Source: Leifsonia xyli subsp. cynodontis DSM 46306 (GTDB lineage Bacteria > Actinomycetota > Actinomycetes > Actinomycetales > Microbacteriaceae). Taken from it: a stretch of 64,000 nucleotides of DNA. Each line of letters starts with the position of its first letter. The first letter of the stretch is position 1. Below the pieces are notes generated by a model, which had not been told where the DNA came from, did no database searches, and saw nothing but the letters and a program-made list of their open reading frames with translations. Location: NCBI RefSeq assembly GCF_000470775.1, contig NC_022438.1:1364001-1428000 (forward strand). The letters are read 5' to 3'. Position numbers and translations under genes: made by a program. Below, piece by piece: positions 1-64,000 of the stretch.

Positions 1-1168
1 CGGCGAGGGCGGCTTTCGCGTCCACCAGACCATCCGCGATGAGTCCGGCCACGGCGCGGCGGCCGGCCGGCTCCAGCTCGGGGATCGAGATGCCCTCCCG
101 AATGCGCGTGCGGAGCAGCACGCGTTCGACACGCTGAGTCTCGGCGCTCAGAGTCTCCCGTCCCGCCGCGGGCGACTCCCCCGCGAGAACCCGCTGCGCA
201 TAGGCGGCGGGGTGCTTCACGTTCCACCAGCGTACTCCGCCGCCGTCGCCGCCGATATGGCTGTGAGCGCCGGGACCGATGCCCCACCAGTCGTGGCCGA
301 GCCAGTAGGCGAGGTTGTGGCGGGAACGGTGGTCGTCGTCCTTCGCCCAGTTGCTGACCTCGTACCAGTCGTAGCCCGCGCCGGTCAGCCGGGTGTCGGC
401 GCGTTCGTACATATCGGCCTGGAGATCGTCGTCCGGCTCCGGGATCTGCCCCGATGCGATCTGCCGGGCGAGCTTGGTGCCCGGTTCGACGATCAGCGAG
501 TATGCGGAGAGGTGGTCGGGCACACAAGAGAGCGCGGTGTCGAGCGAGCGCTCCCAATCGCCGAGCGTCTCCCCCGGTGTGCCGTAGATGAGATCCAGAC
601 TGACCTGCAGGCCGGCGTCCCGCGCCCACTGGACCACGAGGGGGATGCGCTCGGGGTCGTGGGTGCGCTCCAGGGTCGCGAGGACGCGCGGGACGGCGGA
701 CTGCATCCCGAAGGAGACCCGGGTGAACCCGGCGGCGGCGAGCCGGAACAGACCGGCCGCGTCCACCGAGTCCGGGTTCGCCTCGGTCGTGACTTCCGCG
801 TGCGGTGCGAAGCCCCACTGCTCGCGCACGGCGCCGAGCATCCTGCCGAGAGCCTCCGGCGGGAGCAGTGTGGGGGTGCCGCCGCCGAAGAAGACGGTCG
901 AGACAGGCCGGGCCGGAAGGCCGCTGCGCTCGAGCGCCCGAGCGGCGAACCGCACCTCCGTCGCGGCGTGATCCGCGTAGTCGGTCTGGGCGACACCGCG
1001 CAGTTCGGTCGCGGTGTACGTGTTGAAGTCGCAGTAGCCGCAGCGCACGCGGCAGAACGGCACATGCAGGTAGACGCCGAAGTCCCGGTCTGCCGAACCG
1101 GCCCCGACGCCGCTGGGGAGCGCCCCGTCCGCCGGCGCCGTCTCCCCGAGCGGAAGCACACCCGGCAT
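1..1168 (-). CDS. hemW: Radical SAM heme chaperone HemW (3' end beyond the window)
   Basis: Oxygen-independent coproporphyrinogen oxidase-like radical SAM protein that delivers heme to target proteins. The reverse-strand translation has the N-terminal stretch LHVPFCRVRCGYCDFNT, with the CxxxCxxC cluster motif of radical SAM enzymes, then FFGGGTPTLL (the GGGTP SAM-binding loop) and an internal EANPDS motif typical of HemN/HemW. The cysteine motif is CRVRCGYC; classical HemN proteins carry a further Cys, so HemW is favoured. The ATG at 1168 overlaps the stop of the upstream DUF1990 gene (ATGA), so the two are probably cotranslated. The C-terminus runs off the left edge. Confidence 0.88.
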   Translation of the reverse strand, partial: MPGVLPLGETAPADGALPSGVGAGSADRDFGVYLHVPFCRVRCGYCDFNTYTATELRGVAQTDYADHAATEVRFAARALERSGLPARPVSTVFFGGGTPTLLPPEALGRMLGAVREQWGFAPHAEVTTEANPDSVDAAGLFRLAAAGFTRVSFGMQSAVPRVLATLERTHDPERIPLVVQWARDAGLQVSLDLIYGTPGETLGDWERSLDTALSCVPDHLSAYSLIVEPGTKLARQIASGQIPEPDDDLQADMYERADTRLTGAGYDWYEVSNWAKDDDHRSRHNLAYWLGHDWWGIGPGAHSHIGGDGGGVRWWNVKHPAAYAQRVLAGESPAAGRETLSAETQRVERVLLRTRIREGISIPELEPAGRRAVAGLIADGLVDAKAALA

Positions 1169-1815
1169 CAGCCGGCCCAGGCAGGGAGCAGCGACCGCAG
1201 ATAGCGGGCGGTGAACCGCCGCTGCATCACCCCGAGCACCGGCGACGCGATCCAGAAGAGCGCGTTCGAGGGCCGTGAGAGCGCGCGCAGCACGAACCAG
1301 ACCGTTCCATCCTCACGGAACTCCACCAGGAAGAGCTCTTCTCCGCTTTCCGGATGCCCCTTGAGCGTCCCGTACGCGAAACCGCGCCGATTGGGCTCGT
1401 CCACCACGGAGACCACCCGCACGGGAGCGGAGAAGCGGAACGGTCCCAACGGGACCCGCAGCACCGCCGACATACCGTTGCGGATGAAGGGCGAGCCGTC
1501 GTCGGCGAAGAGATCCTCGCCGGCCCGGCGCTCCCGCATCCCGCGCGGCGAGCCGTCGGGGTTGTATTCGATGCCCTCGTACTGGATGCCGGTGCCTTCG
1601 TCGACCTCGGTGATCTGGATGCCGCTGCCCCGTTGCACTCCCCAGGTCATGAGCGCCTGCGCAGCGGACTCGAACCGCTCTTCACCGCTGCCAAGCCGGA
1701 CTTGCCGCTCCAGCGGTTTGTAGCCCCGCGGCGGGTAGGACATCAGATCCGAGGCCTGAGTCGCGCCGACCGCACCGTACGTGACGGGCTGATCGGAGAG
1801 AGGGGAACGCTGCAT
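1168..1815 (-). CDS. DUF1990 family protein
   Basis: 215-residue soluble protein with the features of the DUF1990 family: an N-terminal YGAVGATQ region, a central WGVQRGSGIQI segment, and a C-terminal SRPSNALFWIASPVLGVMQRRF stretch that ends in a basic helix. The function is unknown; members are common in Actinobacteria. It overlaps hemW by 4 bp (ATGA) and lies downstream of lepA on the same strand, 118 bp away, so it may belong to a lepA-DUF1990-hemW transcript. No signal peptide or transmembrane segment is evident. Confidence 0.75.
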   Translation of the reverse strand: MQRSPLSDQPVTYGAVGATQASDLMSYPPRGYKPLERQVRLGSGEERFESAAQALMTWGVQRGSGIQITEVDEGTGIQYEGIEYNPDGSPRGMRERRAGEDLFADDGSPFIRNGMSAVLRVPLGPFRFSAPVRVVSVVDEPNRRGFAYGTLKGHPESGEELFLVEFREDGTVWFVLRALSRPSNALFWIASPVLGVMQRRFTARYLRSLLPAWAG

Positions 1816-1933
1816 CGTGTCTATCCTGCGTCAATCGGGCGCGGAGCGCGAATCTGCGGGAAGCGGCGGCACGGCCACGGTGTGGGCGAGCGCTGTTGCC
1901 GGCACAGCGCTCCACGAGGCGCCCGGCCTCGGC

Positions 1934-3784
1934 TCACTTCTTGTCCTTCTTCCCCACTTCCCCCGACAACGCCGCGATGAACGCTTCCTGCGGCACCTCG
2001 ACGCGGCCGACCATCTTCATCCGTTTCTTGCCCTCTTTCTGCTTCTCGAGCAGCTTGCGCTTGCGGGTGATGTCGCCGCCGTAGCACTTGGCGAGGACGT
2101 CCTTCCGGATGGCGCGGATGTTCTCGCGAGCGATGATCCGGGCGCCGATAGCCGCCTGGATCGGGACCTCGAACTGCTGCCGCGGGATCAGCTCGCGCAG
2201 GCGGCCGGCCATCATCGTCCCGTAGGCGTAGGCCTTCTCGCGGTGGACGATCGCGCTGAAGGCATCCACTTGCTCGCCCTGGAGGAGGATGTCGACCTTC
2301 ACGAGGTCCGCCTCGTGCTCGCCGGCGGGCTCGTAGTCGAGCGAGGCGTACCCGGCGGTGCGGCTCTTGAGGTTGTCGAAGAAGTCGAAGACGATTTCGC
2401 CGAGGGGCATGGTATAGCGGATCTCGACACGGTCCTCGCCGAGGTACTCCATGCCGAGGAGGGTGCCGCGGCGACTCTGGCAGAGTTCCATGATGACGCC
2501 GACGTAGTCTTTCGGCGCCAGGATGGCGGCCTTGACGATCGGCTCTTCCACCCGCTCGATCTTGCCGGTCGGGTACTCGCTCGGGTTGGTGACCGTGATG
2601 ACCTTCCTGTCTTCGGTGGTCACCTCGTAGATGACGCTCGGCGCGGTGGTGATCAGGTCGAGGCCGAACTCGCGGGAGAGCCGCTCGGTGATGATCTCGA
2701 GGTGCAGGAGCCCGAGGAAGCCGCAGCGGAAACCGAACCCGAGCGCGACCGAGGTCTCCGGTTCGTAGACGAGGGCGGCGTCCGAGAGCTTCAGCTTGTC
2801 GAGGGCCTCGCGCAGCTCCGGATAGTCGCTGCCGTCGATCGGGTACAGGCCCGAGAAAACCATCGGCTTCGGCTCGGTGTAGCCGGGAAGCGGGTCCGCG
2901 GCAGGCTTCGAGGCGGAGGTCACTGTGTCGCCGACCTTCGACTGACGGACGTCCTTCACACCGGTGATCAGATAGCCCACCTCGCCGACGGCGAGGCCCT
3001 TGGACGCGGTCGGCTCGGGCGAGGAGACGCCGATCTCCAGGATCTCGTGGGTGGCGCGGGTGGACATCATCTGGATTCGCTCGCGCGGACCCAGACGGCC
3101 GTCCACCATCCTGACGTAGGTCACCACGCCGCGGTAGCTGTCGTACACGGAGTCGAAGATCATGGCGCGCGCCGGGGCGTCGGCGGCGCCGACCGGCGCC
3201 GGGATCTCCTGGACCACCCGGTCGAGCAACTCGTCCACGCCGGCGCCGGTCTTGCCGGAGACGCGGAGCACGTCGTCGGGTTTGCCGCCGATGAGGCTGG
3301 CGAGTTCGGCCGCGTACTTGTCCGGATCGGCGGCGGGAAGATCGATCTTGTTGAGCACCGGGATGACGGTGAGGTCGTTCTCCAGCGCCAGATACAGGTT
3401 CGCGAGGGTCTGCGCTTCGATGCCCTGGGCCGCGTCCACGAGCAGGATCGCGCCCTCGCAGGCCGCCAGCGAACGGGACACCTCATAGGTGAAGTCGACA
3501 TGGCCCGGGGTGTCGATCATATTGAGGGCGTAGGAGTCGCCGTCGAGGCCCCACGGCATCCGGACCGCCTGGCTTTTGATGGTGATGCCGCGCTCGCGCT
3601 CGATGTCCATGCGATCCAGGTACTGGGCGCGCATGCCCCGCTCGGTGACGACGCCGGTGATCTGGAGCATGCGGTCGGCCAGCGTCGATTTGCCGTGGTC
3701 GATGTGGGCGATGATGCAGAAGTTGCGGATGAGCGCCGGGTCGGTCGCGGCGGGCTCGAGGGCGTTCAAGGCTCGTGGTGACAT
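1934..3784 (-). CDS. lepA: Elongation factor 4 (LepA)
   Basis: Ribosome-associated translational GTPase of 616 residues, the usual LepA length. Visible G motifs: [10 protein letters not shown] (G1), the DTPGHVDF switch (G3) and NKIDLP (G4), all in the first 160 residues. These are followed by the beta-barrel domain, EF-G-like domains with [14 protein letters not shown], and the LepA-specific C-terminal domain containing [17 protein letters not shown], which ends in a lysine-rich tail. This tail separates LepA from EF-G. The gene is intact. The large open frame on the opposite strand of the same interval is only a high-GC shadow. Confidence 0.97.
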
Positions 3785-3862
3785 CGTGCCGCCATTCTCC
3801 CATGAACCCGCCGCGCGCGTCTCGCGACCGGAACGATCAGACGAAGCGCTCGGCGCGCTCGG

Positions 3863-4247
3863 TCACGCTCCGAGGCCGTCCCGCCAGCGGTGGACCTCCC
3901 TCCCGTCGACGACCACGAAACTCTGCGCGGGCAGGGACGTCGAGGGGTCGCCGGACCAGACCACGATGTCGCCGTCCAGACCGGGGGGCGCGCCGACGCG
4001 GTCGTCCAGTCCGAGGAAGGAGGCGGGGTTCACGGTGAGCGCTTCGAGGGCGGTCCGACGCGGGAGCCCCTCCTGCACCGCGAACGAGGCCCGATGCGCC
4101 GGGAAGTCGATGGGACGACCGGACGATGGCCGCGATCGCCCCGCGGACGCCAGCCGCCGCCAGCGTGGCGAGGTTCCCGATCGCCCGGTCCCGCTGCTCC
4201 CCTTTGGACCGTGAGGTGAAAAACGGGCCGGGAATGCCCGGCGCCGT
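3863..4247 (-). pseudogene. C-terminal remnant of an imidazolonepropionase-like amidohydrolase
   Basis: The reverse-strand C-terminus reads LEALTVNPASFLGLDDRVG, then DGDIVVWSGDP and VVVDGREVHRW, the classic C-terminal pattern of metal-dependent amidohydrolases (TxNPA...G...DADxVxW.GDP). The upstream coding, RDRAIGNLATLAAAGVRGAI, lies in a different frame, so there is a frameshift near 4120. Everything before about 4247 is gone, including the metal-binding His residues; the normal length would be about 400 residues. The divergent epimerase gene starts 20 bp beyond the remnant, so the deletion probably removed the 5' two thirds. A non-functional relic. Confidence 0.7.
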
Positions 4248-4267
4248 CGGCAGCGTTGACCGGTGGC

Positions 4268-5155
4268 ATGAAGATTCTCCTCACCGGCGCGACCGGCTAC
4301 ATCGGCTTCTCCGTCCTCCCCCGCCTTCTCGCGGAAGGCCACTCGGTGACCGCCCTGGTGCGCGACGAGGCGAAGGCCGCTGCGGTGCGCGCGGCGGGCG
4401 CGGACGCCATCGTCGGGGACGCGGCCGACGCCGCGCTCGTCGAGGACGCCGCTCGCGCCAGCGACGGCGTCGTCCACCTCGCCTCCGCTAAGGAGGTCGA
4501 CCCGGTCCTGGTGCCGGCGGCGCTCGCCGGACTCGCCGGCAGCGGGAAGCCCTTCGTTCACACCGGCGGGATCTGGACCTACGGCGACGCCACGGACATC
4601 GCCGAAGAGTCCCCGGCCGCGCCGCCCGCGCTGACCGCCTGGCGAGGGGCGATGGAAGCGCTCGTCCTCGGCGCGGACGACGTGCGTGGCATCGTCGTCG
4701 TGCCTTCGATCGTCTACGGTCGCGGCGGTGGACTTGCCCGGCTGCTCGCCGACGCCCCCCGTGGGTCCGCCACTGCGCCCGCGCTCCGTCTCATCGGCGA
4801 CGGCTCCCAGCGCTGGGCGACCGTGCAGGTGGACGACCTCGCGGCGCTCTATGCGCTCGTTCTCGAGAACGGCGAAGCCGGCGAGACCTACATCGGGGCC
4901 AGCGGCGCCAACCCGACGGTCCGCGAGCTGGGGATCGCGGCGGCAGACGCGGCGGGACTCGCCGGTCGCGTGGAGGAGGAGAGCGCGGCGGAGACAGCCG
5001 AGCGCCTCGGCCCTGCACTCGCCGAGGCGCTGCTGCTCTCGCAGAGCGCTCGCGGCACGAAGGCCAGGATCGCCCTGGGCTGGGAGCCGAACGGACCGTC
5101 GCTGGTCGACGAACTCGCTTCCGGTTCGTACGCGCCAGCCGCCGGCCGCGGTTGA
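4268..5155 (+). CDS. NAD(P)-dependent epimerase/dehydratase-like (extended SDR) protein
   Basis: About 295-residue Rossmann protein. The N-terminus MKILLTGATGYIGFSVLPRLL carries the TGxxGxxG dinucleotide-binding motif of extended/atypical SDRs. It is followed by VRDEAKAAAVRAAGAD (nucleotide-specificity loop), GDAADAALVEDAA and VVHLAS (the end of beta-4). The classical YxxxK pair is not obvious: an ALTAWRGAME segment stands where YxxxK is expected, so it resembles the atypical SDRs of the NmrA/nucleoside-diphosphate-sugar epimerase type. The ATG at 4268 is preferred over an in-frame TTG at 4256 because the Rossmann strand begins immediately. Substrate unknown. Confidence 0.8.
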   Translation: MKILLTGATGYIGFSVLPRLLAEGHSVTALVRDEAKAAAVRAAGADAIVGDAADAALVEDAARASDGVVHLASAKEVDPVLVPAALAGLAGSGKPFVHTGGIWTYGDATDIAEESPAAPPALTAWRGAMEALVLGADDVRGIVVVPSIVYGRGGGLARLLADAPRGSATAPALRLIGDGSQRWATVQVDDLAALYALVLENGEAGETYIGASGANPTVRELGIAAADAAGLAGRVEEESAAETAERLGPALAEALLLSQSARGTKARIALGWEPNGPSLVDELASGSYAPAAGRG

Positions 5156-5165
5156 TCAGGCACAT

Positions 5166-5194
5166 TTGGTCCGCGCATTGGCCGCTGCTAAAGT
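5166..5194 (+). promoter_or_regulatory. Probable sigma-70-type promoter of rpsT
   Basis: TTGGTC (5166-5171), 17 bp, TAAAGT (5189-5194): good -35 and -10 hexamers with ideal spacing. They lie about 100 bp upstream of the rpsT GTG and leave a roughly 95-nt 5' leader. Autoregulation through a leader is known for rpsT in E. coli; it is not shown here. Confidence 0.55.
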
Positions 5195-5297
5195 GATGTG
5201 TTGGCTTGCGTGTGGGTCTGTCCGCACGAACGCCGCGAGGCGCCCTCTCTCGCCGAACGGCACATCCGAAATCACTCACGAACGAAAGTAATCATCC

Positions 5298-5558
5298 GTG
5301 GCAAACATCAAGTCGCAGATCAAGCGCAACCGCACCAACAAGAAGGCGCAGGAGCGCAACAAGGCGGTCAAGAGCGAACTCAAAACGGCCGTCCGCGCCA
5401 CCCGCGAGGCCGTGGCTGCCGGTGACAAAGAGAAGGCGACCTCTGCGTTGCGTCTGGCCTCGAAGAAGATCGACAAAGCGGCCAGCAAGGGCGTCATCCA
5501 CAAGAACCAGGCGGCGAACCGCAAATCTGCGATCGCCAAGCAGGTCGCCGCTCTCTGA
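5298..5558 (+). CDS. rpsT: 30S ribosomal protein S20
   Basis: 86-residue basic protein starting [26 protein letters not shown] (listed from GTG at 5298), the N-terminal helix of S20. It continues with helical [11 protein letters not shown], a long [30 protein letters not shown] region and a short C-terminus. The length matches the family exactly. It binds 16S rRNA at the bottom of the 30S body. Monocistronic, facing holA, with a strong hairpin terminator after the stop. Confidence 0.97.
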
Positions 5559-5570
5559 CGCGACGACCGC

Positions 5571-5628
5571 CGCGGGACCTGTCCCGCGCCGCGACGAACC
5601 CCCGCTCCCGATCCGGGACCGGGGGTTC
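5571..5628. terminator. Bidirectional hairpin terminator between rpsT and holA
   Basis: Two perfect stems lie in the convergent gap: CGCGGGAC/GTCCCGCG (5571-5588, loop CT) and GAACCCCC/GGGGGTTC (5596-5603 with 5621-5628, 17-nt loop). There is no long U-tract, which is usual for high-GC Actinobacteria. The position suggests termination of both transcripts. Confidence 0.6.
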
Positions 5629-5679
5629 GCTGCATCCCGAGGCAGTCGGCTTCGCCGGTGGAAGCCTGCTCGGGCGCCG

Positions 5680-6720
5680 TCAGAAACGGCCCCGGGAGCT
5701 CACGACTCTGATCATCGTCTCCAGGGCGAAGACCGGATCGCGTCCGCCTCCCTTGACGTTGGCATCGGTCTCGGCGAGCACCTCGATGCACCGGCCGAGG
5801 CCCTCCTCGCTCCAGCCCTGCAGATCGCGTCTGGCCCGGTCGACCTGCCACGGTGCCAGCCCGAACTGCTGGGCCAGCTGCCCGGAGCCGCCTCGTGCGC
5901 CGGCGACCTTGGCCATCGTGCGGATCTTGCTCGCGAAAGCAGCCACCATCGGCACCGGGTCGGCACCGGAGGAGAGCGCGTGCCGCATCGTCACCAATGC
6001 CTCTCCGTAGCGCCCGGCAAGAGCGGCGTCGGCGACCTGGAAGGCGTTGGTCTCCATGCGCCCGCCGTAGTACTTGTCGACGGTCGCCTCGACGATCTGC
6101 TCGGCGGAGTCGGACAGCAATTGCTGACAGGCGGCGGCGAGCTCGGCCAGATCATCGGCGAACGCCGAGGTGACAGCCCTGAGCGCGCCCGGCGAGATAG
6201 GGCGACCCGCCCGCGCGAACTCCGCCTGGGCGAACTCGTACTTCTCCGCACCCTTCTTCAGCTCGGCGCACACCACTTCGATCCCGTTCCCGTTCCCGGT
6301 CCGGATCGCGTCCAGCAGCTTCTTGCCTCGTGTACCGCCGGCGTGCCGGAGCACGACGACCGTCCCCTCGGCGGGCTCCTCCAGGTAGGACAGCGCCTCG
6401 GAGAGAAAGGCATCGCTGCACTTCTCGACCGCCTCGACCCGGATCAGCCTCGGTTCGCCGAAGAGGGAGGGGCTCGCGAGTGTGAGCAGCTCCCCCGCGG
6501 CGTAGTCGGCGGCCGAAACGTCGCTGATCTCCAGGCTGGGATCGGCCGCACGGAGGGCCTCGCGGAGCTGACGCACCGCCCGGTCGGCGAGAAAACTCTC
6601 CGTGCCGGATACGAGCACGACGGGAGCCGGCCGGATCTGGCTCCAGGACAGCTGCGGGATCGCGATCGCCGCGGCACGCGATCTGCTCGCGCCGGCTCTG
6701 CTCGATGCTCGGGTGGCCAC
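5680..6720 (-). CDS. holA: DNA polymerase III subunit delta
   Basis: 346-residue clamp-loader wrench subunit. Features: PAPVVLVSGTESFLADRAV at the start of the AAA+-like domain, SLFGEPRLIRVEAVEKC, VVVLRHAGGTRGKKLLDAIR and the C-terminal collar region QQFGLAPWQVDRARRDLQGWSEEGLGRCIEVLAETDANVKGGGRDP; the DxxLKGG-like segment is typical of HolA. It starts with GTG at 6720, preceded by AAGGAGG. Its 5' end lies inside the unusually long 3' tail of comEC, in a different frame. The comEA-comEC-holA order is common in Actinobacteria. Confidence 0.92.
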   Translation of the reverse strand: MATRASSRAGASRSRAAAIAIPQLSWSQIRPAPVVLVSGTESFLADRAVRQLREALRAADPSLEISDVSAADYAAGELLTLASPSLFGEPRLIRVEAVEKCSDAFLSEALSYLEEPAEGTVVVLRHAGGTRGKKLLDAIRTGNGNGIEVVCAELKKGAEKYEFAQAEFARAGRPISPGALRAVTSAFADDLAELAAACQQLLSDSAEQIVEATVDKYYGGRMETNAFQVADAALAGRYGEALVTMRHALSSGADPVPMVAAFASKIRTMAKVAGARGGSGQLAQQFGLAPWQVDRARRDLQGWSEEGLGRCIEVLAETDANVKGGGRDPVFALETMIRVVSSRGRF

Positions 6721-9128
6721 ATTCCTCCTTGTCCGTATCTAGGATAGGGGCGACCCCTGGCATCGGCCTCCGCCGGCCGCTCGACCCAGAGAAGGGGCCC
6801 GTCGGCTCCCGGCGAGACCAGCAGCATCCCCGACCGGTCGGTGCGCGCCACAGCCGTGCCCGCCACGGTGAGCAGATCGAGGGCGTGCCGGGTGGGATGG
6901 CCGTAGCCGTTGTCCGCGCCGACGGAGATCAGACCGAGCCGGGCGGCGAGGAGTTCGTAGAGCCGACGGCTCTGATCGGCCGAACCGTGGTGAGCGACCT
7001 TGACGACGTCCACTGGTCGCACCGTCCCCGTGCCGACGAGCCGATTCTGCGCCTCCTCTCCCAGATCGCCGAGGACGAGCGTTCGTAGGCCGTTCCTCTC
7101 CGTTTCGAAGACGAGGCTTCCGGCGTTGCCGGAGAACGTCACGCCCGATGTCTCCTCACCCGGTGGCCAGAGCAGTCGCCAACTCAAGCCTCCGAGGCGG
7201 CCGAAGAGTCCGGTCCTGCCCCGCTCGATCGCGACGCCCGCCGCAGCGAGCGTGCGGAGCACGGCCTCGTCGGCCGGACGCGTCGGCGGCCCCACAAGCG
7301 CGCGGTCGACCCGGCCGACGACTCCGTCGAGACCACCGACGTAGTCGGCGTCGTAGTGGGTCAGCACGAGCAGCGCGATCCTGCCGATGCCGAGCCGGTC
7401 GAGGCAGGAGGCGGCCGGCTCAGCGGAGCGACCGACGTCGACCATCGCGACCGAACCGCCGTCGCGGATCACCAGGGCATCCCCTTGCCCGACATCGCAC
7501 GCAGCGATCTGCCACCCAGGAGGGAGCCCGAGCACCCGGGCGAGCGCGATGCCCCCGATGCCGCCCGTGTAGCCCCCGGCCGCAGCGACCAGGGCGATGA
7601 CGGCGAGCGTGGCGAGCACACGCGGCAGATGCCTGCGGACGAGCACCAGCCCCACCGCGATCGTCAGGAGCACACAGAGCACGACGCCGACCGCTCCCGC
7701 AGGCCACGGGAGTGCCGCGCCGGGCAGACTGCTCGCGAATCGGGCGACAGCGGCGATCCAGGCCGAGGGCAGCCAGGCGAGCCAGACGATCGCCTGGCCT
7801 GCGAAGGGGACGAACGGGAGCAGCGCACAGGCCAGACAGCCGAGGACGGTGGCGATCGGCGCGGCCGGCGCCGCCAGCAGGTTCGCCACCACTCCGTAGA
7901 GCGGCAATCCGGGGGCGAGCAGCAGCAGGACCGGCTGGCAAGCCGCCTGTGCCGCCACCGGCACAGCGAGCGTGAAAGCGAGGCGGCGCGGCAGCAGGTG
8001 GGCCAGCGCCTCACCGAGCGGGCGCGAGAACAGCAGCAGCCCGGTCGTAGCCAGCACCGAGAGCGCGAAGCCATAGTCGCGCGCGAGCCAGGGATCATGC
8101 AACAGCAGGACGATCGCCGCCAGCGACAGAGTGGGAAGACCCGCTGCCGGGCGCCCGCGCGCGAGAGCGATCAGGATCACGAGTGCCATCGCCGCGGCCC
8201 GCAGAACGCTCGCCCCTGGTCCGACGAGCAGCACGAAGAGGCCGAGCGCTCCGGCCGCGACGACGATGCGCAGACGTCGTCCGAGACCGATCCGGGCGCA
8301 AGCCAGGAACGCCAGCCCGGTCACGATGGCGCAGTTCGCCCCCGAGACCGCGGTGAGGTGGCTCAGGGAGCTCGCCTTCATCGCCGCGTCCAGAGAGGAG
8401 TCGACGGCCGTCTCGTCCCCGATCGCGAGACCGGGCAGAAGGTCGCCACCGTCTCCCGGCGTTCCGGAGGACGCCCCGGCCAGCCCAGTGCGGAGCGGTC
8501 CTGTCCAAGCGAGCCACGGCGGCGGCCCCTCGCCGACGGAGGGTTCGACGTCCGCGAACGCCGAGTAGGCGGTCGCCCTGCCCGGTTCCTCCACGCGAAG
8601 CGAGACCTCGGCCGACGCTGTCGCGCCGAGCGTGAGCCGGGTCACCCGGTCCGCAGGGACCGGGGCCACGAGCCGGATCGGAACACCGGCACGCGCTCTC
8701 CGCGCGCCGTTCCCGTTGGCGGCCGGCTCCTGTGCCGCACTGGGCATCGCCAGCGTCGTTCCGCGGATGCTCCACCGCGTCTCGCCATCGAAACCGGCGG
8801 CGACGCGACGCGGTGTACTCTCGATGCGCATCGCCACCTGTACCCGCTCCCCCGCCGCCGCAGCGGCGGAGAGCGCAGCGTCGACCCGCAAGGGAGCGAT
8901 GGCGGCGATGACAGCCAGGCCTGCCGCCGCCGTCGCCAACCCGACCGCGACGATCGCGGAGACCCCACAGAGAGGAGACCGATCGAGCAGGAGAGCGGTC
9001 AGGAGAACGAGGACTGCTCCGAGAGCGGCCAGCACAGCGGCGAACGGCGCCGCCTGCGGCACCCCGACACCGAGGGCGCAGGCAGCCCAGAGCATCGCGG
9101 CGGGGACGGCGAGACGGAGGTCGGGCAT
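6444..9128 (-). CDS. comEC: ComEC/Rec2-type DNA channel protein with an abnormal C-terminal extension
   Basis: Polytopic inner-membrane protein of the natural transformation machinery. It has N-terminal hydrophobic helices, a competence domain with LTAVSGANCAIVTGL (residues about 250-265) and several helices. A C-terminal metallo-beta-lactamase-like domain carries ACDVGQGDALVI, VLTHYDADYVGG and VKVAHHGS. Homologous similarity fades near LLWVERPAEAD; the last 100 or so codons are basic, low-complexity and overlap holA by 277 bp. A TAG in the neighbouring frame near 6738 suggests a 1-nt frameshift removed the native stop. It starts at ATG 9128, overlapping the comEA stop (ATGA). Function is doubtful because comEA is destroyed. 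Confidence 0.82.
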   Translation of the reverse strand: MPDLRLAVPAAMLWAACALGVGVPQAAPFAAVLAALGAVLVLLTALLLDRSPLCGVSAIVAVGLATAAAGLAVIAAIAPLRVDAALSAAAAAGERVQVAMRIESTPRRVAAGFDGETRWSIRGTTLAMPSAAQEPAANGNGARRARAGVPIRLVAPVPADRVTRLTLGATASAEVSLRVEEPGRATAYSAFADVEPSVGEGPPPWLAWTGPLRTGLAGASSGTPGDGGDLLPGLAIGDETAVDSSLDAAMKASSLSHLTAVSGANCAIVTGLAFLACARIGLGRRLRIVVAAGALGLFVLLVGPGASVLRAAAMALVILIALARGRPAAGLPTLSLAAIVLLLHDPWLARDYGFALSVLATTGLLLFSRPLGEALAHLLPRRLAFTLAVPVAAQAACQPVLLLLAPGLPLYGVVANLLAAPAAPIATVLGCLACALLPFVPFAGQAIVWLAWLPSAWIAAVARFASSLPGAALPWPAGAVGVVLCVLLTIAVGLVLVRRHLPRVLATLAVIALVAAAGGYTGGIGGIALARVLGLPPGWQIAACDVGQGDALVIRDGGSVAMVDVGRSAEPAASCLDRLGIGRIALLVLTHYDADYVGGLDGVVGRVDRALVGPPTRPADEAVLRTLAAAGVAIERGRTGLFGRLGGLSWRLLWPPGEETSGVTFSGNAGSLVFETERNGLRTLVLGDLGEEAQNRLVGTGTVRPVDVVKVAHHGSADQSRRLYELLAARLGLISVGADNGYGHPTRHALDLLTVAGTAVARTDRSGMLLVSPGADGPLLWVERPAEADARGRPYPRYGQGGMWPPEHRAEPARADRVPRRSRSRSCPGARSGRLPSCSYPARRVFSPTGRCVSSARPSVRPIPAWRSATFRPPTTPRGSCSHSRAPPSSANRG

Positions 9129-9140
9129 CAGCCCCGGGTG

Positions 9141-10410
9141 GGTTCTAACAGTGGTCGCAACACCGGCTAGTTTCGGGAGTTGTTATGACACTTGTAAGGA
9201 CGTCGCAGAAGATGACCGGGCCGGCACCGATGTCGGCCGAGCGTGCATGATATATCGAGTTGTGGCGGCAGGGAATGAACACCTCCGAGATCTGCCGGAT
9301 GCTCGGGATTCGCCGCAAGCTGGGCAACAACTGGCGGAACGGGTGGAAACATCGCGACCTGGTCACGGGCAAAGTGCGTTACTATCCGCCGATCGATGAG
9401 GTTCCGGTGGTGACGACGGTCTCGGCCCGGTTCTTATCGGAGGACGAGCGGGTGAGGATCGCCGACCAACTCAGGACGGGCGCGAGCATCCGCAGTATCG
9501 CAGCCGACCTGGGACGAGCACCGTCGACAATCAGCCGGGAAGTGCGCCGCAATCGCGGGATCACTGGGGAAGTATCGACCGTTCCATGCGCACCGGCTCG
9601 CGAGGAGTCGCCGTGCCCGTGACCGGCCGGGGAAGATCGCCTCCAACCCCCGATTGCAGCAGGAGATCCGTGGGCTGTTGAAGAAGTATTGGAGTCCCGT
9701 TCAGATCTGTCAGCACCTGCGTCAGCAGCATCCTGACGATCCGAGCATGCGCGTGGTGCATGAGACGATTTACCGCGACCTCTACGACTACCGCGGCGGC
9801 GCACTCCCGCGCGAACTCTGCCGAATGCTGCGCACCAAACGCGACAGACGCAAAGCACCCCGCGTGATCGCCCGGCGCAGGATCCGATTCAACGCTGCGC
9901 TCACGATCCATGACCGTCCGTTCGCGCCCACGGACCGCAGCGTCCCCGGAGCCTGGGAAGGCGACCTCATCATGGGGCTCGGCAACCGTTCGGCGATTGC
10001 CACACTCGTCGAGCGAACGACCCGGTTCACTCTCCTGTTGCCTGTTGACGCTGTCAACAGATCCGAGAGCCTCCGCGATCAGCTCGTCCCTGCTCTCGCG
10101 GCGCTCCCGCCCGAACTACGCCGCTCAATCACCTGGGACCAGGGCTGGGAAATGGCGAGACATGAAGAGATCAGCCGCGCAACAGGAACGAGAATCTACT
10201 CCTGCGACCCGCACTCGCCCTGGCAGCGCGGCAGCAACGAGAACACGAATCGGCTCTTGCGGGACTACTTCCCCAAACGCACCGACCTCAGAACACACAC
10301 CCCGAAAGAGCTCGCCCTCGTCGCCGCCGAACTCAACAACCGACCCCGCAAAATCCTCGGCTGGAAGACCCCGAACACCCTCTTCAAGTGTTGCGACCAC
10401 TGTTAGAACC
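9141..10410. mobile_element. IS30-family insertion sequence
   Basis: Terminal inverted repeats GGTTCTAACAGTGGTCGCAACAC at 9141 onward and its complement ending at 10410 match without mismatch. The symmetry extends a further 5 bp outward (GGGTG/CACCC), so the insertion lies in a palindromic target, as reported for IS30 targets, and the exact duplication cannot be read. The element carries one transposase gene, damaged by an in-frame TGA and a 1-nt insertion. It is inserted near the 3' end of comEA. Confidence 0.85.
9212..10406 (+). pseudogene. IS30-family transposase, with an in-frame stop and a frameshift
   Basis: The coding frame from ATG 9212 meets TGA at 9248-9250 after 12 codons, then resumes in the same frame as YIELWRQGMNTSEICRMLGI, the N-terminal helix-turn-helix. 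A second HTH follows (SIAADLGRAPSTISREVRRN). An extra G at about 9566-9569 then shifts the frame. The remainder (QQEIRGLLKKYWSPVQICQHL ... WEGDLIMG ... ERTTRFTLLLP ... NENTNRLLRDYFPK) is the IS30 DDE catalytic domain, with the first Asp in GDLIMG and the Glu in NENTNRLLR. The stop lies inside the right inverted repeat. Inactive as read. Confidence 0.85.
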
Positions 10411-11140
10411 CACCCGCGCACCCGGTCTCGGAGACCGTCGAAGACCTTCTGTCCGATCCCGGTCACCTCCATCAGATCGGTGACCGCCGAGAAGCGGCCG
10501 TTCGCGGTGCGCCAGTCGAGGATGCGCCGCGCCAGCGCCGGGCCCGATCCTCGGCAGTGTCTCGAGTTGCTCAGCGCTCGCCGTGTTGAGGTCGATGGGT
10601 GCGCCGTCCGTTCCGCCCCCTGCGGCTTCTGCCGGGACTGGTGGCGTCTCGCCGACAGCCGGCACATGGAGTTGCTCGCCATCCTTCACGACACGCGCCA
10701 GGTTGACGTCGGACGGGTCGGCGCCCTCAGCGAGGCCGCCGGCGGCGCCGACGGCATCCACCACCCGAGCCCCGGGCGGAAGCGTCACCAGCCCGGGCGA
10801 GACGACAGCACCGGAGACGTGTACGTAGAGCGTCCCTTCCCCTCCCGGGGCCGCCGGAGGCGATCCGCTCGCCGTCGCCGCCGGCGTCGGAGGAGCACGA
10901 CGGCCGCGCCCAGGCCCATCCGCAGACGGGGTCTCGTGCCGCTGTCGTGGAGTTCCGCTCGGTGTCGCATCCCCTCACGCTAAGGACACCGCCTCCTCTC
11001 CGATCCGCCGGAGCGGAATCGGTGGAGAAGTCATGGCGACGGCTGCGCTGTGGAGAACCGTCGCGGCAGCACCGCCACCATGCGTCGAGCCCGTCGGCGC
11101 CGCTCCCAGCGTCCGGCTGAGGAGCGCCACCGTGCCGTTC

Positions 11141-13735
11141 TCAGCCGCGAGGGCGGGTGGCGATGTTGACCAGTTTCGGCGCGCGCACGATCACGGTGAC
11201 GATCTCGCGGTCGCCGACACTGCGGAGGACGGCCTCGGAGGAGCGGGCGAGCGCCTCCAGCTCCTCGACGGAGATCTTCGGCGAGACCTCGACGCGGTCA
11301 CGGACCTTGCCGTCCACCTGGACGATCGCCGTCACCGCATCCTCGATCAGCAGTGTCGGGTCGGGCTTGCGCCACGGGACGAGTGCGACGGAGGGCTCGT
11401 AGCCCAGCCGCGCCCACATGTCCTCAGCCGTGTACGGAGCGAACAGGTTCAACGCCATCGCTGTGACCTCCGCCGCCTCCCGCACAGCGGGGTCAGCCGG
11501 TCCAGCCCCCCTGTCGATCGTCTTGCGGGTGGCGTTCACCAGCTCCATCAGCCGGGCGACGACGACATTGAACTTGAACGCCTCCACCAGCCCGGGGGCG
11601 TCGGCGAGGAAACGATGGGTCACCCGGCGCAGGGCGGGGTCGCCGCTCTTCCAGACCGCATCGGGGGCGCTGGCCACATCGTGGGCGACCCGCCACGCGC
11701 GGGCCAGGAACTTGGCGCTGCCTGACGGGGAGACGTCGGCCCAGTCGATGTCGTCCTCCGGGGGACCTGCGAACGACATGGTCAGGCGCACAGCGTCGAC
11801 GCCGCGCTCGTCCAGCTGATCGGACAGTCTGACCAGATTGCCGCGGGACTTGCTCATGGCGGAACCGTCCATCAACACCATGCCCTGGTTCAGCAGCGCG
11901 GTGAAGGGCTCGGTGAAGCTGACGAAGCCCTGATCAAACAGCACCTTTGTGATGAACCGCGAGTACAGCAGATGCAGGATGGCGTGCGTCACACCGCCCA
12001 CGTACTGATCGACGGGCGCCCACTTCTCCGCTTCGCGCGGGTCGAAGGCCTGGGTGTCGTCGTTCGGGTTCAGGAAGCGCAGAAAGTACCACGAGCTGTC
12101 CACGAAGGTGTCCATCGTGTCCGTGTCCCGCTGGGCGGGTCCGCCGCAGGAGGGGCAGGAGACGTTGACCCAGTCGGAGGCTGCGCCCAGCGGGCTCCTC
12201 CCCTTCGGCTGCAGGTCCAGTCCCTCGGCCGGTGGCAGCAGCACCGGCAGCTCCGACTCGGGAACGGGGACTTCGCCGCACGCCTCGCAGTGGACGATCG
12301 GGATCGGGGTGCCCCAGTACCGCTGGCGCGAGATGAGCCAGTCGCGCAGGCGGAAGTTCTTCGCCGGGGCGCCCAGCCCCGAGCCCTGCAATGCCTCGGT
12401 GACGCGACGGATGGCGTTGGATTTGCTCAGGCCGTCGAACGGTCCCGAGTTGATGAGGCGGCCCTCGCCGGTCAGCGCTTGGCCGGTCTCGACCGGGCTC
12501 TCCAGCGGTGCGCCCTCGGGCAGGAGGGGCTCGCCCGTCTCCGGGTCGGTCGTGATGACCGGTACGGCGCCGGTCACCGGCTGGGTCGTGTCCACGACAA
12601 CGCGCACCGGCAGGTCGAAAGCGCGGGCGAAGTCCAGATCGCGCTGATCGTGAGCGGGCACGGCCATGATCGCGCCGTGGCCGTAGTCGCTCAGCACATA
12701 GTCGGCGGCCCAGATCGGGATGCTCTCTCCCGTCAGCGGATTGACGGCATGCCGCTCCAGGAAGACGCCGGTCTTCTCGCGCTCGGTGCTCAGGCGGTCC
12801 ATCTCGGTGGTGCCGCGCACCGCCGCCAGATACTCCTCGAAGCGCTGCTTCACCTCGGGACGGGCGTCCTCGGCCAGCTCCGCCGCGAGGTCGGAGTCTG
12901 GGGCGACCACCATGAAAGTGACACCGTACAGCGTGTCCGGCCGGGTCGTGTAGACAGTGACCGGCTCCTGACGACCCTCGATGGCGAACTGGACGTCCGC
13001 ACCACTCGAGCGGCCGATCCAGTTGCGCTGCATCGAGATCACCTTGGCCGGCCAGGCGCCCTCCAGCTGGTTCAGGTCGTCCAGCAGGCGGTCCGCGTAG
13101 TCGGTGATGCGGAAGTACCACTGGGTCAGCTTCTTCTTGGTGACCAGGTTGTCGCAGCGCTCGCAGCGGCCGTTCACGACCTGCTCATTGGCCAGCACGG
13201 TCTGGTCGAAGGGGCACCAGTTGACCTGCGACGCTTTCCGGTAGGCCAGGCCCTTCTCGTACAGCTTCAGGAACAGCCACTGGTTCCACTTGTAGTAAGA
13301 CGGGTCGCAGGTCTGCAGGACGCGATCCCAGTCGAAGCTCGGCGCGTAACGGCGCATCGACGCCTTCTGCTGCGCGATGTTGTCGTAGGTCCAGCCGCGC
13401 GGGTCCAGGCCGCGTTTGATCGCGGCGTTCTCCGCGGGCAGCCCGAAGGCGTCCCAGCCGATCGGGTGCAGAACGCTGAAGCCCTGGTGCCGCCAGTAGC
13501 GCGCGATCACATCGCCCAGCGCGTACGCCTCGGCGTGGCCCATGTGCAGGTCGCCGGAGGGGTACGGGAACATGTCGAGCACGTACTTGCGGGGACGGTT
13601 GTCCTCGGGATCGTCGGTCGCGAACGGCTTGAGCTCCTCCCAGACCGGCAGCCACTTGGCCTGGATCTGCGCGAAGTCGTAGTGTACGGCGGTCTCGCCG
13701 GCCGCGGACGTTCCTGTGTCGTGCTGGTGTGCCAC
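11141..13735 (-). CDS. leuS: Leucyl-tRNA synthetase
   Basis: Class I aminoacyl-tRNA synthetase that charges tRNA-Leu. The HIGH variant HMGH lies in [16 protein letters not shown], the zinc-like CxxC pairs in CPFDQTV ... CERCDN, the CP1 editing domain follows, the KMSKS motif is MSKSRGN, and an anticodon-binding alpha-bundle ends in [16 protein letters not shown] 13735 is chosen because it starts just before the conserved [16 protein letters not shown] core and has GAGAGAG upstream. The frame stays open further upstream, but that part is basic and non-conserved. About 864 residues. A TANNNT box near 13815 suggests a leader of about 80 nt. Confidence 0.95.
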
Positions 13736-13823
13736 TGAACTCTCTCTCGATGGCGACGCGCCCGGATGCCGGATGCGCGCGGCGTGAAGACGTCGGGTGT
13801 TTCGGGCCCGAGCTTCCAGCGTA

Positions 13824-15281
13824 CTAAAGGTTCGGCAGCTCCTGTCCTTTCCCGGTGCCGTCCAGGCCGGCCGCACGCAAGAGCGCTGCTGCTTTCACGC
13901 CGACCTCCGCGAGCTCTTCGTCGGGCACGGAAAGCGCGGTGATCCCGCCGCCGGAGCCGATGGTGGCGACGGAGCCGCGGAACCGGATGCTGCGGATCAC
14001 CATCGCGAGCTCGGCCGAACCGTCGGCCGCGAGGGCGCCGAAGCACCCCGCGTACACACCGCGCGGACCCCGCTCGAGGCGGTTCAGGATGCGCATGGCG
14101 CTCAGTTTCGGCGCACCGGTCATCGAGCCGGCAGGGAAACAGGCGGCCACAGCGTCCAGCGCGCCCTGGCCGTCGCGGAGGCGTCCCTCGACCGTGCTGA
14201 CGAGCTGGTGGACCTGGGCGTACGACTCGACGGAGAGAAGGTGCCGCACCTCCACCGAACCGGTCTCGCACACCCGGGCGAGATCGTTCCGCATGAGGTC
14301 CACGATCATGATGTTCTCGGCACGCTCCTTCTCGCTGGCTTCGAGTTCGGCTCGCAGGCGACGGTCCTCGGCGGGCGTCGTTCCACGCGGCCGGGTGCCC
14401 TTGATCGGCTTGGTTCGCACCCGTCCATCAGGCTCGACCCTGAGAAACTGCTCGGGCGACGAGCTGACGAGGCTCTCTCCGCCGATACGAAGGAAACCCG
14501 CGTGGGGCGTGGGGCTTTCCCGGCGCAGACGCAGGTGGACGGCGAGCGGGTCGGCGGACGTCCGGGCTGTCGCGGTGTTCGTCAAGCAGAGCTGGTAGGC
14601 GTCCCCGGCGTGGATGGCGGACTGGCAGGCGTCGAGGAGGGCGCGGTAGGCCGCCGGTCCATGCCGCCAGCCGGCTTCGACGGGCGGGTCGCGCAGCGGG
14701 TGGGCCGCGAGGTGCCGCGCGGCCGAGCCAGCGGTGGCCGGAGCGGTCAGGGCGGCCGCGGTCGCGCGGAGCCAGGGAGGAGCGGGGGAGGCCTGTGTGG
14801 AGCCCGATGCTCCCTCCGCCGATGATCCGCCGCCCGCTGGCCCCGGGCTCGCCCCGCTGTCGCGAGCGTCCACCAGCGTCACCCGCCCGGTCTCGTGATC
14901 GAACACGATCAGCCGGTCCGCCCAGACGAACGCCGCGTCCTGTCCCCCGCCCGGCGCGTGCGGGAGCCCGAGTTCCGCCGCGCCCGCCTCGTAGCCGAGC
15001 CAGCCGATCCAGCCGATCGGGTAGCCTGCGGTGTCCGCGCGAGCGCTCGCCCGGAGCACCTCGACGATGCTGCCGGCGCGGGTCTGCCCGTCGACGGTCA
15101 CCGTCCCGTCCGCCACGGATGCCGTCGCGACGCGCGTCCCTGTGCCGATGACGCTCACGCCCGCTGCGGCGTCCGGACCCGAATCAAGCCAGACAGCATC
15201 GCCTGAAGGGTAAAGCGCTGCGAAGGCGTCGGCCGGGTCGACAGGGGCGTTGAGATGGTGCATACGGGGTGGGAGGAGCAC
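13824..15281 (-). CDS. pabB: Aminodeoxychorismate synthase component I
   Basis: Chorismate-binding enzyme of the folate pathway. The C-terminal half shows [11 protein letters not shown], the signature [27 protein letters not shown] and [18 protein letters not shown] with the [10 protein letters not shown] core, all diagnostic of the TrpE/PabB family. PIKGTRPRG favours PabB over anthranilate synthase. It is divergent from the aminodeoxychorismate lyase gene, which supports pABA synthesis. The GTG at 15281 fits a leaderless start: TAGGCT on this strand (15293-15288), then 6 nt, then GTG. An ATG at 15263 is the alternative. No pabA glutaminase lies adjacent. Confidence 0.88.
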
Positions 15282-15286
15282 GGGAC

Positions 15287-15293
15287 TAGCCTA
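15287..15293. promoter_or_regulatory. Overlapping divergent -10 elements of pabB and pabC
   Basis: On the plus strand TAGCCT (15287-15292) stands 6 nt before the pabC ATG. On the minus strand TAGGCT (15293-15288) stands 6 nt before the pabB GTG. The two hexamers share five of six base pairs. Both genes would be leaderless and their open complexes mutually exclusive. No clear -35 is visible for either. Confidence 0.6.
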
Positions 15294-15298
15294 GGCGA

Positions 15299-16093
15299 AT
15301 GGCTGCGACCGACACCCTGTTCGATTGGTCCGCTGGCGCGCTGGTGGCGCGTGACCACGGCGACACCGGCGGGAGGGCGCTCCTAGTCGCCGACTCCTTC
15401 CTCGTGGCGGAAGGACGGGCTCTCGCGCTCGGCCTGCACCGCGACCGGTTCGCCGGCTCCGCTGCACGGCAGGGCTTCCGCGACGGCGCGGGACTGAACG
15501 CCTTCTGGGACGCCGCGGTCGGGATACTGCCCGCGGCAGGCTACTGGTTCCCGCGCTTCGAGCTGGCCCGGGTGGGCGAGGTGCTGCGGCTCCGGTTCCG
15601 GTTGCGGCCGTCGCCGCCGCTCGGCGCCGAGCTGGTGGTCGCGACGGCGGCCGGGGACCCCCGCACCGAACCGGATGTCAAAGGGCCCGACATCGAACGG
15701 CTCGGCGCGCTGCGACAGGCGGCGCAACGGCGCGGTGCGCAGGAGGCGGTCATCCTGACGGACGGCGCTGTGTGCGACGGGGCGACGACGGCGCTGCTGT
15801 GGTGGCGGGAGGGGACGTTGTTCACTCCCCCGTTCTCTCTGGCGCGCGTGGACAGCGTGGCGGCTCGGACCGTCCGCGGCATCGCGGCGGCGATGCGCGT
15901 CCCGGTCGACGAAGCGGCCGTGCGCCCGGCGGATCTGGAGGGCGCGGCGCTCTGGGCGGTGAACGCTCTGCACGGCATCCGCGAAGTCACGGCGTGGGTG
16001 GACGGGCCGGCTCTCGGACGCGACGCCGAGCGCGCCCTGGCCTGGCGAGCCCGGTTCGCGGCGCTCGCGCGCCCGATCGGCGGCGCGCGCTGA
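15299..16093 (+). CDS. pabC: Class IV aminotransferase, probable 4-amino-4-deoxychorismate lyase
   Basis: 264-residue PLP enzyme of fold type IV. The motif KGPDIERLGALRQAAQRRGAQEAVILTDG gives the PLP lysine (KGPD) and the EAVILTDGAVCDGATTALLWW stretch that binds cofactor phosphate. This matches the PabC/BCAT class. Its head-to-head position with pabB assigns it to cleaving aminodeoxychorismate into p-aminobenzoate and pyruvate. The start codons are only 17 bp apart. The N-terminal 60 residues are less typical. Followed by a repeat-rich 320-bp convergent intergenic region. Confidence 0.8.
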   Translation: MAATDTLFDWSAGALVARDHGDTGGRALLVADSFLVAEGRALALGLHRDRFAGSAARQGFRDGAGLNAFWDAAVGILPAAGYWFPRFELARVGEVLRLRFRLRPSPPLGAELVVATAAGDPRTEPDVKGPDIERLGALRQAAQRRGAQEAVILTDGAVCDGATTALLWWREGTLFTPPFSLARVDSVAARTVRGIAAAMRVPVDEAAVRPADLEGAALWAVNALHGIREVTAWVDGPALGRDAERALAWRARFAALARPIGGAR

Positions 16094-16173
16094 CGGCACG
16101 TCCGCTGTTCTCCAGCGCGTCTGTTGGTGTACAGCCACACGGTCGCGGCATGCACGGGCCGACGGCCGAGGCT

Positions 16174-16355
16174 AACGGAGGAGTTTCCCGCAACATCCCC
16201 CCGAATCTCCTCCCTTTCCTGACATCCAGCCCTTCCCTCCCCGGTTCTCCTCCGTTTCCAATGGGCGACGGAAAGGGAGGAGAACTGGGGCCGAAAGCGG
16301 GGTAAACGCAGGAAACGGAGGAGGAAACGAGGTGTGGACGGCCGGTTCTCCTCCC
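16174..16355. repeat. Intergenic GGAGGAG/CTCCTCC palindromic repeat cluster (copy 1)
   Basis: This occupies most of the 323-bp gap between the convergent genes pabC and cydC, where no coding is seen. Units: AACGGAGGAGTTTCC (16174-16188), an 18-nt spacer, CTCCTCCCTTTCCTGA (16207-16222). A long inverted pair follows, GGTTCTCCTCCGTTTCC (16243-16259) with GGAAAGGGAGGAGAAC (16270-16285), then GGAAACGGAGGAGG near 16310 and TTCTCCTCCCTTTTC near 16343. The first two units recur with the same spacing near 58.7 kb. Stems could act as terminators; the origin is unknown. Confidence 0.75.
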
Positions 16356-16416
16356 TTTTCGACGGGACAGAGGGGGTGGACGGGCGGAGGGATGTGGAGG
16401 GACAGGGGCTCACCGC

Positions 16417-18144
16417 CTAGCGGTCGAGCACCACCCCGCCGGCCATCCGCACTCTCCTCGTCACGAGGTCAGCGGGCACCTCGCTGTGCGAGATCAGCAA
16501 CACGGTCCGGCCGTCCTCCGCGGCCGTGCTCAGGATGTCGTGGACGATCCGCGAGCCGACGGCGGCATCCACATTGGCGGTCGGCTCGTCCACGATCAGC
16601 ACCGGGAAGTCCGCCAGCAGCGCCCGGGCCAGCGCGATCCGCTGGGCCTGGCCGCCGGAAACGAGCGCGCCGCGCTCCCCCATCGGCGTGTCGAGTCCGC
16701 CGCGCTCGCGCGCCCATCCGCCGAGGCGAACCCGTTCCAGCACTTCCAGCAGTTCCTCGTCGCTCGCGGTCTCGCGCGCGAACAGCAGGTTCTGGCGCAG
16801 ATCGGCGTCGAAGAGGTGGGGACGCTGCTCGCACAGCCCGACAATCGCGCGAACGTCGTCCTGGCGTACCGTGTACACGTCCACGCCGTCGATGGTGTAT
16901 TCGCCGTCGAGGTCGATGAGGCGGGTGAGCGCGTGCGCGAGCGCGGTCTTGCCCGCGCCGGTCGGCCCGGTCAGTAGCACCCGCTCTCCGGGTTCGAGGG
17001 TGAGCTCCACACCGCGGAGCACCGGTGCGGACGCGCCCGGCCAGTGAGCGCTCGCCCGGGAGAGACGCAGCTGCGGGACGCCCGTTCGGACGAGAGACAC
17101 CGCATCGGCCGCATCGACGGGGATGCCGGCGGGGAGAGCGTCGGGAGCCGTCGCCGCGATGCGCTCAGCGCTTGTGCGGACGCGCCGCCACGCGCCGAGG
17201 GCCAGCGGGAGGGCGCCGAACACCTCGAAAACCGCGAGCGGCAGCAGCGCGAGGACAGCGAGCGTCGGCCCGTCGATGTGTCCGGCCGAGAGGGCGGGGA
17301 CACCGGCTGCGAGTCCGAGCGCGGTCGCCGCACCCGCCAGCAGCGACACCGCGCCCGCCGTCAGGCCGAGCCCGGTCGCGCGACGGCGGACGACACGGGT
17401 CAGCGCCGCGCTCGCGATGCTCACCCGTTCCTGCGCGGCCGGCAGCGCCCCATAGGCGATCAGCGTGTCGAGGCTGCGGACGAGATCCAGGACGCTGTCG
17501 GCCAGGTTCGCACGGAGCGGGGCGATCCGGCGCTCGGCTCTGCCCGCGGCCCAGCGGTTCACCAGCGCGCCGGCCAGGAAGGCGGCGGCGAGCGTCGCCA
17601 CCAGCGCGAGCCCGGCCCCGGGGAGCAGCCAGAAGGTGACGGCGACGCTCAGCAGGGCGACCAGTCCGGCCGTGATGAGCGGCTGCACCACACGGAGCGC
17701 GTAGTCTTGCAGATCGTCCACATCGTCGGCGAAGCGCGCCAGCAGGTCCCCGCCGCCTGCCCTCCCCAGCCCGTGACCCGCTCTCCCCAGACCATCGGGG
17801 GCGAGAGGGACCAGGCGGGCGTACATGTCCGCCCGCACGCCACCGAGCCGGCGGAACGCCGCGTCATGGCCGGCCAGCCGTTCGAGGTAGCGGAAGAACG
17901 CGCGCCCGAGCGCGAACGCCCGGACCCCGACCACCGCCGCCGAGAGGTACATCAGGGCCGGCTGCTCGGCGGCGCGGGCGATCAGCCACGCGGAGACGGC
18001 GAGGAGGGCGACAGCGCTGCCGCCGCTGAGCGCGCCGAACGCGATCGCCACCGCGAGCCGGCGGCCCGAAGGCAGCGCGAGGCGCAGAATGCGGCGGATG
18101 TCCGCTCGGGAGGGTGTGCGCGGCTCCGGGTCAGCGACAGACAT
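16417..18144 (-). CDS. cydC: Thiol reductant ABC exporter subunit CydC
   Basis: Fused membrane/ATPase half-transporter of 575 residues. It has about six N-terminal hydrophobic segments, then Walker A TGPTGAGKTALAHAL, the Q-loop region, signature VSGGQAQRIALARAL and Walker B PVLIVDEPTANVD. With CydD it forms the exporter of glutathione/cysteine-type reductants needed to assemble cytochrome bd. Its start overlaps the cydD stop by 14 bp. It is the last gene of cydABDC. Confidence 0.92.
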   Translation of the reverse strand: MSVADPEPRTPSRADIRRILRLALPSGRRLAVAIAFGALSGGSAVALLAVSAWLIARAAEQPALMYLSAAVVGVRAFALGRAFFRYLERLAGHDAAFRRLGGVRADMYARLVPLAPDGLGRAGHGLGRAGGGDLLARFADDVDDLQDYALRVVQPLITAGLVALLSVAVTFWLLPGAGLALVATLAAAFLAGALVNRWAAGRAERRIAPLRANLADSVLDLVRSLDTLIAYGALPAAQERVSIASAALTRVVRRRATGLGLTAGAVSLLAGAATALGLAAGVPALSAGHIDGPTLAVLALLPLAVFEVFGALPLALGAWRRVRTSAERIAATAPDALPAGIPVDAADAVSLVRTGVPQLRLSRASAHWPGASAPVLRGVELTLEPGERVLLTGPTGAGKTALAHALTRLIDLDGEYTIDGVDVYTVRQDDVRAIVGLCEQRPHLFDADLRQNLLFARETASDEELLEVLERVRLGGWARERGGLDTPMGERGALVSGGQAQRIALARALLADFPVLIVDEPTANVDAAVGSRIVHDILSTAAEDGRTVLLISHSEVPADLVTRRVRMAGGVVLDR

Positions 18145-19756
18145 CGACGGGCTCCCCCGGTCTCAGCACGAGGTCGGCCGCGTGCGCCAAAGCCGTCCGG
18201 TGGCTCACGATGAGCACGGCCACGCCGTCGGCCGCGACCCGGCGCAGCGTGTACACGATGCGCTGCTCGGTGCCGGCGTCGAGCGCGGAGGTCGGCTCGT
18301 CCAGCAGCAGCACCGGGAGCGAGCGCGTGTACAACCGGTAGAGGGCGCGGGCGATGGCCACGCGCTGGGCTTGCCCGCCGGAGAGCCCGGCTCCGCCGGG
18401 CCCGACGATCAGCTCCGGGTCGAGCTCTTCCGCCGCCGCGTCGGCGAGCGCGCGGGCGATCGCGTCCGGGTCCACCGTCGGCGCTCCGAGCGCGATGTTC
18501 TCCGTGATCGTGCCGGCGAAGAGCCCCGGATGCTGACCCGCCCACGCGATGCCATCCCTGCGTCCCGCGGCGTCTGCGCGCCCGGCGGCGGCGATCGAGC
18601 CGCTGTGCGGGACGAACCCGAGCGCCGCGGCCAGAAGACTCGACTTGCCCGCGCCGCTCGGTGCGCTCAACACGGCCAGCGCGCCCGGCTGCACGAGGGC
18701 GGAGAACGGACCGACGACCGTCCGGCCCTCGTAGGCCACGCTGACCTCACGGAACTCCATACCGGCGACCGGCGAGCCGCACGGCGTTTCGCCGCCGCTC
18801 TCCCCCGCCGCGTCGAGGATCTCGAAGGCAATGGAGGCCGCTTCGATCCCCTCTGTCGCCGCATGGTAGCTGGCGCCGACATTCCGCAGCGGCAGGTACG
18901 CCTCCGGGGCGAGAAGCAGCACGAAAAGCCCCGCCGAGAGGTCGAGCGAACCGTCGAGGAGCCGCAGGCCGATCGTCACGGCGATGAGGGCAACGGAGAG
19001 GCTGGCGGCGAGTTCGAGGACGAATCCCGAGAGGAACGACATCCGCAGAACGCGCATGGTCCGCTCGCGGTACTCGTCCGAGACCGTCAGGATGCGCCCC
19101 GTCTGCCTGTGCTGACGGCCGAAGAGTTTGAGGGTCGAGAGCCCTTCGACGACCTCGAGGAATCCGCGGGAGAGCCGTGCCAGGGCATCCCACTGCTTCT
19201 TCTGGGCGGCCTGCGTAGCCCAGCCGACGAGCGCCATGAAGATGGGGACGAGCGGGAGCGTGCAGACGAGGAGGATGCCGCTCGTGAGATCTTGCCAGCC
19301 GATCGCGAGCGCCAAGGCGGGAGTCGCGATGACGGTGAGGATGAGCTGCGGGAGGTATTTGGCGACGTAGCCGTCGAGCGCCTCCATCCCCCGCCCGGCG
19401 ATGAGGGCGACATCCGCGCTGTTGCGCCCGGCCAGCCCTCCCGGTCCCTGCTCCCCGACGGCGGTCATGAGCCTGTCTCGCAGCTGTCCGACGACCGTCG
19501 CGCCCCCTCGCGAGGAGGCGGCTTCGGACAGCCAGAGCAGGGCGGCGCGGCCGATCACCGCCAGCGCGAGCATCGCGAAGAGCGGGCCGAGCTCCGCGGC
19601 CGGCGCTCCCGCGATGGCGCGGACGACGAGCTGGGTGACCAGCCAGGCGAACGCCACGGCGACAATGGTCTGCGCCAGCGCGAGGAGAGCGCCCACGACG
19701 AGGGCCGTGCGCGCCGCGGAGGCGTAGCGGAGCAGCCGGGGATCGAGGGGACGCAC
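18131..19756 (-). CDS. cydD: Thiol reductant ABC exporter subunit CydD
   Basis: 541-residue half-transporter with an N-terminal six-helix domain and a C-terminal nucleotide-binding domain: Walker A SAPSGAGKSSLL, signature LSGGQAQRVAIARAL, Walker B LPVLLLDEPTSALD and H-loop IVSHR. It partners CydC. Lying directly after cydB (the gap is 1 bp), it completes the classic cydABDC operon, so its role in cytochrome bd maturation is secure. Confidence 0.92.
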   Translation of the reverse strand: MRPLDPRLLRYASAARTALVVGALLALAQTIVAVAFAWLVTQLVVRAIAGAPAAELGPLFAMLALAVIGRAALLWLSEAASSRGGATVVGQLRDRLMTAVGEQGPGGLAGRNSADVALIAGRGMEALDGYVAKYLPQLILTVIATPALALAIGWQDLTSGILLVCTLPLVPIFMALVGWATQAAQKKQWDALARLSRGFLEVVEGLSTLKLFGRQHRQTGRILTVSDEYRERTMRVLRMSFLSGFVLELAASLSVALIAVTIGLRLLDGSLDLSAGLFVLLLAPEAYLPLRNVGASYHAATEGIEAASIAFEILDAAGESGGETPCGSPVAGMEFREVSVAYEGRTVVGPFSALVQPGALAVLSAPSGAGKSSLLAAALGFVPHSGSIAAAGRADAAGRRDGIAWAGQHPGLFAGTITENIALGAPTVDPDAIARALADAAAEELDPELIVGPGGAGLSGGQAQRVAIARALYRLYTRSLPVLLLDEPTSALDAGTEQRIVYTLRRVAADGVAVLIVSHRTALAHAADLVLRPGEPVDVCR

Positions 19757-19757
19757 G

Positions 19758-20777
19758 CTACACGGCCACCGGTTCCGGCGACTCCTCCGGGATGTGAGCC
19801 CGGCTGACGCGCTTGCGGAAGATCCAGTAGGTCCAGCCCTGATAGAGCAGGACGAGCGGCAGCGAGAACGCAGCGACCCACGTCATGACGGTGAGCGTCG
19901 CGTCGGTGCTGGAGGCGTTGGCGATCGTGAGGCTGTTCTCCGGGTTCGGCGCCGACGGCAGGACGTTCGGGAACAGCGCGGTGAACAGTGCAGCGACGGC
20001 GAGCGCGATCGTCAGCGCCATGAAGGTGAATGACCAGCCTTCGGCCCCGCGGAGCGTGAACAGCCAGGAGACGATGAGGGCGACGGCGGCGAGCGCGGCG
20101 ACGATCACGAACACCGCCGAGAAGTGGGCGATCGCTGTCCAGAGCAGGAAGGCCGCCGCGACCACGATGGTGAGGGCGCCGGCGGTCACGGCCAGTCTGC
20201 GCGCCCGCTCTCGGATGTCGCCCTCGGTCTTCAGCGAGAGGAAGACGACACCGTGCGTGAAGAAGAGCAGCAGGGTGGTCAGGCCGCCGAGCAGCGCGTA
20301 GAGGTTGAGGAGGTCGAACAGGGTGCCCGTGTAGTTGTGGCCGGCGTCCAGCGCGACGCCCTGGACGATGTTCGCGAAGGCCACGCCCCAGAGCAGGGCC
20401 GGGACGGCCGAGCCGAGGACGATCATCCCGTCGAACCATCTCTTCCAGCGGCTGCCGGGGCGCTGGTGCCGGTACTCGAAGGAGACACCGCGCAGGATGA
20501 GCGCGAGCAGGATGAGCAGCAGCGCCAGGTAGAAGCCGCTGAACAGCGATGCGTACCACTCGGGGAAAGCGGCGAACAGAGCCACGCCGGCGACGATGAG
20601 CCAGGTCTCGTTCAGGTCCCAGACCGGGCCGATGGTGTTGATCATGACGCGGCGGTCCACCTCGTCGCGGCCGAGGAAGGGCAGCGCCATCCCGACGCCG
20701 AAGTCGAAGCCATCGAGCACGAAGTAGCCGACGAAGAAGAACGCGACGATGAGGAACCAGAGAACGGGGAGATCCAT
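19758..20777 (-). CDS. cydB: Cytochrome bd ubiquinol/menaquinol oxidase subunit II
   Basis: 339-residue membrane protein with about nine hydrophobic segments. The N-terminus is MDLPVLWFLIVAFFFVGYFVLDGFDFGVG; the FDFGVG pattern is diagnostic of CydB. Further motifs: GPVWDLNETWLI and GVAFANIVQG. With CydA it forms the high-affinity quinol oxidase used at low oxygen. Located 13 bp after cydA. The gene is intact, so the organism appears able to respire under microaerobic conditions, such as in plant xylem (inference). Confidence 0.95.
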   Translation of the reverse strand: MDLPVLWFLIVAFFFVGYFVLDGFDFGVGMALPFLGRDEVDRRVMINTIGPVWDLNETWLIVAGVALFAAFPEWYASLFSGFYLALLLILLALILRGVSFEYRHQRPGSRWKRWFDGMIVLGSAVPALLWGVAFANIVQGVALDAGHNYTGTLFDLLNLYALLGGLTTLLLFFTHGVVFLSLKTEGDIRERARRLAVTAGALTIVVAAAFLLWTAIAHFSAVFVIVAALAAVALIVSWLFTLRGAEGWSFTFMALTIALAVAALFTALFPNVLPSAPNPENSLTIANASSTDATLTVMTWVAAFSLPLVLLYQGWTYWIFRKRVSRAHIPEESPEPVAV

Positions 20778-20790
20778 TGTGCTTCTTCTC

Positions 20791-22203
20791 CTAGTAGACC
20801 GTCGCGACCGGGACGTGCCGGCCCTCGTCGTCGAGATGGTCCTCGGCGGGGGCGGGTCCCTTCTGGGCCGCGCGTTTGATGAGGGTGAACTCGACCACGG
20901 CGAGGACGCCGTAGATCGCGGTGAAGGCCAGAAGCGAGAGGAGGACTTCCAGGCCGGTCATGCCGGGTGAGACCCCGTCCGCCGTCTTCATCAGGCTGAA
21001 GACGATCCACGGCTGCCGGCCCATCTCGGTGAAGACCCAGCCGACGACCATCGCCAGGAGGGAGAGCGGCATCGCCCAGATGGCGATCTTCCACTGCCAC
21101 ATGCGCTGCGGCTTCCGGCCCTTCCTGGTCAGCCACAGGCCGGCGACCGCGACCAGCACATGCAGCATCCCGAGGCCGATCATCCAGCGGAACGACCAGT
21201 AGGTGATCCAGATGATCGGGGTGTAGTCGCCCGATCCGTAGAGCTGGGCGTACTGCGCCTGCAGATCGTTGATACCTTCGACCGTTCCGTTCAGTGTGTG
21301 CGTGGAGAGGAACGACAGCAGGTACGGCACGCGGATGCTGAACAGTTCATGCACTCCGTCCGGTGTCCCGAGCGTGAAGATCGAGAACGAGGCATCCGCT
21401 CCGGTGGAAGTCCTGTAGAGCGCCTCCGCCGCCGCCATCTTCATGGGCTGCGTCTGCACCATCGCGAGACCCAGCTGGTCGCCGGAGATCACGGTGCCGA
21501 TCCCCGCGCCGACCATCAGCCACAGACCGGCTTTGAGCGCCGGCCGCATCGACTCGAGATACTGGTTGCGGGAGAGGTGCCAGGCGGCGACCGAGATGAT
21601 CAGACCGGCCGAGACCATGAACGCGCCGAAGATGGTGTGCGGGAAAGCCGCGAGGGCGACTTTGTTGGTCAGCACCGCGCCGATGTCCGTCAGCTCCGCC
21701 CGGCCGCGGGACTCGTTGAGGTGGTAGCCGACCGGATTCTGCATGAAGGCGTTGGCCGCGATGATGAAATAGGCGGAGAGGATGGTGCCGACGGCGGTCA
21801 CCCAGACCGTCGCGAGGTGCAGGCCCCTGGGCAGTTTGTCCCAGCCGAAGATCCAGAGGCCGATGAAGGTCGCTTCGAGGAAGAAGGCGAGCAGGCCTTC
21901 CAGGGCGAGCGGAGCGCCGAAGATATCGCCGACGAAGCGCGAGTAGTCGGACCAGTTCATCCCGAACTGGAACTCCTGCACGATGCCGGTCACCACGCCC
22001 ATCGCGAAGTTGATGAGGAAGAGCTTCCCGAAGAAGTGTGTCAGCTGCAGGTAGTGGACTTTGCCCGTGCGATACCAGGCGGTCTGGAACGCGGCAACGA
22101 CCGTCACGAGGCCGATGGTGAGCGGCACGAACAGGAAATGGTAGATGGTGGTGAGACCGAACTGCCACCGCGAGAGTAAGAGCGGGTCGAGCCATTCGTT
22201 CAA
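20791..22203 (-). CDS. cydA: Cytochrome bd oxidase subunit I
   Basis: 470-residue heme subunit. RWQFGLTTIYHFLFVPLTIG carries the N-terminal heme-ligand His (about residue 22). The quinol-binding motif GRQPW lies in EMGRQPWIVF, and FGMNWSDYSRFVGDIFGAPLALE is the conserved core. The length indicates a short (S-type) Q-loop. TTG 22203 is the start: it has AAAGGAAG upstream and begins the conserved NEWLDPLLLSRWQFG sequence. It is divergent from a BlaI-like repressor with dyad operators in the 97-bp gap, so it is probably repressed by it (inference). Confidence 0.95.
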   Translation of the reverse strand: MNEWLDPLLLSRWQFGLTTIYHFLFVPLTIGLVTVVAAFQTAWYRTGKVHYLQLTHFFGKLFLINFAMGVVTGIVQEFQFGMNWSDYSRFVGDIFGAPLALEGLLAFFLEATFIGLWIFGWDKLPRGLHLATVWVTAVGTILSAYFIIAANAFMQNPVGYHLNESRGRAELTDIGAVLTNKVALAAFPHTIFGAFMVSAGLIISVAAWHLSRNQYLESMRPALKAGLWLMVGAGIGTVISGDQLGLAMVQTQPMKMAAAEALYRTSTGADASFSIFTLGTPDGVHELFSIRVPYLLSFLSTHTLNGTVEGINDLQAQYAQLYGSGDYTPIIWITYWSFRWMIGLGMLHVLVAVAGLWLTRKGRKPQRMWQWKIAIWAMPLSLLAMVVGWVFTEMGRQPWIVFSLMKTADGVSPGMTGLEVLLSLLAFTAIYGVLAVVEFTLIKRAAQKGPAPAEDHLDDEGRHVPVATVY

Positions 22204-22235
22204 GGGGGGCTTCCTTTCAGACGAAATTCTATGAT

Positions 22236-22268
22236 CTGTAGAAATCCGACCTTCTACAGATTGTAGAA
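22236..22268. promoter_or_regulatory. Dyad operators between cydA and blaI-like gene
   Basis: Two overlapping perfect dyads: CTGTAGAA (22236-22243) with TTCTACAG (22252-22259), and TTCTACA-GAT-TGTAGAA (22252-22268). The TACA...TGTA core resembles operators of the BlaI/MecI family. They lie just upstream of a TAGAAT box for cydA (minus strand, 22231-22226) and about 20 bp upstream of the TACGCT box of the repressor gene, so one bound protein could control both directions. Confidence 0.65.
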
Positions 22269-22300
22269 CACCGTCGACCCTCCGTCGTTACGCTGGGTCT

Positions 22301-22666
22301 GTGGCAAACCTCGGAGAACTGGAACGGGCCGTCATGGAGGCCCTGTGGAGCAGTGGCGTCCCGGTCACCGCCAACGAATTGCGCGAAAAGCTGGCGGCGA
22401 ACCGGGAGCGGGGGAAGACCCCGGCGCTCACGACCGTGCTCACGGTCCTCTCGCGTCTGGAGCAGAAGGGCTTCGTGAGGCGGGACCGCCAGGCGCGCCC
22501 GCATCTCTACGGCGCGTGCCTGAGCCGGGCCAACCACGTCGCCGATCTGATGCACGAGGTGCTCGAATCCTCATCGGACCGCACCGAGGCGCTCGCCTTC
22601 TTCGTGGGATCGGTGGACGAGTCGGAAGCCCAGGTCCTCCGGCGTCTGCTGGCCGCGCGCGGCTGA
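22301..22666 (+). CDS. BlaI/MecI/CopY family transcriptional repressor
   Basis: 121-residue winged-helix protein: LGELERAVMEALWSSGVPVTANELREKL ... TTVLTVLSRLEQKGFVRRDRQ is the typical BlaI DNA-binding domain with the TVxTVLxRLxxKG recognition helix. The C-terminal half is the dimerisation helix region. Starts with GTG, 6 nt after TACGCT (22289-22294), so it is probably leaderless. Four bp separate it from an M56 peptidase gene, the usual BlaI-BlaR1 type arrangement. No beta-lactamase gene is near. The divergent cydABDC operon is the likely target. Confidence 0.85.
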   Translation: MANLGELERAVMEALWSSGVPVTANELREKLAANRERGKTPALTTVLTVLSRLEQKGFVRRDRQARPHLYGACLSRANHVADLMHEVLESSSDRTEALAFFVGSVDESEAQVLRRLLAARG

Positions 22667-22670
22667 AGCC

Positions 22671-23612
22671 GTGAGCGTCGACACCCCGGCTCTCGTCCTC
22701 GGCCTCCTCGCCGTGGCGCTCGCCTGGCCGGTGCCGGTCCTCCTGTCGCGAGCGACATGGCCGGCTGCGGCCCCCGTCCTGGCGCTCGCACTCTGGCAGT
22801 CGATCGCCCTGGCCGGCGGGATCTCCATGATCGGCTCCCTGCTGGTGGCGGGGCTCGAGCCGTTCGGCGACGACCTGTGGAGCAGGATCGCCCGGGCGGC
22901 ATCCTGCGCCTTCCAGGGTCCGTTGCCCGCCCGGGTGAGCCTCGCGCACGCTTTCGCGCTGAGCGCGGGCCTGCTGATCACGGCGCACCTGCTGCTGAGC
23001 CTCGCCCTCACTGCCGTTCGCAGCCGCCATCAGCGGCACCGGCACCGAGAGCTCCTGAGCCTGCTGAGCTCCCCGCTGCCGGACGCGCCGCACACGCGCA
23101 TCATCGACCACCCCGCGCCGGCGGCCTACTGCCTGCCCGGTGCGCCCAGCGTCACCGTGCTGTCGGAGGGCATGGTGGCGCTGCTCAGCCCGGAACAGCT
23201 CGAAGCGGTGATCGCCCACGAAGAGGCGCACCTGCGCCAGAAGCATTACCTCCTCCTCGACGCGTTCCGCTCCTGGAAGCGCGCCCTCCCCTGGTTCCCC
23301 ATCGCGACCCGCGCCCAGGACGCGGTGGCCCTGCTGGTGGAGATGCTCGCCGACGACACCGCACGGCGCCACTCCAGCAACGAGGTTGTGGCCGGCGCGA
23401 TCCGGATCGTCGACGAGACCGGAACCGCAGGGACCGTGCTTGGCGCCCCGAAAGACCCGCGCACGCCCGAACAGCGGCGTTCTGCTCTCGCCGCCCGGGA
23501 AGAGCGCCTGATGTCCGGCCGCCGGACGATCGGAACCGGTGTGCGCCTGCTTGTGGTCGCCGCCACTGTCTTGCTGGTCGTCGTGCCGCCGGAGATCGTC
23601 CTCGCCAGCTGA
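22671..23612 (+). CDS. M56 family metallopeptidase (BlaR1-like, no sensor domain)
   Basis: 313-residue membrane protein. There are hydrophobic segments near residues 5-25, 35-55 and 85-105, then the zinc motif HEEAH in VIAHEEAHLRQKHYLLLDAF (HExxH, about residue 184), and a final transmembrane segment at the C-terminus (LLVVAATVLLVVVPPEIVLA). It lacks the extracellular penicillin-binding domain of BlaR1, so its input signal is not a beta-lactam by that route. Probably inactivates the BlaI-like repressor upstream, directly or via a protease cascade (inference from the family). GTG start. Confidence 0.85.
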   Translation: MSVDTPALVLGLLAVALAWPVPVLLSRATWPAAAPVLALALWQSIALAGGISMIGSLLVAGLEPFGDDLWSRIARAASCAFQGPLPARVSLAHAFALSAGLLITAHLLLSLALTAVRSRHQRHRHRELLSLLSSPLPDAPHTRIIDHPAPAAYCLPGAPSVTVLSEGMVALLSPEQLEAVIAHEEAHLRQKHYLLLDAFRSWKRALPWFPIATRAQDAVALLVEMLADDTARRHSSNEVVAGAIRIVDETGTAGTVLGAPKDPRTPEQRRSALAAREERLMSGRRTIGTGVRLLVVAATVLLVVVPPEIVLAS

Positions 23613-23622
23613 GCCGGCCTCC

Positions 23623-23701
23623 CTCTGCGCACGCGCAGAGCCGCTTCCCCGGCGCGAGGCTCACCGGAGGCGGAGACCCGGTCGCCCGAGCCGCCGCCTC
23701 C
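23623..23701. terminator. Bidirectional terminator hairpins between the M56 gene and proX
   Basis: CTCTGCG-CACG-CGCAGAG (23623-23640) and GGAGGCGG (23666-23673) paired with CCGCCTCC (23694-23701). Both lie in the convergent gap, with no U-tract. Confidence 0.5.
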
Positions 23702-24052
23702 CGAGTCGGAGCGATCGGCTACTTGATCGGGTGCTCCGACAGCCACTTCTTGGCGACAGCCCTGGGCTGCGTCTTGTTCGCGCCCTGGTTCTCGCCGTTC
23801 ATCGCGATGAGGTCGTCGGTGGTGAGTTCGGCCGAGACCTTGTTCAGCACCTCCTTGACCGTGGCGGAGGCTTTCTTGGTGCTGATCAGCGGCACGATGT
23901 TCTGCGCGGCGATCAGGCTCTTCGGGTCCTTCAAGGTGACGAAGCCGTTGTCTTTGATGGCCGGGGTGGTCGTGTAGATATCGGCCAGCTGGACATCGCC
24001 GTTCTTCAGCGCCGCCACCGTGAGCGGGCCGCCGGAGTCGCTGATCGGCTTA

Positions 24053-24951
24053 GAGGTGGTTTCAGTAGTCGGCGTGGCGGTGGTTGTTGTGGCTGGTTAG
24101 CGGGGATGCTGGTCGAGTGTCGACGCTTGCTGAGGATCGGTTCATTACGGATATGTTGTGGGAGCGGCTGGAGCCGTTGATTCCGCCTCGGCCGCCTGTG
24201 GTCAATGGGCGGGCTGGGCAGCCTCGGGTTCCTGACCGGAAGGTGTTCGCTGGGATCGTGTTCGTGCTGCTGACGGGGATCCCGTGGAGAAGCTCCCGCC
24301 CGAGTTGGGGTATGGGTCCGGGGTCACTTGTTGGCGGCGTCTGCGTGAATGGTCCGAAGCGGGCGCGTGGGATGCACTGCGGAAGATCATGCTCGACGAA
24401 CTCGGCCAGGCTGGCATGATCGACTGGTCAAGAACCTGCCTGGACTCCGTAAGTGTCCGGGCGAAAAGGGGGGCGATCTCACTGGACCTAACCCCACGGA
24501 TCGTGGGAAACGGGGCACCAAGTACCATGTCCTGACCGACCGCAACGGACTCCCGCTGCATGTGGAGATCTCCGGCGCCAACCGACACGACTCCATGCTC
24601 GTGGAACCTGTGTTAGACAACATCACCGCGATCAAGGGCGTCGGCCGCGGTCGGCCCAGACGCCGCCCGGTTATCTTCCACGCCGATAAGGCTTACGACA
24701 ACCGCCGCGTCCGCTGTTACCTGCGTTGTCGTGGGATCAAGGCACGCATCGCACGAATCGGAGTCGACTCCAAACAGTGACTGGGTAAACACTGTTGGGT
24801 AGTCGAACGCACCATGGCCTGGATCCTCGCCTTCCGGAAACTCGCCACTCGCTACGACCGCACCGCCTCAACGATCACGGCGCTCGTCGCTCTAGCAATC
24901 GCGATCACCAGCGCCCGCAAACTCACCAAAAACGACTACTGAAACCATCTC
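24053..24951. mobile_element. IS5-family (IS427-group-like) insertion sequence, copy 1
   Basis: 899 bp, flanked by a TTA duplication (24050-24052 and 24952-24954). Near-perfect terminal repeats: GAGGTGGTTTCAGTAGTCG at the left and the complement of GAGATGGTTTCAGTAGTCG at the right (one mismatch). It splits the osmoprotectant-binding protein gene. An apparently identical, inverted copy lies at 47029-47927. Confidence 0.92.
24117..24942 (+). pseudogene. IS5-family transposase spread over three frames (copy 1)
   Basis: Frame 1 (LAEDRFITDMLWERLEPLIPP ... VFVLLTGIPW) passes to frame 2 (EKLPPELGYGSGVTCWRRLREW ... TCLDSVSVRAKR) by a -1 shift near 24285. It then passes to frame 3 (GGDLTGPNPTDRGKRGTKYHVL ... 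HADKAYDNRRVRCYL) at AAAAGGGGGG near 24465. A TGA follows DSKQ at 24777-24779, and the same frame resumes LGKHCWVVERTMAWILAFRKL to the stop at 24942. DDE residues are the Asp of LDS, the Asp of ADKAYD and the Glu of VERT. A4G6 is a slippery sequence, so one shift may be programmed; the TGA is harder to explain. Confidence 0.8.
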
Positions 24952-25579
24952 TTAAGGGTCGCGGCGACCCCGTAGACCGATTTGAGACCCGGGATGCCGT
25001 AGGGACGCGTCTCGAACTCCGGGTTGGCGCCGACCGCGAGCGGCTCGGTGACCTTCTTCAGATCGTCGAGACTGATCACACCGTACTTGTCCGAGAACTC
25101 CTTGGTGACGTTGTAGGAGTCGGCGTCCTGCGCCTTCGCCTGATCGAGCGCCTCGAAGCCCTTCGACAGAGCGTCCTTCAGCGCAGCGTAGACATCGTCG
25201 CTCGAGGTCGCCGTGCTGTTCTTGTCGTAGAACTGCAGCAGATTGCCGCTGTACTCCGGGAGAAGGTCGATCGACCCGTCCTGGAGCGCCTTCAGATAGA
25301 CATCGCGCTGGCCGATGCTCGGCTTGTAGGCGACCTTCACCCCATTGGCCTCGAGAGCCTGACCGTAGATCTGCATGAGGATCTCGGACTCGCCGAATGC
25401 CGCCGAGCCGATGGTGACGGCGCCGCTGGAGGAGGAGTCGGAGCTGAACGCCCCGCCGCGCCCGGAGGAGCAGGCGCTGAGCGCGAGGAGCGCGCCGGCA
25501 GCGAGCACACCGACCGCCGCGCGGGCTTTCTTGGATGCGAACATGTGATTCCCTCTCTTTCGACGGTGGTGCATATGGT

Positions 25580-26320
25580 TCAGGGGGTACGGTGCTGCCC
25601 TGCGGCGATGCCGAACGCTCGCGCCGGGTCTTTCGCCCGATCGGGCCGGACCTTTCCGGCGGCGACACCCCGCGGGACGACGATTCTCTGGGTGAGGGCG
25701 AACAGCCCGTCGACCACGAGGGCGAGCACGACCACGATGATCGAGCCCCCCAGCATCTCGGGATAGTCCTGCACGGCGAGGCCATCGAACAGGAACCGGC
25801 CGAGGCCTCCGACAGGCAGGATCGCCGCGACCGTCCAGGTCGCGATCACCTGCAGCGCCCCGGAACGGATACCGCCGAGCACCAGTGGAAGCGAGAGCGG
25901 CAGTTCGACCCTGGCGAAGATCTGCCACTCCGTCATACCGACGGCGCGCGGCGTCGATGGTCCGCCGATCCACCGCCTCCAGACCCGAGTAGGCGCCGGC
26001 AAGGACCGGCGGGACGGCCAGGACGGTGAGTGCGATCAGCGGCGGCACGATCGAGATGTTGGCCGTGAGCAACGCCAGGTACACGACGAGGCCGAGCGTC
26101 GGCAGCGCCCGGAGCGCTCCGGAGAGCCCCACAGCGACTCTCCCCGCAGCCGCCCGGTGTGCCCGATCAGGAAGCCGATGGGCAGCGCGATCACGCCCGC
26201 GAGGAGCAGCGTCAGCAGCGAATAGAGGATGTGCTCGCCGGCCCGGGTGGGGATGCCGCCAGGGCCGGCCGCGTTCGCGGGGTCGAGCAGCCAGCCGAAG
26301 GCGGCGATGAAATCGGTCAT
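25580..26320 (-). pseudogene. Osmoprotectant ABC transporter permease, two frameshifts
   Basis: OpuBB/BD-like permease read in three frames. First MTDFIAAFGWLLDPANAAG ... LYSLLTLLLAGVIALPIGFLIGHTGRLRGES; then, after an extra base near 26135, VGLSGALRALPTLGLVVYLALL ... PPVLAGAYSGLEAVDRRTIDAARR; then, after a shift near 25945, AVGMTEWQIFARVELPLSLP ... GIRSGALQVIATWTVAAIL, the EAA-loop and last helices. The start overlaps the stop of the other permease gene (ATGA). Four residues of homology align across each break, so the lesions are single-base. Confidence 0.85.
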
Positions 26321-27006
26321 GCGCCGGCCACCGCCTTCATCGCGGACGAGCGGCCCAGACGGCCGCTGCGCCGATCGAACCGCGACCAGGGCAGCAGCAG
26401 CCGGCCGAGCAGAACCAGCACGACGTCGAACACCAGCGCGACGACCATGATCGCGACGATCCCGACGAGCACTTCGTCGTTGTACGAACGGTTGAGGCCG
26501 TCGGTGAAGAGCTGACCGAGATTCGGGACGCCGAGCAGCGCGCCGACGCTGACGAGGCTGACCGTGGAGACCGACACGACGCGCAAGCCCGCCAGGAGAA
26601 CCGGTCCGGCGAGCGGGAGCTCCACGGACCAGAACCGGCGCCACGCGGAGAATCCGACCGCCATCGCGGACTGCACGACGTCCCCGGACACGGAGGCGAG
26701 CGCGTCGGCGGTCGTGCGCACCGTCAGCGCGACGGCGTAGACGCTCAACGCGACCACCACGTTCAGCGGGGACAGGATCTTGGTGCCGATCAGAGCCGGC
26801 ATCGCGAAGAAGAGCGGCAGTGAGGGGATGGCGTACAGAAGGCCGCCGATCGTCAACAGCACGGGACGGCTCAGCCGGTAGCGGTTCGCGACCCAGCCGA
26901 TCGGCAGCGAGAGGAGGAAGCCTGCCGCGATCGGAACGGCGCTGAGCCAGACGTGGGAGAGCGCGAGGTTCCAGACCTGGCCGAGGTTCGGCCACAAGAA
27001 GCTCAC
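26317..27006 (-). CDS. Osmoprotectant ABC transporter permease (intact)
   Basis: 229-residue inner-membrane permease with about six hydrophobic segments (LSAVPIAAGFLLSLPIGWVANRY; LTIGGLLYAIPSLPLFFAMPALIG; VALSVYAVALTVRTTADALASV). The EAA-like loop is GFSAWRRFWSVELPLAGPVLLAGLR, as in OpuC/ProW permeases. GTG 27006 overlaps the ATPase stop (GTGA). It is the only unbroken gene of the four-gene importer. Without the binding protein, ATPase and second permease it is probably inert, so it may simply not yet have decayed. Confidence 0.85.
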   Translation of the reverse strand: MSFLWPNLGQVWNLALSHVWLSAVPIAAGFLLSLPIGWVANRYRLSRPVLLTIGGLLYAIPSLPLFFAMPALIGTKILSPLNVVVALSVYAVALTVRTTADALASVSGDVVQSAMAVGFSAWRRFWSVELPLAGPVLLAGLRVVSVSTVSLVSVGALLGVPNLGQLFTDGLNRSYNDEVLVGIVAIMVVALVFDVVLVLLGRLLLPWSRFDRRSGRLGRSSAMKAVAGA

Positions 27007-27893
27007 GTCGGGTCCTCACCCTGCGCCGCGCCCGCGATCGGAACGGCCGCGGCCTTCGCCGCACTCGCGGCGCCCGGCTCGAGGCCGCTCAGCACCCCCG
27101 CGGCGCGGCCCTCGCTGTCCACGAGGACGGACCCGGCAGGAGTCTGCTCGATGTGCAGCACGCGTTTGCCGCGGTCGGCGCCGACGAAGGACGTGACGAA
27201 CTCGTCCGCGGGAGCGGCGAGGATCTCCGCCGGGGCGCCTTTCTGCGCGACGATGCCGCCCTTCCGGAAGATGACGACCTGGTCGCCGAGCCTGAACGCC
27301 TCGTCGATGTCGTGCGTGACGAACACGACGGTCTTGCCGAGCTCTCGTTGCAGCCGCAGCAGCTCGTTCTGCAAATCTTCTCGCACGATCGGGTCCACCG
27401 CCCCCCGAAGGGCTCGTCCATCAGCAGAATGTTCGGGTCGACGGCGAGCCCGCGAGCGACGCCCACGCGCTGCTGCTGTCCGCCGGAGAGCTGAGCGGGG
27501 TACCGGTCGGCGAGCGAACGCTCCAGCCCGACGGTCTCCATCAGTTCCAGCGCCCGGGCGCGCGGACGAACGCTTCTCGCCGCGCAGCAGGGGGACGGTG
27601 GCGATGTTGTCCACGACCTTCCGATGCGGCAGCAGGCCGGAATTCTGCATGACGTAGCCGATGCTCCGCCGCAACTGGACCGGCTTCAGCCGGTCCACAC
27701 CCTCGCCGTCGATCTCGACCGTGCCGCTGGTGGGGTCCACCATCCGGTTGATCATGCGCAGGATCGTGGTCTTACCGCTGCCGGAGGACCCCACCAGCAC
27801 GGTGATCTGCCGGGACGGGACGACCAGCGAGAAATCATCGACGGCCACGGTCCCGTCGGGGAAACGCTTCGTCACCGAGCGGAACTCGATCAT
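27003..27893 (-). pseudogene. Osmoprotectant ABC transporter ATPase, two frameshifts
   Basis: ProV/OpuCA-like ATPase. It begins MIEFRSVTKRFPDGTVAV with Walker A VGSSGSGKTTILRMINR and Q-loop [16 protein letters not shown]. Near 27560 the frame shifts: [32 protein letters not shown] (signature) and ILLMDEPFG (Walker B) lie in another frame. Two extra G in a G run at about 27401-27406 return it to the first frame: [32 protein letters not shown] and a CBS-like tail. The middle 150 nt carry the catalytic signature, so the protein made would be inactive. Confidence 0.87.
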
Positions 27894-28081
27894 GAGGCCA
27901 AAGCTTTCGGTCGGCGGACAAACGTTCGTGTGGCTCTGCAGTACGGGACCATCCACCCCAGCCAAACAGCGTTTCTCCGAATAAGCAATGAATGACAATG
28001 AAATATGGCGGAAATCGCCAGCCCCTGCGCTCTCCCCATGAGCGCTGGCCGGCCGGAGTCGCCGGAGCGCAGCGAAAGACG

Positions 28082-28738
28082 TCAGCCCTCCGTCGAGTAG
28101 CGGCGCTCCAGGTACTCGCGGGCGAGCGTCCGCGCCTCGACGATGAGACGCTCGTCGCCGGCGAGATCGTCCTGGAAGGCGCGCGTGACGAGCGCGTCCA
28201 TCGTCTCCACCACGACCTCCAGGCGGAATTTGAGTTCGTCGCCGGCGGGCAGCCCGTACTTGTCCGAGAGGATCTCGGCGAATTGCGCGGCGAACGAGAC
28301 CTCCTGGGCCGCTTCCTCGCCCGGCGCGCCCGCGCGCTCGGCGTCGGTGAACCGGATGATGCGGAAGCCCGGCTCGGAACGGAACATTCCGACGAAGGCG
28401 TCGATCGCGCACTCCACCGCGTCCCACCAATGCTTCGGACCATCGATGTGAATGCCCTTCACGACCGCGTGGCGGTAGCGCAGGAGCGCACGATCGCGCA
28501 GCGCCTGCAAGAGCACGATGCGGTCGGGGAAGTACCGATAGACGGTCCCGATCGACGCGCCGGCGCGCTTGGCGACCATCGCCGTCGTGAGCCGGTCGAA
28601 GCCGATCTCATCCACCACATCGGCAGCGGCGTCCAGAAGGGCGTCCACCCGCGCTGCGCTGCGCTCCTGAATCGGCTCTGTGCGAACCAGCGGGGCTCCG
28701 ACGCTGTTCTGACCGGTGACCAGGTCGTTGATGGGCAC
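28082..28738 (-). CDS. TetR family transcriptional regulator
   Basis: 218-residue regulator. N-terminal HTH: RVDALLDAAADVVDEIGFDRLTTAMVAKRAGASIGTVYRYFPDRIVLLQAL, the standard TetR pattern ending YRYFxxR. The C-terminal ligand-binding region is typical of actinobacterial TetRs with a C-terminal FxxxLxxxExxxV helix. GTG 28738 follows GGAAGGA at 8 nt. It stands alone, divergent from the APP1-domain gene and downstream of the broken osmoprotectant operon; the target is unknown. Confidence 0.88.
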   Translation of the reverse strand: MPINDLVTGQNSVGAPLVRTEPIQERSAARVDALLDAAADVVDEIGFDRLTTAMVAKRAGASIGTVYRYFPDRIVLLQALRDRALLRYRHAVVKGIHIDGPKHWWDAVECAIDAFVGMFRSEPGFRIIRFTDAERAGAPGEEAAQEVSFAAQFAEILSDKYGLPAGDELKFRLEVVVETMDALVTRAFQDDLAGDERLIVEARTLAREYLERRYSTEG

Positions 28739-28877
28739 GTGTGTAGTCCTTCCTGTCGATCTCGACCAACGGGGATACGGGTCCTCAGCCCGGCGACATC
28801 GATCCTGCCGCTCACCGTCGCGATTTTATTCGGGGAAATCTCACTTTCGCTCGGGAAATCGTGAAACCCGCCGCAGA

Positions 28878-28904
28878 CCGCATCCCCCAGATCGGGGGAT
28901 GCGG
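28878..28904. other. Perfect 11-bp hairpin upstream of the APP1-domain gene
   Basis: CCGCATCCCCC (28878-28888), 5-nt loop, GGGGGATGCGG (28894-28904). It lies in the divergent gap between the TetR gene and the APP1 gene, about 60 bp before the latter's ATG. No U-tract. Could be an operator for the TetR protein or a structured leader; no evidence separates these. Confidence 0.45.
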
Positions 28905-28962
28905 CGAGGAATCCCCACACTCCAGGAGAAGTTCCCGCACTCCGTGAGAAACTGGAGCACCT

Positions 28963-30027
28963 ATGTCTCCCACCTCCAGCAAGCGCGTCGGCGTCGAGCC
29001 CATCATGCACCGCGCGGCCCGCATCGAGGATGCGTTCCACGAGTTCCGGGCCCGCCGGGCACGGAGGCGCGGCTTCCTCGCCACGGTCGTGCCGTACACG
29101 GGCTATGGCTCCCCGGCCTGGGTGCGCATCCTGGGCCGCGTCGTCCTCGCCCAGGAGCCGCGCCCGGGCAGCCAGGCCGAGCGCAAACACCGCAAGCGCG
29201 AAGAGTCCATCCGCGGCTGGCGCTCCTTCGTCAGTGTCCCGATCGGGGATGTCCCGGTCACGATCGAGATCGAAGGCGGTCGTCACGAGGTCTCCCCCGA
29301 CCGCGGTGGCGTGATCGACACCGTCCTCCCGGTGCAGCTGACCCCGGGCTGGCACACCGTGCGGCTCTCCACGCCCGAATCGGGCCGCGTGTTCGAAGCG
29401 CCGGTGTACATCGTCGACCCGACGGCCACGTTCGGAATCATCTCCGATGTGGACGACACCGTCATGGTCACGGCGCTCCCCCGGCCGCTGCTGGCCGCCT
29501 GGAACACCTTCGTCCTCGACGAGCACGCCCGCGTTCCGACGCCCGGCATGTCGGTGCTGCTGGAACGTCTGGCGGCGGCGCATCCCGGAGCGCCCGTCGT
29601 GTACCTCTCGACCGGCGCCTGGAACGTCGCTCCGACGCTGACGCGCTTCCTCTCCCGGAACCTCTTCCCCGCCGGCCCGCTGCTCCTGACCGATTGGGGG
29701 CCGACGCACGATCGCTGGTTCCGCAGCGGACGGGACCACAAACGCACCAGCCTCGCCCGGCTCGCCGAGGAGTTCCCCGGGCTCAAGTGGCTTCTGGTCG
29801 GGGACGACGGGCAGCACGACGAACAGCTCTACGGTGAGTTCACCTCCGCGCATCCGGACAACGTGGCAGCGGTCGCCATCCGGCAGCTCTCCACGAGCGA
29901 AGCCGTGCTCGCCGGCGGACGCTCGAAGGCGGAGAAGCACAGCGAGTTCTCCGGCGCTCCCTGGGTCTACGCTCCCGACGGCGCCGGCCTGAGCGACCAG
30001 CTGAAGGAGCTAGGCCTCCTCCCCTAG
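28963..30027 (+). CDS. APP1-domain (DUF2183) phosphatase-like protein
   Basis: 354 residues. The C-terminal part has FGIISDVDDTVMVT (DxDxT, HAD-like catalytic motif of APP1 phosphatidate phosphatases), VVYLSTGAWNVAPTLTRFL (second HAD motif region), GPTHDRWFRSGRDHKRTSL (K of motif III) and LLVGDDGQHDEQLYGEF (motif IV, GDDxxxD). The N-terminal beta-rich domain is typical. Probable membrane-lipid phosphatase, although bacterial members are little studied. ATG 28963 has GGAG upstream at 6 nt. No signal peptide is obvious. Confidence 0.83.
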   Translation: MSPTSSKRVGVEPIMHRAARIEDAFHEFRARRARRRGFLATVVPYTGYGSPAWVRILGRVVLAQEPRPGSQAERKHRKREESIRGWRSFVSVPIGDVPVTIEIEGGRHEVSPDRGGVIDTVLPVQLTPGWHTVRLSTPESGRVFEAPVYIVDPTATFGIISDVDDTVMVTALPRPLLAAWNTFVLDEHARVPTPGMSVLLERLAAAHPGAPVVYLSTGAWNVAPTLTRFLSRNLFPAGPLLLTDWGPTHDRWFRSGRDHKRTSLARLAEEFPGLKWLLVGDDGQHDEQLYGEFTSAHPDNVAAVAIRQLSTSEAVLAGGRSKAEKHSEFSGAPWVYAPDGAGLSDQLKELGLLP

Positions 30028-30034
30028 CACCGCC

Positions 30035-30059
30035 GGGAAGCAGCCGGGGCCGGCTTCCC
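30035..30059 (+). terminator. Hairpin terminator of the APP1-domain gene
   Basis: GGGAAGC (30035-30041), 11 nt, GCTTCCC (30053-30059), just after the stop codon. GC-rich, no U-tract. Confidence 0.5.
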
Positions 30060-30151
30060 ACTCCGTTGCCCGGCTCGCAGCAGAACGTGCCCCGCAGGAG
30101 AGGCGCACGCCGGTTCCTCGGCTGAGCCCCGCAGACGGCTACCCTGGAACC

Positions 30152-31219
30152 GTGGCTCCCAAGTTCCCGGTCAAGATCGCGCTTCCGGCAAACATTCGGG
30201 CAACCACGAGAATCCCCCTCCTCCAGGTTGTCAAGACCGCCGCCGCGATGATCGTCGCCTGGATCATCGCCCGACTCCTGCTGCCCGGCGAGCTCCCGGT
30301 CTTCGCGATGATCGCCGCGCTTCTGGTCGTGCAGCCGAGCGTCAACCAGTCGCTCGGGCGGGCGATCGAACGCTCCCTCGGCGTCATCGTCGGTGTGATG
30401 GTCGCTTATCTGATCGGGATCGCCTTCGGCGCCAACAGCTGGATCGTCTTGCTGGCCGTGATCGCCTCCCTCCTGCTGGCGTGGGCGCTGAAGCTGACGC
30501 CGGGCAGCGCGAACCAGGTGCCGATCAGCGCGATGCTCGTGCTCTCCCTGGGAGCGACGAATGCCGACTACGCCTGGGCGCGCATCATCGAGACGATCCT
30601 CGGTGCGGCGATCGGTGTCATCGTCAACATCGCGGTCGTGCCGCCGGTGCAGACCGGTCCGGCCCGTGCCTCCGTGCTCGGGCTGGGGCGCGAGATCGCG
30701 GCCACCCTCGACCGGCTGGCGATCGCGCTCACCTCGCGGCAGACGCCGGGAGAGCGCAACGCCCTCCTCATCGAGGCGCGCCTGCTCCGGCCATTGGAGA
30801 AGAAGGCAGAGACGGCTCTGACCACCGCCGGGGAGAGCCTGACGCTGAATCCGCGTCAGACGAAGCACCGTCGGGTGCTCGCGCACGACCAGGCGCTCTT
30901 CGAGCGTCTGAAACCGCTCATCACCCGATCGCTCGGGATGACGCGCGCCTTCCACGACCACTACGACGACAGCCTCCTGGAAGAGCCCACCATGTCCGCC
31001 ATCGCCGAAGAGCTCCGCCGGGCGGCGCACGATCTGAGGCTGCTCGCCCGCGGCCCGGACGCTCCGGCCGAAGACCCGGACGGAGCCACCACGGGCGTCC
31101 CCGTGCTGACCGCGCCGCTCGTCGTCAGAACGCCGGACCCGGGGCACTGGGTGCTGCTCGGCTCGCTCATGGAAGACCTGCGCCGCATCCACGCTGAGAT
31201 CACCGGCGACGACTCCTGA
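30152..31219 (+). CDS. FUSC-family aromatic acid exporter-like membrane protein
   Basis: 355-residue protein. The N-terminal half is a block of about six transmembrane helices ([57 protein letters not shown]). The second half is a long cytoplasmic helical region ([16 protein letters not shown] ... [32 protein letters not shown]). This is the FUSC/DUF939 layout. GTG 30152 stands 6 nt after TACCCT (30140-30145), a leaderless start. It overlaps the 3' end of proS by 20 bp on the opposite strand. Substrate unknown. Confidence 0.8.
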
Positions 31220-33014
31220 GCCGCCGCCGGGTGTCACGGCTCTGCGACGACGTGGTGAGAGCCGCGACGGCCTCGCTCAGAGAGAGTGTCTTGCGCTCGC
31301 CCCCGCGACGGTCCCACAGTTCGACCTCGCCCTGAGCCGCACCGCGGCCGACGACGAGAACACGCGGGACGCCGATCAGCTCGGCGTCGCCGAACTTCAC
31401 GCCGGGCGAGACCTTGGGGCGGTCGTCATACAGCACGTCCAGCCCCGCGGCCTCCACCTGGGCGACCGCGTCTTCCGCGACGTCGAAAACGAGCTGCTCG
31501 CGGCCCGCGGCGACGATGTGGACGTCGAAGGGCGCGATCGCCTCGGGCCAGACCAGACCCTTATAGTCGTTGTTCTCCTCAGCGATGATCGCCAGGATGC
31601 GGGTGACGCCGATGCCGTATGACCCCATCGTCACGGTGACCAGTTTGCCGTTCTCGTCCAGAACCGCCAGGCCGAGAGCGTCCGCGTACTTGCGGCCGAG
31701 CTGGAACACATGGCCGATCTCCATGCCACGCACGAGCTCGACAGGGCCGGAGCCGTCCGGGGCCGGGTCTCCCGCCTTGACCTCGGCGACCTCCACCGTG
31801 CCGTCCCAGCCGAAGTCGCGACCGGCGACCAGTCCGAAGACATGCTTGCCGTGGAGGTTCGCCCCGGTGATCCATCCGGAACCGTCCACCACCCGCGGGT
31901 CGACGAGGAACCGGAGGCCGGTTGCGGCCTCCTCGCCCAGGACAGGGCCCCCGTGGGACCAGGGACCGATGTAGCCCTTGACGAGGCCGGGGTGCGCCGC
32001 GAAGTCGTCCTCGGTGGCGGCCTCCACCGCGGCCGGAGCGAACGCCACTTCGGCGCGTTTGAGATCCACCTCGCGATCGCCGGGAAGACCGACGACGACC
32101 AGCTCGCGCGTGCCGTCGAGGTGTGTGAGCGCCAGCACGACATTCTTGAGCGTGTCGGCGGCTGTCCAGACACGGCCGTCCGGGCGGGGGCTCTTCTCGT
32201 TCGCGACAGCCACGAGTGTCTGGATGGTGGGGGTGTCTGGGGTGTCGAGAACCTCCTGCGCCGCCAGGCCCTCGTGCGTGCGGGCGGGCGGCGCGACGGT
32301 GGTGAATGCCTCGACGTTCGCCGCGTATCCGCCGGCCGAGCGAACGAAGGTGTCCTCGCCGACGGGAGTCGGGTGCAGGAACTCCTCGCTGCGCGAGCCG
32401 CCCATTGCGCCCGCGTCCGCCTGCACGATCACGAAATCGAGCCCGAGCCGCGCGAAGATGCGCTCGTAGGCGTCGCGCTGGGCCTGGTAGCTGACGTCGA
32501 GCCCGGCATCCGTCGCGTCGAACGAATACGCATCCTTCATGGTGAACTCGCGGCCGCGCAGGAGACCGGCGCGCGGACGGGCCTCGTCTCGGTACTTGTC
32601 CTGGATCTGGAAGATGGTCAGCGGCAAGTCCTTGTACGAGGAGTACAGATCCTTCACCAGCAGTGTGAAGGCCTCCTCGTGCGTCGGCGCCAGGAGGTAA
32701 TCGGCGTCCTTGCGGTCCTTCAGACGGAACAGCGCATCGCCGTACTCCTCCCAGCGGCCGGTGATCTCGTACGGCTCGCGCGGCAGCAGCGCCGGGAAGT
32801 GGACCTCGTGCGCGCCGGCGGCGGCCATCTCCTCGCGGATGATCTGCTCGATCTTCGCCTTCACCCGAAGCCCCAGTGGCAGCCAGGCGAAGACGCCCGG
32901 AGCCTGGCGCCGGATGTAGCCGGCGCGGACCAGCAGCCTGTGGCTGGTGACTTCCGCGTCGGCCGGGTCTTCGCGGAGGGTGCGGAGGAAGTAGTTCGTC
33001 AGGCGAGTAGGCAC
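31200..33014 (-). CDS. proS: Prolyl-tRNA synthetase
   Basis: Class II synthetase of 604-605 residues with the bacterial-type insertion domain. Motifs: the N-terminal [16 protein letters not shown] with [21 protein letters not shown] (motif 1), [25 protein letters not shown] (motif 2), the YbaK-like editing insertion, and [15 protein letters not shown] (motif 3). GTG 33014 is 6 nt after TAGCAT on this strand (33026-33021), so it is the likely leaderless start; an ATG 3 nt upstream (33017) is nearly equivalent. The C-terminal anticodon-binding domain ends close to the FUSC gene, which it overlaps convergently. Confidence 0.95.
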
Positions 33015-33098
33015 CATCCCATGCTAGCGTCGCGATCGCTTCCTAACTTCTTCAGGCGACACGCCGGGGTGAGGCCGGAACAAGTGAGGAAACGACGG

Positions 33099-34268
33099 TC
33101 AGCGGCCGACGGTGACGGTGGGGGGGCCGGAGGGAGAGGCGGTGTCAGCGCCGGCGTCGGCCATGTCTTCGGCGATGCGGTTCGCCTCCGCGATGAGGGT
33201 GGCGACGATCTCGGACTCGGGGACAGTCTTGATGACCTCGCCCTTGACGAAAATCTGACCCTTGCCGTTGCCGCTCGCGACGCCGAGGTCGGCCTCCCGA
33301 GCCTCGCCCGGGCCGTTCACGACGCAGCCCATGACGGCGACGCGCAGCGGCACGCTCATCCCCTGCAGCCCCTCGGTCACGCTTTCGGCGAGCGAGTACA
33401 CGTCCACCTGGGCGCGGCCGCAGCTCGGGCACGAGACGATCTCAAGCTTGCGCTCGCGCAGGTTGAGCGACTGCAGGATCTGGAGGCCGACCTTGACCTC
33501 CTCCGCGGGCGGAGCGGACAGCGACACGCGGATGGTGTCGCCGATGCCCTCGGCGAGCAGGATGCCGAACGCCGTCGCGGATTTGATGGTGCCCTGGAAC
33601 GCCGGGCCGGCTTCGGTCACACCGAGGTGCAGGGGCCAATCGCCGCGCTCGGCCAGCTGCAGGTACGCCTTGACCATCACGATCGGGTCATTGTGCTTGA
33701 CGGAGATCTTGAAGTCGTGGAAGTCGTGCTCCTCGAACAGGCTTGCCTCCCACACCGCCGACTCGACGAGGGCTTCGGCAGTGGGCTTGCCGTACTTCTG
33801 CAGCAGGCTCGGCTCGAGCGAGCCCGCGTTCACACCGATGCGGAGCGAGACGCCCGCCGCTTTGGCCGCCGCGGCGATCTTACCTACCTGGTCGTCGAAC
33901 TTCCGGATGTTGCCCGGGTTCACCCGCACGCCCGCGCAGCCCGCGTCGATCGCAGCGTAGACGTAGTTGGGCTGGAAGTGGATGTCGGCGATGACCGGGA
34001 TCTGGCTCTTCTTCGCGATGATCGGCAGGGCCTCGGCGTCGTCGCGGCTCGGGACGGCGACGCGGACGATGTCGCAGCCGGAGGCTGTGAGCTCGGCGAT
34101 CTGCTGCAGGGTCGCGTTGATGTTGGTCGTCGGTGTCGTCGTCATCGACTGGACGCTGACCCGGGCGTCGCCGCCGACCAGGACCTTGCCGACGCGGATC
34201 TGGCGGGACGTGCGACGGGGTGCGAGAGTCTCAGGGACCCTGGGCACGCCCAGATTGATTGCTGCCAC
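33099..34268 (-). CDS. ispG: 4-hydroxy-3-methylbut-2-enyl-diphosphate synthase (flavodoxin/ferredoxin)
   Basis: 389-residue GcpE/IspG, the [4Fe-4S] enzyme of the MEP isoprenoid pathway. Motifs: [26 protein letters not shown] N-terminus (SVQSMT), [41 protein letters not shown], and the C-terminal iron-sulfur region [15 protein letters not shown] with [19 protein letters not shown] 34268, 6 nt after TAGGAT (34280-34275), is a leaderless start. dxr lies 1.5 kb away with rip1 between: this dxr-rip1-ispG block is conserved in Actinobacteria. Confidence 0.96.
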
Positions 34269-34318
34269 CCGACAATCCTACGCGCGCTGGTGTCCTCCCG
34301 ATGTGAACTCTCTGACTG

Positions 34319-35650
34319 TCAGCCGAACAGATTGACCGGTTTGACGATGTCCGCGTACATGAGCAGGACGGTCATCCCGCCCAGCACGATCGCGACCGCG
34401 AAGGTGAGCGGCATCAGCTTGGCCATATCGACCGGCCCCGGGTCGCGCCGGCGGAACGCCTTGGCCCAGGAGCGGCGGAGGCCCTCCCACAACGCGCCCG
34501 CGATATGGCCGCCGTCCAGCGGGAGGAGCGGAATGAGGTTGAAGACGAACAGCGCGATGTTGAGAGCGGCCAGCATGCCGATCATCGTATAGATCTTGTC
34601 GACGACAGGGACCCCGTTCAGCGCGGTCAGCTCTCCGGCCGCCCGTCCGATCCCCACAACGCTCATCGGGCCATTGGGATCGCGCTCCGCCGAGCCGAAA
34701 GCGGCGTTCCAGACAGCGACCATGCGCTCGGGAAGGTTGATCACGACACCGGCGACGGCTCCTGTCTGGGCCCCGACCGCGGGGAGGACGGCCGTGACCG
34801 GCTGGCGCACCAGCTCCTGAACCGCACCGATGCCGACGAAGCCGACGGTGAGCGTCTGGACGCTGCCGTCACCGTTCTTGACGATCTGCCCGTTCGCGTC
34901 GGTCTTCGCCACGGTGTTGGTCTGCGGGGTGAGGACGACCGTCCGCTGCTCCCCGTCCCGGCTGAGCACCACCGAGAGCGGCCGGCCCGCCGACTCGCGG
35001 ATGATCTCGGTGGACTGCACCCAGGTGGCGATCTTCTGGCCGTCGATGCTCACGATCGTGTCGCCGGGCCGCAGGCCAGCGGCCGCGGCTGGGCCCTCCG
35101 GCGCGTCAGCAGGGCAGCTCTTGGCCGTGCTGGTCGCCGGGAGCACGCACTGGCTCACGGTGCCGACAGTGGTGGAGTTCTGCGGGGCGCCGAAGCCCAT
35201 CAGCAGCACGCCGAACAGCACGACGGCGATCAGGAGGTTCATGAACGGCCCGCCGAACATGATGACGATCCGCTTCCAGACCGGCAGCCGGTAGAACGTG
35301 CGCTCCTCCTCGCCGGTCTTCACCGTCTCAGCGCTCGCGACGCGGGCGTCCTGCACCATCGTCTGCATGAAGCCGGTGGTCGCGTTCCGGCCTGTGCCGC
35401 CCTCCTTGCCCGGTGGGAACATCCCGATCATCGAGATGTAGCCGCCCAGAGGGATGGCTTTCACGCCGTACTCCGTCTCCCCCCGCCGGAACGAGAAGAG
35501 CGTCTTGCCGAAGCCGATCATGTACTGCGTTACCTTGACTCCGAACAGCTTCGCGGGAACCAGGTGCCCGATCTCGTGCAGCGCGATCGACACGGCGAGG
35601 CCGATCAGGACGATGACGACACCGAGGATGAACAGGAGCACGGAATCCAC
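34319..35650 (-). CDS. rip1: Site-2 protease family M50 metallopeptidase (RseP/Rip1-like)
   Basis: 443-residue intramembrane zinc protease. First transmembrane helix LLFILGVVIVLIGLAVSIALHEIGHLVPAKLFG carries HEIGH (HExxH, about residues 26-30). A PDZ region follows (GLRPGDTIVSIDGQKIATWVQ), and the C-terminal membrane part has NLIPLLPLDGGHI with the second zinc ligand motif (xxxLDGG). It cleaves membrane anti-sigma factors in homologues. GTG 35650 stands 6 nt after TAGCCT on this strand (35662-35657), a leaderless start. Confidence 0.92.
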   Translation of the reverse strand: MDSVLLFILGVVIVLIGLAVSIALHEIGHLVPAKLFGVKVTQYMIGFGKTLFSFRRGETEYGVKAIPLGGYISMIGMFPPGKEGGTGRNATTGFMQTMVQDARVASAETVKTGEEERTFYRLPVWKRIVIMFGGPFMNLLIAVVLFGVLLMGFGAPQNSTTVGTVSQCVLPATSTAKSCPADAPEGPAAAAGLRPGDTIVSIDGQKIATWVQSTEIIRESAGRPLSVVLSRDGEQRTVVLTPQTNTVAKTDANGQIVKNGDGSVQTLTVGFVGIGAVQELVRQPVTAVLPAVGAQTGAVAGVVINLPERMVAVWNAAFGSAERDPNGPMSVVGIGRAAGELTALNGVPVVDKIYTMIGMLAALNIALFVFNLIPLLPLDGGHIAGALWEGLRRSWAKAFRRRDPGPVDMAKLMPLTFAVAIVLGGMTVLLMYADIVKPVNLFG

Positions 35651-35724
35651 AGGGCAAGGCTAGCCGGGTGCGGCTTGGAACCAGCCTCGAAGCGGATGTG
35701 CGCCGTCTCAGGGCCGCTGCCCGG

Positions 35725-36810
35725 CTATCGGCCCAGCATCCTGTCAGCGGTGGCCCGCGCCCAGCCCTCCGCCTCCGCGAGGCCCTCCCGCGTCAGCTCC
35801 GCCTCGGGCTCGTGCGCGTCGACCACGCGCTCCACCGTGTCCACGATGTCGAGATAGCCGATCGCCCCGGCGTGGAAGGCCGCCACCGCCTGTTCGTTGG
35901 CCGCGTTGAAGACCGCCGGGTAGGTCCCGCCCGCCGCGCCCACGCGCTTCGCGAGGGCGACGGCCGGGAAGGCTTCGCCGTCCAGGGGTTCGAACGTCCA
36001 GGTGTGTGCGCGGGCCCAGTCGAGCGGGAGACCGGCCCCCGGCACGCGGTCCGGCCAGCCGAGGCCGAGGGCGATCGGGAGACGCATGTCGGGCGGCGAC
36101 GCCTGGGCGATCGTCGAGCCGTCGGTGAACTCGACCATCGAGTGGACGACGGACTGCGGATGCACGGTCACCTCGATGCGGTCGTAGGGCACGCCGAACA
36201 GCAGATGCGCCTCGATCACCTCCAGGCCTTTGTTGACGAGCGTCGAGGAGTTGGTCGTCACAACGAGGCCCATGTCCCAGGTGGGATGGGCGAGCGCCTC
36301 GGCCGGTGTGACCTGGCGCAGCGACTCGCGCGAGCGGCCGCGGAAGGGGCCGCCGGAGGCCGTCAGCACGAGCCGGCGGACTTCCCCCGTCGCCCCGGAA
36401 CGCAGCGCCTGCGCGAGCGCGGAGTGTTCCGAGTCGACCGGGACGAGCTGCCCCGGCGCGGCGGCCCGCTTGACGAGTTCGCCGCCGACGATCAGCGACT
36501 CCTTGTTGGCGAGGGCCAGCGTCCGGCCTGACTCGAGGGCGGCGAGGGTCGGGCCGAGACCGACCGAACCCGTGATGCCGTTGAGCACGACCTCCGCGTC
36601 GACGGAGCGGACGAGCCGCTCCGAGTCCTCGGCGCCCAGCGCGGTCTCCCGCACGCCGAATCGCTCGGCCTGCTCGGCGAGCTGGCCGGCACTGCGGCCG
36701 GCCGTCAACCCGACGACCTCGAACCGGTCCAGATGGGCCGCGACGACCTCGAGCGCCTGCGTGCCGATGGAGCCGGTGGAGCCGAGGATGACGACACGGC
36801 GCACGGGCAT
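35725..36810 (-). CDS. dxr: 1-deoxy-D-xylulose 5-phosphate reductoisomerase
   Basis: First committed enzyme of the MEP pathway. Begins [22 protein letters not shown] (NADPH-binding GSTGSIG), then [29 protein letters not shown] (metal and substrate motif), [10 protein letters not shown] and [12 protein letters not shown]. 361 residues, the usual length. The ATG at 36810 overlaps the stop of the FKBP gene (ATGA) and is preferred over the longer open frame upstream, which is only a shadow of FKBP. Ends with a C-terminal helical domain. Confidence 0.96.
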
Positions 36811-37775
36811 CAGCGGGTCGTTCCGAGGATGTCGACGACGAAGACCATCGTGTCGGTGGCTGTGATCTTCCCAGAGCCCTTCTCCCCGTAGCCGTCCGCG
36901 GGCGGGACGATCGCGATGACCTGCGAGCCGACGGTCTGGCCCTCCAGAGCCTTCTGGAATCCCTTCACCACGCCGGTGGTCTTGAACGAGGCCGGCGTGC
37001 CGCGGCTCCAGCTGGAATCGAACGTCTCCCCGTTGCGCCACAGCACGCCCTTGTACTGCACGGTCACGGTGTCTCCCGGGAGGACCGTCTCCCCGGAGCC
37101 CTGTTTGAGCTGCGCGATGCGGGTCTCGGTGGGCGGATCGGCCTTCGGGACGGTGATCGACGGCTCGCCGTTCTTGGCGAGCTTCACGGTCGGGAAGCCC
37201 GCGGGTGGGGTCACCGGCTTGCCGTCGGCGCGGGTCGGCGGGATGCCGATGAGGTCGGCGACGAGGACGACCGGGTCCTTCTCCTTCAGCCCGAGCTGCG
37301 AGGAGGCGGTGCCGAAGGCCTCTTCGGCGGTGGTGGTGACGACGGCGCGCGAGCCCACGGTGAGGCATTCGAGCGCGCGGACGAAACCGGGCAGAAGAGC
37401 AGAGTCCGTGAGCCGGGCGGTGAGGAGGCTGCCGCCGGCGAAGCCCTCCGGTGCGGCGATCTCCTTGCCGGTGGCGCCGTTGTAGGCGGCGAGGCCGACG
37501 GTGGCTGTGGCGCCCGGCGCCGCCTTCGCCCCCTTGCCCTCGATCACGACGCTCCGCTCAGTGCCCGAGACCGTGAGCGGAGTGCTGAAGGCGACCGTCG
37601 GCGTCTGGCCGAACTCACCGGTGACCTTCACCGATTTCGAGGCGCTGCCGGCCTTCGTGTTCTGGCAGGAGGCGCTCGCGGAGGTGGCGGACGGGCCCGG
37701 CGAGCCCGAGCCGCTGCACGCGGCGAGGCCGGCGACGATCAAGGCTGCGGTGATGACGGAGAGGGTTTTGCGCAC
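36810..37775 (-). CDS. FKBP-type peptidyl-prolyl isomerase lipoprotein
   Basis: 321-residue exported protein: signal [25 protein letters not shown] with lipobox LAAC. Two FKBP-like modules follow. The C-terminal one keeps the classical pattern: [55 protein letters not shown] and [10 protein letters not shown] (FDSS, YG and F-x-DxL positions present). The first module is degenerate. Extracytoplasmic foldase. GTG 37775; dxr overlaps its stop. Confidence 0.88.
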
Positions 37776-37849
37776 GAAGAGCCATACTGCCGTATCTTCC
37801 TCGACTCTCGCACAGAGAATCGCTCAGGATCGCACCTACGATGAGACGC

Positions 37850-39187
37850 ATGACTCGCGAGTTCTCCGTGCCCCAGTCCCGCCGCATCGTCACTGAGCTG
37901 CCGGGCCCGCGCTCGGTGGAGTTGCAGCGTCGCCGCGAAGCCTCGGTGAGCCGCGGAGCGGGGACGCTGGCGAATATCTACATGGAGTCCGGCTCCGGCG
38001 CGATCCTGGTAGATGTGGACGGCAACCGGCTCATCGACCTGGGCTGCGGCATCGGCGTCACGACCATCGGCCACGCACACCCCGCGGTCGCCGCCGCGGC
38101 CGCCGAGCAGGCGGCCAAGCTCACTCACACGCTCTTCACCGTCACTCCGTACGAGAACTATGTGCGCGTCGCCGAGAGACTCGCGGAGATCACCCCGGGC
38201 GACTTCCAGAAGCGCAGCATCCTGGTCAACTCGGGCGCGGAGGCGGTGGAGAACGCGGTGAAGATCGCTCGCAAGCACACCGGCCGGCGTGCGATCGCGA
38301 CCCTTGACCACGCCTTCCACGGGCGCACCAACCTGACGATGGCGATGACCTACCGGCCGTGGCCGGAGCGGGCCGGGATGGGCCCGTTCCCCGGCGAGAT
38401 CTACAGTCTCCCGCTCAGCTACCCGTTCCGCGACCCGGAGGGGATGACCGGGGAGGAGGCCGCGGAGCGGACCATCGACTACATCGGCACACACATCGGC
38501 GCGAACGAGCTGGCCGCTCTGTTCGTGGAGCCGATCCAGGGCGACGGCGGCATCGTCATCCCGGCGCCCGGCTACTTCAAGCGCCTCAGCGAGTTCTGCG
38601 CCGAGGACGGCATCGTGTTCGTCGCCGACGAGATCCAGGCCGGCATCGGCCGCACCGGCGCGTGGTACTCCATCGAGCACCACGGGGTCGTCCCCGACCT
38701 GATCACGACGGCGAAGGGCATCGCGGGCGGCTTCCCGCTCGCGGCCGTCACCGGACGCGCTGAGATCATGGACGCCGTCCAGCCCGGCGGGATCGGCGGC
38801 ACCTTCGGCGGCAACCCGGTCTCCACTGCGGCCGCCCTCGCCGTCTTCGAGGTCTTCGAGAGAGAGAACCTCCTCGACGAGGCGAAGCGCGTCGAGCGTG
38901 CGCTCTGGGCGCGCATCGGCGACTGGGCCGAGCGCTTCCCGGTGGTCGGCGAGGTGCGCGGCAAGGGTGCGATGTTCGGGATCGAGCTTGTCGTGCCCGG
39001 CACGAAGAAGCCGAACCCGGAGGCGCTGAGAGCCGTGCTCGCCCACGCGACGAGCAACGGCGTCATCCTGCTCGACGCCGGCAGCTGGGACAGCGTTCTG
39101 CGTTTGCTGCCATCGGTCGTGATCAGCGAGGAGCTGATCGACGATGCGGCGAACGTCATCGAAGCGGCGCTCGATCGGCTCAGCTGA
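37850..39187 (+). CDS. gabT: 4-aminobutyrate--2-oxoglutarate transaminase (paralogue 1)
   Basis: Class III aminotransferase of about 445 residues: LVDVDGNRLIDLGCGIGVTTIGHAHPAV, LVNSGAEAVENAVKIARKHTGR, DEIQAGIGRTG, and the PLP lysine in ITTAKGIAGGFPLAAVTGR. Converts GABA to succinate semialdehyde. ATG 37850 is chosen because the upstream ATG 37841 lies inside the -10 box TACGAT (37837-37842), which ends 7 nt before it: a leaderless start. Its paralogue begins 3.5 kb downstream. The secreted-protein gene follows after 1 bp. Confidence 0.9.
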   Translation: MTREFSVPQSRRIVTELPGPRSVELQRRREASVSRGAGTLANIYMESGSGAILVDVDGNRLIDLGCGIGVTTIGHAHPAVAAAAAEQAAKLTHTLFTVTPYENYVRVAERLAEITPGDFQKRSILVNSGAEAVENAVKIARKHTGRRAIATLDHAFHGRTNLTMAMTYRPWPERAGMGPFPGEIYSLPLSYPFRDPEGMTGEEAAERTIDYIGTHIGANELAALFVEPIQGDGGIVIPAPGYFKRLSEFCAEDGIVFVADEIQAGIGRTGAWYSIEHHGVVPDLITTAKGIAGGFPLAAVTGRAEIMDAVQPGGIGGTFGGNPVSTAAALAVFEVFERENLLDEAKRVERALWARIGDWAERFPVVGEVRGKGAMFGIELVVPGTKKPNPEALRAVLAHATSNGVILLDAGSWDSVLRLLPSVVISEELIDDAANVIEAALDRLS

Positions 39188-39188
39188 G

Positions 39189-40061
39189 ATGCGGCTGGTG
39201 TGCCGTCGCCCCCGCTCTGTCGCCGCAGGCGCGCTGGCCGCGGCGGCGCTCGCGCTCTTCAGCGCCCTTCCACTCGCCCCCGCTTCGGCCGCGACCGCAC
39301 CGTCGTTCGACCCGGGCGACATCATCAGCGACGACAGCTTCTTCAACCCGGACGCGATGACAGCGGCCGAGATCCAGCGGTTCCTCGACCACCTGGACTG
39401 CCGGCCCAAGGACGGCTCGCCGTGCCTGGCGGACTACCGGATAGACACCCCCGACACCACAGCGTCGGCCGAGCGCTGCGCCGCGCTGCGAGGCGAGACG
39501 AGAGAGCGCGCGAGCAGCGTCGTCGCCCGCGTGGCGAAGGCCTGTACGATCAGCCCGCGCGTGCTGCTGGTGCTGCTCCAGAAGGAGCAGTCGCTGCTCA
39601 CAGCGCCGAGCGCCTCCGGATACCAGAAGGCCACCGGGTACGCCTGCCCGGACACTGCGGCGTGCGACGACCGCTACTTCGGCTTCTACAACCAGGTGTA
39701 CCGGGCGGCGTGGCAGTTCCGCGAGTACACCGCGCATCCGGGCGATTGGCGCTACCGGATCGGCCGCAACGATATCCAGTACCATCCGGACCGCTCGTGC
39801 GGTTCGCGCGCCGTCCGGATACGCAATCAGGCCACCGCGAACCTGTACAACTACACGCCCTACCAGCCGAACGCCGAGACGCTCGCCCAGCCGAGCGGAC
39901 CGGCCGGCGACTGCTCGGCCTATGGCAACCTAAACTTCTCGCGCCTCTACAACCGCTGGTTCGGCGACCCCCTCGCCGTGCGCTATCTGGGCTTCGTGGA
40001 ACCGTGTCTCGTCTACGCGGGCGGAGAGGGCTGTCCGCCGCCGAGCGGGTTCCGGTTCTGA
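39189..40061 (+). CDS. Secreted protein of unknown function (actinobacterial, Cys-rich)
   Basis: 290 residues. Signal peptide RPRSVAAGALAAAALALFSALPLAPASAA, cleaved near ASA-AT. The mature part has FDPGDIISDDSFFNPDAMTAAEIQRFLDH, CISPRVLLVLLQKEQSLL (alternative reading TISPRVLLVLLQKEQ), GYQKATGYACPDTAACDDRYFGFYNQVYRAAWQFR and LYNYTPYQPNAETL. Similar secreted proteins are frequent in Microbacteriaceae and often annotated only as hypothetical. The KEQ...QVYRAAWQ pattern with an early Glu recalls lysozyme/transglycosylase-like folds, which is a guess. Several Cys pairs suggest disulfides. ATG starts 1 nt after the gabT stop, so it is coupled to it. Confidence 0.72.
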   Translation: MRLVCRRPRSVAAGALAAAALALFSALPLAPASAATAPSFDPGDIISDDSFFNPDAMTAAEIQRFLDHLDCRPKDGSPCLADYRIDTPDTTASAERCAALRGETRERASSVVARVAKACTISPRVLLVLLQKEQSLLTAPSASGYQKATGYACPDTAACDDRYFGFYNQVYRAAWQFREYTAHPGDWRYRIGRNDIQYHPDRSCGSRAVRIRNQATANLYNYTPYQPNAETLAQPSGPAGDCSAYGNLNFSRLYNRWFGDPLAVRYLGFVEPCLVYAGGEGCPPPSGFRF

Positions 40062-40107
40062 GCGGCGCATACCTCTCGCGGCATGTGTCCGCGATTACGC
40101 TCGACGG

Positions 40108-40845
40108 GTGACCCAGAACGAGCTGCGGCGACCCGGCTTCCTCTATTTCGTCGGCCGGTGGATCGTCGCGCCTCTGGCAAAAATCGTCTATCGCCCGCGC
40201 GTGGTCGGACGTCGCAACGTCCCGCGATACGGCAAAGTCATCCTCGCAAGCAACCATCTTTCGTTCATCGACTCTGTCGTCATCCCGATGACGTCGCCGC
40301 GGCGCGCGCAATTCCTCGCCAAGTCGCACTACTTCGAGGGCACCGGTCTCCGGGGGCGCGTCAGCCGCGGCTTCTTCACCGCCATCGGCGCGATCGGCGT
40401 CGAGCGCGGCGCAGGCCAGGCGGCGCAGGAAGCGCTGGAGCAATCCCGCCGCATCATCGACACCGGCGCTGCCTTCGCGGTCTACCCCGAAGGCACCCGG
40501 TCGCTGGACGGCCGGCTCTACAAGGGCCGCACCAGCATCGGCTGGCTCGCGCTGACGACCGGCGCCAGCGTCGTCCCGGTCGGACTGAGCGGCACGGAGC
40601 AGATGCAGCCCGTCGGCGCGAAGTTCCCGCGCGTCCGCCGTGTGACCGTGGCGTTCGGCGAGCCGATCGACGTCAGCCGCTACGGATCGGCCGACTCTGG
40701 ACGCGCACGGCGTCAGGCGACCGATGAGATCATGGCGGCCATCCACGCGCTCACGGGCCAGGAGCTCGCGGGCGTCTACAACGAGTCCCCGCCCGCGACG
40801 GCCGTGGAACGCGTCAAACGGGCGCTGCGGCCCGAGCGGCGGTAG
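40108..40845 (+). CDS. 1-acyl-sn-glycerol-3-phosphate acyltransferase (PlsC-like)
   Basis: 245 residues. Acyltransferase motifs: motif I as NHLSFID (NHxSxxD variant of NHxxxxD), FLAKSHYFEG, motif III AVYPEGTRSLDG (PEGTRS), and motif IV VVPVGLSGTE. N-terminal hydrophobic segment FLYFVGRWIVAPLAKIVY. Makes phosphatidic acid in phospholipid synthesis. GTG 40108 is 6 nt after TACGCT (40096-40101), leaderless. Its 3' end is 7 bp from the convergent osmC-like gene. Confidence 0.87.
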   Translation: MTQNELRRPGFLYFVGRWIVAPLAKIVYRPRVVGRRNVPRYGKVILASNHLSFIDSVVIPMTSPRRAQFLAKSHYFEGTGLRGRVSRGFFTAIGAIGVERGAGQAAQEALEQSRRIIDTGAAFAVYPEGTRSLDGRLYKGRTSIGWLALTTGASVVPVGLSGTEQMQPVGAKFPRVRRVTVAFGEPIDVSRYGSADSGRARRQATDEIMAAIHALTGQELAGVYNESPPATAVERVKRALRPERR

Positions 40846-40852
40846 CACCCGC

Positions 40853-41326
40853 TCAGACGAGGAAGAGCGTCTCGGGCTCGTGCCGCACCGGGAAGTTCAC
40901 GCTCGCCGCGATGAAGCACTTCCCGGCGGTGAGACGGTGCAGGGACAGCGCGAGCTCGGCCTGCGCCGGGTCCGCGATCGTCACCCTCGGGCGCAGGACA
41001 GCTTCGGCGACATGACCGCCGCCGTTCCCCGTCTGGACCATCGAGCCCGTCGCCGCGTCCGTGTAGCCGACGACCACCACTCCGGCGCGGGCCGCTTCCG
41101 CGAGATAGCTCAGCAGGTGACACTGGCTTAGAGCGGCGAGGAGCAGCTCTTCCGGGTTCCAGCGGTCCGTGTCGCCGAAGAAGGCGCGGTGGGCGGAGCC
41201 GTCGAGAGGATGCTTGCCGGTGGCGCTCACCGTGTGGTCGCGGCCGTAGTCTTTGTGGCCACTGGTCCCTGTGCCGCGATTGCCCGTCCACTGGACGTCC
41301 ACGGCGTATCGGTGCTCGAGCTTCAT
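40853..41326 (-). CDS. OsmC family peroxiredoxin-like protein
   Basis: 157 residues. Pattern of OsmC/Ohr proteins: WNPEELLLAALSQCHLLSYLAEA with the first Cys and LHRLTAGKCFIAASVNFPV with the second, the pair used in thiol-dependent reduction of organic hydroperoxides. The N-terminal sequence is HRYAVDVQWTGNRGTGTSGHKDYGRDHTV. ATG 41326 is preferred to the long upstream open frame, which is antisense to gabT2. Convergent with the acyltransferase and divergent from gabT2, which begins 39 bp away. Confidence 0.88.
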   Translation of the reverse strand: MKLEHRYAVDVQWTGNRGTGTSGHKDYGRDHTVSATGKHPLDGSAHRAFFGDTDRWNPEELLLAALSQCHLLSYLAEAARAGVVVVGYTDAATGSMVQTGNGGGHVAEAVLRPRVTIADPAQAELALSLHRLTAGKCFIAASVNFPVRHEPETLFLV

Positions 41327-41365
41327 GGTGACGATTCTTCCACCGCGATTAGACTCGGACTCATC

Positions 41366-42721
41366 ATGACTGAGACCCTGAGCGCGCCCGGCCACTCCGT
41401 GGCGCAAGAACGCCGCATCGTCACCGCCATCCCCGGCCCCAAGTCGCAAGAGTTGCACCAGCGCCGTCTCGCGGTGGTGCCGACCGGTGTCTCCTCGGCG
41501 CTCCCGGTGTACATCGCCCGCGCGAACGGCGCGGTCCTGGTGGATGTCGACGGCAACCAGTTCGTCGACTTCGGCGCCGGCATCGGCGTGACCACGATCG
41601 GTCACACCGACAGCGCGGTCGTCGCTGCCGCCACCGAGCAGGTGCGGGAGGTCATCCACACGCTCTTCACGATCACGCCCTACGAGGAGTACGTGCGTGT
41701 CGCGGAGCTGCTCGCCGTGTACACCCCCGGCGACCACGCCAAGAAGACGGTGCTCGTCAACTCCGGCGCGGAAGCCGTCGAGAACGGCGTCAAGATCGCC
41801 CGCAAGCACACCGGCCGCCGCGCCGTCGCCGTGCTCGACCACGCTTACCACGGCCGGACGAACCTGACCATGGCGATGAACTACAAGGCCATGCCGTACG
41901 CGAGCGGCTTCGGGCCGCTCGCCGGCGACGTCTACCACGCTCCGGGCTCCTACCCCTACCGCGACGGCCTCAGCGGCGCCGAGGCGGCCTCGCGGACGAT
42001 CGCCTATCTCGAGAAGGTCGTCAGCGCGAGCGACCTGGCCTGTCTCGTCGCCGAGCCGATCCAGGGCGAAGGCGGCTTCATGGTGCCGGCCGACGGCTAC
42101 CTGCCGGCCCTCCAAAGCTGGTGCGCCGCGAACGGCGTGGTGTTCGTCGCCGATGAGATCCAGAGCGGGATGGCGCGCACCGGCGCCTACTACGCCAGCG
42201 AGCACTTCGGGCTCGTCCCCGACCTGGTGCTGAGCGCCAAAGGCATCGCGGGCGGTCTGCCGCTGGCCGCTGTGACCGGCCGCGCCGACATCATGGACTC
42301 CGCACAGCCGGGAGGCCTCGGCGGCACCTTCGGCGGCAACCCGGTCGCCGCGGCCGCGGCGATCGCCGTCTTCGACCAGATCGAGAAGAACGGCCTCCTC
42401 GCGGAGGGCAAGCGCATCGAGAACGCCCTGAAGCCGGCGCTCACGGCGCTGCAGGCGAAGCACGACATCATCGGCGAGGTGCGCGGCATCGGCGCGATGA
42501 TCGCGATCGAGCTGGTCAAACCGGGCACGGCGCAGACCACGAAGGAGCCGAACCCGGAGGCGGTCACCGCAGTGGTCGCCTACGCGGCGCAGCACGGGAT
42601 CTTGTTCCTCACCGCCGGCACCTGGGGCAACGTGCTCCGGTTCCTGCCGAGCCTCGCCGTCTCGGACGAGCTCATCGCGGACGCCGTCTCCGTGATCGAC
42701 GACGCCCTCGCGACGCTGTGA
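41366..42721 (+). CDS. gabT: 4-aminobutyrate--2-oxoglutarate transaminase (paralogue 2)
   Basis: 451-residue class III aminotransferase very like the copy at 37850: LVNSGAEAVENGVKIARKHTGRRAVAVLDHAYHGRTNLTMAM, DEIQSGMARTG, and PLP lysine in LSAKGIAGGLPLAAVTGR. The two copies probably arose by duplication; differences are spread evenly, so it is not recent. ATG 41366 lies 10 nt after TAGACT (41350-41355), near-leaderless. The stop overlaps the GTG of the asparaginase gene (GTGA), linking GABA and asparagine catabolism. Confidence 0.9.
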   Translation: MTETLSAPGHSVAQERRIVTAIPGPKSQELHQRRLAVVPTGVSSALPVYIARANGAVLVDVDGNQFVDFGAGIGVTTIGHTDSAVVAAATEQVREVIHTLFTITPYEEYVRVAELLAVYTPGDHAKKTVLVNSGAEAVENGVKIARKHTGRRAVAVLDHAYHGRTNLTMAMNYKAMPYASGFGPLAGDVYHAPGSYPYRDGLSGAEAASRTIAYLEKVVSASDLACLVAEPIQGEGGFMVPADGYLPALQSWCAANGVVFVADEIQSGMARTGAYYASEHFGLVPDLVLSAKGIAGGLPLAAVTGRADIMDSAQPGGLGGTFGGNPVAAAAAIAVFDQIEKNGLLAEGKRIENALKPALTALQAKHDIIGEVRGIGAMIAIELVKPGTAQTTKEPNPEAVTAVVAYAAQHGILFLTAGTWGNVLRFLPSLAVSDELIADAVSVIDDALATL

Positions 42722-43770
42722 GCCCGGAGAGCACCCTGCCCCCCGCGGTGTTCCGGGGCGGCGAAGCCGTGGAGCTCGCCGTGGTCGAGCGCAGCGGTTT
42801 CGTGGAGTCCCGGCACCTCGGCTCAGCCGTGGTGCTCGGGGCGGAGAGCGGCATCATGCGCTCGCTCGGCGCTCCGGAGCGCCCGGTCTTCCCACGCTCG
42901 TCGATGAAGCCGTTCCAGGCCGTCGGGATGATGGGCGCCGGAGCGCCGCTGCAGGGACCGAGCGCCGTTCTCGCGACCGCAAGCCACAGCGGCACCCCCG
43001 CGCACCTCTCCGTCGTGCGGGATCTGCTCGCTCAGGCGGAGCTGACTGAAGACGCTCTGCTGTGCCCCGCCGACTGGCCGCTCGACGCGCACGCCCGCGA
43101 CGAGGCCGTCCGCGCGGGGCTGCCCAAGCAGGCGCTCTTCATGAACTGCTCTGGCAAGCACGCCGCGATGCTGCTCACCTGCCGGGTCAACGACTGGCCG
43201 CTCGAGAGCTACCTCGACCCAGAGCATCCGTTGCAGCTCCGCATCCGGGACACGGTCGAGCGGCTCATCGGCGAGAAGATCGCCGCGACCGGAATCGACG
43301 GCTGCGGCGCCCCGGTGCATGCGATGTCGCTGGTGGCGCTCGCCCGCGGCATCCAGCGCATCGGCACCGCGTCGGAGGGATCGCCGTTCGCCCTCTTCCG
43401 GAATGCCGCGTCGCTGCGCTCAGCCGTGCTCGCCGACGGCTGGGCGATCGACGGGCCGGGGCGCGCGAACACCGTCGTCATCGACGAACTCGGGATCTTC
43501 GCGAAAGGGGGCGCCGAGGGTGTGATGGTCATGGTCGCGCCGAACGGCGTCACTGTCGCGCTGAAGATCCTCGACGGGAGCCTGCGCGCGGCCTCCATCG
43601 TCGCACTGACGCTCCTGGCCGACGCGGGCGCGATCGAGCGATCGGCGGTCGAGGCGATCGCACCGAAGCTCGATCTCGCCGTGCTCGGCGGCGGGCAGCC
43701 GGTGGGCGCGATCCGCGCAGCGATAGAGGAACGCAGCGGGACGGCCATCCGGCAGCGCGCCTCGGCGTGA
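42718..43770 (+). CDS. L-asparaginase of the type II Rhizobium-like family
   Basis: 350 residues. Contains VVERSGFVESRHLGSAVVLG, RSSMKPFQAVGMM, LATASHSGTPAHLSVV, FMNCSGKHAAMLLTC and ATGIDGCGAPVHAMSL, the conserved blocks of the thermolabile-type asparaginase family (Rhizobium etli AnsA type, distinct from E. coli AnsA/AnsB). Presumed product aspartate plus ammonia. GTG overlaps the gabT2 stop, so the two are probably translated together. Plant xylem sap is rich in asparagine and glutamine, which fits a role in nitrogen supply (inference). Confidence 0.85.
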   Translation: MSPESTLPPAVFRGGEAVELAVVERSGFVESRHLGSAVVLGAESGIMRSLGAPERPVFPRSSMKPFQAVGMMGAGAPLQGPSAVLATASHSGTPAHLSVVRDLLAQAELTEDALLCPADWPLDAHARDEAVRAGLPKQALFMNCSGKHAAMLLTCRVNDWPLESYLDPEHPLQLRIRDTVERLIGEKIAATGIDGCGAPVHAMSLVALARGIQRIGTASEGSPFALFRNAASLRSAVLADGWAIDGPGRANTVVIDELGIFAKGGAEGVMVMVAPNGVTVALKILDGSLRAASIVALTLLADAGAIERSAVEAIAPKLDLAVLGGGQPVGAIRAAIEERSGTAIRQRASA

Positions 43771-43962
43771 CTGGCCGACGGGCTGATCCCCCCTTCGTCG
43801 GGTGCGGCGATTCGCACAGCTCAGCACCCGAGTGACTATGGAAATCGACTCTTCGGAGTGAGTCCGATGACGGAATCAGCATGAAAAAGTTCTGATTCTA
43901 GCGAAATCATCTGTCAACCCGACTAGTGTGAGACCGAACATCACGTCGAAGTGAGGAGCACC

Positions 43963-44479
43963 ATGAAGGTCGCGATCCCCCGCGAGATCAAGAACAACGA
44001 GTTCCGGGTGGCGATCACCCCGGCCGGTGTGCATGATCTGATCGGCGCCGGGCACGAGGTCTATGTTGAGAGGGGCGCCGGCGCAGGCTCCTCCCTCCCC
44101 GACGAGTTCTATGCGGCCTCGGGCGCGACGATCCTGCCGGACGCCGCGGCGACCTGGGCGGCCGGCGACCTCATTCTGAAAGTCAAAGAGCCGGTCGCGA
44201 GCGAGTACGGCCACTTCCGCGAGGGCCTGGTGCTGTTCGCCTATCTGCATCTCGCCGCCGAGGAAGCGCTCACCCGCGCGCTCATCGCCTCCGGCATGAC
44301 CGCCATCGCCTACGAGACCGTGCAGCTGCCGAACTGTTCCCTGCCGTTGCTCGCGCCGATGAGCGAGGTGGCAGGGAGGCTCGCGCCCATCGTGGGGGCG
44401 AACACCATGCTCAAGCCGAACGGCGGGCCGGGGCTGCTGATCCCGGGCGTGCCGGGAACGCATCCCGCCGTCGTGACGG
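43963..44479 (+). pseudogene. ald: Alanine dehydrogenase, N-terminal fragment
   Basis: Begins MKVAIPREIKNNEFRVAITPAGVHDLI, then VYVERGAGAGSSLPDEFY, LILKVKEPVASEY and AYLHLAAEEALTRALI, the N-terminal substrate domain of alanine dehydrogenase (substrate-binding R near position 15, K in LKVKEP). It ends after about 172 residues at the IS21 border; the full enzyme has about 370, and the NAD-binding half is missing from the window. RBS GAGGAG at 43953-43958. The other side of the IS is not ald but lnt, so the rest was lost or moved. Confidence 0.85.
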
Positions 44480-44519
44480 TGTGACTATGTCAAGGCTGGC
44501 GGGGACCGGGTTGTCGAAG

Positions 44520-45308
44520 TTAGTTGGCCCCAGCGAGTGCGGTGTTGCGGGTGTGTTGGAGGCGGTAGGAGGTGGTGCCGGTCTCGATGATGGCAGCGCA
44601 GAGCCTGGGGTCGGTGAAGGTGTCCGTCCATCCCGAGAATGACTGGTTGGATGCGATCGCGACGGAGTTCTTCTCTTCGCGTTCGGTGAGGACTTGGAAG
44701 AGGAGCTCGGCGCCGCGTCGGTCGAGTTCCATGTAGCCGAGCTCGTCGATGCAGAGCAGATCGACGCGGCCGTAGCGAGCGATCGTGCGGGCCAACTGCT
44801 TCTCATCTGCTGCTTCGACGAGTTCGTTCACGAGCTTGGTCGCGAGGGTGTATTTGACTCGGTAGCCCTTCTCGGCTGCGGCGGTGCCGAGGCCGATGAG
44901 GAGGTGGCTCTTGCCGGTGCCGGAGTCCCCGATGAGGCAGAGCGGGTCGCCGCGTCTGACCCAGTCGCCGGTGGCGAGCGTGTGGATGGTCGCCGCGTTG
45001 ATGTTCGGGTTGGTGTCGAAGTCGAAGTCGCCGAGCCATTTCTGACGTGGGAAGCCGGCGGAGGCGACGCGGCGGACGGTGGAGCGGCGGTCGCGGTCGT
45101 CGCACTCGGCCAACAGCACTTCGGCGAGGAAGCCTTGGTAGGACAGCTGCTCGTGCTCGGCGACCCGGATCGCTTCGTCCATCACGGCGCGAATGGTCGG
45201 TAGTCGCAGGCGTCTGCAGGCTTGGTCGACGGCGGCCGCGGCGGCTTCCTGGGTCATCCCGCGTTGCCGGCGGAGGGTGGTGGTGATGTTCGTGGTGGTT
45301 GGGCTCAT
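44520..45308 (-). CDS. istB: IS21-family IstB-like AAA+ helper ATPase
   Basis: 262 residues. Walker A GDSGTGKSHLLIGLG, Walker B DLLCIDELGYMELD, and the arginine-rich C-terminal domain. N-terminal helical region LRRQRGMTQEAAAAAVDQACRRLRL. Typical of the IS21 ATP-dependent target selector. ATG 45308 overlaps the stop of istA (ATGA), the normal arrangement. It appears intact although its partner transposase is frameshifted. The C-terminal codons approach the left repeat block. Confidence 0.88.
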   Translation of the reverse strand: MSPTTTNITTTLRRQRGMTQEAAAAAVDQACRRLRLPTIRAVMDEAIRVAEHEQLSYQGFLAEVLLAECDDRDRRSTVRRVASAGFPRQKWLGDFDFDTNPNINAATIHTLATGDWVRRGDPLCLIGDSGTGKSHLLIGLGTAAAEKGYRVKYTLATKLVNELVEAADEKQLARTIARYGRVDLLCIDELGYMELDRRGAELLFQVLTEREEKNSVAIASNQSFSGWTDTFTDPRLCAAIIETGTTSYRLQHTRNTALAGAN

Positions 45309-46985
45309 GTGTCGGTGGTTCCTTCTCTCTCATCGGTGGTGGGGTCGGTGAAGACGGGGCGGCGCTGGAGGAGTTCGTCGTATTGGGTGACGGTCGGGAG
45401 CGGGCGTTTGTCCTGTGGCAGGCCGGCGATGACAGCCTGCGGATCCCGGAGCCGGCGCTGGGTGAGACTGACAACTCGTCGCTCGCGATCGGGGCGTTGT
45501 TCAACGGGCTGTCGGTGTTGGATGGCCCCACCTGCGTACAGTCGTGCTTCAACCGCGACGACGTCAGCGGAGATGGCCCCGACCGAGAGTGCCGCGCGGA
45601 TCCCGGCGATCACGTCGGCTGCGCGCATGCTGCGATGGAGCAGGAGCACGTCGACGAGCTCTCTGGTGCCGGCCGTGTCGCCATTGACTTTCCTTGCCTC
45701 CTGCCAGAACGCTTCATGGGCGGCGGTGAAGGTTCCCGCCTCCCGGGCGCGTGCAAGTGCTGTCGAGCCGGGGAACGCGCCGGGCTTGTGCCGGAGGACC
45801 TCGAGGTAGTGATCCAGCTGGATCGACTCGCCTCCGCGGGCGACCACGCGTTCGTGCCGGGCGACTTCAACGCGCCCGTCGAAGACGACGACCTCGGAAG
45901 CGCGGAGAGACGCGGACTTCACGGCCGATGAGCCGGGCAGGGACAGAGTATTTCGCCATCCGGACCGTGATCAGCCCGGACCGGTCGACCCGAGGATGCA
46001 GCACCAGTCCCGGATCAAATCGCTCCGCCGGCAGCGGCCGAAGGAGCGGGCGTTCTGTAGCGAAGTCGTCCTCGACCTTGGTTCGGCGCTGCGCGATCCG
46101 GCGCTGCTCGTCACGGGCATCCCAGCGGCGGATCATCGCGTTCAGTTGCGCGAGGGAGTCGACTTCGGGCATGGGTGAGAGCCACGTGCGGCGGAACCGG
46201 CCGACCTCGCCCTCAACGCCGCCCTTCTCGTGCGCACCGTCAATGCCGGGCTGGCAGTAGAACGCGTCGAATCCGTAGTGGGAACGGAACAGGACCCAAC
46301 GGTCATTCTCGACCCGTTTGCGGTCCTTGCCGTTGACCACGGACTTCACCGCGGCGGCCAAGTTGTCGTATTTGATGTGAAGGGTCGGCATCCCGCCAAT
46401 CTCCTCGAACGCGTCGATGTGGCCTTCCAGGAACGCCTCTTGCGACTGCGTCGAGTAGACCCGGTGAATCGCCTTCCCCGAGTACGAGAGCCGAAAAGTG
46501 AACATGTGGCACTTGGTCTTCACCCCGGCCAGGATCACCCAGACCTCACCGAAATCGACCTCCGCCTCCGCCCCCGGAGCATGCTCCTGCGGGACGAACA
46601 CCTCCGGCAGACGACCAGCCTCCGCGTCGATCTGCGGGCGCCGGGAGCGCACATAGTCACGGACCGTGCCGTAGGAGACATCGACCTGGTGCTCATCGAG
46701 GAGACGTTTCCAGATCCGTGTCGCCGTCTGCTTCTGCTTCTTCGGCGCCCCGAGATCCTGACGCAGAATCGCGTCGATCAGCTCGCGAACCAGATCCAGC
46801 TTCGGCGACGACTGAACTCTCGGCTTCCGCGACGGTGGCGTCGCTGACTCCAAAGCCTGACGAACCGTCCGCCGGTGAACACCATGACGAACAGCAAGCT
46901 CACGAATAGAGAGACCCTCCACCCGGGCATCTCTCCTGATCGCAGCGAACTGATCCAACCTCGACCCCAACCCGGGCCCTCCCAT
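45305..46985 (-). pseudogene. istA: IS21-family IstA-like transposase, one frameshift
   Basis: N-terminal HTH (LSIRELAVRHGVHRRTVRQALES), then the rve/DDE core: AEVDFGEVWVI (first Asp), MPTLHIKYDNLAAAV (second Asp) and GGVEGEVGRFRRTWL (Glu). Near 45905 the frame slips by one base (KYSVPARLIGREVRVS then LRASEVVVFDG in another frame). The C-terminal part continues to the stop at 45305, overlapping istB. ATG 46985 is given as the start; an upstream GTG is possible. The missing base lies after the DDE core, so a truncated protein might still form. Confidence 0.85.
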
Positions 46986-47028
46986 CCTGAAGTAACAGAC
47001 GGGAACCACACTCAGGTGGGGCCACTTA

Positions 47029-47927
47029 GAGATGGTTTCAGTAGTCGTTTTTGGTGAGTTTGCGGGCGCTGGTGATCGCGATTGCTAGAGCGACGAGCGC
47101 CGTGATCGTTGAGGCGGTGCGGTCGTAGCGAGTGGCGAGTTTCCGGAAGGCGAGGATCCAGGCCATGGTGCGTTCGACTACCCAACAGTGTTTACCCAGT
47201 CACTGTTTGGAGTCGACTCCGATTCGTGCGATGCGTGCCTTGATCCCACGACAACGCAGGTAACAGCGGACGCGGCGGTTGTCGTAAGCCTTATCGGCGT
47301 GGAAGATAACCGGGCGGCGTCTGGGCCGACCGCGGCCGACGCCCTTGATCGCGGTGATGTTGTCTAACACAGGTTCCACGAGCATGGAGTCGTGTCGGTT
47401 GGCGCCGGAGATCTCCACATGCAGCGGGAGTCCGTTGCGGTCGGTCAGGACATGGTACTTGGTGCCCCGTTTCCCACGATCCGTGGGGTTAGGTCCAGTG
47501 AGATCGCCCCCCTTTTCGCCCGGACACTTACGGAGTCCAGGCAGGTTCTTGACCAGTCGATCATGCCAGCCTGGCCGAGTTCGTCGAGCATGATCTTCCG
47601 CAGTGCATCCCACGCGCCCGCTTCGGACCATTCACGCAGACGCCGCCAACAAGTGACCCCGGACCCATACCCCAACTCGGGCGGGAGCTTCTCCACGGGA
47701 TCCCCGTCAGCAGCACGAACACGATCCCAGCGAACACCTTCCGGTCAGGAACCCGAGGCTGCCCAGCCCGCCCATTGACCACAGGCGGCCGAGGCGGAAT
47801 CAACGGCTCCAGCCGCTCCCACAACATATCCGTAATGAACCGATCCTCAGCAAGCGTCGACACTCGACCAGCATCCCCGCTAACCAGCCACAACAACCAC
47901 CGCCACGCCGACTACTGAAACCACCTC
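47029..47927. mobile_element. IS5-family (IS427-group-like) insertion sequence, copy 2 (inverted)
   Basis: 899 bp in the opposite orientation to the copy at 24053-24951. Flanked by TTA (47026-47028 and 47928-47930). The end sequences and the transposase translations agree with copy 1 throughout what was compared. Inserted inside the right end of the IS21 element, between two of its terminal repeats, so it arrived later. Confidence 0.92.
47038..47863 (-). pseudogene. IS5-family transposase spread over three frames (copy 2)
   Basis: The same three-frame structure as the copy at 24117-24942: a first shift at GTGGAG, a second at AAAAGGGGGG, then a TGA after DSKQ before LGKHCWVVERT. The lesions being shared by two copies argues against sequencing error and shows that a damaged version transposed. 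Whether transposase came from an intact copy elsewhere, or from recoding at A4G6, cannot be told here. Confidence 0.8.
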
Positions 47928-48013
47928 TTAGCTTCGACACAACCAGCCCGGCAAGTCGCCGCCGGGGCCAGACAACTCCGACAACCCGGAGCCCGCTAAC
48001 AGTGACACAGACA

Positions 48014-49018
48014 GGCGATCGCCAGCTGCTGCTGATTCTCGTCGGTCTGGCCGAAATCCGCGTTGTTTGTCTGGGCCAGGATGACCTGCGCGCCGTCCCG
48101 CATCATATCGGTCAGCAGCTGGTCGTCGACAATGTCGAAGCAGATCGAGATGCCGGCGCGCACACCGTCGATGTCGACGACATTGGCCTTTGTGCCCGGT
48201 GTGTAGTCGCGGGCGATGAGGTCGATGAGCGAGGGCGCGAACAGTCGCCAGAACGCCCGATCGGGGACGTACTCGCCGAAGGGATATCGGATGCTTCTTG
48301 TCGTACTGGTCGAAAGCGCCTTTTCCCGCCTCCCACTTCAGCGACGAGGTGAAGTACTCGCCGTCGCGCTCCGTGATGGTGCCGACGACGAACGGGGCGC
48401 CGTAACGACGGCTGAGCGCGTCGAGGACGGCGGCCGCATCCGGGTCCCGGGTCGGGTCGGGCAGCGCGGAGCCCTCGGGCCAGAGGACCACATCGACCCG
48501 TTCGTCGGGCGAGATCCTCTGAGTCTCCTCGACCTGGTGTCGAACACGGCGCCGACCGGCGCCCTGTCGAAGTACCCCGCGGGGCCATTGCCCTGGACCG
48601 CGGCGATGCGGACAGTCCCGTGCGTGGGTGTCGGCCAGGCCGGGATGGCGAACACGAGGGCGACGGCGATGCCGGCCAGAGCCCAGCGCTGGACGCTGCG
48701 CACCTCGGCCGCGAATCCCAGCTCGATCAGCAGCGCCACCAGCCACACCATCGCGAATCCGAGACCCGCGATGCCGAGCCAGGCGGCGAGCGGCGCGAGG
48801 GGGCTCTCCGACTGCGACTCGGCGACGCGACCCCAGGAGAAGAGGAAGGCCGCCCCGGCGCGACGGCCGCGCAGCGCGAGCAGCACCATCGCGATACCGG
48901 CGAAGGTGAGCGGCCACCAGTCGCGATCAGGGAAACCCGCGTCCAGCACCGGTCCCGCAGCGGCGGCAAGGAGGATCGCGAACCAGAGCGGGAGCGGAGT
49001 GCGAGGCGGTCGGGTCAC
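48014..49018 (-). pseudogene. lnt: Apolipoprotein N-acyltransferase, truncated, frameshifted and internally deleted
   Basis: GTG 49018, 8 nt after TAGGCT (49032-49027). Membrane helices are followed by FSWGRVAESQSESPLAPLAAWLG, but the preceding helices are too few: an internal deletion is likely. The nitrilase-like domain is present in pieces: TVRIAAVQGNGP; then (after a missing base near 48539) VDVVLWPEGSALPD (Glu) and YDKKHP; then (after an extra base near 48284) PFGEYVPDRAFW and ISICFDIVDDQL (Cys). It breaks off at QQLAIA where the IS21 end begins. Non-functional. Confidence 0.87.
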
Positions 49019-49055
49019 GATTCGAGAGCCTAAGGCGTCGCGCTCGGTGCGTCGT

Positions 49056-51491
49056 TCAGGCAACGGACGAGTACGCCACGATGCCGCGGCGAATGGCGTC
49101 CAGCGCCTGCCGTGCGGTGCGTCCCACCTTCCCCTGAGCGACCAGCGAGAGCTGATCGAGCAGATCGATGGTCTGTTTTGTCCAGCGGACGAAGTCGCCC
49201 GCGGCCATATCCGCCTCGCGGAGCACGGCGTCCAGCCCCGAGCCCCGAGCCCACTGGTGCATCGCGAGCGCCAGAGCGGTGGAGGGCGGCTCGCTGCCGG
49301 GCAGGCGATTCTCCCGTTCCAGATCGTCCAGCCGGGACCACAGGTCGGTCGTTTTGTCGAGCGCGGGGCGGAAAGCCCCCTGTGGCAGCGCCCGGTCGTG
49401 CCCCAGCCCGTCGTCGCGGCGGGGCTCGAAGACGAGGGCGCAGGCCATCGCGGCGAGACTCGGAGCGTCCAGCTCCTTCCAGGTGCCGCGGCGCAAGCAC
49501 TCGGCGACGAGCAGGTCGCGCTCGCCGTAGATGCGCTTCAGAGTGCGGCCGTGGGCCGTCAACTGCGTCGCGCCGTCGTCGACGACGAGATAGCCCAGCT
49601 CGTCCAGCACATCCGAGACGCGGTCGAAGACCTTCGCGACGGCGCCGGTGCGGGACTGGATCTGCGCGCTGAGCCGGTCGGTCTCCCGCTTCAGCTTCCA
49701 CCAGCGCTCGGCCCAGCGGGCATGCTGCTCTCGATCCGGGCAGCGGTGGCACGGGTGCTCGCGCATCCGCTTGCGCAGCTCGGTCAGCTGCCGCTGGCGG
49801 CGATCGCGATCGGCACGCGAGGCGTTGTCGAGCCGCTGGCCCTTGCGCTCCAGATCGGTGAGCTCGCGACGGAGACGGGAGTACTCGCGGAAGTCGCCGA
49901 GGTGGCAGGTCATCGCCCTCTCGTAGCCGGCGAGCGATTCCTCCTGCTGGCGGACCTTGCGCGCCAGGTCGACCACCGCGCGGTCGGCCTGGAACTGCGC
50001 GAACGACGACTCCAGGATCTCCCGGGTGCGCTGCCGTCCGAACTGGTCGATCAGATTGACCGCCATGTTGTACGTCGGCCGGAAACTGGAGTTCAGGGGG
50101 TAGCTGCGCCGCGAGGCCAGCGACGCGACCGACTGCGGATCAAGACCGTCCTCCCACTGGATGACGGAGTGCCCTTCCACATCGATGCCACGCCGCCCGG
50201 CACGTCCGGTCAGCTGCGTGTACTCCCCCGGTGTGATCGGAACGCGGGATTCGCCGTTGAACTTCTCGAGCTTCTCGAGCACGATGGTCCGCGCCGGCAT
50301 GTTGATGCCGAGCGCCAGCGTCTCCGTCGCGAACACGACCTTGACCAGCTTGCGGCGGAAGAGCTCTTCCACGACCTCCTTGAACGCCGGCAGCATACCG
50401 GCGTGATGGGCGGCGACGCCGCGTTCCAGCCCCTCCAGCCACTCCCAATAGCCAAGCACCGCGAGATCCTCGTCCAGCAGTGTGCGGCAGCGCTCCTCCA
50501 CGATGGAGCGGATCTCGTCGCGCTCGCGCTGCTCGGTCAGCCGGACGCCAGCCCGCAGAGTCTGCTGTACGGCGGCGTCGCAGCCGTTGCGGCTGAAGAG
50601 GAAGAAGATGGCGGGAAGCAGGTTGTGCTCGTCCAGCAGCCGCACGATCTCGGCGCGGTTCATCCGGAACGAGTCCGGCCGTCCCCCGCGCGAATGGCGC
50701 CGGCCGACATCGCGCGTCTGCCGGCTGCTGAGCACGCGGCCCCCGGAGCGTGCCATCTGAACGAGCTCCGGGTTCACCCGGTTGGTCGCCGCCAGCCCCG
50801 ACGAGTCGAACAGGTCGATCAGCTTGGAGCGCATCAGGATGTGCTGCTCCAGCGGCACCGGACGCTCCTCGGAGACGACGACGTCCGTGTCGCCGCGGAC
50901 CGCCTGCAGCCAGTCGCCGAACTCCTCCGCGTTGGACACCGTCGCGCTGAGCGACACCATCCGCACCGGCGGGGGAAGATGGATGATGACCTCTTCCCAC
51001 ACAGCGCCGCGGAACCGATCAGCGAGGTAATGCACCTCGTCCATCACCACGTACGCCAGATCGCCGAGCAGATCGGAGTCCGCGTAAAGCATGTTGCGCA
51101 GCACCTCGGTCGTCATGACGACGATCCGGGCGTGCGAGTTGATGTTCGTGTCGCCGGTGAGCAGACCGACCGACTCGGGACCGTAGGTGTCCTGGAGCTC
51201 CTGGAACTTCTGGTTGCTCAGAGCTTTCATCGGAGTGGTGTAGAACACCTTCGCGTTCGCCTCGCGCATGGCGAGGAACACGGCGAACTCCGCGACGATC
51301 GTCTTGCCCGCGCCGGTGGGCGCGGCCACGAGCACGCTCCGGCCGTTCTCCAGGGACGTACACGCCTCCCGCTGGAACGGATCAAGGTCGAAGCGGAGCC
51401 CCGCCAGGAACGTCTCGAGCAGGGGCTGCCGTGTACGCTGTCGGGAAGCGGCGAAGCGCTCGGCCAGGGAGAGCTGCTGCTGATCGGTCAC
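49056..51491 (-). CDS. helY: DEVH-box helicase of the Ski2/Mtr4-like HelY group
   Basis: 811 residues. Walker A VAAPTGAGKTIVAEF, YTTPMKALSNQKFQEL (Ib), VVMDEVHYLADRFRG (DEVH box), VSLSATVSNAEEFGDWL (SAT), and QLTGRAGRRGIDVEGHSVI (motif VI). A long C-terminal arch-like alpha-helical domain with a CHRCPDREQHARW Cys pair follows. Predicted superfamily 2 RNA/DNA helicase, function little known in Actinobacteria. GTG 51491 is 6 nt after TAGGCT (51503-51498), leaderless. Positioned after tatC as in Mycobacterium (Rv2092c). Confidence 0.92.
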   Translation of the reverse strand: MTDQQQLSLAERFAASRQRTRQPLLETFLAGLRFDLDPFQREACTSLENGRSVLVAAPTGAGKTIVAEFAVFLAMREANAKVFYTTPMKALSNQKFQELQDTYGPESVGLLTGDTNINSHARIVVMTTEVLRNMLYADSDLLGDLAYVVMDEVHYLADRFRGAVWEEVIIHLPPPVRMVSLSATVSNAEEFGDWLQAVRGDTDVVVSEERPVPLEQHILMRSKLIDLFDSSGLAATNRVNPELVQMARSGGRVLSSRQTRDVGRRHSRGGRPDSFRMNRAEIVRLLDEHNLLPAIFFLFSRNGCDAAVQQTLRAGVRLTEQRERDEIRSIVEERCRTLLDEDLAVLGYWEWLEGLERGVAAHHAGMLPAFKEVVEELFRRKLVKVVFATETLALGINMPARTIVLEKLEKFNGESRVPITPGEYTQLTGRAGRRGIDVEGHSVIQWEDGLDPQSVASLASRRSYPLNSSFRPTYNMAVNLIDQFGRQRTREILESSFAQFQADRAVVDLARKVRQQEESLAGYERAMTCHLGDFREYSRLRRELTDLERKGQRLDNASRADRDRRQRQLTELRKRMREHPCHRCPDREQHARWAERWWKLKRETDRLSAQIQSRTGAVAKVFDRVSDVLDELGYLVVDDGATQLTAHGRTLKRIYGERDLLVAECLRRGTWKELDAPSLAAMACALVFEPRRDDGLGHDRALPQGAFRPALDKTTDLWSRLDDLERENRLPGSEPPSTALALAMHQWARGSGLDAVLREADMAAGDFVRWTKQTIDLLDQLSLVAQGKVGRTARQALDAIRRGIVAYSSVA

Positions 51492-51552
51492 CGCACCAGC
51501 CTATGCTCTGCCCCAGCGCTCACAGCCGTCCCCCGCGGCCGATCGGCCTGGC

Positions 51553-52344
51553 CTAGACGGGGAGGTCGGCTTCCAACCGCTGGGCGGCTTTGGCGGCCCG
51601 GCGATCGTGCAGCCACGACACGCCGTAGGCCCCGAAGTAGAGGAACACCATCGGGATCGCCAGCAGGAACATCGAAAGCACATCGGCCGCGGGCGTCGCG
51701 ATCGCCGTGAAGAGGACGATCGCGATCATCGCCCAGCGCCACGACGCGATGATCGTTTTGGCGCTCAGCACCCCCACGAAGTTGAGCAGCACCAGGAACA
51801 CAGGCAGCACGAACGCGACCCCGACGGCGATGACAAGCTTCATGATGAAGTCGAAGTAGGTCTTGGCGCCGATGATCGCCGAGTCCTGCTCCGGGGCGAA
51901 GCTCGTCAGCAGGCTCACGATGTGCGGCACCAGCAACCAGCCGACGAAGCCTCCCGCGATGAACAGCGGCACGGCGGTGAAGAAGAACCCAAAGGCGTAC
52001 TTCAGCTCCCGGCGCGTCAGCGCGGGGACGAAGAACGCCCAGATCTGCCACAGCCAAACGGGACTGGAGATGATGGCGCCGATGGTGATCGCCATCTGCA
52101 TCTTGAGGTCGAACGCCCCCGTGATGCTGTCGTAGTTGAGCATGGCCTCACGGCCCTGCTGCGCGGCGATGTCGGTGACAGGCCCACGCATCGCGTTCAT
52201 GATGGGTGAGGCGAGAAACCAGCCGACGACGGCTCCGGCGAACAGAGCGATCGCCGATCGGAAGAGGCGTTTACGAAGCTCGATGAAGTGCTCGGCAAGC
52301 GACATCCTGCCTTCGCTGTTCTTGCCTCGCTTCTTCGAGGCCAC
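51553..52344 (-). CDS. tatC: Sec-independent protein translocase subunit TatC
   Basis: About 263 residues from GTG 52344. Core: MSLAEHFIELRKRLFRSAIALFAG (the conserved MxLxEHLxELRxRL signature), WAFFVPALTRRELKYAFGFF, then about six membrane helices ending ATPAADVLSMFLLAIPMVFLYFGAY. Recognises twin-arginine signal peptides. The gene is 4 bp after tatA. GTG 52344 gives VASKKRGKNSEGR before the core; longer upstream frames overlap tatA and are not favoured. Confidence 0.94.
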   Translation of the reverse strand: MASKKRGKNSEGRMSLAEHFIELRKRLFRSAIALFAGAVVGWFLASPIMNAMRGPVTDIAAQQGREAMLNYDSITGAFDLKMQMAITIGAIISSPVWLWQIWAFFVPALTRRELKYAFGFFFTAVPLFIAGGFVGWLLVPHIVSLLTSFAPEQDSAIIGAKTYFDFIMKLVIAVGVAFVLPVFLVLLNFVGVLSAKTIIASWRWAMIAIVLFTAIATPAADVLSMFLLAIPMVFLYFGAYGVSWLHDRRAAKAAQRLEADLPV

Positions 52345-52348
52345 GGCG

Positions 52349-52579
52349 TTACTTGGAGTTCTGCTCGGACGAGGTGCCCGTGTCGGTCGTCGGGGCGGTG
52401 CCGCCACCTTCGCCCTTCTCCTTATCGCCATCCTTCTTCATCTCGTTGACTTCACCCTTGAAGATCCGCATGGACTGCCCGACGCTCTTGGCCAGAGCGG
52501 GAAGCTTCGGCGCGCCGAACAGGAGCAGGATGACTGCGAGAATGATGAGCAGATGCCATCCGGTGAGGCCGCCGAGCAT
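52349..52579 (-). CDS. tatA: Twin-arginine translocase subunit TatA
   Basis: 76 residues. MLGGLTGWHLLIILAVILLLFGAPKLPALAKSVGQSMRIFKGEV is the single helix followed by the FGAPKLPxLAKSxGxSMRxFK amphipathic helix. The hydrophilic, charged C-terminus is typical of TatA. ATG 52579 has AAAGGA at 7 nt upstream, which decides this start over the TTG at 52585. The RBS lies inside the end of the upstream small membrane-protein gene. Confidence 0.95.
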   Translation of the reverse strand: MLGGLTGWHLLIILAVILLLFGAPKLPALAKSVGQSMRIFKGEVNEMKKDGDKEKGEGGGTAPTTDTGTSSEQNSK

Positions 52580-52581
52580 GA

Positions 52582-52932
52582 TCAAGTCCTTTGGGTGAGG
52601 TGGGTTTGACGAAACGGGTTCGCGTTAATCAACAGTTTACCGCGCCTAACCCGTGAATCCCTGCGAGATTGCCGAACAAAGGCCCGGTTCGCGAGCGCTT
52701 GCGTACGCCGATCGCGAAGCTGCGTGGCGTCCAGGAGCACAGCAGGGTGAAAGGGAGCCTCCCGCACCTCCTGCATACGTCGTGTCAGTATTTCAGTACT
52801 CTCAAGGAGGGCCGCCGTCTCCGAGGCGGCGGCCATCAGCTTGCGGAACAGCCACCAGGCGAAGAACGCGAGCATCCCGAGGAGGCCGAGCACAAGCGCG
52901 AGCCAGATCAGGAGCCACGACCACCAAACCAT
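52582..52932 (-). CDS. Small membrane protein of unknown function between pafC and tatA
   Basis: 116 residues: one N-terminal transmembrane segment (WSWLLIWLALVLGLLGMLAFFAWWLF), then an amphipathic region with coiled-coil character (KLMAAASETAALLESTEILTRRM) and a basic C-terminus. No recognised domain. The position between pafC and tatA, with its stop 2 bp from the tatA ATG, suggests cotranscription with tatAC. The function may be linked to the Tat or WYL neighbours, but nothing in the sequence shows it. Confidence 0.62.
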   Translation of the reverse strand: MVWWSWLLIWLALVLGLLGMLAFFAWWLFRKLMAAASETAALLESTEILTRRMQEVREAPFHPAVLLDATQLRDRRTQALANRAFVRQSRRDSRVRRGKLLINANPFRQTHLTQRT

Positions 52933-52941
52933 GTGGCTATT

Positions 52942-53916
52942 TTAACGGTATCGACGGGCGCCCGCACGAGCCCATTCCGCGACGACACGACGCGCCTCGG
53001 GCGGATCGAGAACGGTGAGCACACCGGAGAGTCCCGCGACCAGCCGCTTGAGGCCGTGGAAGTGGGCGACGCGGACACTCGTGCGCAGCCGCCCGTCGCG
53101 CTCCTGGCGAACCGCGTTCTCGGGGATGTAGTCCTCGATCAGGGGCACAGCGGAGGCGGAGACCTCGATCGTGACCAGTGAGTCCTCCGGGGTGCCCTCG
53201 AACAGCGTCTCCGGGAGCGTGACATCGCCCGGCCGGTAGGAGATCGGCTCATCGGTGGCCACGAGGTCGTCGATGCGGTCGAGACGGAACGTGCGGATCG
53301 CGGTCCGGAGATGGTCCCAGCCGCGCAGATACCAGTCCTGGTCGATGGATTCGACGCGCAGCGGATCGACACGGCGCCGCTTCCGCTCGCCGCGCGAATT
53401 CCGGTAGGCGAACTCGAGCTGGGCGCCGGCGACCACCGCATCCCGGATGGTCGCCAGAGCCTCGTCCGACTCCGAGCGGGCGACGGCCACCTGACTGGGG
53501 GCCGCAGAGGCTCCTCGGGCCAGCTTCGCCATGAGCGAGCCGATGACATCGCGGTCGGCGTTCTCGGTCAGGGCCGTGAGGTACTGGAGTCCGGCGATGA
53601 GCGCGGCGGCCTCCCGGGCGGAGAAGCGCGGCGAGTCGTCGATCGCGACCTGGTGGGTGAGAACGATCTGATCGTTGTCCTCGAAATCGTCCCAGGCGAT
53701 GTCGAACAGGTCCCCCGGCTGGTAGGCGGTGGTCTCCCCCGGGATGCCGGAGACCGCGATGAGGCGGACGGCGTCGCGCATGCTCTCCTGGTCGACGCCG
53801 AAGTGCTGGGCCGCCTCGGCGACGCTCACCCGGTCCCTGTCCATCAGGTAGGGCACGAGTGCGAGCAGGAAGGCCAGTTTGTCCTGCGCCTGCATCGGAC
53901 GCCTCCACTCAGCCAT
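52942..53916 (-). CDS. pafC: WYL-domain transcriptional regulator PafC
   Basis: 324 residues. N-terminal winged helix (KLAFLLALVPYLMDRDRVSVAEAAQHFGVDQESMRDAVRLIA) and a central WYL-like domain (LEFAYRNSRGERKRRRVDPLRVESIDQDWYLRGWDH), then a C-terminal WCX-like extension. With PafB it activates RecA/LexA-independent DNA damage genes in mycobacteria. ATG 53916 overlaps the pafB stop by 8 bp, so the pair is coupled. Confidence 0.9.
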   Translation of the reverse strand: MAEWRRPMQAQDKLAFLLALVPYLMDRDRVSVAEAAQHFGVDQESMRDAVRLIAVSGIPGETTAYQPGDLFDIAWDDFEDNDQIVLTHQVAIDDSPRFSAREAAALIAGLQYLTALTENADRDVIGSLMAKLARGASAAPSQVAVARSESDEALATIRDAVVAGAQLEFAYRNSRGERKRRRVDPLRVESIDQDWYLRGWDHLRTAIRTFRLDRIDDLVATDEPISYRPGDVTLPETLFEGTPEDSLVTIEVSASAVPLIEDYIPENAVRQERDGRLRTSVRVAHFHGLKRLVAGLSGVLTVLDPPEARRVVAEWARAGARRYR

Positions 53917-54931
53917 GCACGCTCCCCTCGTGCGCCGCCGCCGTCGCGCGCAGCCGTCCGAGCACCTTGTCGCGCAGCTCCTCAGGGGCTATCACGTGTA
54001 CCTCCGGGCCGAAGCTCGCGAGCTGATCGGCGAGGATGTTGATGTCGGAGAAGTTGACCGCAAGCCGGAACGCTTCCCCTGCGCCCGCGATCGGGACCGC
54101 ATCGCCGGAGCGTTTGCCCAGACGGGTCGCCGCGTCGGTGCCGACTGTGACCTCGACCTCCGCGACATTGGCCGCCCAGATCGCATCCAGCTCCGCGAGC
54201 GCCTGCGCGGCGAAGTCGCCCTCCTCCTGCCGGAACCCGCGCGCGGTCAGCTTGACCGGGCCCACGATGCGGGAGAGGAGGAAAGTGCGCGCCTCCCCGG
54301 CGTCCTGGTCCATGCCCCGCACATGCCAGCGCCCCTGGTGCTGCACCAGGGCGAGCGGGGCGACAGTGCGCAGCCGGGACGCGCTCTCGCCGGGCTTCAG
54401 GTAGGGGAACTGGACGAGGACATGCCGCTCGAGGGCCTGGCTGAGCGGCTCGAACGCACTCTCCCGGGCGCGCAGACGGGGCGCGTAGCCGACGATGGGG
54501 TCGTCGGCCTCCACCCCGAGGGAACGCAGCTTCAGGAGCGCACGCCGGGACTCGCCGGAGAGCGAGCCCTCGCGCCAGACCGTGGCCGCGAGGCCGAGCA
54601 GGGTGATCTCCTCGGGTGAGAACACGACATCCTGAGGCAGGTCGTAGGCACCCTTCGGAATGCGGTAGCGCAGCAGCTGGTTGTTGCCGGCCGACTCGGG
54701 CGACTCCACCGTCTCCAGGGGCACGCCGAGCTCCCGGATGTCGTCCTTGTCGCGCTCGAACTGGCGCTCCAGGGAAGCGTTGCCGCCGTGCGCGTCGAAA
54801 CGCTGGCGGTAGCCCTGGACGGTGGACAGGATCTCATTCTTGGTCAGCCCGTTCTCGGTCGCGAGCAGCGCCAGGACGAGGCTGAACAGACGCTCCTCGA
54901 CCGGGACACGCGAGGACGAGGATCGAGACAC
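53909..54931 (-). CDS. pafB: WYL-domain transcriptional regulator PafB
   Basis: 340 residues. HTH ERLFSLVLALLATENGLTKNEILSTVQGYRQ, a helical spacer, the WYL core with VLVQFPYLKPGESASRLRTVAPLALVQHQGRWHVRGMDQD (WYL-like WHV), and a C-terminal WCX domain. It forms the PafBC heterodimer. GTG 54931 lies 6 nt after TAGAAT (54943-54938), leaderless. The gene just upstream encodes an FKBP-like lipoprotein, where other Actinobacteria have pafA and the proteasome genes. Confidence 0.9.
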   Translation of the reverse strand: MSRSSSSRVPVEERLFSLVLALLATENGLTKNEILSTVQGYRQRFDAHGGNASLERQFERDKDDIRELGVPLETVESPESAGNNQLLRYRIPKGAYDLPQDVVFSPEEITLLGLAATVWREGSLSGESRRALLKLRSLGVEADDPIVGYAPRLRARESAFEPLSQALERHVLVQFPYLKPGESASRLRTVAPLALVQHQGRWHVRGMDQDAGEARTFLLSRIVGPVKLTARGFRQEEGDFAAQALAELDAIWAANVAEVEVTVGTDAATRLGKRSGDAVPIAGAGEAFRLAVNFSDINILADQLASFGPEVHVIAPEELRDKVLGRLRATAAAHEGSVHG

Positions 54932-54974
54932 CCGCTCATTCTAGTCCGCGGACGAGTCCGGGCAGCCGAGGCGG

Positions 54975-55906
54975 TCAGCGGATGCCGAGGATGTCCACGA
55001 CCCAGGCCGAAGCGGGGAAGCCGCCGGAGGCGGGCGTCTCGATGACCAGCTGCGAGCCGGTCTTCTGGCCGACCAGTTCCTTCAGCATGCTCTGCGGGAG
55101 CACGCTCTGGTTCTGGCTCTGGATGGTGCTCTGGCCGGTCGCCAGACTCGCGAGGTCCGCAATCCCTGCGGTCCACGAACTGGTGACGATCTTCTTGTTC
55201 TCCCAGCCGACGACCGTGTAGTTCAGGACGATCTCGCTGTCCTTCTTGACGGTCGCACCGTCACCGGCCTTGAGCAGTTCGCTGCGCACGCTCTGGGGTG
55301 CGGAGCCCGAGGACGGGATGGTGATGCCGGGCTGGCCGGTCGGGGCGAGCACCACGGTCGGGAAGCCCGAAGCGGCCGGACGCACCGCGCCGTTGGCGGC
55401 CGAGGGGTAGGACTTGACGATGTCGATCACGTAGATCGGCGAGGTCCTCTTGTCCTGCGAGCCGGCGTCCGAGGGCGAGAGCACAATCGCGACGCGAGAG
55501 CCGACGGCCGCGCACTGCAGACCCTTGCTGATCGGGTCGGAGCCGAGCGGGAACCACTGTGTGCCGCGGCTCTGCCCGGCGATCTGGCCCGTGACGCCGT
55601 TGACCAGAGTGTAGCTCAGCTCGATCGAGTCGCCCTTGTGGACGCGGTCGCCGCTGCCTGCGGTGAGGATGCTGCGCTGCGATGAGGCGGTGTAGATCGG
55701 GGACGGCGCCGTCACCGTCGGCGAGCCGCCGAACCTTCCGGTGGCCGAGACCAGGGCGGAGGCCTTGCCCGCGGTCAGCTCGGTGCCGCAATCGGCGTTG
55801 GGGTCCGAGGAGCATCCGCTGAGCGCGGCGGCCACTAGGGCGGCGGCCACGAGGGCGGCGGCCAGGACGACGGCGGACGTTCTTCCGAGTGCGGTTGCTC
55901 TGCGCA
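54975..55906 (-). CDS. FKBP-like lipoprotein, catalytically degenerate
   Basis: About 310 residues. Signal RRATALGRTSAVVLAAALVAAALVAAALSGCSS with lipobox LSGC, then two FKBP-like domains (GDSIELSYTLVNGVTGQ; SEIVLNYTVVGWENKKIVTSSW ... QKTGSQLVIETPASGGFPASAWVVDILG). It resembles the lipoprotein at 36810 but lacks the FDSS aspartate (VTSS) and the YG and other aromatic active-site positions, so isomerase activity is doubtful. GTG 55906 with AGAGGA upstream fixes the start. It sits where pafA normally precedes pafB. Confidence 0.8.
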
Positions 55907-55971
55907 CGGGTCCTCTTTCGATCCGATCGGTGGTGAGCGGTCGCGCTGCTTTCGCGGCGGCCTCCCTCATG

Positions 55972-56991
55972 TTAGTCGACGCCCGGAGCGTCCTCGTTCC
56001 GGTCGCGGGCCAGGTCGGCGCTCGCCGCCGCCTCGCGCATCCGCTTGCGGAGGCTCTTCGGGCTGGACTGGCGCTCGCCCAGCGCTCCGGGCGTCCAGGC
56101 CTCGACATCCGCGTCCGAGTAGTCGCTCTTGGAGGGACGTCGCTTCAGCTCGGGAAGCACCGTGCCCGGCGCCAGCCGGCGAGCGGTGAGGAGGAAACCG
56201 GTGTGCGCGATCATGCGGTGGTCGGGGCGGACGGCCAGCCCTTCGACATGCCAGCCACGAACCATCGTTTCGCTGGACTGGGGATGCGTGTAGTGGCCGG
56301 TCGCCCGGATCGCCTCGGCCACGCGCGAGAGCTGGGTCACGGTCGCGATGTAGCAGAGGACGACCCCGCCGGGTTTGAGCGCGGCGGACACCGCCTCCAG
56401 CGTCTCCCAGGGCGCGAGCATGTCCAGGACCACGCGGTCGACGGAGCCGGGCTCGACGGTGGCGGGCAGGGCGTCCTGCACATCGCCGACGGCGACGGTC
56501 CAGTTCTCCGGATCGCGGCCGAGGAAGGAGGCCGCGTTGTCGCGCGCGACCTCCGCGAACTCCTCGCGGCGCTCGAACGAGAGCAGTCGGCCCTCCGGTC
56601 CGATCGCGCGCAGCAGCCACAGCGAGAGGGCGCCGGAGCCCACGCCCGCCTCCACGACCGTGGCGCCGGGAAAGATGTCGGCGAGGGCGAGGATCTGCGC
56701 GGCGTCCTTCGGATAGACGATGGCCGCGCCACGGGGCATGGACATCACGAAGTCGTTCAGCAGCGGACGGAGCGCGAGATGTTCGACGCCCACATTGTTG
56801 ACGACCACCGAACCGTCGTGCTGGCCGATCACAGCGTCGTGCTCGAGCACGCCGCGGTGGCTGTGGAACAGCGCGCCCGGGACGAGGGTGATCGTGTTCA
56901 TCCGGCCTTTGGGCCCGGTGAGCTGCACACGGTCGCCCGCGCGGAACGGTCCGGAGCTGCGCGGGGCACGCTCGGGGCTGACGCCGGTCAC
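55972..56991 (-). CDS. trmI: tRNA (adenine-58-N1)-methyltransferase TrmI
   Basis: 339 residues. N-terminal RNA-binding barrel (FRAGDRVQLTGPKGRMNTITLVPGALFHSHRGVLEHDAVIG), then the class I SAM fold: DIFPGATVVEAGVGSGALSLWLL (motif I), GRLLSFERREEFAEVARDN, and RVVLDMLAPWETLEAV (motif IV). Makes m1A58 in the T-loop. GTG 56991 overlaps the HAD gene stop (GTGA) and is translated from it. Downstream, after 65 bp, comes the FKBP-like lipoprotein: the usual mpa/arc-dop-pup cluster is not here. Confidence 0.92.
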   Translation of the reverse strand: MTGVSPERAPRSSGPFRAGDRVQLTGPKGRMNTITLVPGALFHSHRGVLEHDAVIGQHDGSVVVNNVGVEHLALRPLLNDFVMSMPRGAAIVYPKDAAQILALADIFPGATVVEAGVGSGALSLWLLRAIGPEGRLLSFERREEFAEVARDNAASFLGRDPENWTVAVGDVQDALPATVEPGSVDRVVLDMLAPWETLEAVSAALKPGGVVLCYIATVTQLSRVAEAIRATGHYTHPQSSETMVRGWHVEGLAVRPDHRMIAHTGFLLTARRLAPGTVLPELKRRPSKSDYSDADVEAWTPGALGERQSSPKSLRKRMREAAASADLARDRNEDAPGVD

Positions 56992-57677
56992 AGGGCCTCC
57001 CTCCTGGCCGCGGCGGCCGCGGCGACATCCTCGGCCGAGCGGCCCTCGAGGGTCGGCCACAGCGTGTGTTCCTCCGACTCGGGCAAGGGCACGATGTGGG
57101 GCACGCCGATCGCGACGGCGCCCGAGGCGACGGCGGAGGCGAGACCGACCAGCGAATCCTCGATGGCCACAGCCTCGCGCACTTCCACGCCCAGCAGCCG
57201 CGCTGCCCGCAGGTACGGCTCGGGATGCGGCTTCGGCTCGTCCACCTCGTCGCCGCTGACGATGGCGTCGAACGCGGCGAACGGGATGCGATCGACGATC
57301 TGCTCCGCCATGCTGCGCAGCGACATGGTCACGAGGGCCGTCGGAACGTTCCGCTCGCGCAAGCTCGCGAGGAGCTCGCGGGCTCCCGGACGCCACGGCA
57401 CGCCATCGGCCGAGAGACGCTCGCACACCCGCCCGGTCAGCCAGGCGACGATCGCATCCGCCTCCATCTCGACGCCGCCGCGGGTGCGGAGGACCTCGGC
57501 CGAGTTCCAGAGTCCGAGACCGACCATGAGGAGAGCGTCGTCGTGAGTCCAGACGCCGCCGAACGAGGCCACCAGCTCGCGCTCCGCATCCATCCAGTAG
57601 GGTTCGGTGTCGACGAGTGTGCCGTCCATATCCCAGAAGACGGCGGCCGGCATCGCGTGCGGAGTCAGTTGGGTCAC
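56988..57677 (-). CDS. HAD-superfamily hydrolase (beta-phosphoglucomutase-like)
   Basis: About 229 residues. Motif I FWDMDGTLVDTEPYW (DxDGT), motif II VTMSLRSMAEQ, motif III DEPKPHPEPYLRAARLLG with K, motif IV AIEDSLVGLASAVASGAVAIG. The cap pattern is that of the phosphoglucomutase/CbbY group. GTG 57677 fits a leaderless start: TAGACT on this strand (57691-57686) then 8 nt. An in-frame ATG at 57653 immediately before the HAD fold is the alternative. Divergent from the PAC2 gene; trmI overlaps its stop. Confidence 0.85.
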   Translation of the reverse strand: MTQLTPHAMPAAVFWDMDGTLVDTEPYWMDAERELVASFGGVWTHDDALLMVGLGLWNSAEVLRTRGGVEMEADAIVAWLTGRVCERLSADGVPWRPGARELLASLRERNVPTALVTMSLRSMAEQIVDRIPFAAFDAIVSGDEVDEPKPHPEPYLRAARLLGVEVREAVAIEDSLVGLASAVASGAVAIGVPHIVPLPESEEHTLWPTLEGRSAEDVAAAAAARREAL

Positions 57678-57765
57678 GGCAGACAAGTCTATCCCGGCGG
57701 CCTCGGGCTTATTCTTGAGGGATGGCGTCCCGACCGGTCGCCGGACGAAAGGACCAGAACGCCCC

Positions 57766-58686
57766 GTGACTGACGCGAACAGCATCCTCGGAGGGCGCAT
57801 CCTCGTGGTGGCCTTCGAAGGGTGGAACGACGCTGGCGAGGCCGCCAGCGGGGCCGTCAAGACGCTCAAAGACCAGCTGGATGTCGTCCCGGTCGCCGAG
57901 GTCGACCCCGAGCTGTACTTCGACTTCCAGTTCAACCGGCCGGTCGTCGCGGACGACGACGGCCGCCGGCGCCTCATCTGGCCGTCCGCGGAGGTTCTGG
58001 GCCCGGCTCGCCCCGGCGACACCGGCGACGCGCTCGCCAGCGACGTGCTTCTCGATGCCACCGGCGCCAACGCGGGCAATATCTTCCTCCTCCTCGGCAC
58101 CGAGCCTTCGCGCAGCTGGCGCAGCTTCACGGCGGAGATCATGGATGTGGCCCTGGCCTCCGACATCGGCGCCATCGTCTTCCTCGGCGCAATGCTGGCG
58201 GACGTGCCGCACACGCGCCCCATCTCCGTCTTCGCTTCGAGCGAGAACGCGGCCGTCCGTGCGGAGCTCGGCATCGAACGCTCTGCGTACGAGGGGCCGG
58301 TCGGCATCCTGAGCGCGCTCGCCGAAGGGGCGGAGGAGGTCGGCATTCCGACCATCTCCATTTGGGCGTCCGTTCCGCACTATGTACACAATGCGCCCAG
58401 CCCGAAAGCGGTGCTCGCACTCATCGACAAACTCGAAGAGCTGGTGGATGTCACCATCCCGCGTGGCTCGCTGGTGGAGGAGGCCACAGCCTGGGAAGCC
58501 GGGATCGACGCGCTGGCTGTGGACGACGACGAGATGGCCGCTTATATCCAGCAGCTGGAGCAGGCACGCGACACCGTGGACTCCCCCGAAGCCAGCGGCG
58601 AGGCGATCGCCCAGGAGTTCGAGCGCTACCTCCGCCGCCGCGATGGTCGCGACGGCCGCGCCGGCGACGACCCCCGCCGAGGCTGA
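57766..58686 (+). CDS. PAC2 family protein
   Basis: 306 residues: ILVVAFEGWNDAGEAASGAVKTLKDQ, then IFLLLGTEPSRSWRSFTAEIMDVA, IGAIVFLGAMLADVPHTRPISV and SIWASVPHYVHNAPSPKAVLALIDKLEEL. This is the actinobacterial PAC2 (DUF75) family, related to eukaryotic proteasome-assembly chaperone 2. The GTG at 57766 has GAAAGGA about 12 nt upstream. In Mycobacterium homologues sit near the proteasome locus; here the proteasome genes are absent, so the link is broken. Function unknown. Confidence 0.82.
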   Translation: MTDANSILGGRILVVAFEGWNDAGEAASGAVKTLKDQLDVVPVAEVDPELYFDFQFNRPVVADDDGRRRLIWPSAEVLGPARPGDTGDALASDVLLDATGANAGNIFLLLGTEPSRSWRSFTAEIMDVALASDIGAIVFLGAMLADVPHTRPISVFASSENAAVRAELGIERSAYEGPVGILSALAEGAEEVGIPTISIWASVPHYVHNAPSPKAVLALIDKLEELVDVTIPRGSLVEEATAWEAGIDALAVDDDEMAAYIQQLEQARDTVDSPEASGEAIAQEFERYLRRRDGRDGRAGDDPRRG

Positions 58687-58721
58687 CCCCGCCTTCTGCT
58701 CCTTCGCTCGACCTCTCCTGA

Positions 58722-58815
58722 AACGGAGGAGTTTCCTACCCAAATGTCCGAAAACTCCTCCCTTTCCTGATTTTCTCCCGCAAGTCGCCCAACATCTCCT
58801 CCCTTTTCCGACATC
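58722..58815. repeat. Intergenic GGAGGAG/CTCCTCC palindromic repeat cluster (copy 2)
   Basis: AACGGAGGAGTTTCC (58722-58736), 18-nt spacer, CTCCTCCCTTTCCTGA (58755-58770), then CTCCTCCCTTTTCCGACAT near 58795. It has the same two motifs, order and spacing as in the cluster at 16174. AAACGGAGGAGTTT can pair with AAACTCCTCCCTTT with one mismatch. It lies in the gap between the convergent PAC2 and uppP genes. Confidence 0.75.
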
Positions 58816-58842
58816 GGAGGAGGCCAAGACCCGGGGCGAAGA

Positions 58843-59707
58843 TCAGGGGGTGAGGACGCCGGTGCTCAGCAGGACGATCAACAGCGCACCGAGGGCGATG
58901 CGGTAGACGACGAACGGCAGGAAGCTGCGCCGGGAGATATAGCCCATGAAGAAAGCGATCACCAGCAGGCCGACCACGAAAGCGACCGCGGTCGCCGCAG
59001 CGGTCTCGACCGGTCCGAAGACTTCGGGGGTGCAGTGTCCGGCCTTCGCGAGCGCTTCGGCACACGGCTCCTTGAACGCCTTGTAGAGCTGGTACAAGCC
59101 GCTGCCGAAGACCGCGGGGATGGCGAGCAGGAATGGAGTACCGGGCGGCGGCGCGACGCTGGTACCCCATGAACAGCCCGGCGGTGATCGTTCCGCCGGA
59201 GCGGGACACGCCCGGGATGAGCGCGAGCGCCTGCGCGAAGCCGAAGACGATGCCGTTGCCCCAGGTCAGCTCGCGGAGGCGGCGGGTCTTCGCGCCCACC
59301 CCGTCCGCGATGCCCAGCAGGATGCCGAAGACGATGAGCGTGACGGCGACGATCCAGAGCGAGCGGAAAGTGGTCTCGATCGCATTCTGGAACGCCAGGC
59401 CGAGGACGACGATCGGAACGCTGCCCAGGATGACCAGCCAGCCCATCCGGGCGTCCGGGTCGCTACGCGGCACCCTGCCGGACAGCGACTGGACCCAGCG
59501 CGAGACGATCCGCGCGATGTCGCGCCAGAAGTACAGCAGCACGGCGGCCTCCGTGCCGAGCTGGATGATCGCGGTGAAGCGGGCGCCCGGGTCCCCGCCC
59601 GTGCCCAGCAGCTCACCGACGATGCGGATGTGCGCGCTCGAGGAGATGGGCAGGAACTCGGTGAGTCCCTGGACGAGGCCCAGGATGAGGGCGTTGAGGA
59701 AGTCCAT
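58843..59707 (-). pseudogene. uppP: Undecaprenyl-diphosphatase UppP, single frameshift
   Basis: BacA-type enzyme that recycles the lipid carrier of peptidoglycan. [29 protein letters not shown] (first motif), [19 protein letters not shown] and [27 protein letters not shown] (PGxSRSG motif) are followed by a 1-nt insertion near 59150. After this the correct frame continues [23 protein letters not shown] and ends [20 protein letters not shown] ... STGVLTP at 58843. Both catalytic motifs precede the shift, but the last helices are lost. RBS AAAGGA before ATG 59707. Could also be a sequencing error. Confidence 0.85.
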
Positions 59708-59715
59708 GCGTCCTT

Positions 59716-61041
59716 TCAGTAGCTGCGCAGCAGGTCGCGCAGGACGGTTCTCGCGAACACTAGCGCCTCGAGGGGCACACGTTCGTCGACACCGTGGAAC
59801 AGTGCGGGGAAGTCGAGCTCCTTGGGGAGTCGCAGCGGCGCGAAGCCGTACCCGGTGATCCCGAGCTTGCTGAGCGCTTTGTTGTCCGTGCCGCCGGAGA
59901 GAAGGTACGGGAGCACGGGCGCGCCGGGATCGTGGCGTTCGAGCGTCGCGGCGATCGCCTCGACCAGCTCACCGCCGAAGTCCGCTTCCAGCCCGATGTC
60001 GCAGTGCAGGACCTGGATCTCCACCTCGTCGCCGACCAGGTCGCGGATCTCGGCGAGCACGCGGTCCTCGTCGCCGGGAAGGGTGCGGATGTCGATCAGC
60101 GCCTCCGCGGTGTCCGGGATGACGTTGTGTTTGTAGCCCGCCTTCAGCAGCGACGGGTTGCTCGTCGCGCGCAGGGTGGCCAGGATGAAGCCCGCCGCCG
60201 TGCCGGTGCGCAACACGACCTCGTCGGGGCCGACCCGCTGGGGGTCGACGTTCAGGAGGCGGCCCAGCTCCGCGACCAGCCGGGTGGTGGTCGCCGTGAG
60301 CTGGAGCGGCCATTCGCGGCGGCCGATGGCGACGACAGCCTCCGCGAGGCGGGTGATCGCATTGTCCCGGATGAGCCGGGAACCGTGTGCGGCGGGGCCC
60401 CGGGCGATGAGTTTGATCCAGACCAGAGATTTCTCTCCCGTCTGCAGCAGATAGGCGCGGCGGCCGTCGAGGTCGATCGAGTAGCCGCCGACCTCGCTGA
60501 TGGCCTCGGTGGCTCCGGCGAACAGTTCGGGGTGGCTGTCCACCAGAAAGTGGGAGCCGCGCCGGCCGCCGTCTTCCTCATCGGCGAAGAAGGCGAGGAC
60601 GAGGTCGCGTTCCGGCCGCTCCCCTGCGCTCAGGATGTCCCCGACGGCGGTCAGGATCATCGCATCCATGTTCTTCATATCGACGGCTCCACGCCCCCAG
60701 AGCATTCCGTCTTCGATCTCGCCCCCGAACGGGTCGACCGTCCAGGTGCGCGGGTCGGCGGGGACGACGTCGAGGTGGCCGTGGACCACCAGCGCGGGCT
60801 TGCCGGAGTTCCTGCCCTCGACCCGGGCGACGACGCTCGTTCGGCCGGGCTCCGAGTCGAACAGCTTCGGCGCGAGCCCGAGCGCGCTCAACCGCGCCTC
60901 GACGTACTCCGCAGCGGCACTCTCGCCGTTGGACCTTCCCTCTCCGTAGTTGGTGGTGTCGAAACGGATGAGGTCCCGCGCGATGATCGCGGTCTCGTCG
61001 AGCTCAGGGGGCGTGGCTGGGTCGGACAGAGCATCGGTCAT
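59716..61041 (-). CDS. M20 family metallopeptidase
   Basis: 441 residues. Zinc-binding blocks: [12 protein letters not shown] (His, Asp), [18 protein letters not shown] (Asp), [19 protein letters not shown] (Glu pair) and [14 protein letters not shown] (His near C-terminus). A lid domain follows ([22 protein letters not shown]). This is the ArgE/DapE/carboxypeptidase G2 superfamily; the exact substrate is not evident. ATG 61041 lies 6 nt after TAGCGT (61053-61048), leaderless. The divergent tRNA-Leu starts 120 bp away. Confidence 0.87.
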
Positions 61042-61161
61042 ACGACAACGCTACCGGGACCGCCGCCACGCCCGGGCTGCACGACGGAATGAAGCCGTCG
61101 TTCGCATTCGTGCTAAGGTCTTTCTTCGGCAGCCGTAACGATCGGCGGCTGTGTACACCTC

Positions 61162-61246
61162 GTCCGGGTGGCGGAAATGGCAGACGCGCTAGCTTGAGGT
61201 GCTAGTGCCCGTATAGGGCGTGGGGGTTCAAGTCCCCCCTCGGACA
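61162..61246 (+). tRNA. tRNA-Leu (GAG anticodon)
   Basis: Folds as a class II tRNA. Acceptor GTCCGGG pairs with CTCGGAC with one G-T pair, anticodon stem CTAGC/GCTAG with loop TTGAGGT (anticodon GAG, reads CTC/CTT), variable arm GTGCCCGTATAGGGCG, T-loop GGTTCAAGT. Discriminator A at 61246; CCA is not encoded (CCG follows). A possible TAAGGT box lies at 61114-61119. Confidence 0.95.
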
Positions 61247-61384
61247 CCGAAGACGAAGGCCCCGAAGCCGCTCAGCAAGAGCGAGATCCGGAGCCTTCGC
61301 CGTGTGCTTTGTGCTTCCCGCCTTGCAGCGCGAACAGCGACGGACCGCGCCCGGCGCCCGCCCGTCGCCTAGGCTTGCACACTG

Positions 61385-62470
61385 ATGAGCACCACATCAC
61401 GCACCCCCTCCCCCGCCGACCTCAAGCGCTGGCGGCGCTATCTGGCCGACGAGCGGGCGGAAGCCGCCGTCTACCGCGATCTGGCAGGACGCCGGGACGG
61501 CGAGGAGCGCGAGATCCTGCTCGCTCTCGCCGACGCCGAGGGCCGCCACGAACAGCACTGGCTGGATCTGCTCGGCGACCAGGCCGGAAAGCCTCTGCGC
61601 AGTGACATCCGGACCCGGGCGCTGGGCGTCCTCGCCCGCCGGTTCGGCTCCGTCTTCGTGCTCGCGCTGGCCCAGCGGGCAGAGGCCCGCTCACCGTATG
61701 CGACGGACGCAGACGCGACCGCGCAGATGGTGGCCGACGAACAAGTACACGAGGAAGTCGTGCGCGCGCTCGCCGCTCGCGGACGGCAGCGGCTGTCGGG
61801 GACATTCCGCGCGGCGGTGTTCGGGGCGAACGACGGTCTCGTCAGCAATCTCGCGCTCGTGCTCGGCGTGGGCGCGAGCGGCGTCGCCACAGAGATCGTG
61901 CTGCTCACCGGTGTGTCGGGGCTGCTCGCGGGGGCGCTGTCGATGGGCGCCGGCGAGTACGTGTCGGTGCGCTCGCAGCGCGAACTGCTGGAGGCGTCCA
62001 CCCCCAATCCAGCGACCCGTTCCGCGCTGCCAGACCTGGATGTGGACGAGAACGAGCTCACGCTCGTCTACCGGGCTCGTGGGATGTCCCCGGAGGAGGC
62101 GACCGCGCACGCGCACGAGGTGCTCAGCACCCTCGGGGCCCACTCCTCCCCCATGCCAGGCCCGGGCGGGAAGGACGCGGAGCACGAGGAGATCGGCACC
62201 GGCTGGAACGCGGCGCTGTCGAGTTTCTGCTTCTTCGCGTCGGGTGCGCTCGTCCCGATCCTGCCCTACCTCGTCGGGCTCACCGGGACGAGCGCCGTCA
62301 TCGTCGCCTCGGTGCTCGTCGGGCTGGTTCTGCTGGGGACCGGCGCGATCGTCGGGCTGCTTTCGGGCGCATCCCCCTGGAAGCGCGCGCTGCGCCAGCT
62401 CGGCATCGGGTTCGGCGCCGCCGCCGCGACCTACCTTCTCGGCCTGCTCTTCGGCGCGACCGGCGGGTGA
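61385..62470 (+). CDS. MbfA-like fusion of a ferritin-like domain and a VIT1/CCC1 transporter
   Basis: 361 residues. N-terminal ferritin/rubrerythrin-like helical domain with acidic metal ligands (LADERAEAAVYRDL, REILLALADAEGRHEQHW, VADEQVHEEVVRAL: ExxH patterns), then a VIT-type transporter: GTFRAAVFGANDGLVSNLALVLGV, ALSMGAGEYVSVRSQREL and about five helices ending LGIGFGAAAATYLLGLLFG. Similar to MbfA, an iron-exporting membrane ferritin. ATG 61385 lies 9 nt after TAGGCT (61370-61375), leaderless. It faces the persulfide dioxygenase gene across a 252-bp gap without features. Confidence 0.87.
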   Translation: MSTTSRTPSPADLKRWRRYLADERAEAAVYRDLAGRRDGEEREILLALADAEGRHEQHWLDLLGDQAGKPLRSDIRTRALGVLARRFGSVFVLALAQRAEARSPYATDADATAQMVADEQVHEEVVRALAARGRQRLSGTFRAAVFGANDGLVSNLALVLGVGASGVATEIVLLTGVSGLLAGALSMGAGEYVSVRSQRELLEASTPNPATRSALPDLDVDENELTLVYRARGMSPEEATAHAHEVLSTLGAHSSPMPGPGGKDAEHEEIGTGWNAALSSFCFFASGALVPILPYLVGLTGTSAVIVASVLVGLVLLGTGAIVGLLSGASPWKRALRQLGIGFGAAAATYLLGLLFGATGG

Positions 62471-62722
62471 GCGCTGCTGACGCGCGCTCCGGCCGGAGGG
62501 GCGGGAGCGCGCACTGCTCGCAGTTCGATGCGGTCTCGTGACGGGACCGCAGACCGTCTGAGGGGAGAGCGGGCAAGACGCCGCTGCTTCCGCTAACCGC
62601 TCAGCCAGGCGGCGAGCGAGCGCCGGCCGGCTCTCGCGCGGCCGAGCAGGCTGCTGGCGCTGGTCGTTCCAACGACGAAGAAAGAGGCCGCTTGGGGTTC
62701 CACGAGGCACCGGGCGGGAAGG

Positions 62723-64000
62723 TCAGCCGGTGACGGGGGTGTTGCCCAGGATCGCGAGCCAGGCTGCGTAACTGCCGTCGAGTTCGGCGACGTCGTACCC
62801 TTCGCGGCGCAGTGCGCTCGCTGCGACGCTGTTGCGCACCCCGCTCTGGCAGTAGGTGACGATCGTTCCGGCGTCGGGGTCGGGGAGGAGGTCGAGGTCC
62901 CAGAGCACACGGCCGCCGGAGATCTGCTCGGCGCCGGGCAGGTGGCCGGCGCCGTACTCGGTGCGGTTCCGGACGTCGATGAGCATGGTCCGCTCGAGGT
63001 CATCGAGGTCTTCGGGCGCGACCAGGCGGGGCCTCACCAGTTCGAGCCCGTCGAGCGAGACGATATAGCCGCGCATGGTGTCGATGCCGACACGGAGCAG
63101 ATGGTCCCGGATCTCCGAGGCTTTCTCACGGGAGCCCGCGAGGAGCACGATCGGGCGCTGCTCGGTCTCGGGGTCGACCGCCCAGGCGCCATAGCTGGCC
63201 GCCTTGCCTCCGGGGATGTTCAGCGAGGACTCCACAGTGCCGGCATGCACGTCGGCGTTGTGACGGGTGTCGACGAAGAGCAGCGCATCGTCGGCCAGTC
63301 CGCGTCGCAGTTCCTCTGCCGTGTACTCGACCAGCTCCCGAACCTCGCCACTCACCGCAGGGCCGGACTTGTTCTGCCGCTTCATTCGGGCGAAGTAGGC
63401 GTGTGCGTCGGGCTGGCCGCTGAGCAACTCGTCGACGAAGCCCTGCTCGTCCCCACGCGCGAGGTACCCGCCCCACCAGGAGAATTGGCGCTCATAGCCG
63501 ACGGTGGACGTGGCGACCGCACCCAGGGCTTTGCCGCATGCCGAACCCGAGCCGTGCGCCGGCAGCACCTGTACGAAGTCGGGCAGGGTGAGGAAGCGGT
63601 GGCGCAGGCTCGCGAAGAGGTCTCTCGCTCCCTGAAACCGGGAATCGACGAATCCAGCCACCTCGTCGAGCAGATCGGGACGGCCGAGGTCGCCGACGAA
63701 GACGAAGTCTCCGGTGAGCATGAAGCCCGGTTCGTCCGCCTTCGCACCGTCCGTCACGAGGAACGACAGGTGCTCCGGGGTGTGGCCGGGTGTATGCACC
63801 GCCTCGATGACGACGTTGCCGAGTTGGATGCGATGCCCGTGCTTCATCTTCGTTGCGCTGTCGAAGTGGCGGCCGTATGTCCAGCCGGGTCCGCCTTCAC
63901 CAGAGAAGTAGACCGTCGCTCCTGTCTTCGCGGCAAGCTCGCGTGTGCCAGAGAGATAGTCGGCGTGGATGTGAGTCTCGGTCACGCCGACGATGCGCAG
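62723..64000 (-). CDS. Persulfide dioxygenase-rhodanese fusion (5' end beyond the window)
   Basis: MBL-fold protein of the ETHE1/CstB type fused to two rhodanese domains. The metal motif is THIHADYLSG (HxHxD) with VHTPGHTPEHLSFLV (His), LTGDFVFVGDLGRPDL and LPAHGSGSACG. Rhodanese 1 (about residues 225-310 of the visible part) lacks the catalytic Cys (IVLLAGSREK). Rhodanese 2 has CQSGVRNS (Cys-x4-Arg active loop) in IVTYCQSGVRNSVAASAL. Probably oxidises glutathione or low-molecular-weight persulfides to thiosulfate or sulfite. The 5' end is cut at 64000. Confidence 0.87.
   Translation of the reverse strand: MRIVGVTETHIHADYLSGTRELAAKTGATVYFSGEGGPGWTYGRHFDSATKMKHGHRIQLGNVVIEAVHTPGHTPEHLSFLVTDGAKADEPGFMLTGDFVFVGDLGRPDLLDEVAGFVDSRFQGARDLFASLRHRFLTLPDFVQVLPAHGSGSACGKALGAVATSTVGYERQFSWWGGYLARGDEQGFVDELLSGQPDAHAYFARMKRQNKSGPAVSGEVRELVEYTAEELRRGLADDALLFVDTRHNADVHAGTVESSLNIPGGKAASYGAWAVDPETEQRPIVLLAGSREKASEIRDHLLRVGIDTMRGYIVSLDGLELVRPRLVAPEDLDDLERTMLIDVRNRTEYGAGHLPGAEQISGGRVLWDLDLLPDPDAGTIVTYCQSGVRNSVAASALRREGYDVAELDGSYAAWLAILGNTPVTG

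Follow-up and report, generated by a model that had tools for sequence, protein, structure and literature searches.

Proteasomes have been described as nearly universal among actinobacteria (PMC4255298). Partial loss is well described: the enzymes of pupylation are retained although the proteasome subunits have been lost (PMC6466877), as in C. glutamicum (PMC8223512). Bifidobacterium was listed in 2006 as having no proteasome, in a paper stating that proteasome loss in free-living bacteria had not been clearly shown (PMC1586193). In M. smegmatis, proteins induced by the regulator PafBC, such as RecA, are pupylated and cleared after stress (PMC8223512). A literature search, with most subscription papers outside its reach, found no statement of a family-wide loss of Pup or of a change in PafB in the Microbacteriaceae, and the available parts of PMC8223512, PMC5656591, PMC6789036, PMC6466877, PMC4255298 and PMC1586193 hold none. 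Since the genomes of PMC4255298 include Leifsonia xyli, Clavibacter and Microbacterium, and one of its figures treats proteasomes, the loss of Pup may be implicit there.

The window, that is, the whole stretch of DNA analysed, comprises 64,000 nt of Leifsonia xyli subsp. cynodontis DSM 46306 (NC_022438.1, positions 1,364,001-1,428,000), the genome of which is complete and consists of a single contig of 2.69 Mb. ORFs and Pfam matches gave the gene order PAC2, HAD, trmI, lipoprotein, pafB, pafC, tatA, tatC, helY, as the original prediction had it. The features, in window coordinates, are:

57607..58686, + strand, PAC2 family protein (Pfam PF09754, E=1.9e-51; coordinates are those of the ORF, with the domain from about residue 69)
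56988..57653, - strand, HAD hydrolase (Pfam PF00702, E=9.9e-27; true start likely internal to ORF 56988-58361, placed from the translation)
55972..56991, - strand, trmI, tRNA methyltransferase (Pfam TrmI-like_N and GCD14; synteny)
54975..55907, - strand, two-domain FKBP-derived lipoprotein (lipobox by eye; HMM homologues; Ka/Ks; FD motif)
54938..54943, - strand, -10-like TAGAAT, six bases 5' of the pafB GTG (sequence)
53909..54931, - strand, pafB, WYL-WCX regulator (Pfam WYL and WCX; alignments to PDB 6sj9, 9fnd and 7p5x)
52942..53916, - strand, pafC, HTH_PafC-WYL-WCX regulator, overlapping pafB by 8 bp (Pfam PF19187, E=9.7e-32; PDB alignments)
52582..52932, - strand, probable membrane protein (by eye) of 116 aa between pafC and tatA
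52349..52579, - strand, tatA, 76 aa (named by eye from the translation)
51553..52431, - strand, tatC (Pfam PF00902, E=1.3e-55; ORF, true start probably internal)
49056..51491, - strand, helY-type DEAD-box helicase (Pfam DSHCT and DEAD)
36810..37775, - strand, second two-domain FKBP lipoprotein with an intact FKBP domain (PF00254, E=1.5e-20; ORF; similarity)

A short gap follows the stop codon of trmI (55974-55972), as predicted, although the distance to the GTG start of the lipoprotein (55907) is 64 bp and not 65 bp. The 116-aa ORF had no Pfam match, and counterparts 39-57% identical to it were found at the same position in the relatives compared. Some ORFs neighbouring the locus appear by eye to be frameshifted.

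The trmI-pafB interval of the window contains no Pup-proteasome gene, so that the predicted absence of proteasome, Dop, Pup and PafA genes beside a retained pafBC was confirmed at this locus. In the complete genome, no matches were obtained to Pup, to Pup_ligase (Dop and PafA) or to the OB domain of the proteasomal ATPase ARC/Mpa (PF16450), and none at E<=1 to the proteasome subunits PrcB/PrcA (PF00227, searched in this genome only); the proposed search for a set elsewhere in the genome thus found none. The locus shares with the actinobacterial Pup-proteasome locus the order trmI, FKBP lipoprotein, pafB, pafC seen in Pup-ligase-positive loci, as well as the order tatC, helY where these are in view. 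It differs in that arc, dop, pup, prcB, prcA and pafA are missing from the genome, and in that Pup and Pup-ligase are missing across the sampled Microbacteriaceae. In Pup-ligase-positive loci, synteny places trmI directly before the Pup-proteasome block, and in one of them, L116, Pfam matches verified the complete gene order from arc through to pafB.

Pup-ligase proteins were found in none of 249 sampled Microbacteriaceae genomes, while the Pup_ligase profile recovered its match in the C. glutamicum genome used as a control; Pup was likewise above cut-off in 0 of the 249, with one weak match below. Because Pup-ligase is missing from all of the sampled genomes, the Pup-proteasome loss is ancestral to the Microbacteriaceae. 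This is the outcome that the original prediction had named as refuting its reading, and the loss is not particular to this genome. On the stem of the family, the block enclosed by trmI and the FKBP lipoprotein would have been lost, and these two flanking genes would have stayed together with pafB and pafC; PafBC may have survived because it had a job of its own and, in most sampled loci, its own candidate leaderless promoter. Its targets would still be genes of DNA repair and replication, activated via the PafBC (RecA-NDp) promoter motif. PafB would have had its ssDNA-binding face remodelled on that stem as well, with its promoter-reading helix and the WYL arginines of PafC kept. The trigger of the regulon would then most likely be either ssDNA, held mainly by PafC together with PafB R181, R208 and R214, or else a ligand that has changed; the damage response would end in some way that does not involve pupylation. 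Taken jointly, an ancestral loss of Pup, a kept PafBC regulon and a change in the PafB residues make up an account that we consider likely. A large family that has the PafBC promoter code and no pupylation lets one ask, in a natural setting, whether the response can be switched on independently of the later clearing up, and a fixed loss of ssDNA-capture residues would make the ligand choice of a WYL regulator directly testable with wild-type proteins.

PafB and PafC were aligned with PDB entries, those for PafB being 6sj9, 9fnd and 7p5x. Of the PafBC entries, 6sj9 is from A. aurescens, and 9fnd, 9fne and 7p5x were taken as M. smegmatis because their residue numbers agree with PMC11804915. The window proteins share with the PafBC of these two species the WYL-WCX architecture, the HTH of PafC, adjacent genes, the PafC WYL arginines, a promoter motif upstream of recA, uvrA and uvrB, and the promoter-reading arginines of PafB, R44 and R48 of the A. 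aurescens recognition helix (PMC6789036). Of 121 family rows, 120 have the equivalent of R44 and all 121 have those of F46 and R48, and PafC R201 and R204 were both kept in 80/80 (39/40 and 40/40 in a second count). By contrast with M. smegmatis, the equivalents of PafB Y196, R204 and R211, which are His, Ala and Leu in the window, are replaced across the Microbacteriaceae, as is PafC W250 in the same tunnel as the PafB ssDNA residues. The R211 site is Leu in 110/110 distinct family PafB sequences and Arg in 23/23 Pup-ligase-positive ones, whereas the Y196 site is replaced in 109/110 and is Tyr in 23/23. Nine of 295 PafB columns hold a residue that is at least 85% conserved in Pup-ligase-positive rows and makes up at most 5% of family rows, and three of the nine belong to the six residues that had been tested for ssDNA in M. 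smegmatis (P=0.0004 in a hypergeometric test made post hoc). The family rows form one clade in the PafB tree and one in the PafC tree. A fused PafBC (L205), the PafB part of which retains Tyr and Arg, was left out of the counts, since its genome is already represented by L115.

These alignments suggest, at a little under even likelihood, that PafBC has been rewired in the family, such that PafB would no longer capture ssDNA and the same regulon would be switched on via PafC or another damage ligand. If so, a sensor and its off-switch, which in mycobacteria is the clearing of PafBC-induced proteins by the Pup-proteasome system, changed together on the same stem. We think it somewhat doubtful, though still a serious prospect, that ssDNA is sensed as in mycobacteria, with the replacements neutral or compensated within the tunnel; this concerns the sensing step only. 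PafB R181, R208 (as Arg or Lys) and R214 are retained in the family together with PafC R201 and R204, and M. smegmatis mutants altered only in PafB arginines are partly functional in vivo (PMC11804915, PMC6789036). Since the R211A/R214A pair in M. smegmatis PafB causes only a moderate loss of viability in vivo (PMC11804915), and R214 is kept in the family, sensing may be little changed. However, M. smegmatis PafB no longer binds ssDNA in vitro when it carries Y196A, or R211A combined with R214A (PMC11804915), the R211 replacement is fixed and shows no drift, and W250 of PafC is replaced in the same tunnel, all of which count against unchanged sensing.

The PafBC motif TGTCRG-N10-TA-N3-T, taken from PMC8151990, was searched with the reversed pattern as a control. 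The Leifsonia genome contained 21 matches versus 5 for the control, and 11 of the 21 precede repair, replication or segregation genes, with recA, uvrA, uvrB, dnaX and dnaB among the genes that have the motif upstream. HTH_PafC was found at E<=0.001 in 244 of the 249 Microbacteriaceae genomes. Over 41 selected family genomes that have a PafC-type match, the motif occurred 1132 times versus 219 for the control, the corresponding counts in 25 Pup-ligase-positive genomes being 705 versus 133; it fell below twice the control in 6/41 (four of the six under 2 Mb) and in 4/25, respectively. Because the motif is enriched and is placed before repair genes, PafBC probably still controls a DNA-damage regulon, which it would regulate directly, in line with the predicted role of the retained WYL regulators. 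It is very unlikely that PafBC is an inert relic or has a function unrelated to DNA damage. The replacement of key ssDNA residues in PafB would fit such a relic, but Ka/Ks of pafB and pafC is about 0.03-0.25 (ten pairs compared), the motif is enriched and sited before recA, uvrA and uvrB, and the five family genomes that have no PafC-type match, one of which is only 78% complete, show no enrichment (69 versus 65).

Several weak matches to Pup-proteasome genes within the family were considered and rejected. PF16450 matched in four genomes (G180, G226, G110 and G111; loci L134-L137), two of the 249 being marginally above cut-off (23.1 versus 23 bits) and two below; the two above were judged to be chance matches because the matched frames, inspected by eye, run opposite to other plausible genes. 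The three weak Pup_ligase matches (G615, G545 and G588) all fell below cut-off, and at the two loci inspected of the three (L131 and L133) they lie antisense to a fatty-acid-oxidation-like ORF. The weak Pup match (G065) is below cut-off and within a 277-aa frame, in a genome that is 83% complete. That the family holds no convincing remnant is what would be expected if its stem lineage never had pupylation, yet Pup-ligase proteins are above cut-off in 353 of 396 genomes of the order, with the same trmI-pafB frame where seen; since the Microbacteriaceae are nested within this largely Pup-ligase-positive order, loss is far the simpler explanation and an original absence is highly improbable. A recent loss tied to genome decay in a small-genome lineage, which the size of the Leifsonia genome relative to four sampled congeners (3.7-4.2 Mb) and the frameshifted-looking neighbouring ORFs might suggest, is refuted by the family survey, as all 249 genomes, many of them 3-4 Mb, have no Pup-ligase and the synteny is identical in all testable loci.

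Eighty related loci of the family were fetched, and 76 display both trmI and pafB. In 76/76 of these, trmI, the lipoprotein and pafB are consecutive, so that the arrangement is not a chance one. The spacing between trmI and pafB, taken between tblastn match ends, was 1.0-1.45 kb in 74 loci and 3.4-3.6 kb in two (L066 and L103). The long intervals were rejected as Pup-proteasome remnants, as they hold inserted genes, named by eye as an L,D-transpeptidase-like gene with a repeat protein and an HNH-endonuclease-like gene, and no recognisable Pup-proteasome genes.

The TAGAAT before pafB is a candidate leaderless promoter. A TANNNT box 5-9 nt 5' of an in-frame start was present in 55/80 family loci and 7/10 Pup-ligase-positive loci, versus 9, 1 and 0 of 80 and 1, 0 and 0 of 10 at control offsets. 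Because the box is also found in Pup-ligase-positive loci, acquisition of a new promoter by pafB once pafA had been lost was rejected as an explanation.

The FKBP-like lipoprotein had been thought to occupy the gap left by the lost block, but it is an inherited neighbour of pafB and fills no gap, since by HMM homologues were found in 16/20 Pup-ligase-positive loci, and in all 10 of the 16 that have pafB in view the homologue immediately precedes pafB. A small FKBP gene lies between the lipoprotein and pafB in 8 of these 10 loci and is missing from this position in the Microbacteriaceae loci, which means that the changes exceed the trmI-pafA block; the loss of pupylation stands broadly as predicted, although it was not as clean as had been proposed. 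The Leifsonia lipoprotein shares position, two-domain lipoprotein layout and HMM homology with the FKBP-type PPIase lipoprotein of Pup-ligase-positive loci. It gave no Pfam match at E<=0.1, FKBP_C included, whereas FKBP_C is matched in the homologues from Cryobacterium (L103) and the Pup-ligase-positive L116. The FKBP fold is indeed degenerate in Leifsonia, where the FKBP signature is lost and the FD motif replaced. An open frame for the lipoprotein was recovered in 80/80 family loci, and Ka/Ks indicated that it is under constraint among close relatives.

On the minus strand of the window, Pfam matches and translation gave the order trmI, FKBP-like lipoprotein, pafB, pafC, a 116-aa protein, tatA, tatC and helY, with HAD and PAC2 genes beyond trmI. 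The features concerned are:

55972..56991 (-), trmI
54975..55907 (-), lipoprotein
53909..54931 (-), pafB
52942..53916 (-), pafC
52582-52932 (-), probable membrane protein of 116 aa between pafC and tatA, no Pfam family
36810-37775 (-), second two-domain FKBP lipoprotein, FKBP domain intact, beside a dxr-like ORF (named by eye)

This is the arrangement described in the original prediction, and no Pup-proteasome gene lies in the trmI-pafB interval. The whole-genome search which that prediction had proposed found none elsewhere in this complete genome, a single contig of 2,686,418 bases. Searches with Pup, Pup_ligase (the Pfam model for Dop and PafA) and PF16450 (the proteasomal-ATPase OB domain) recovered the control genome, Corynebacterium glutamicum. 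The closest relatives of the window pafB are in Leifsonia (78-85% identity), which places the genome in Microbacteriaceae, and the 116-aa protein has counterparts in the compared relatives that are 39-57% identical.

The absence had been read as a clean loss in this genome, with a family-wide lack named as evidence against that reading. A family-wide lack is what was found: none of 249 sampled Microbacteriaceae genomes from 85 genera had a Pup_ligase match, and none had a Pup match over the cut-off, the one weak match below it coming from a genome that is 83% complete. As Pup_ligase scored above the cut-off in 353 of 396 genomes of the order, the loss is ancestral to Microbacteriaceae and nested within a mostly Pup-positive order. 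The 43 genomes below the cut-off include at least 31 Microbacteriaceae and at least nine from other families (eight f4, one f3); these nine are 0.8-1.8 Mb in size. Small genomes without Pup-ligase proteins in these two families are G251, G299, G420, G444, G487, G525, G578, G579 and G623. In the phylum as a whole, Pup_ligase was above the cut-off in 59 of 119 genomes sampled, so that at this depth a lack by itself is not unusual. PF16450 was marginally above its cut-off in two of the 249 Microbacteriaceae genomes (23.1 vs 23 bits); these matches were judged to be chance because of their marginal scores and because the matched frames are antisense to other plausible genes.

It had also been suggested that the lipoprotein fills the gap left by the loss, a view at odds with its position directly before pafB in 10/10 of the Pup-ligase-positive loci with pafB in view (10 of 20 fetched). 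The lipoprotein is an old, inherited neighbour of pafB. A homologue was present in all 80 fetched Microbacteriaceae loci, with the succession trmI, lipoprotein, pafB in 76/76 of those having both flanks, and of the 20 loci fetched around Pup_ligase matches, 16 held a homologue that scored strongly (over 140 bits) with an HMM built from these, the exceptions being L120, L123, L127 and L130. In one Pup-ligase-positive locus, L116, the order by Pfam was arc, dop, pup, prcB, prcA, pafA, FKBP lipoprotein, small FKBP, pafB. The small FKBP gene was present in 8 of the 10 loci (not found in L111 and L128), and the 76 Microbacteriaceae trmI-pafB intervals held no separate frame for it, save a 21-bit frame in L094 (9756-10064) that overlaps the lipoprotein match of that locus; the L. 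xyli genome has a small FKBP at another place (L139), 45-55% identical to nine locus copies. By Pfam the window lipoprotein no longer gives an FKBP_C match, and the second-domain FD motif is retained in 32 of 81 aligned copies. Nevertheless, the lipoprotein does not look pseudogene-like, since Ka/Ks was 0.05-0.25 in three close Leifsonia pairs; it was 0.49-0.70 when the window copy was one of the pair. Of the two lipoproteins in the window, the one at 36810-37775, rather than the trmI-pafB copy, is in pairwise comparison the nearer to those of Pup-ligase-positive loci.

Of greater interest is a fixed change in the PafB ssDNA site, in a family with lost pupylation and a retained PafBC promoter code. 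PMC11804915 reports that M. smegmatis PafB variants R211A/R214A, R181A, R181A/R204A/R208A and Y196A lost ssDNA binding, while PafC R201A/R204A retained it. When these sites were placed by counting along alignments with solved PafBC, the window PafB differed from that of M. smegmatis at Y196, R204 and R211, which are His, Ala and Leu, and retained R181, R208 and R214. Since one peptide used to fetch the first 80 loci by similarity to the window PafB spanned the altered site, a second set of 40 genomes from 40 genera was picked by PafC matches. The 121 rows represent 110 distinct sequences, 29 of them exclusive to the second set, and are compared below with Pup-ligase-positive PafB, obtained from 24/40 fetched loci (10/20 and 14/20; 23 distinct sequences).

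Residues at PafB ssDNA sites in distinct sequences (M. smegmatis numbering)
Y196: Microbacteriaceae His 94, Met 8, Leu 7, Tyr 1; Pup-ligase-positive Tyr 23/23
R204: Microbacteriaceae Arg 2, gap 1 (of 110); Pup-ligase-positive Arg 22/23
R211: Microbacteriaceae Leu 110/110; Pup-ligase-positive Arg 23/23
R181: Microbacteriaceae Arg 109, His 1
R208: Microbacteriaceae Arg 79, Lys 31
R214: Microbacteriaceae Arg 110/110

Only nine of 295 PafB columns were conserved in Pup-ligase-positive rows yet replaced in Microbacteriaceae, and ssDNA residues make up three of the nine (P=0.0004, calculated post hoc). Promoter-reading residues were retained. In PafC, R201 was kept in 80/80 first-set and 39/40 second-set rows and R204 in 80/80 and 40/40, while the tunnel residue W250 was replaced, mostly by Pro, in a register uncertain by one. 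Outside the tested site, further residues that Pup-ligase-positive PafBC conserves are replaced in a family-specific way, at PafB 26, 35 and 88 and PafC 16 and 49 (window numbering). Microbacteriaceae formed a single clade in FastTree trees of PafB, computed without the three replaced ssDNA-site columns, and PafC (support 0.94 and 0.93). Neither the family-wide loss nor the PafB change was found in print in the largely open-access literature searched.

The PafBC (RecA-NDp) motif TGTCRG-N10-TA-N3-T, taken from PMC8151990, occurs 21 times in the L. xyli genome, vs 5 for the reversed pattern. The gene downstream of a motif was taken to begin at the first start codon in frame, and products were named by NCBIfam, several frames being truncated and matched under curated cut-offs. 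By raw count, eleven of the 21 motifs precede named genes starting 0-148 nt downstream: recA, uvrA, uvrB, ribonucleotide reductase alpha, dnaX, dnaB, a ParA-like ATPase, a UvrD-like helicase (weak match), a RarA-like ATPase, a TM0106-type RecB-like nuclease and a weak-match helicase. A twelfth gene, unmatched in NCBIfam, resembles a winged-helix crosslink glycosylase by eye; further motifs precede metK, an aldo-keto reductase, an MFS efflux gene and an ORF of 208 aa, and five of the 21 had no convincing downstream gene. The chosen start lies 6-9 nt past the motif in 8/21, as in leaderless promoters, and in 8 of 16 genes the frame is open through the motif, so that an earlier start is possible there. 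L156 (G000:C1:1807157-1807178) has a PafBC-type motif 6 nt upstream of the first start in an EmrB/DHA2-type MFS efflux gene, a hint that the damage regulon may include an exporter.

HTH_PafC matched 244 of 249 Microbacteriaceae genomes at E<=0.001; many genomes gave several matches, so the model also takes other WYL-type regulators. Among 80 chosen genomes, motif and control counts were 1132:219 in 41 Microbacteriaceae with an HTH_PafC match, 69:65 in five without (one only 78% complete), and 705:133 in 25 Pup-ligase-positive genomes. Unlike in Microbacteriaceae, there was no enrichment in nine small Pup-ligase-less genomes of other families (55:79 pooled). Counter to the trend, motifs were less than twice the control in 6/41 Microbacteriaceae and 4/25 Pup-ligase-positive genomes.

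Absence, synteny, motif placement and residue replacement are the observed part of the mechanism. Beyond these, PafBC would still drive repair genes by sigma adaptation at the same promoters, its trigger would be sensed in another way, in which PafC probably takes the lead, and other proteases may clear the induced proteins. In 55/80 Microbacteriaceae and 7/10 Pup-ligase-positive loci a -10-like box stands 5-9 nt ahead of a pafB start, and this box may have allowed pafBC to outlive pafA.

Two other minus-strand readings in the window are possibly frameshifted. A UppP/BacA-like ORF (58736-59707) matches its Pfam family over positions 1-194 of 257 only, with a tail that looks like another frame, and an apolipoprotein N-acyltransferase-like reading (47928-49063) runs, by eye, across overlapping frames.
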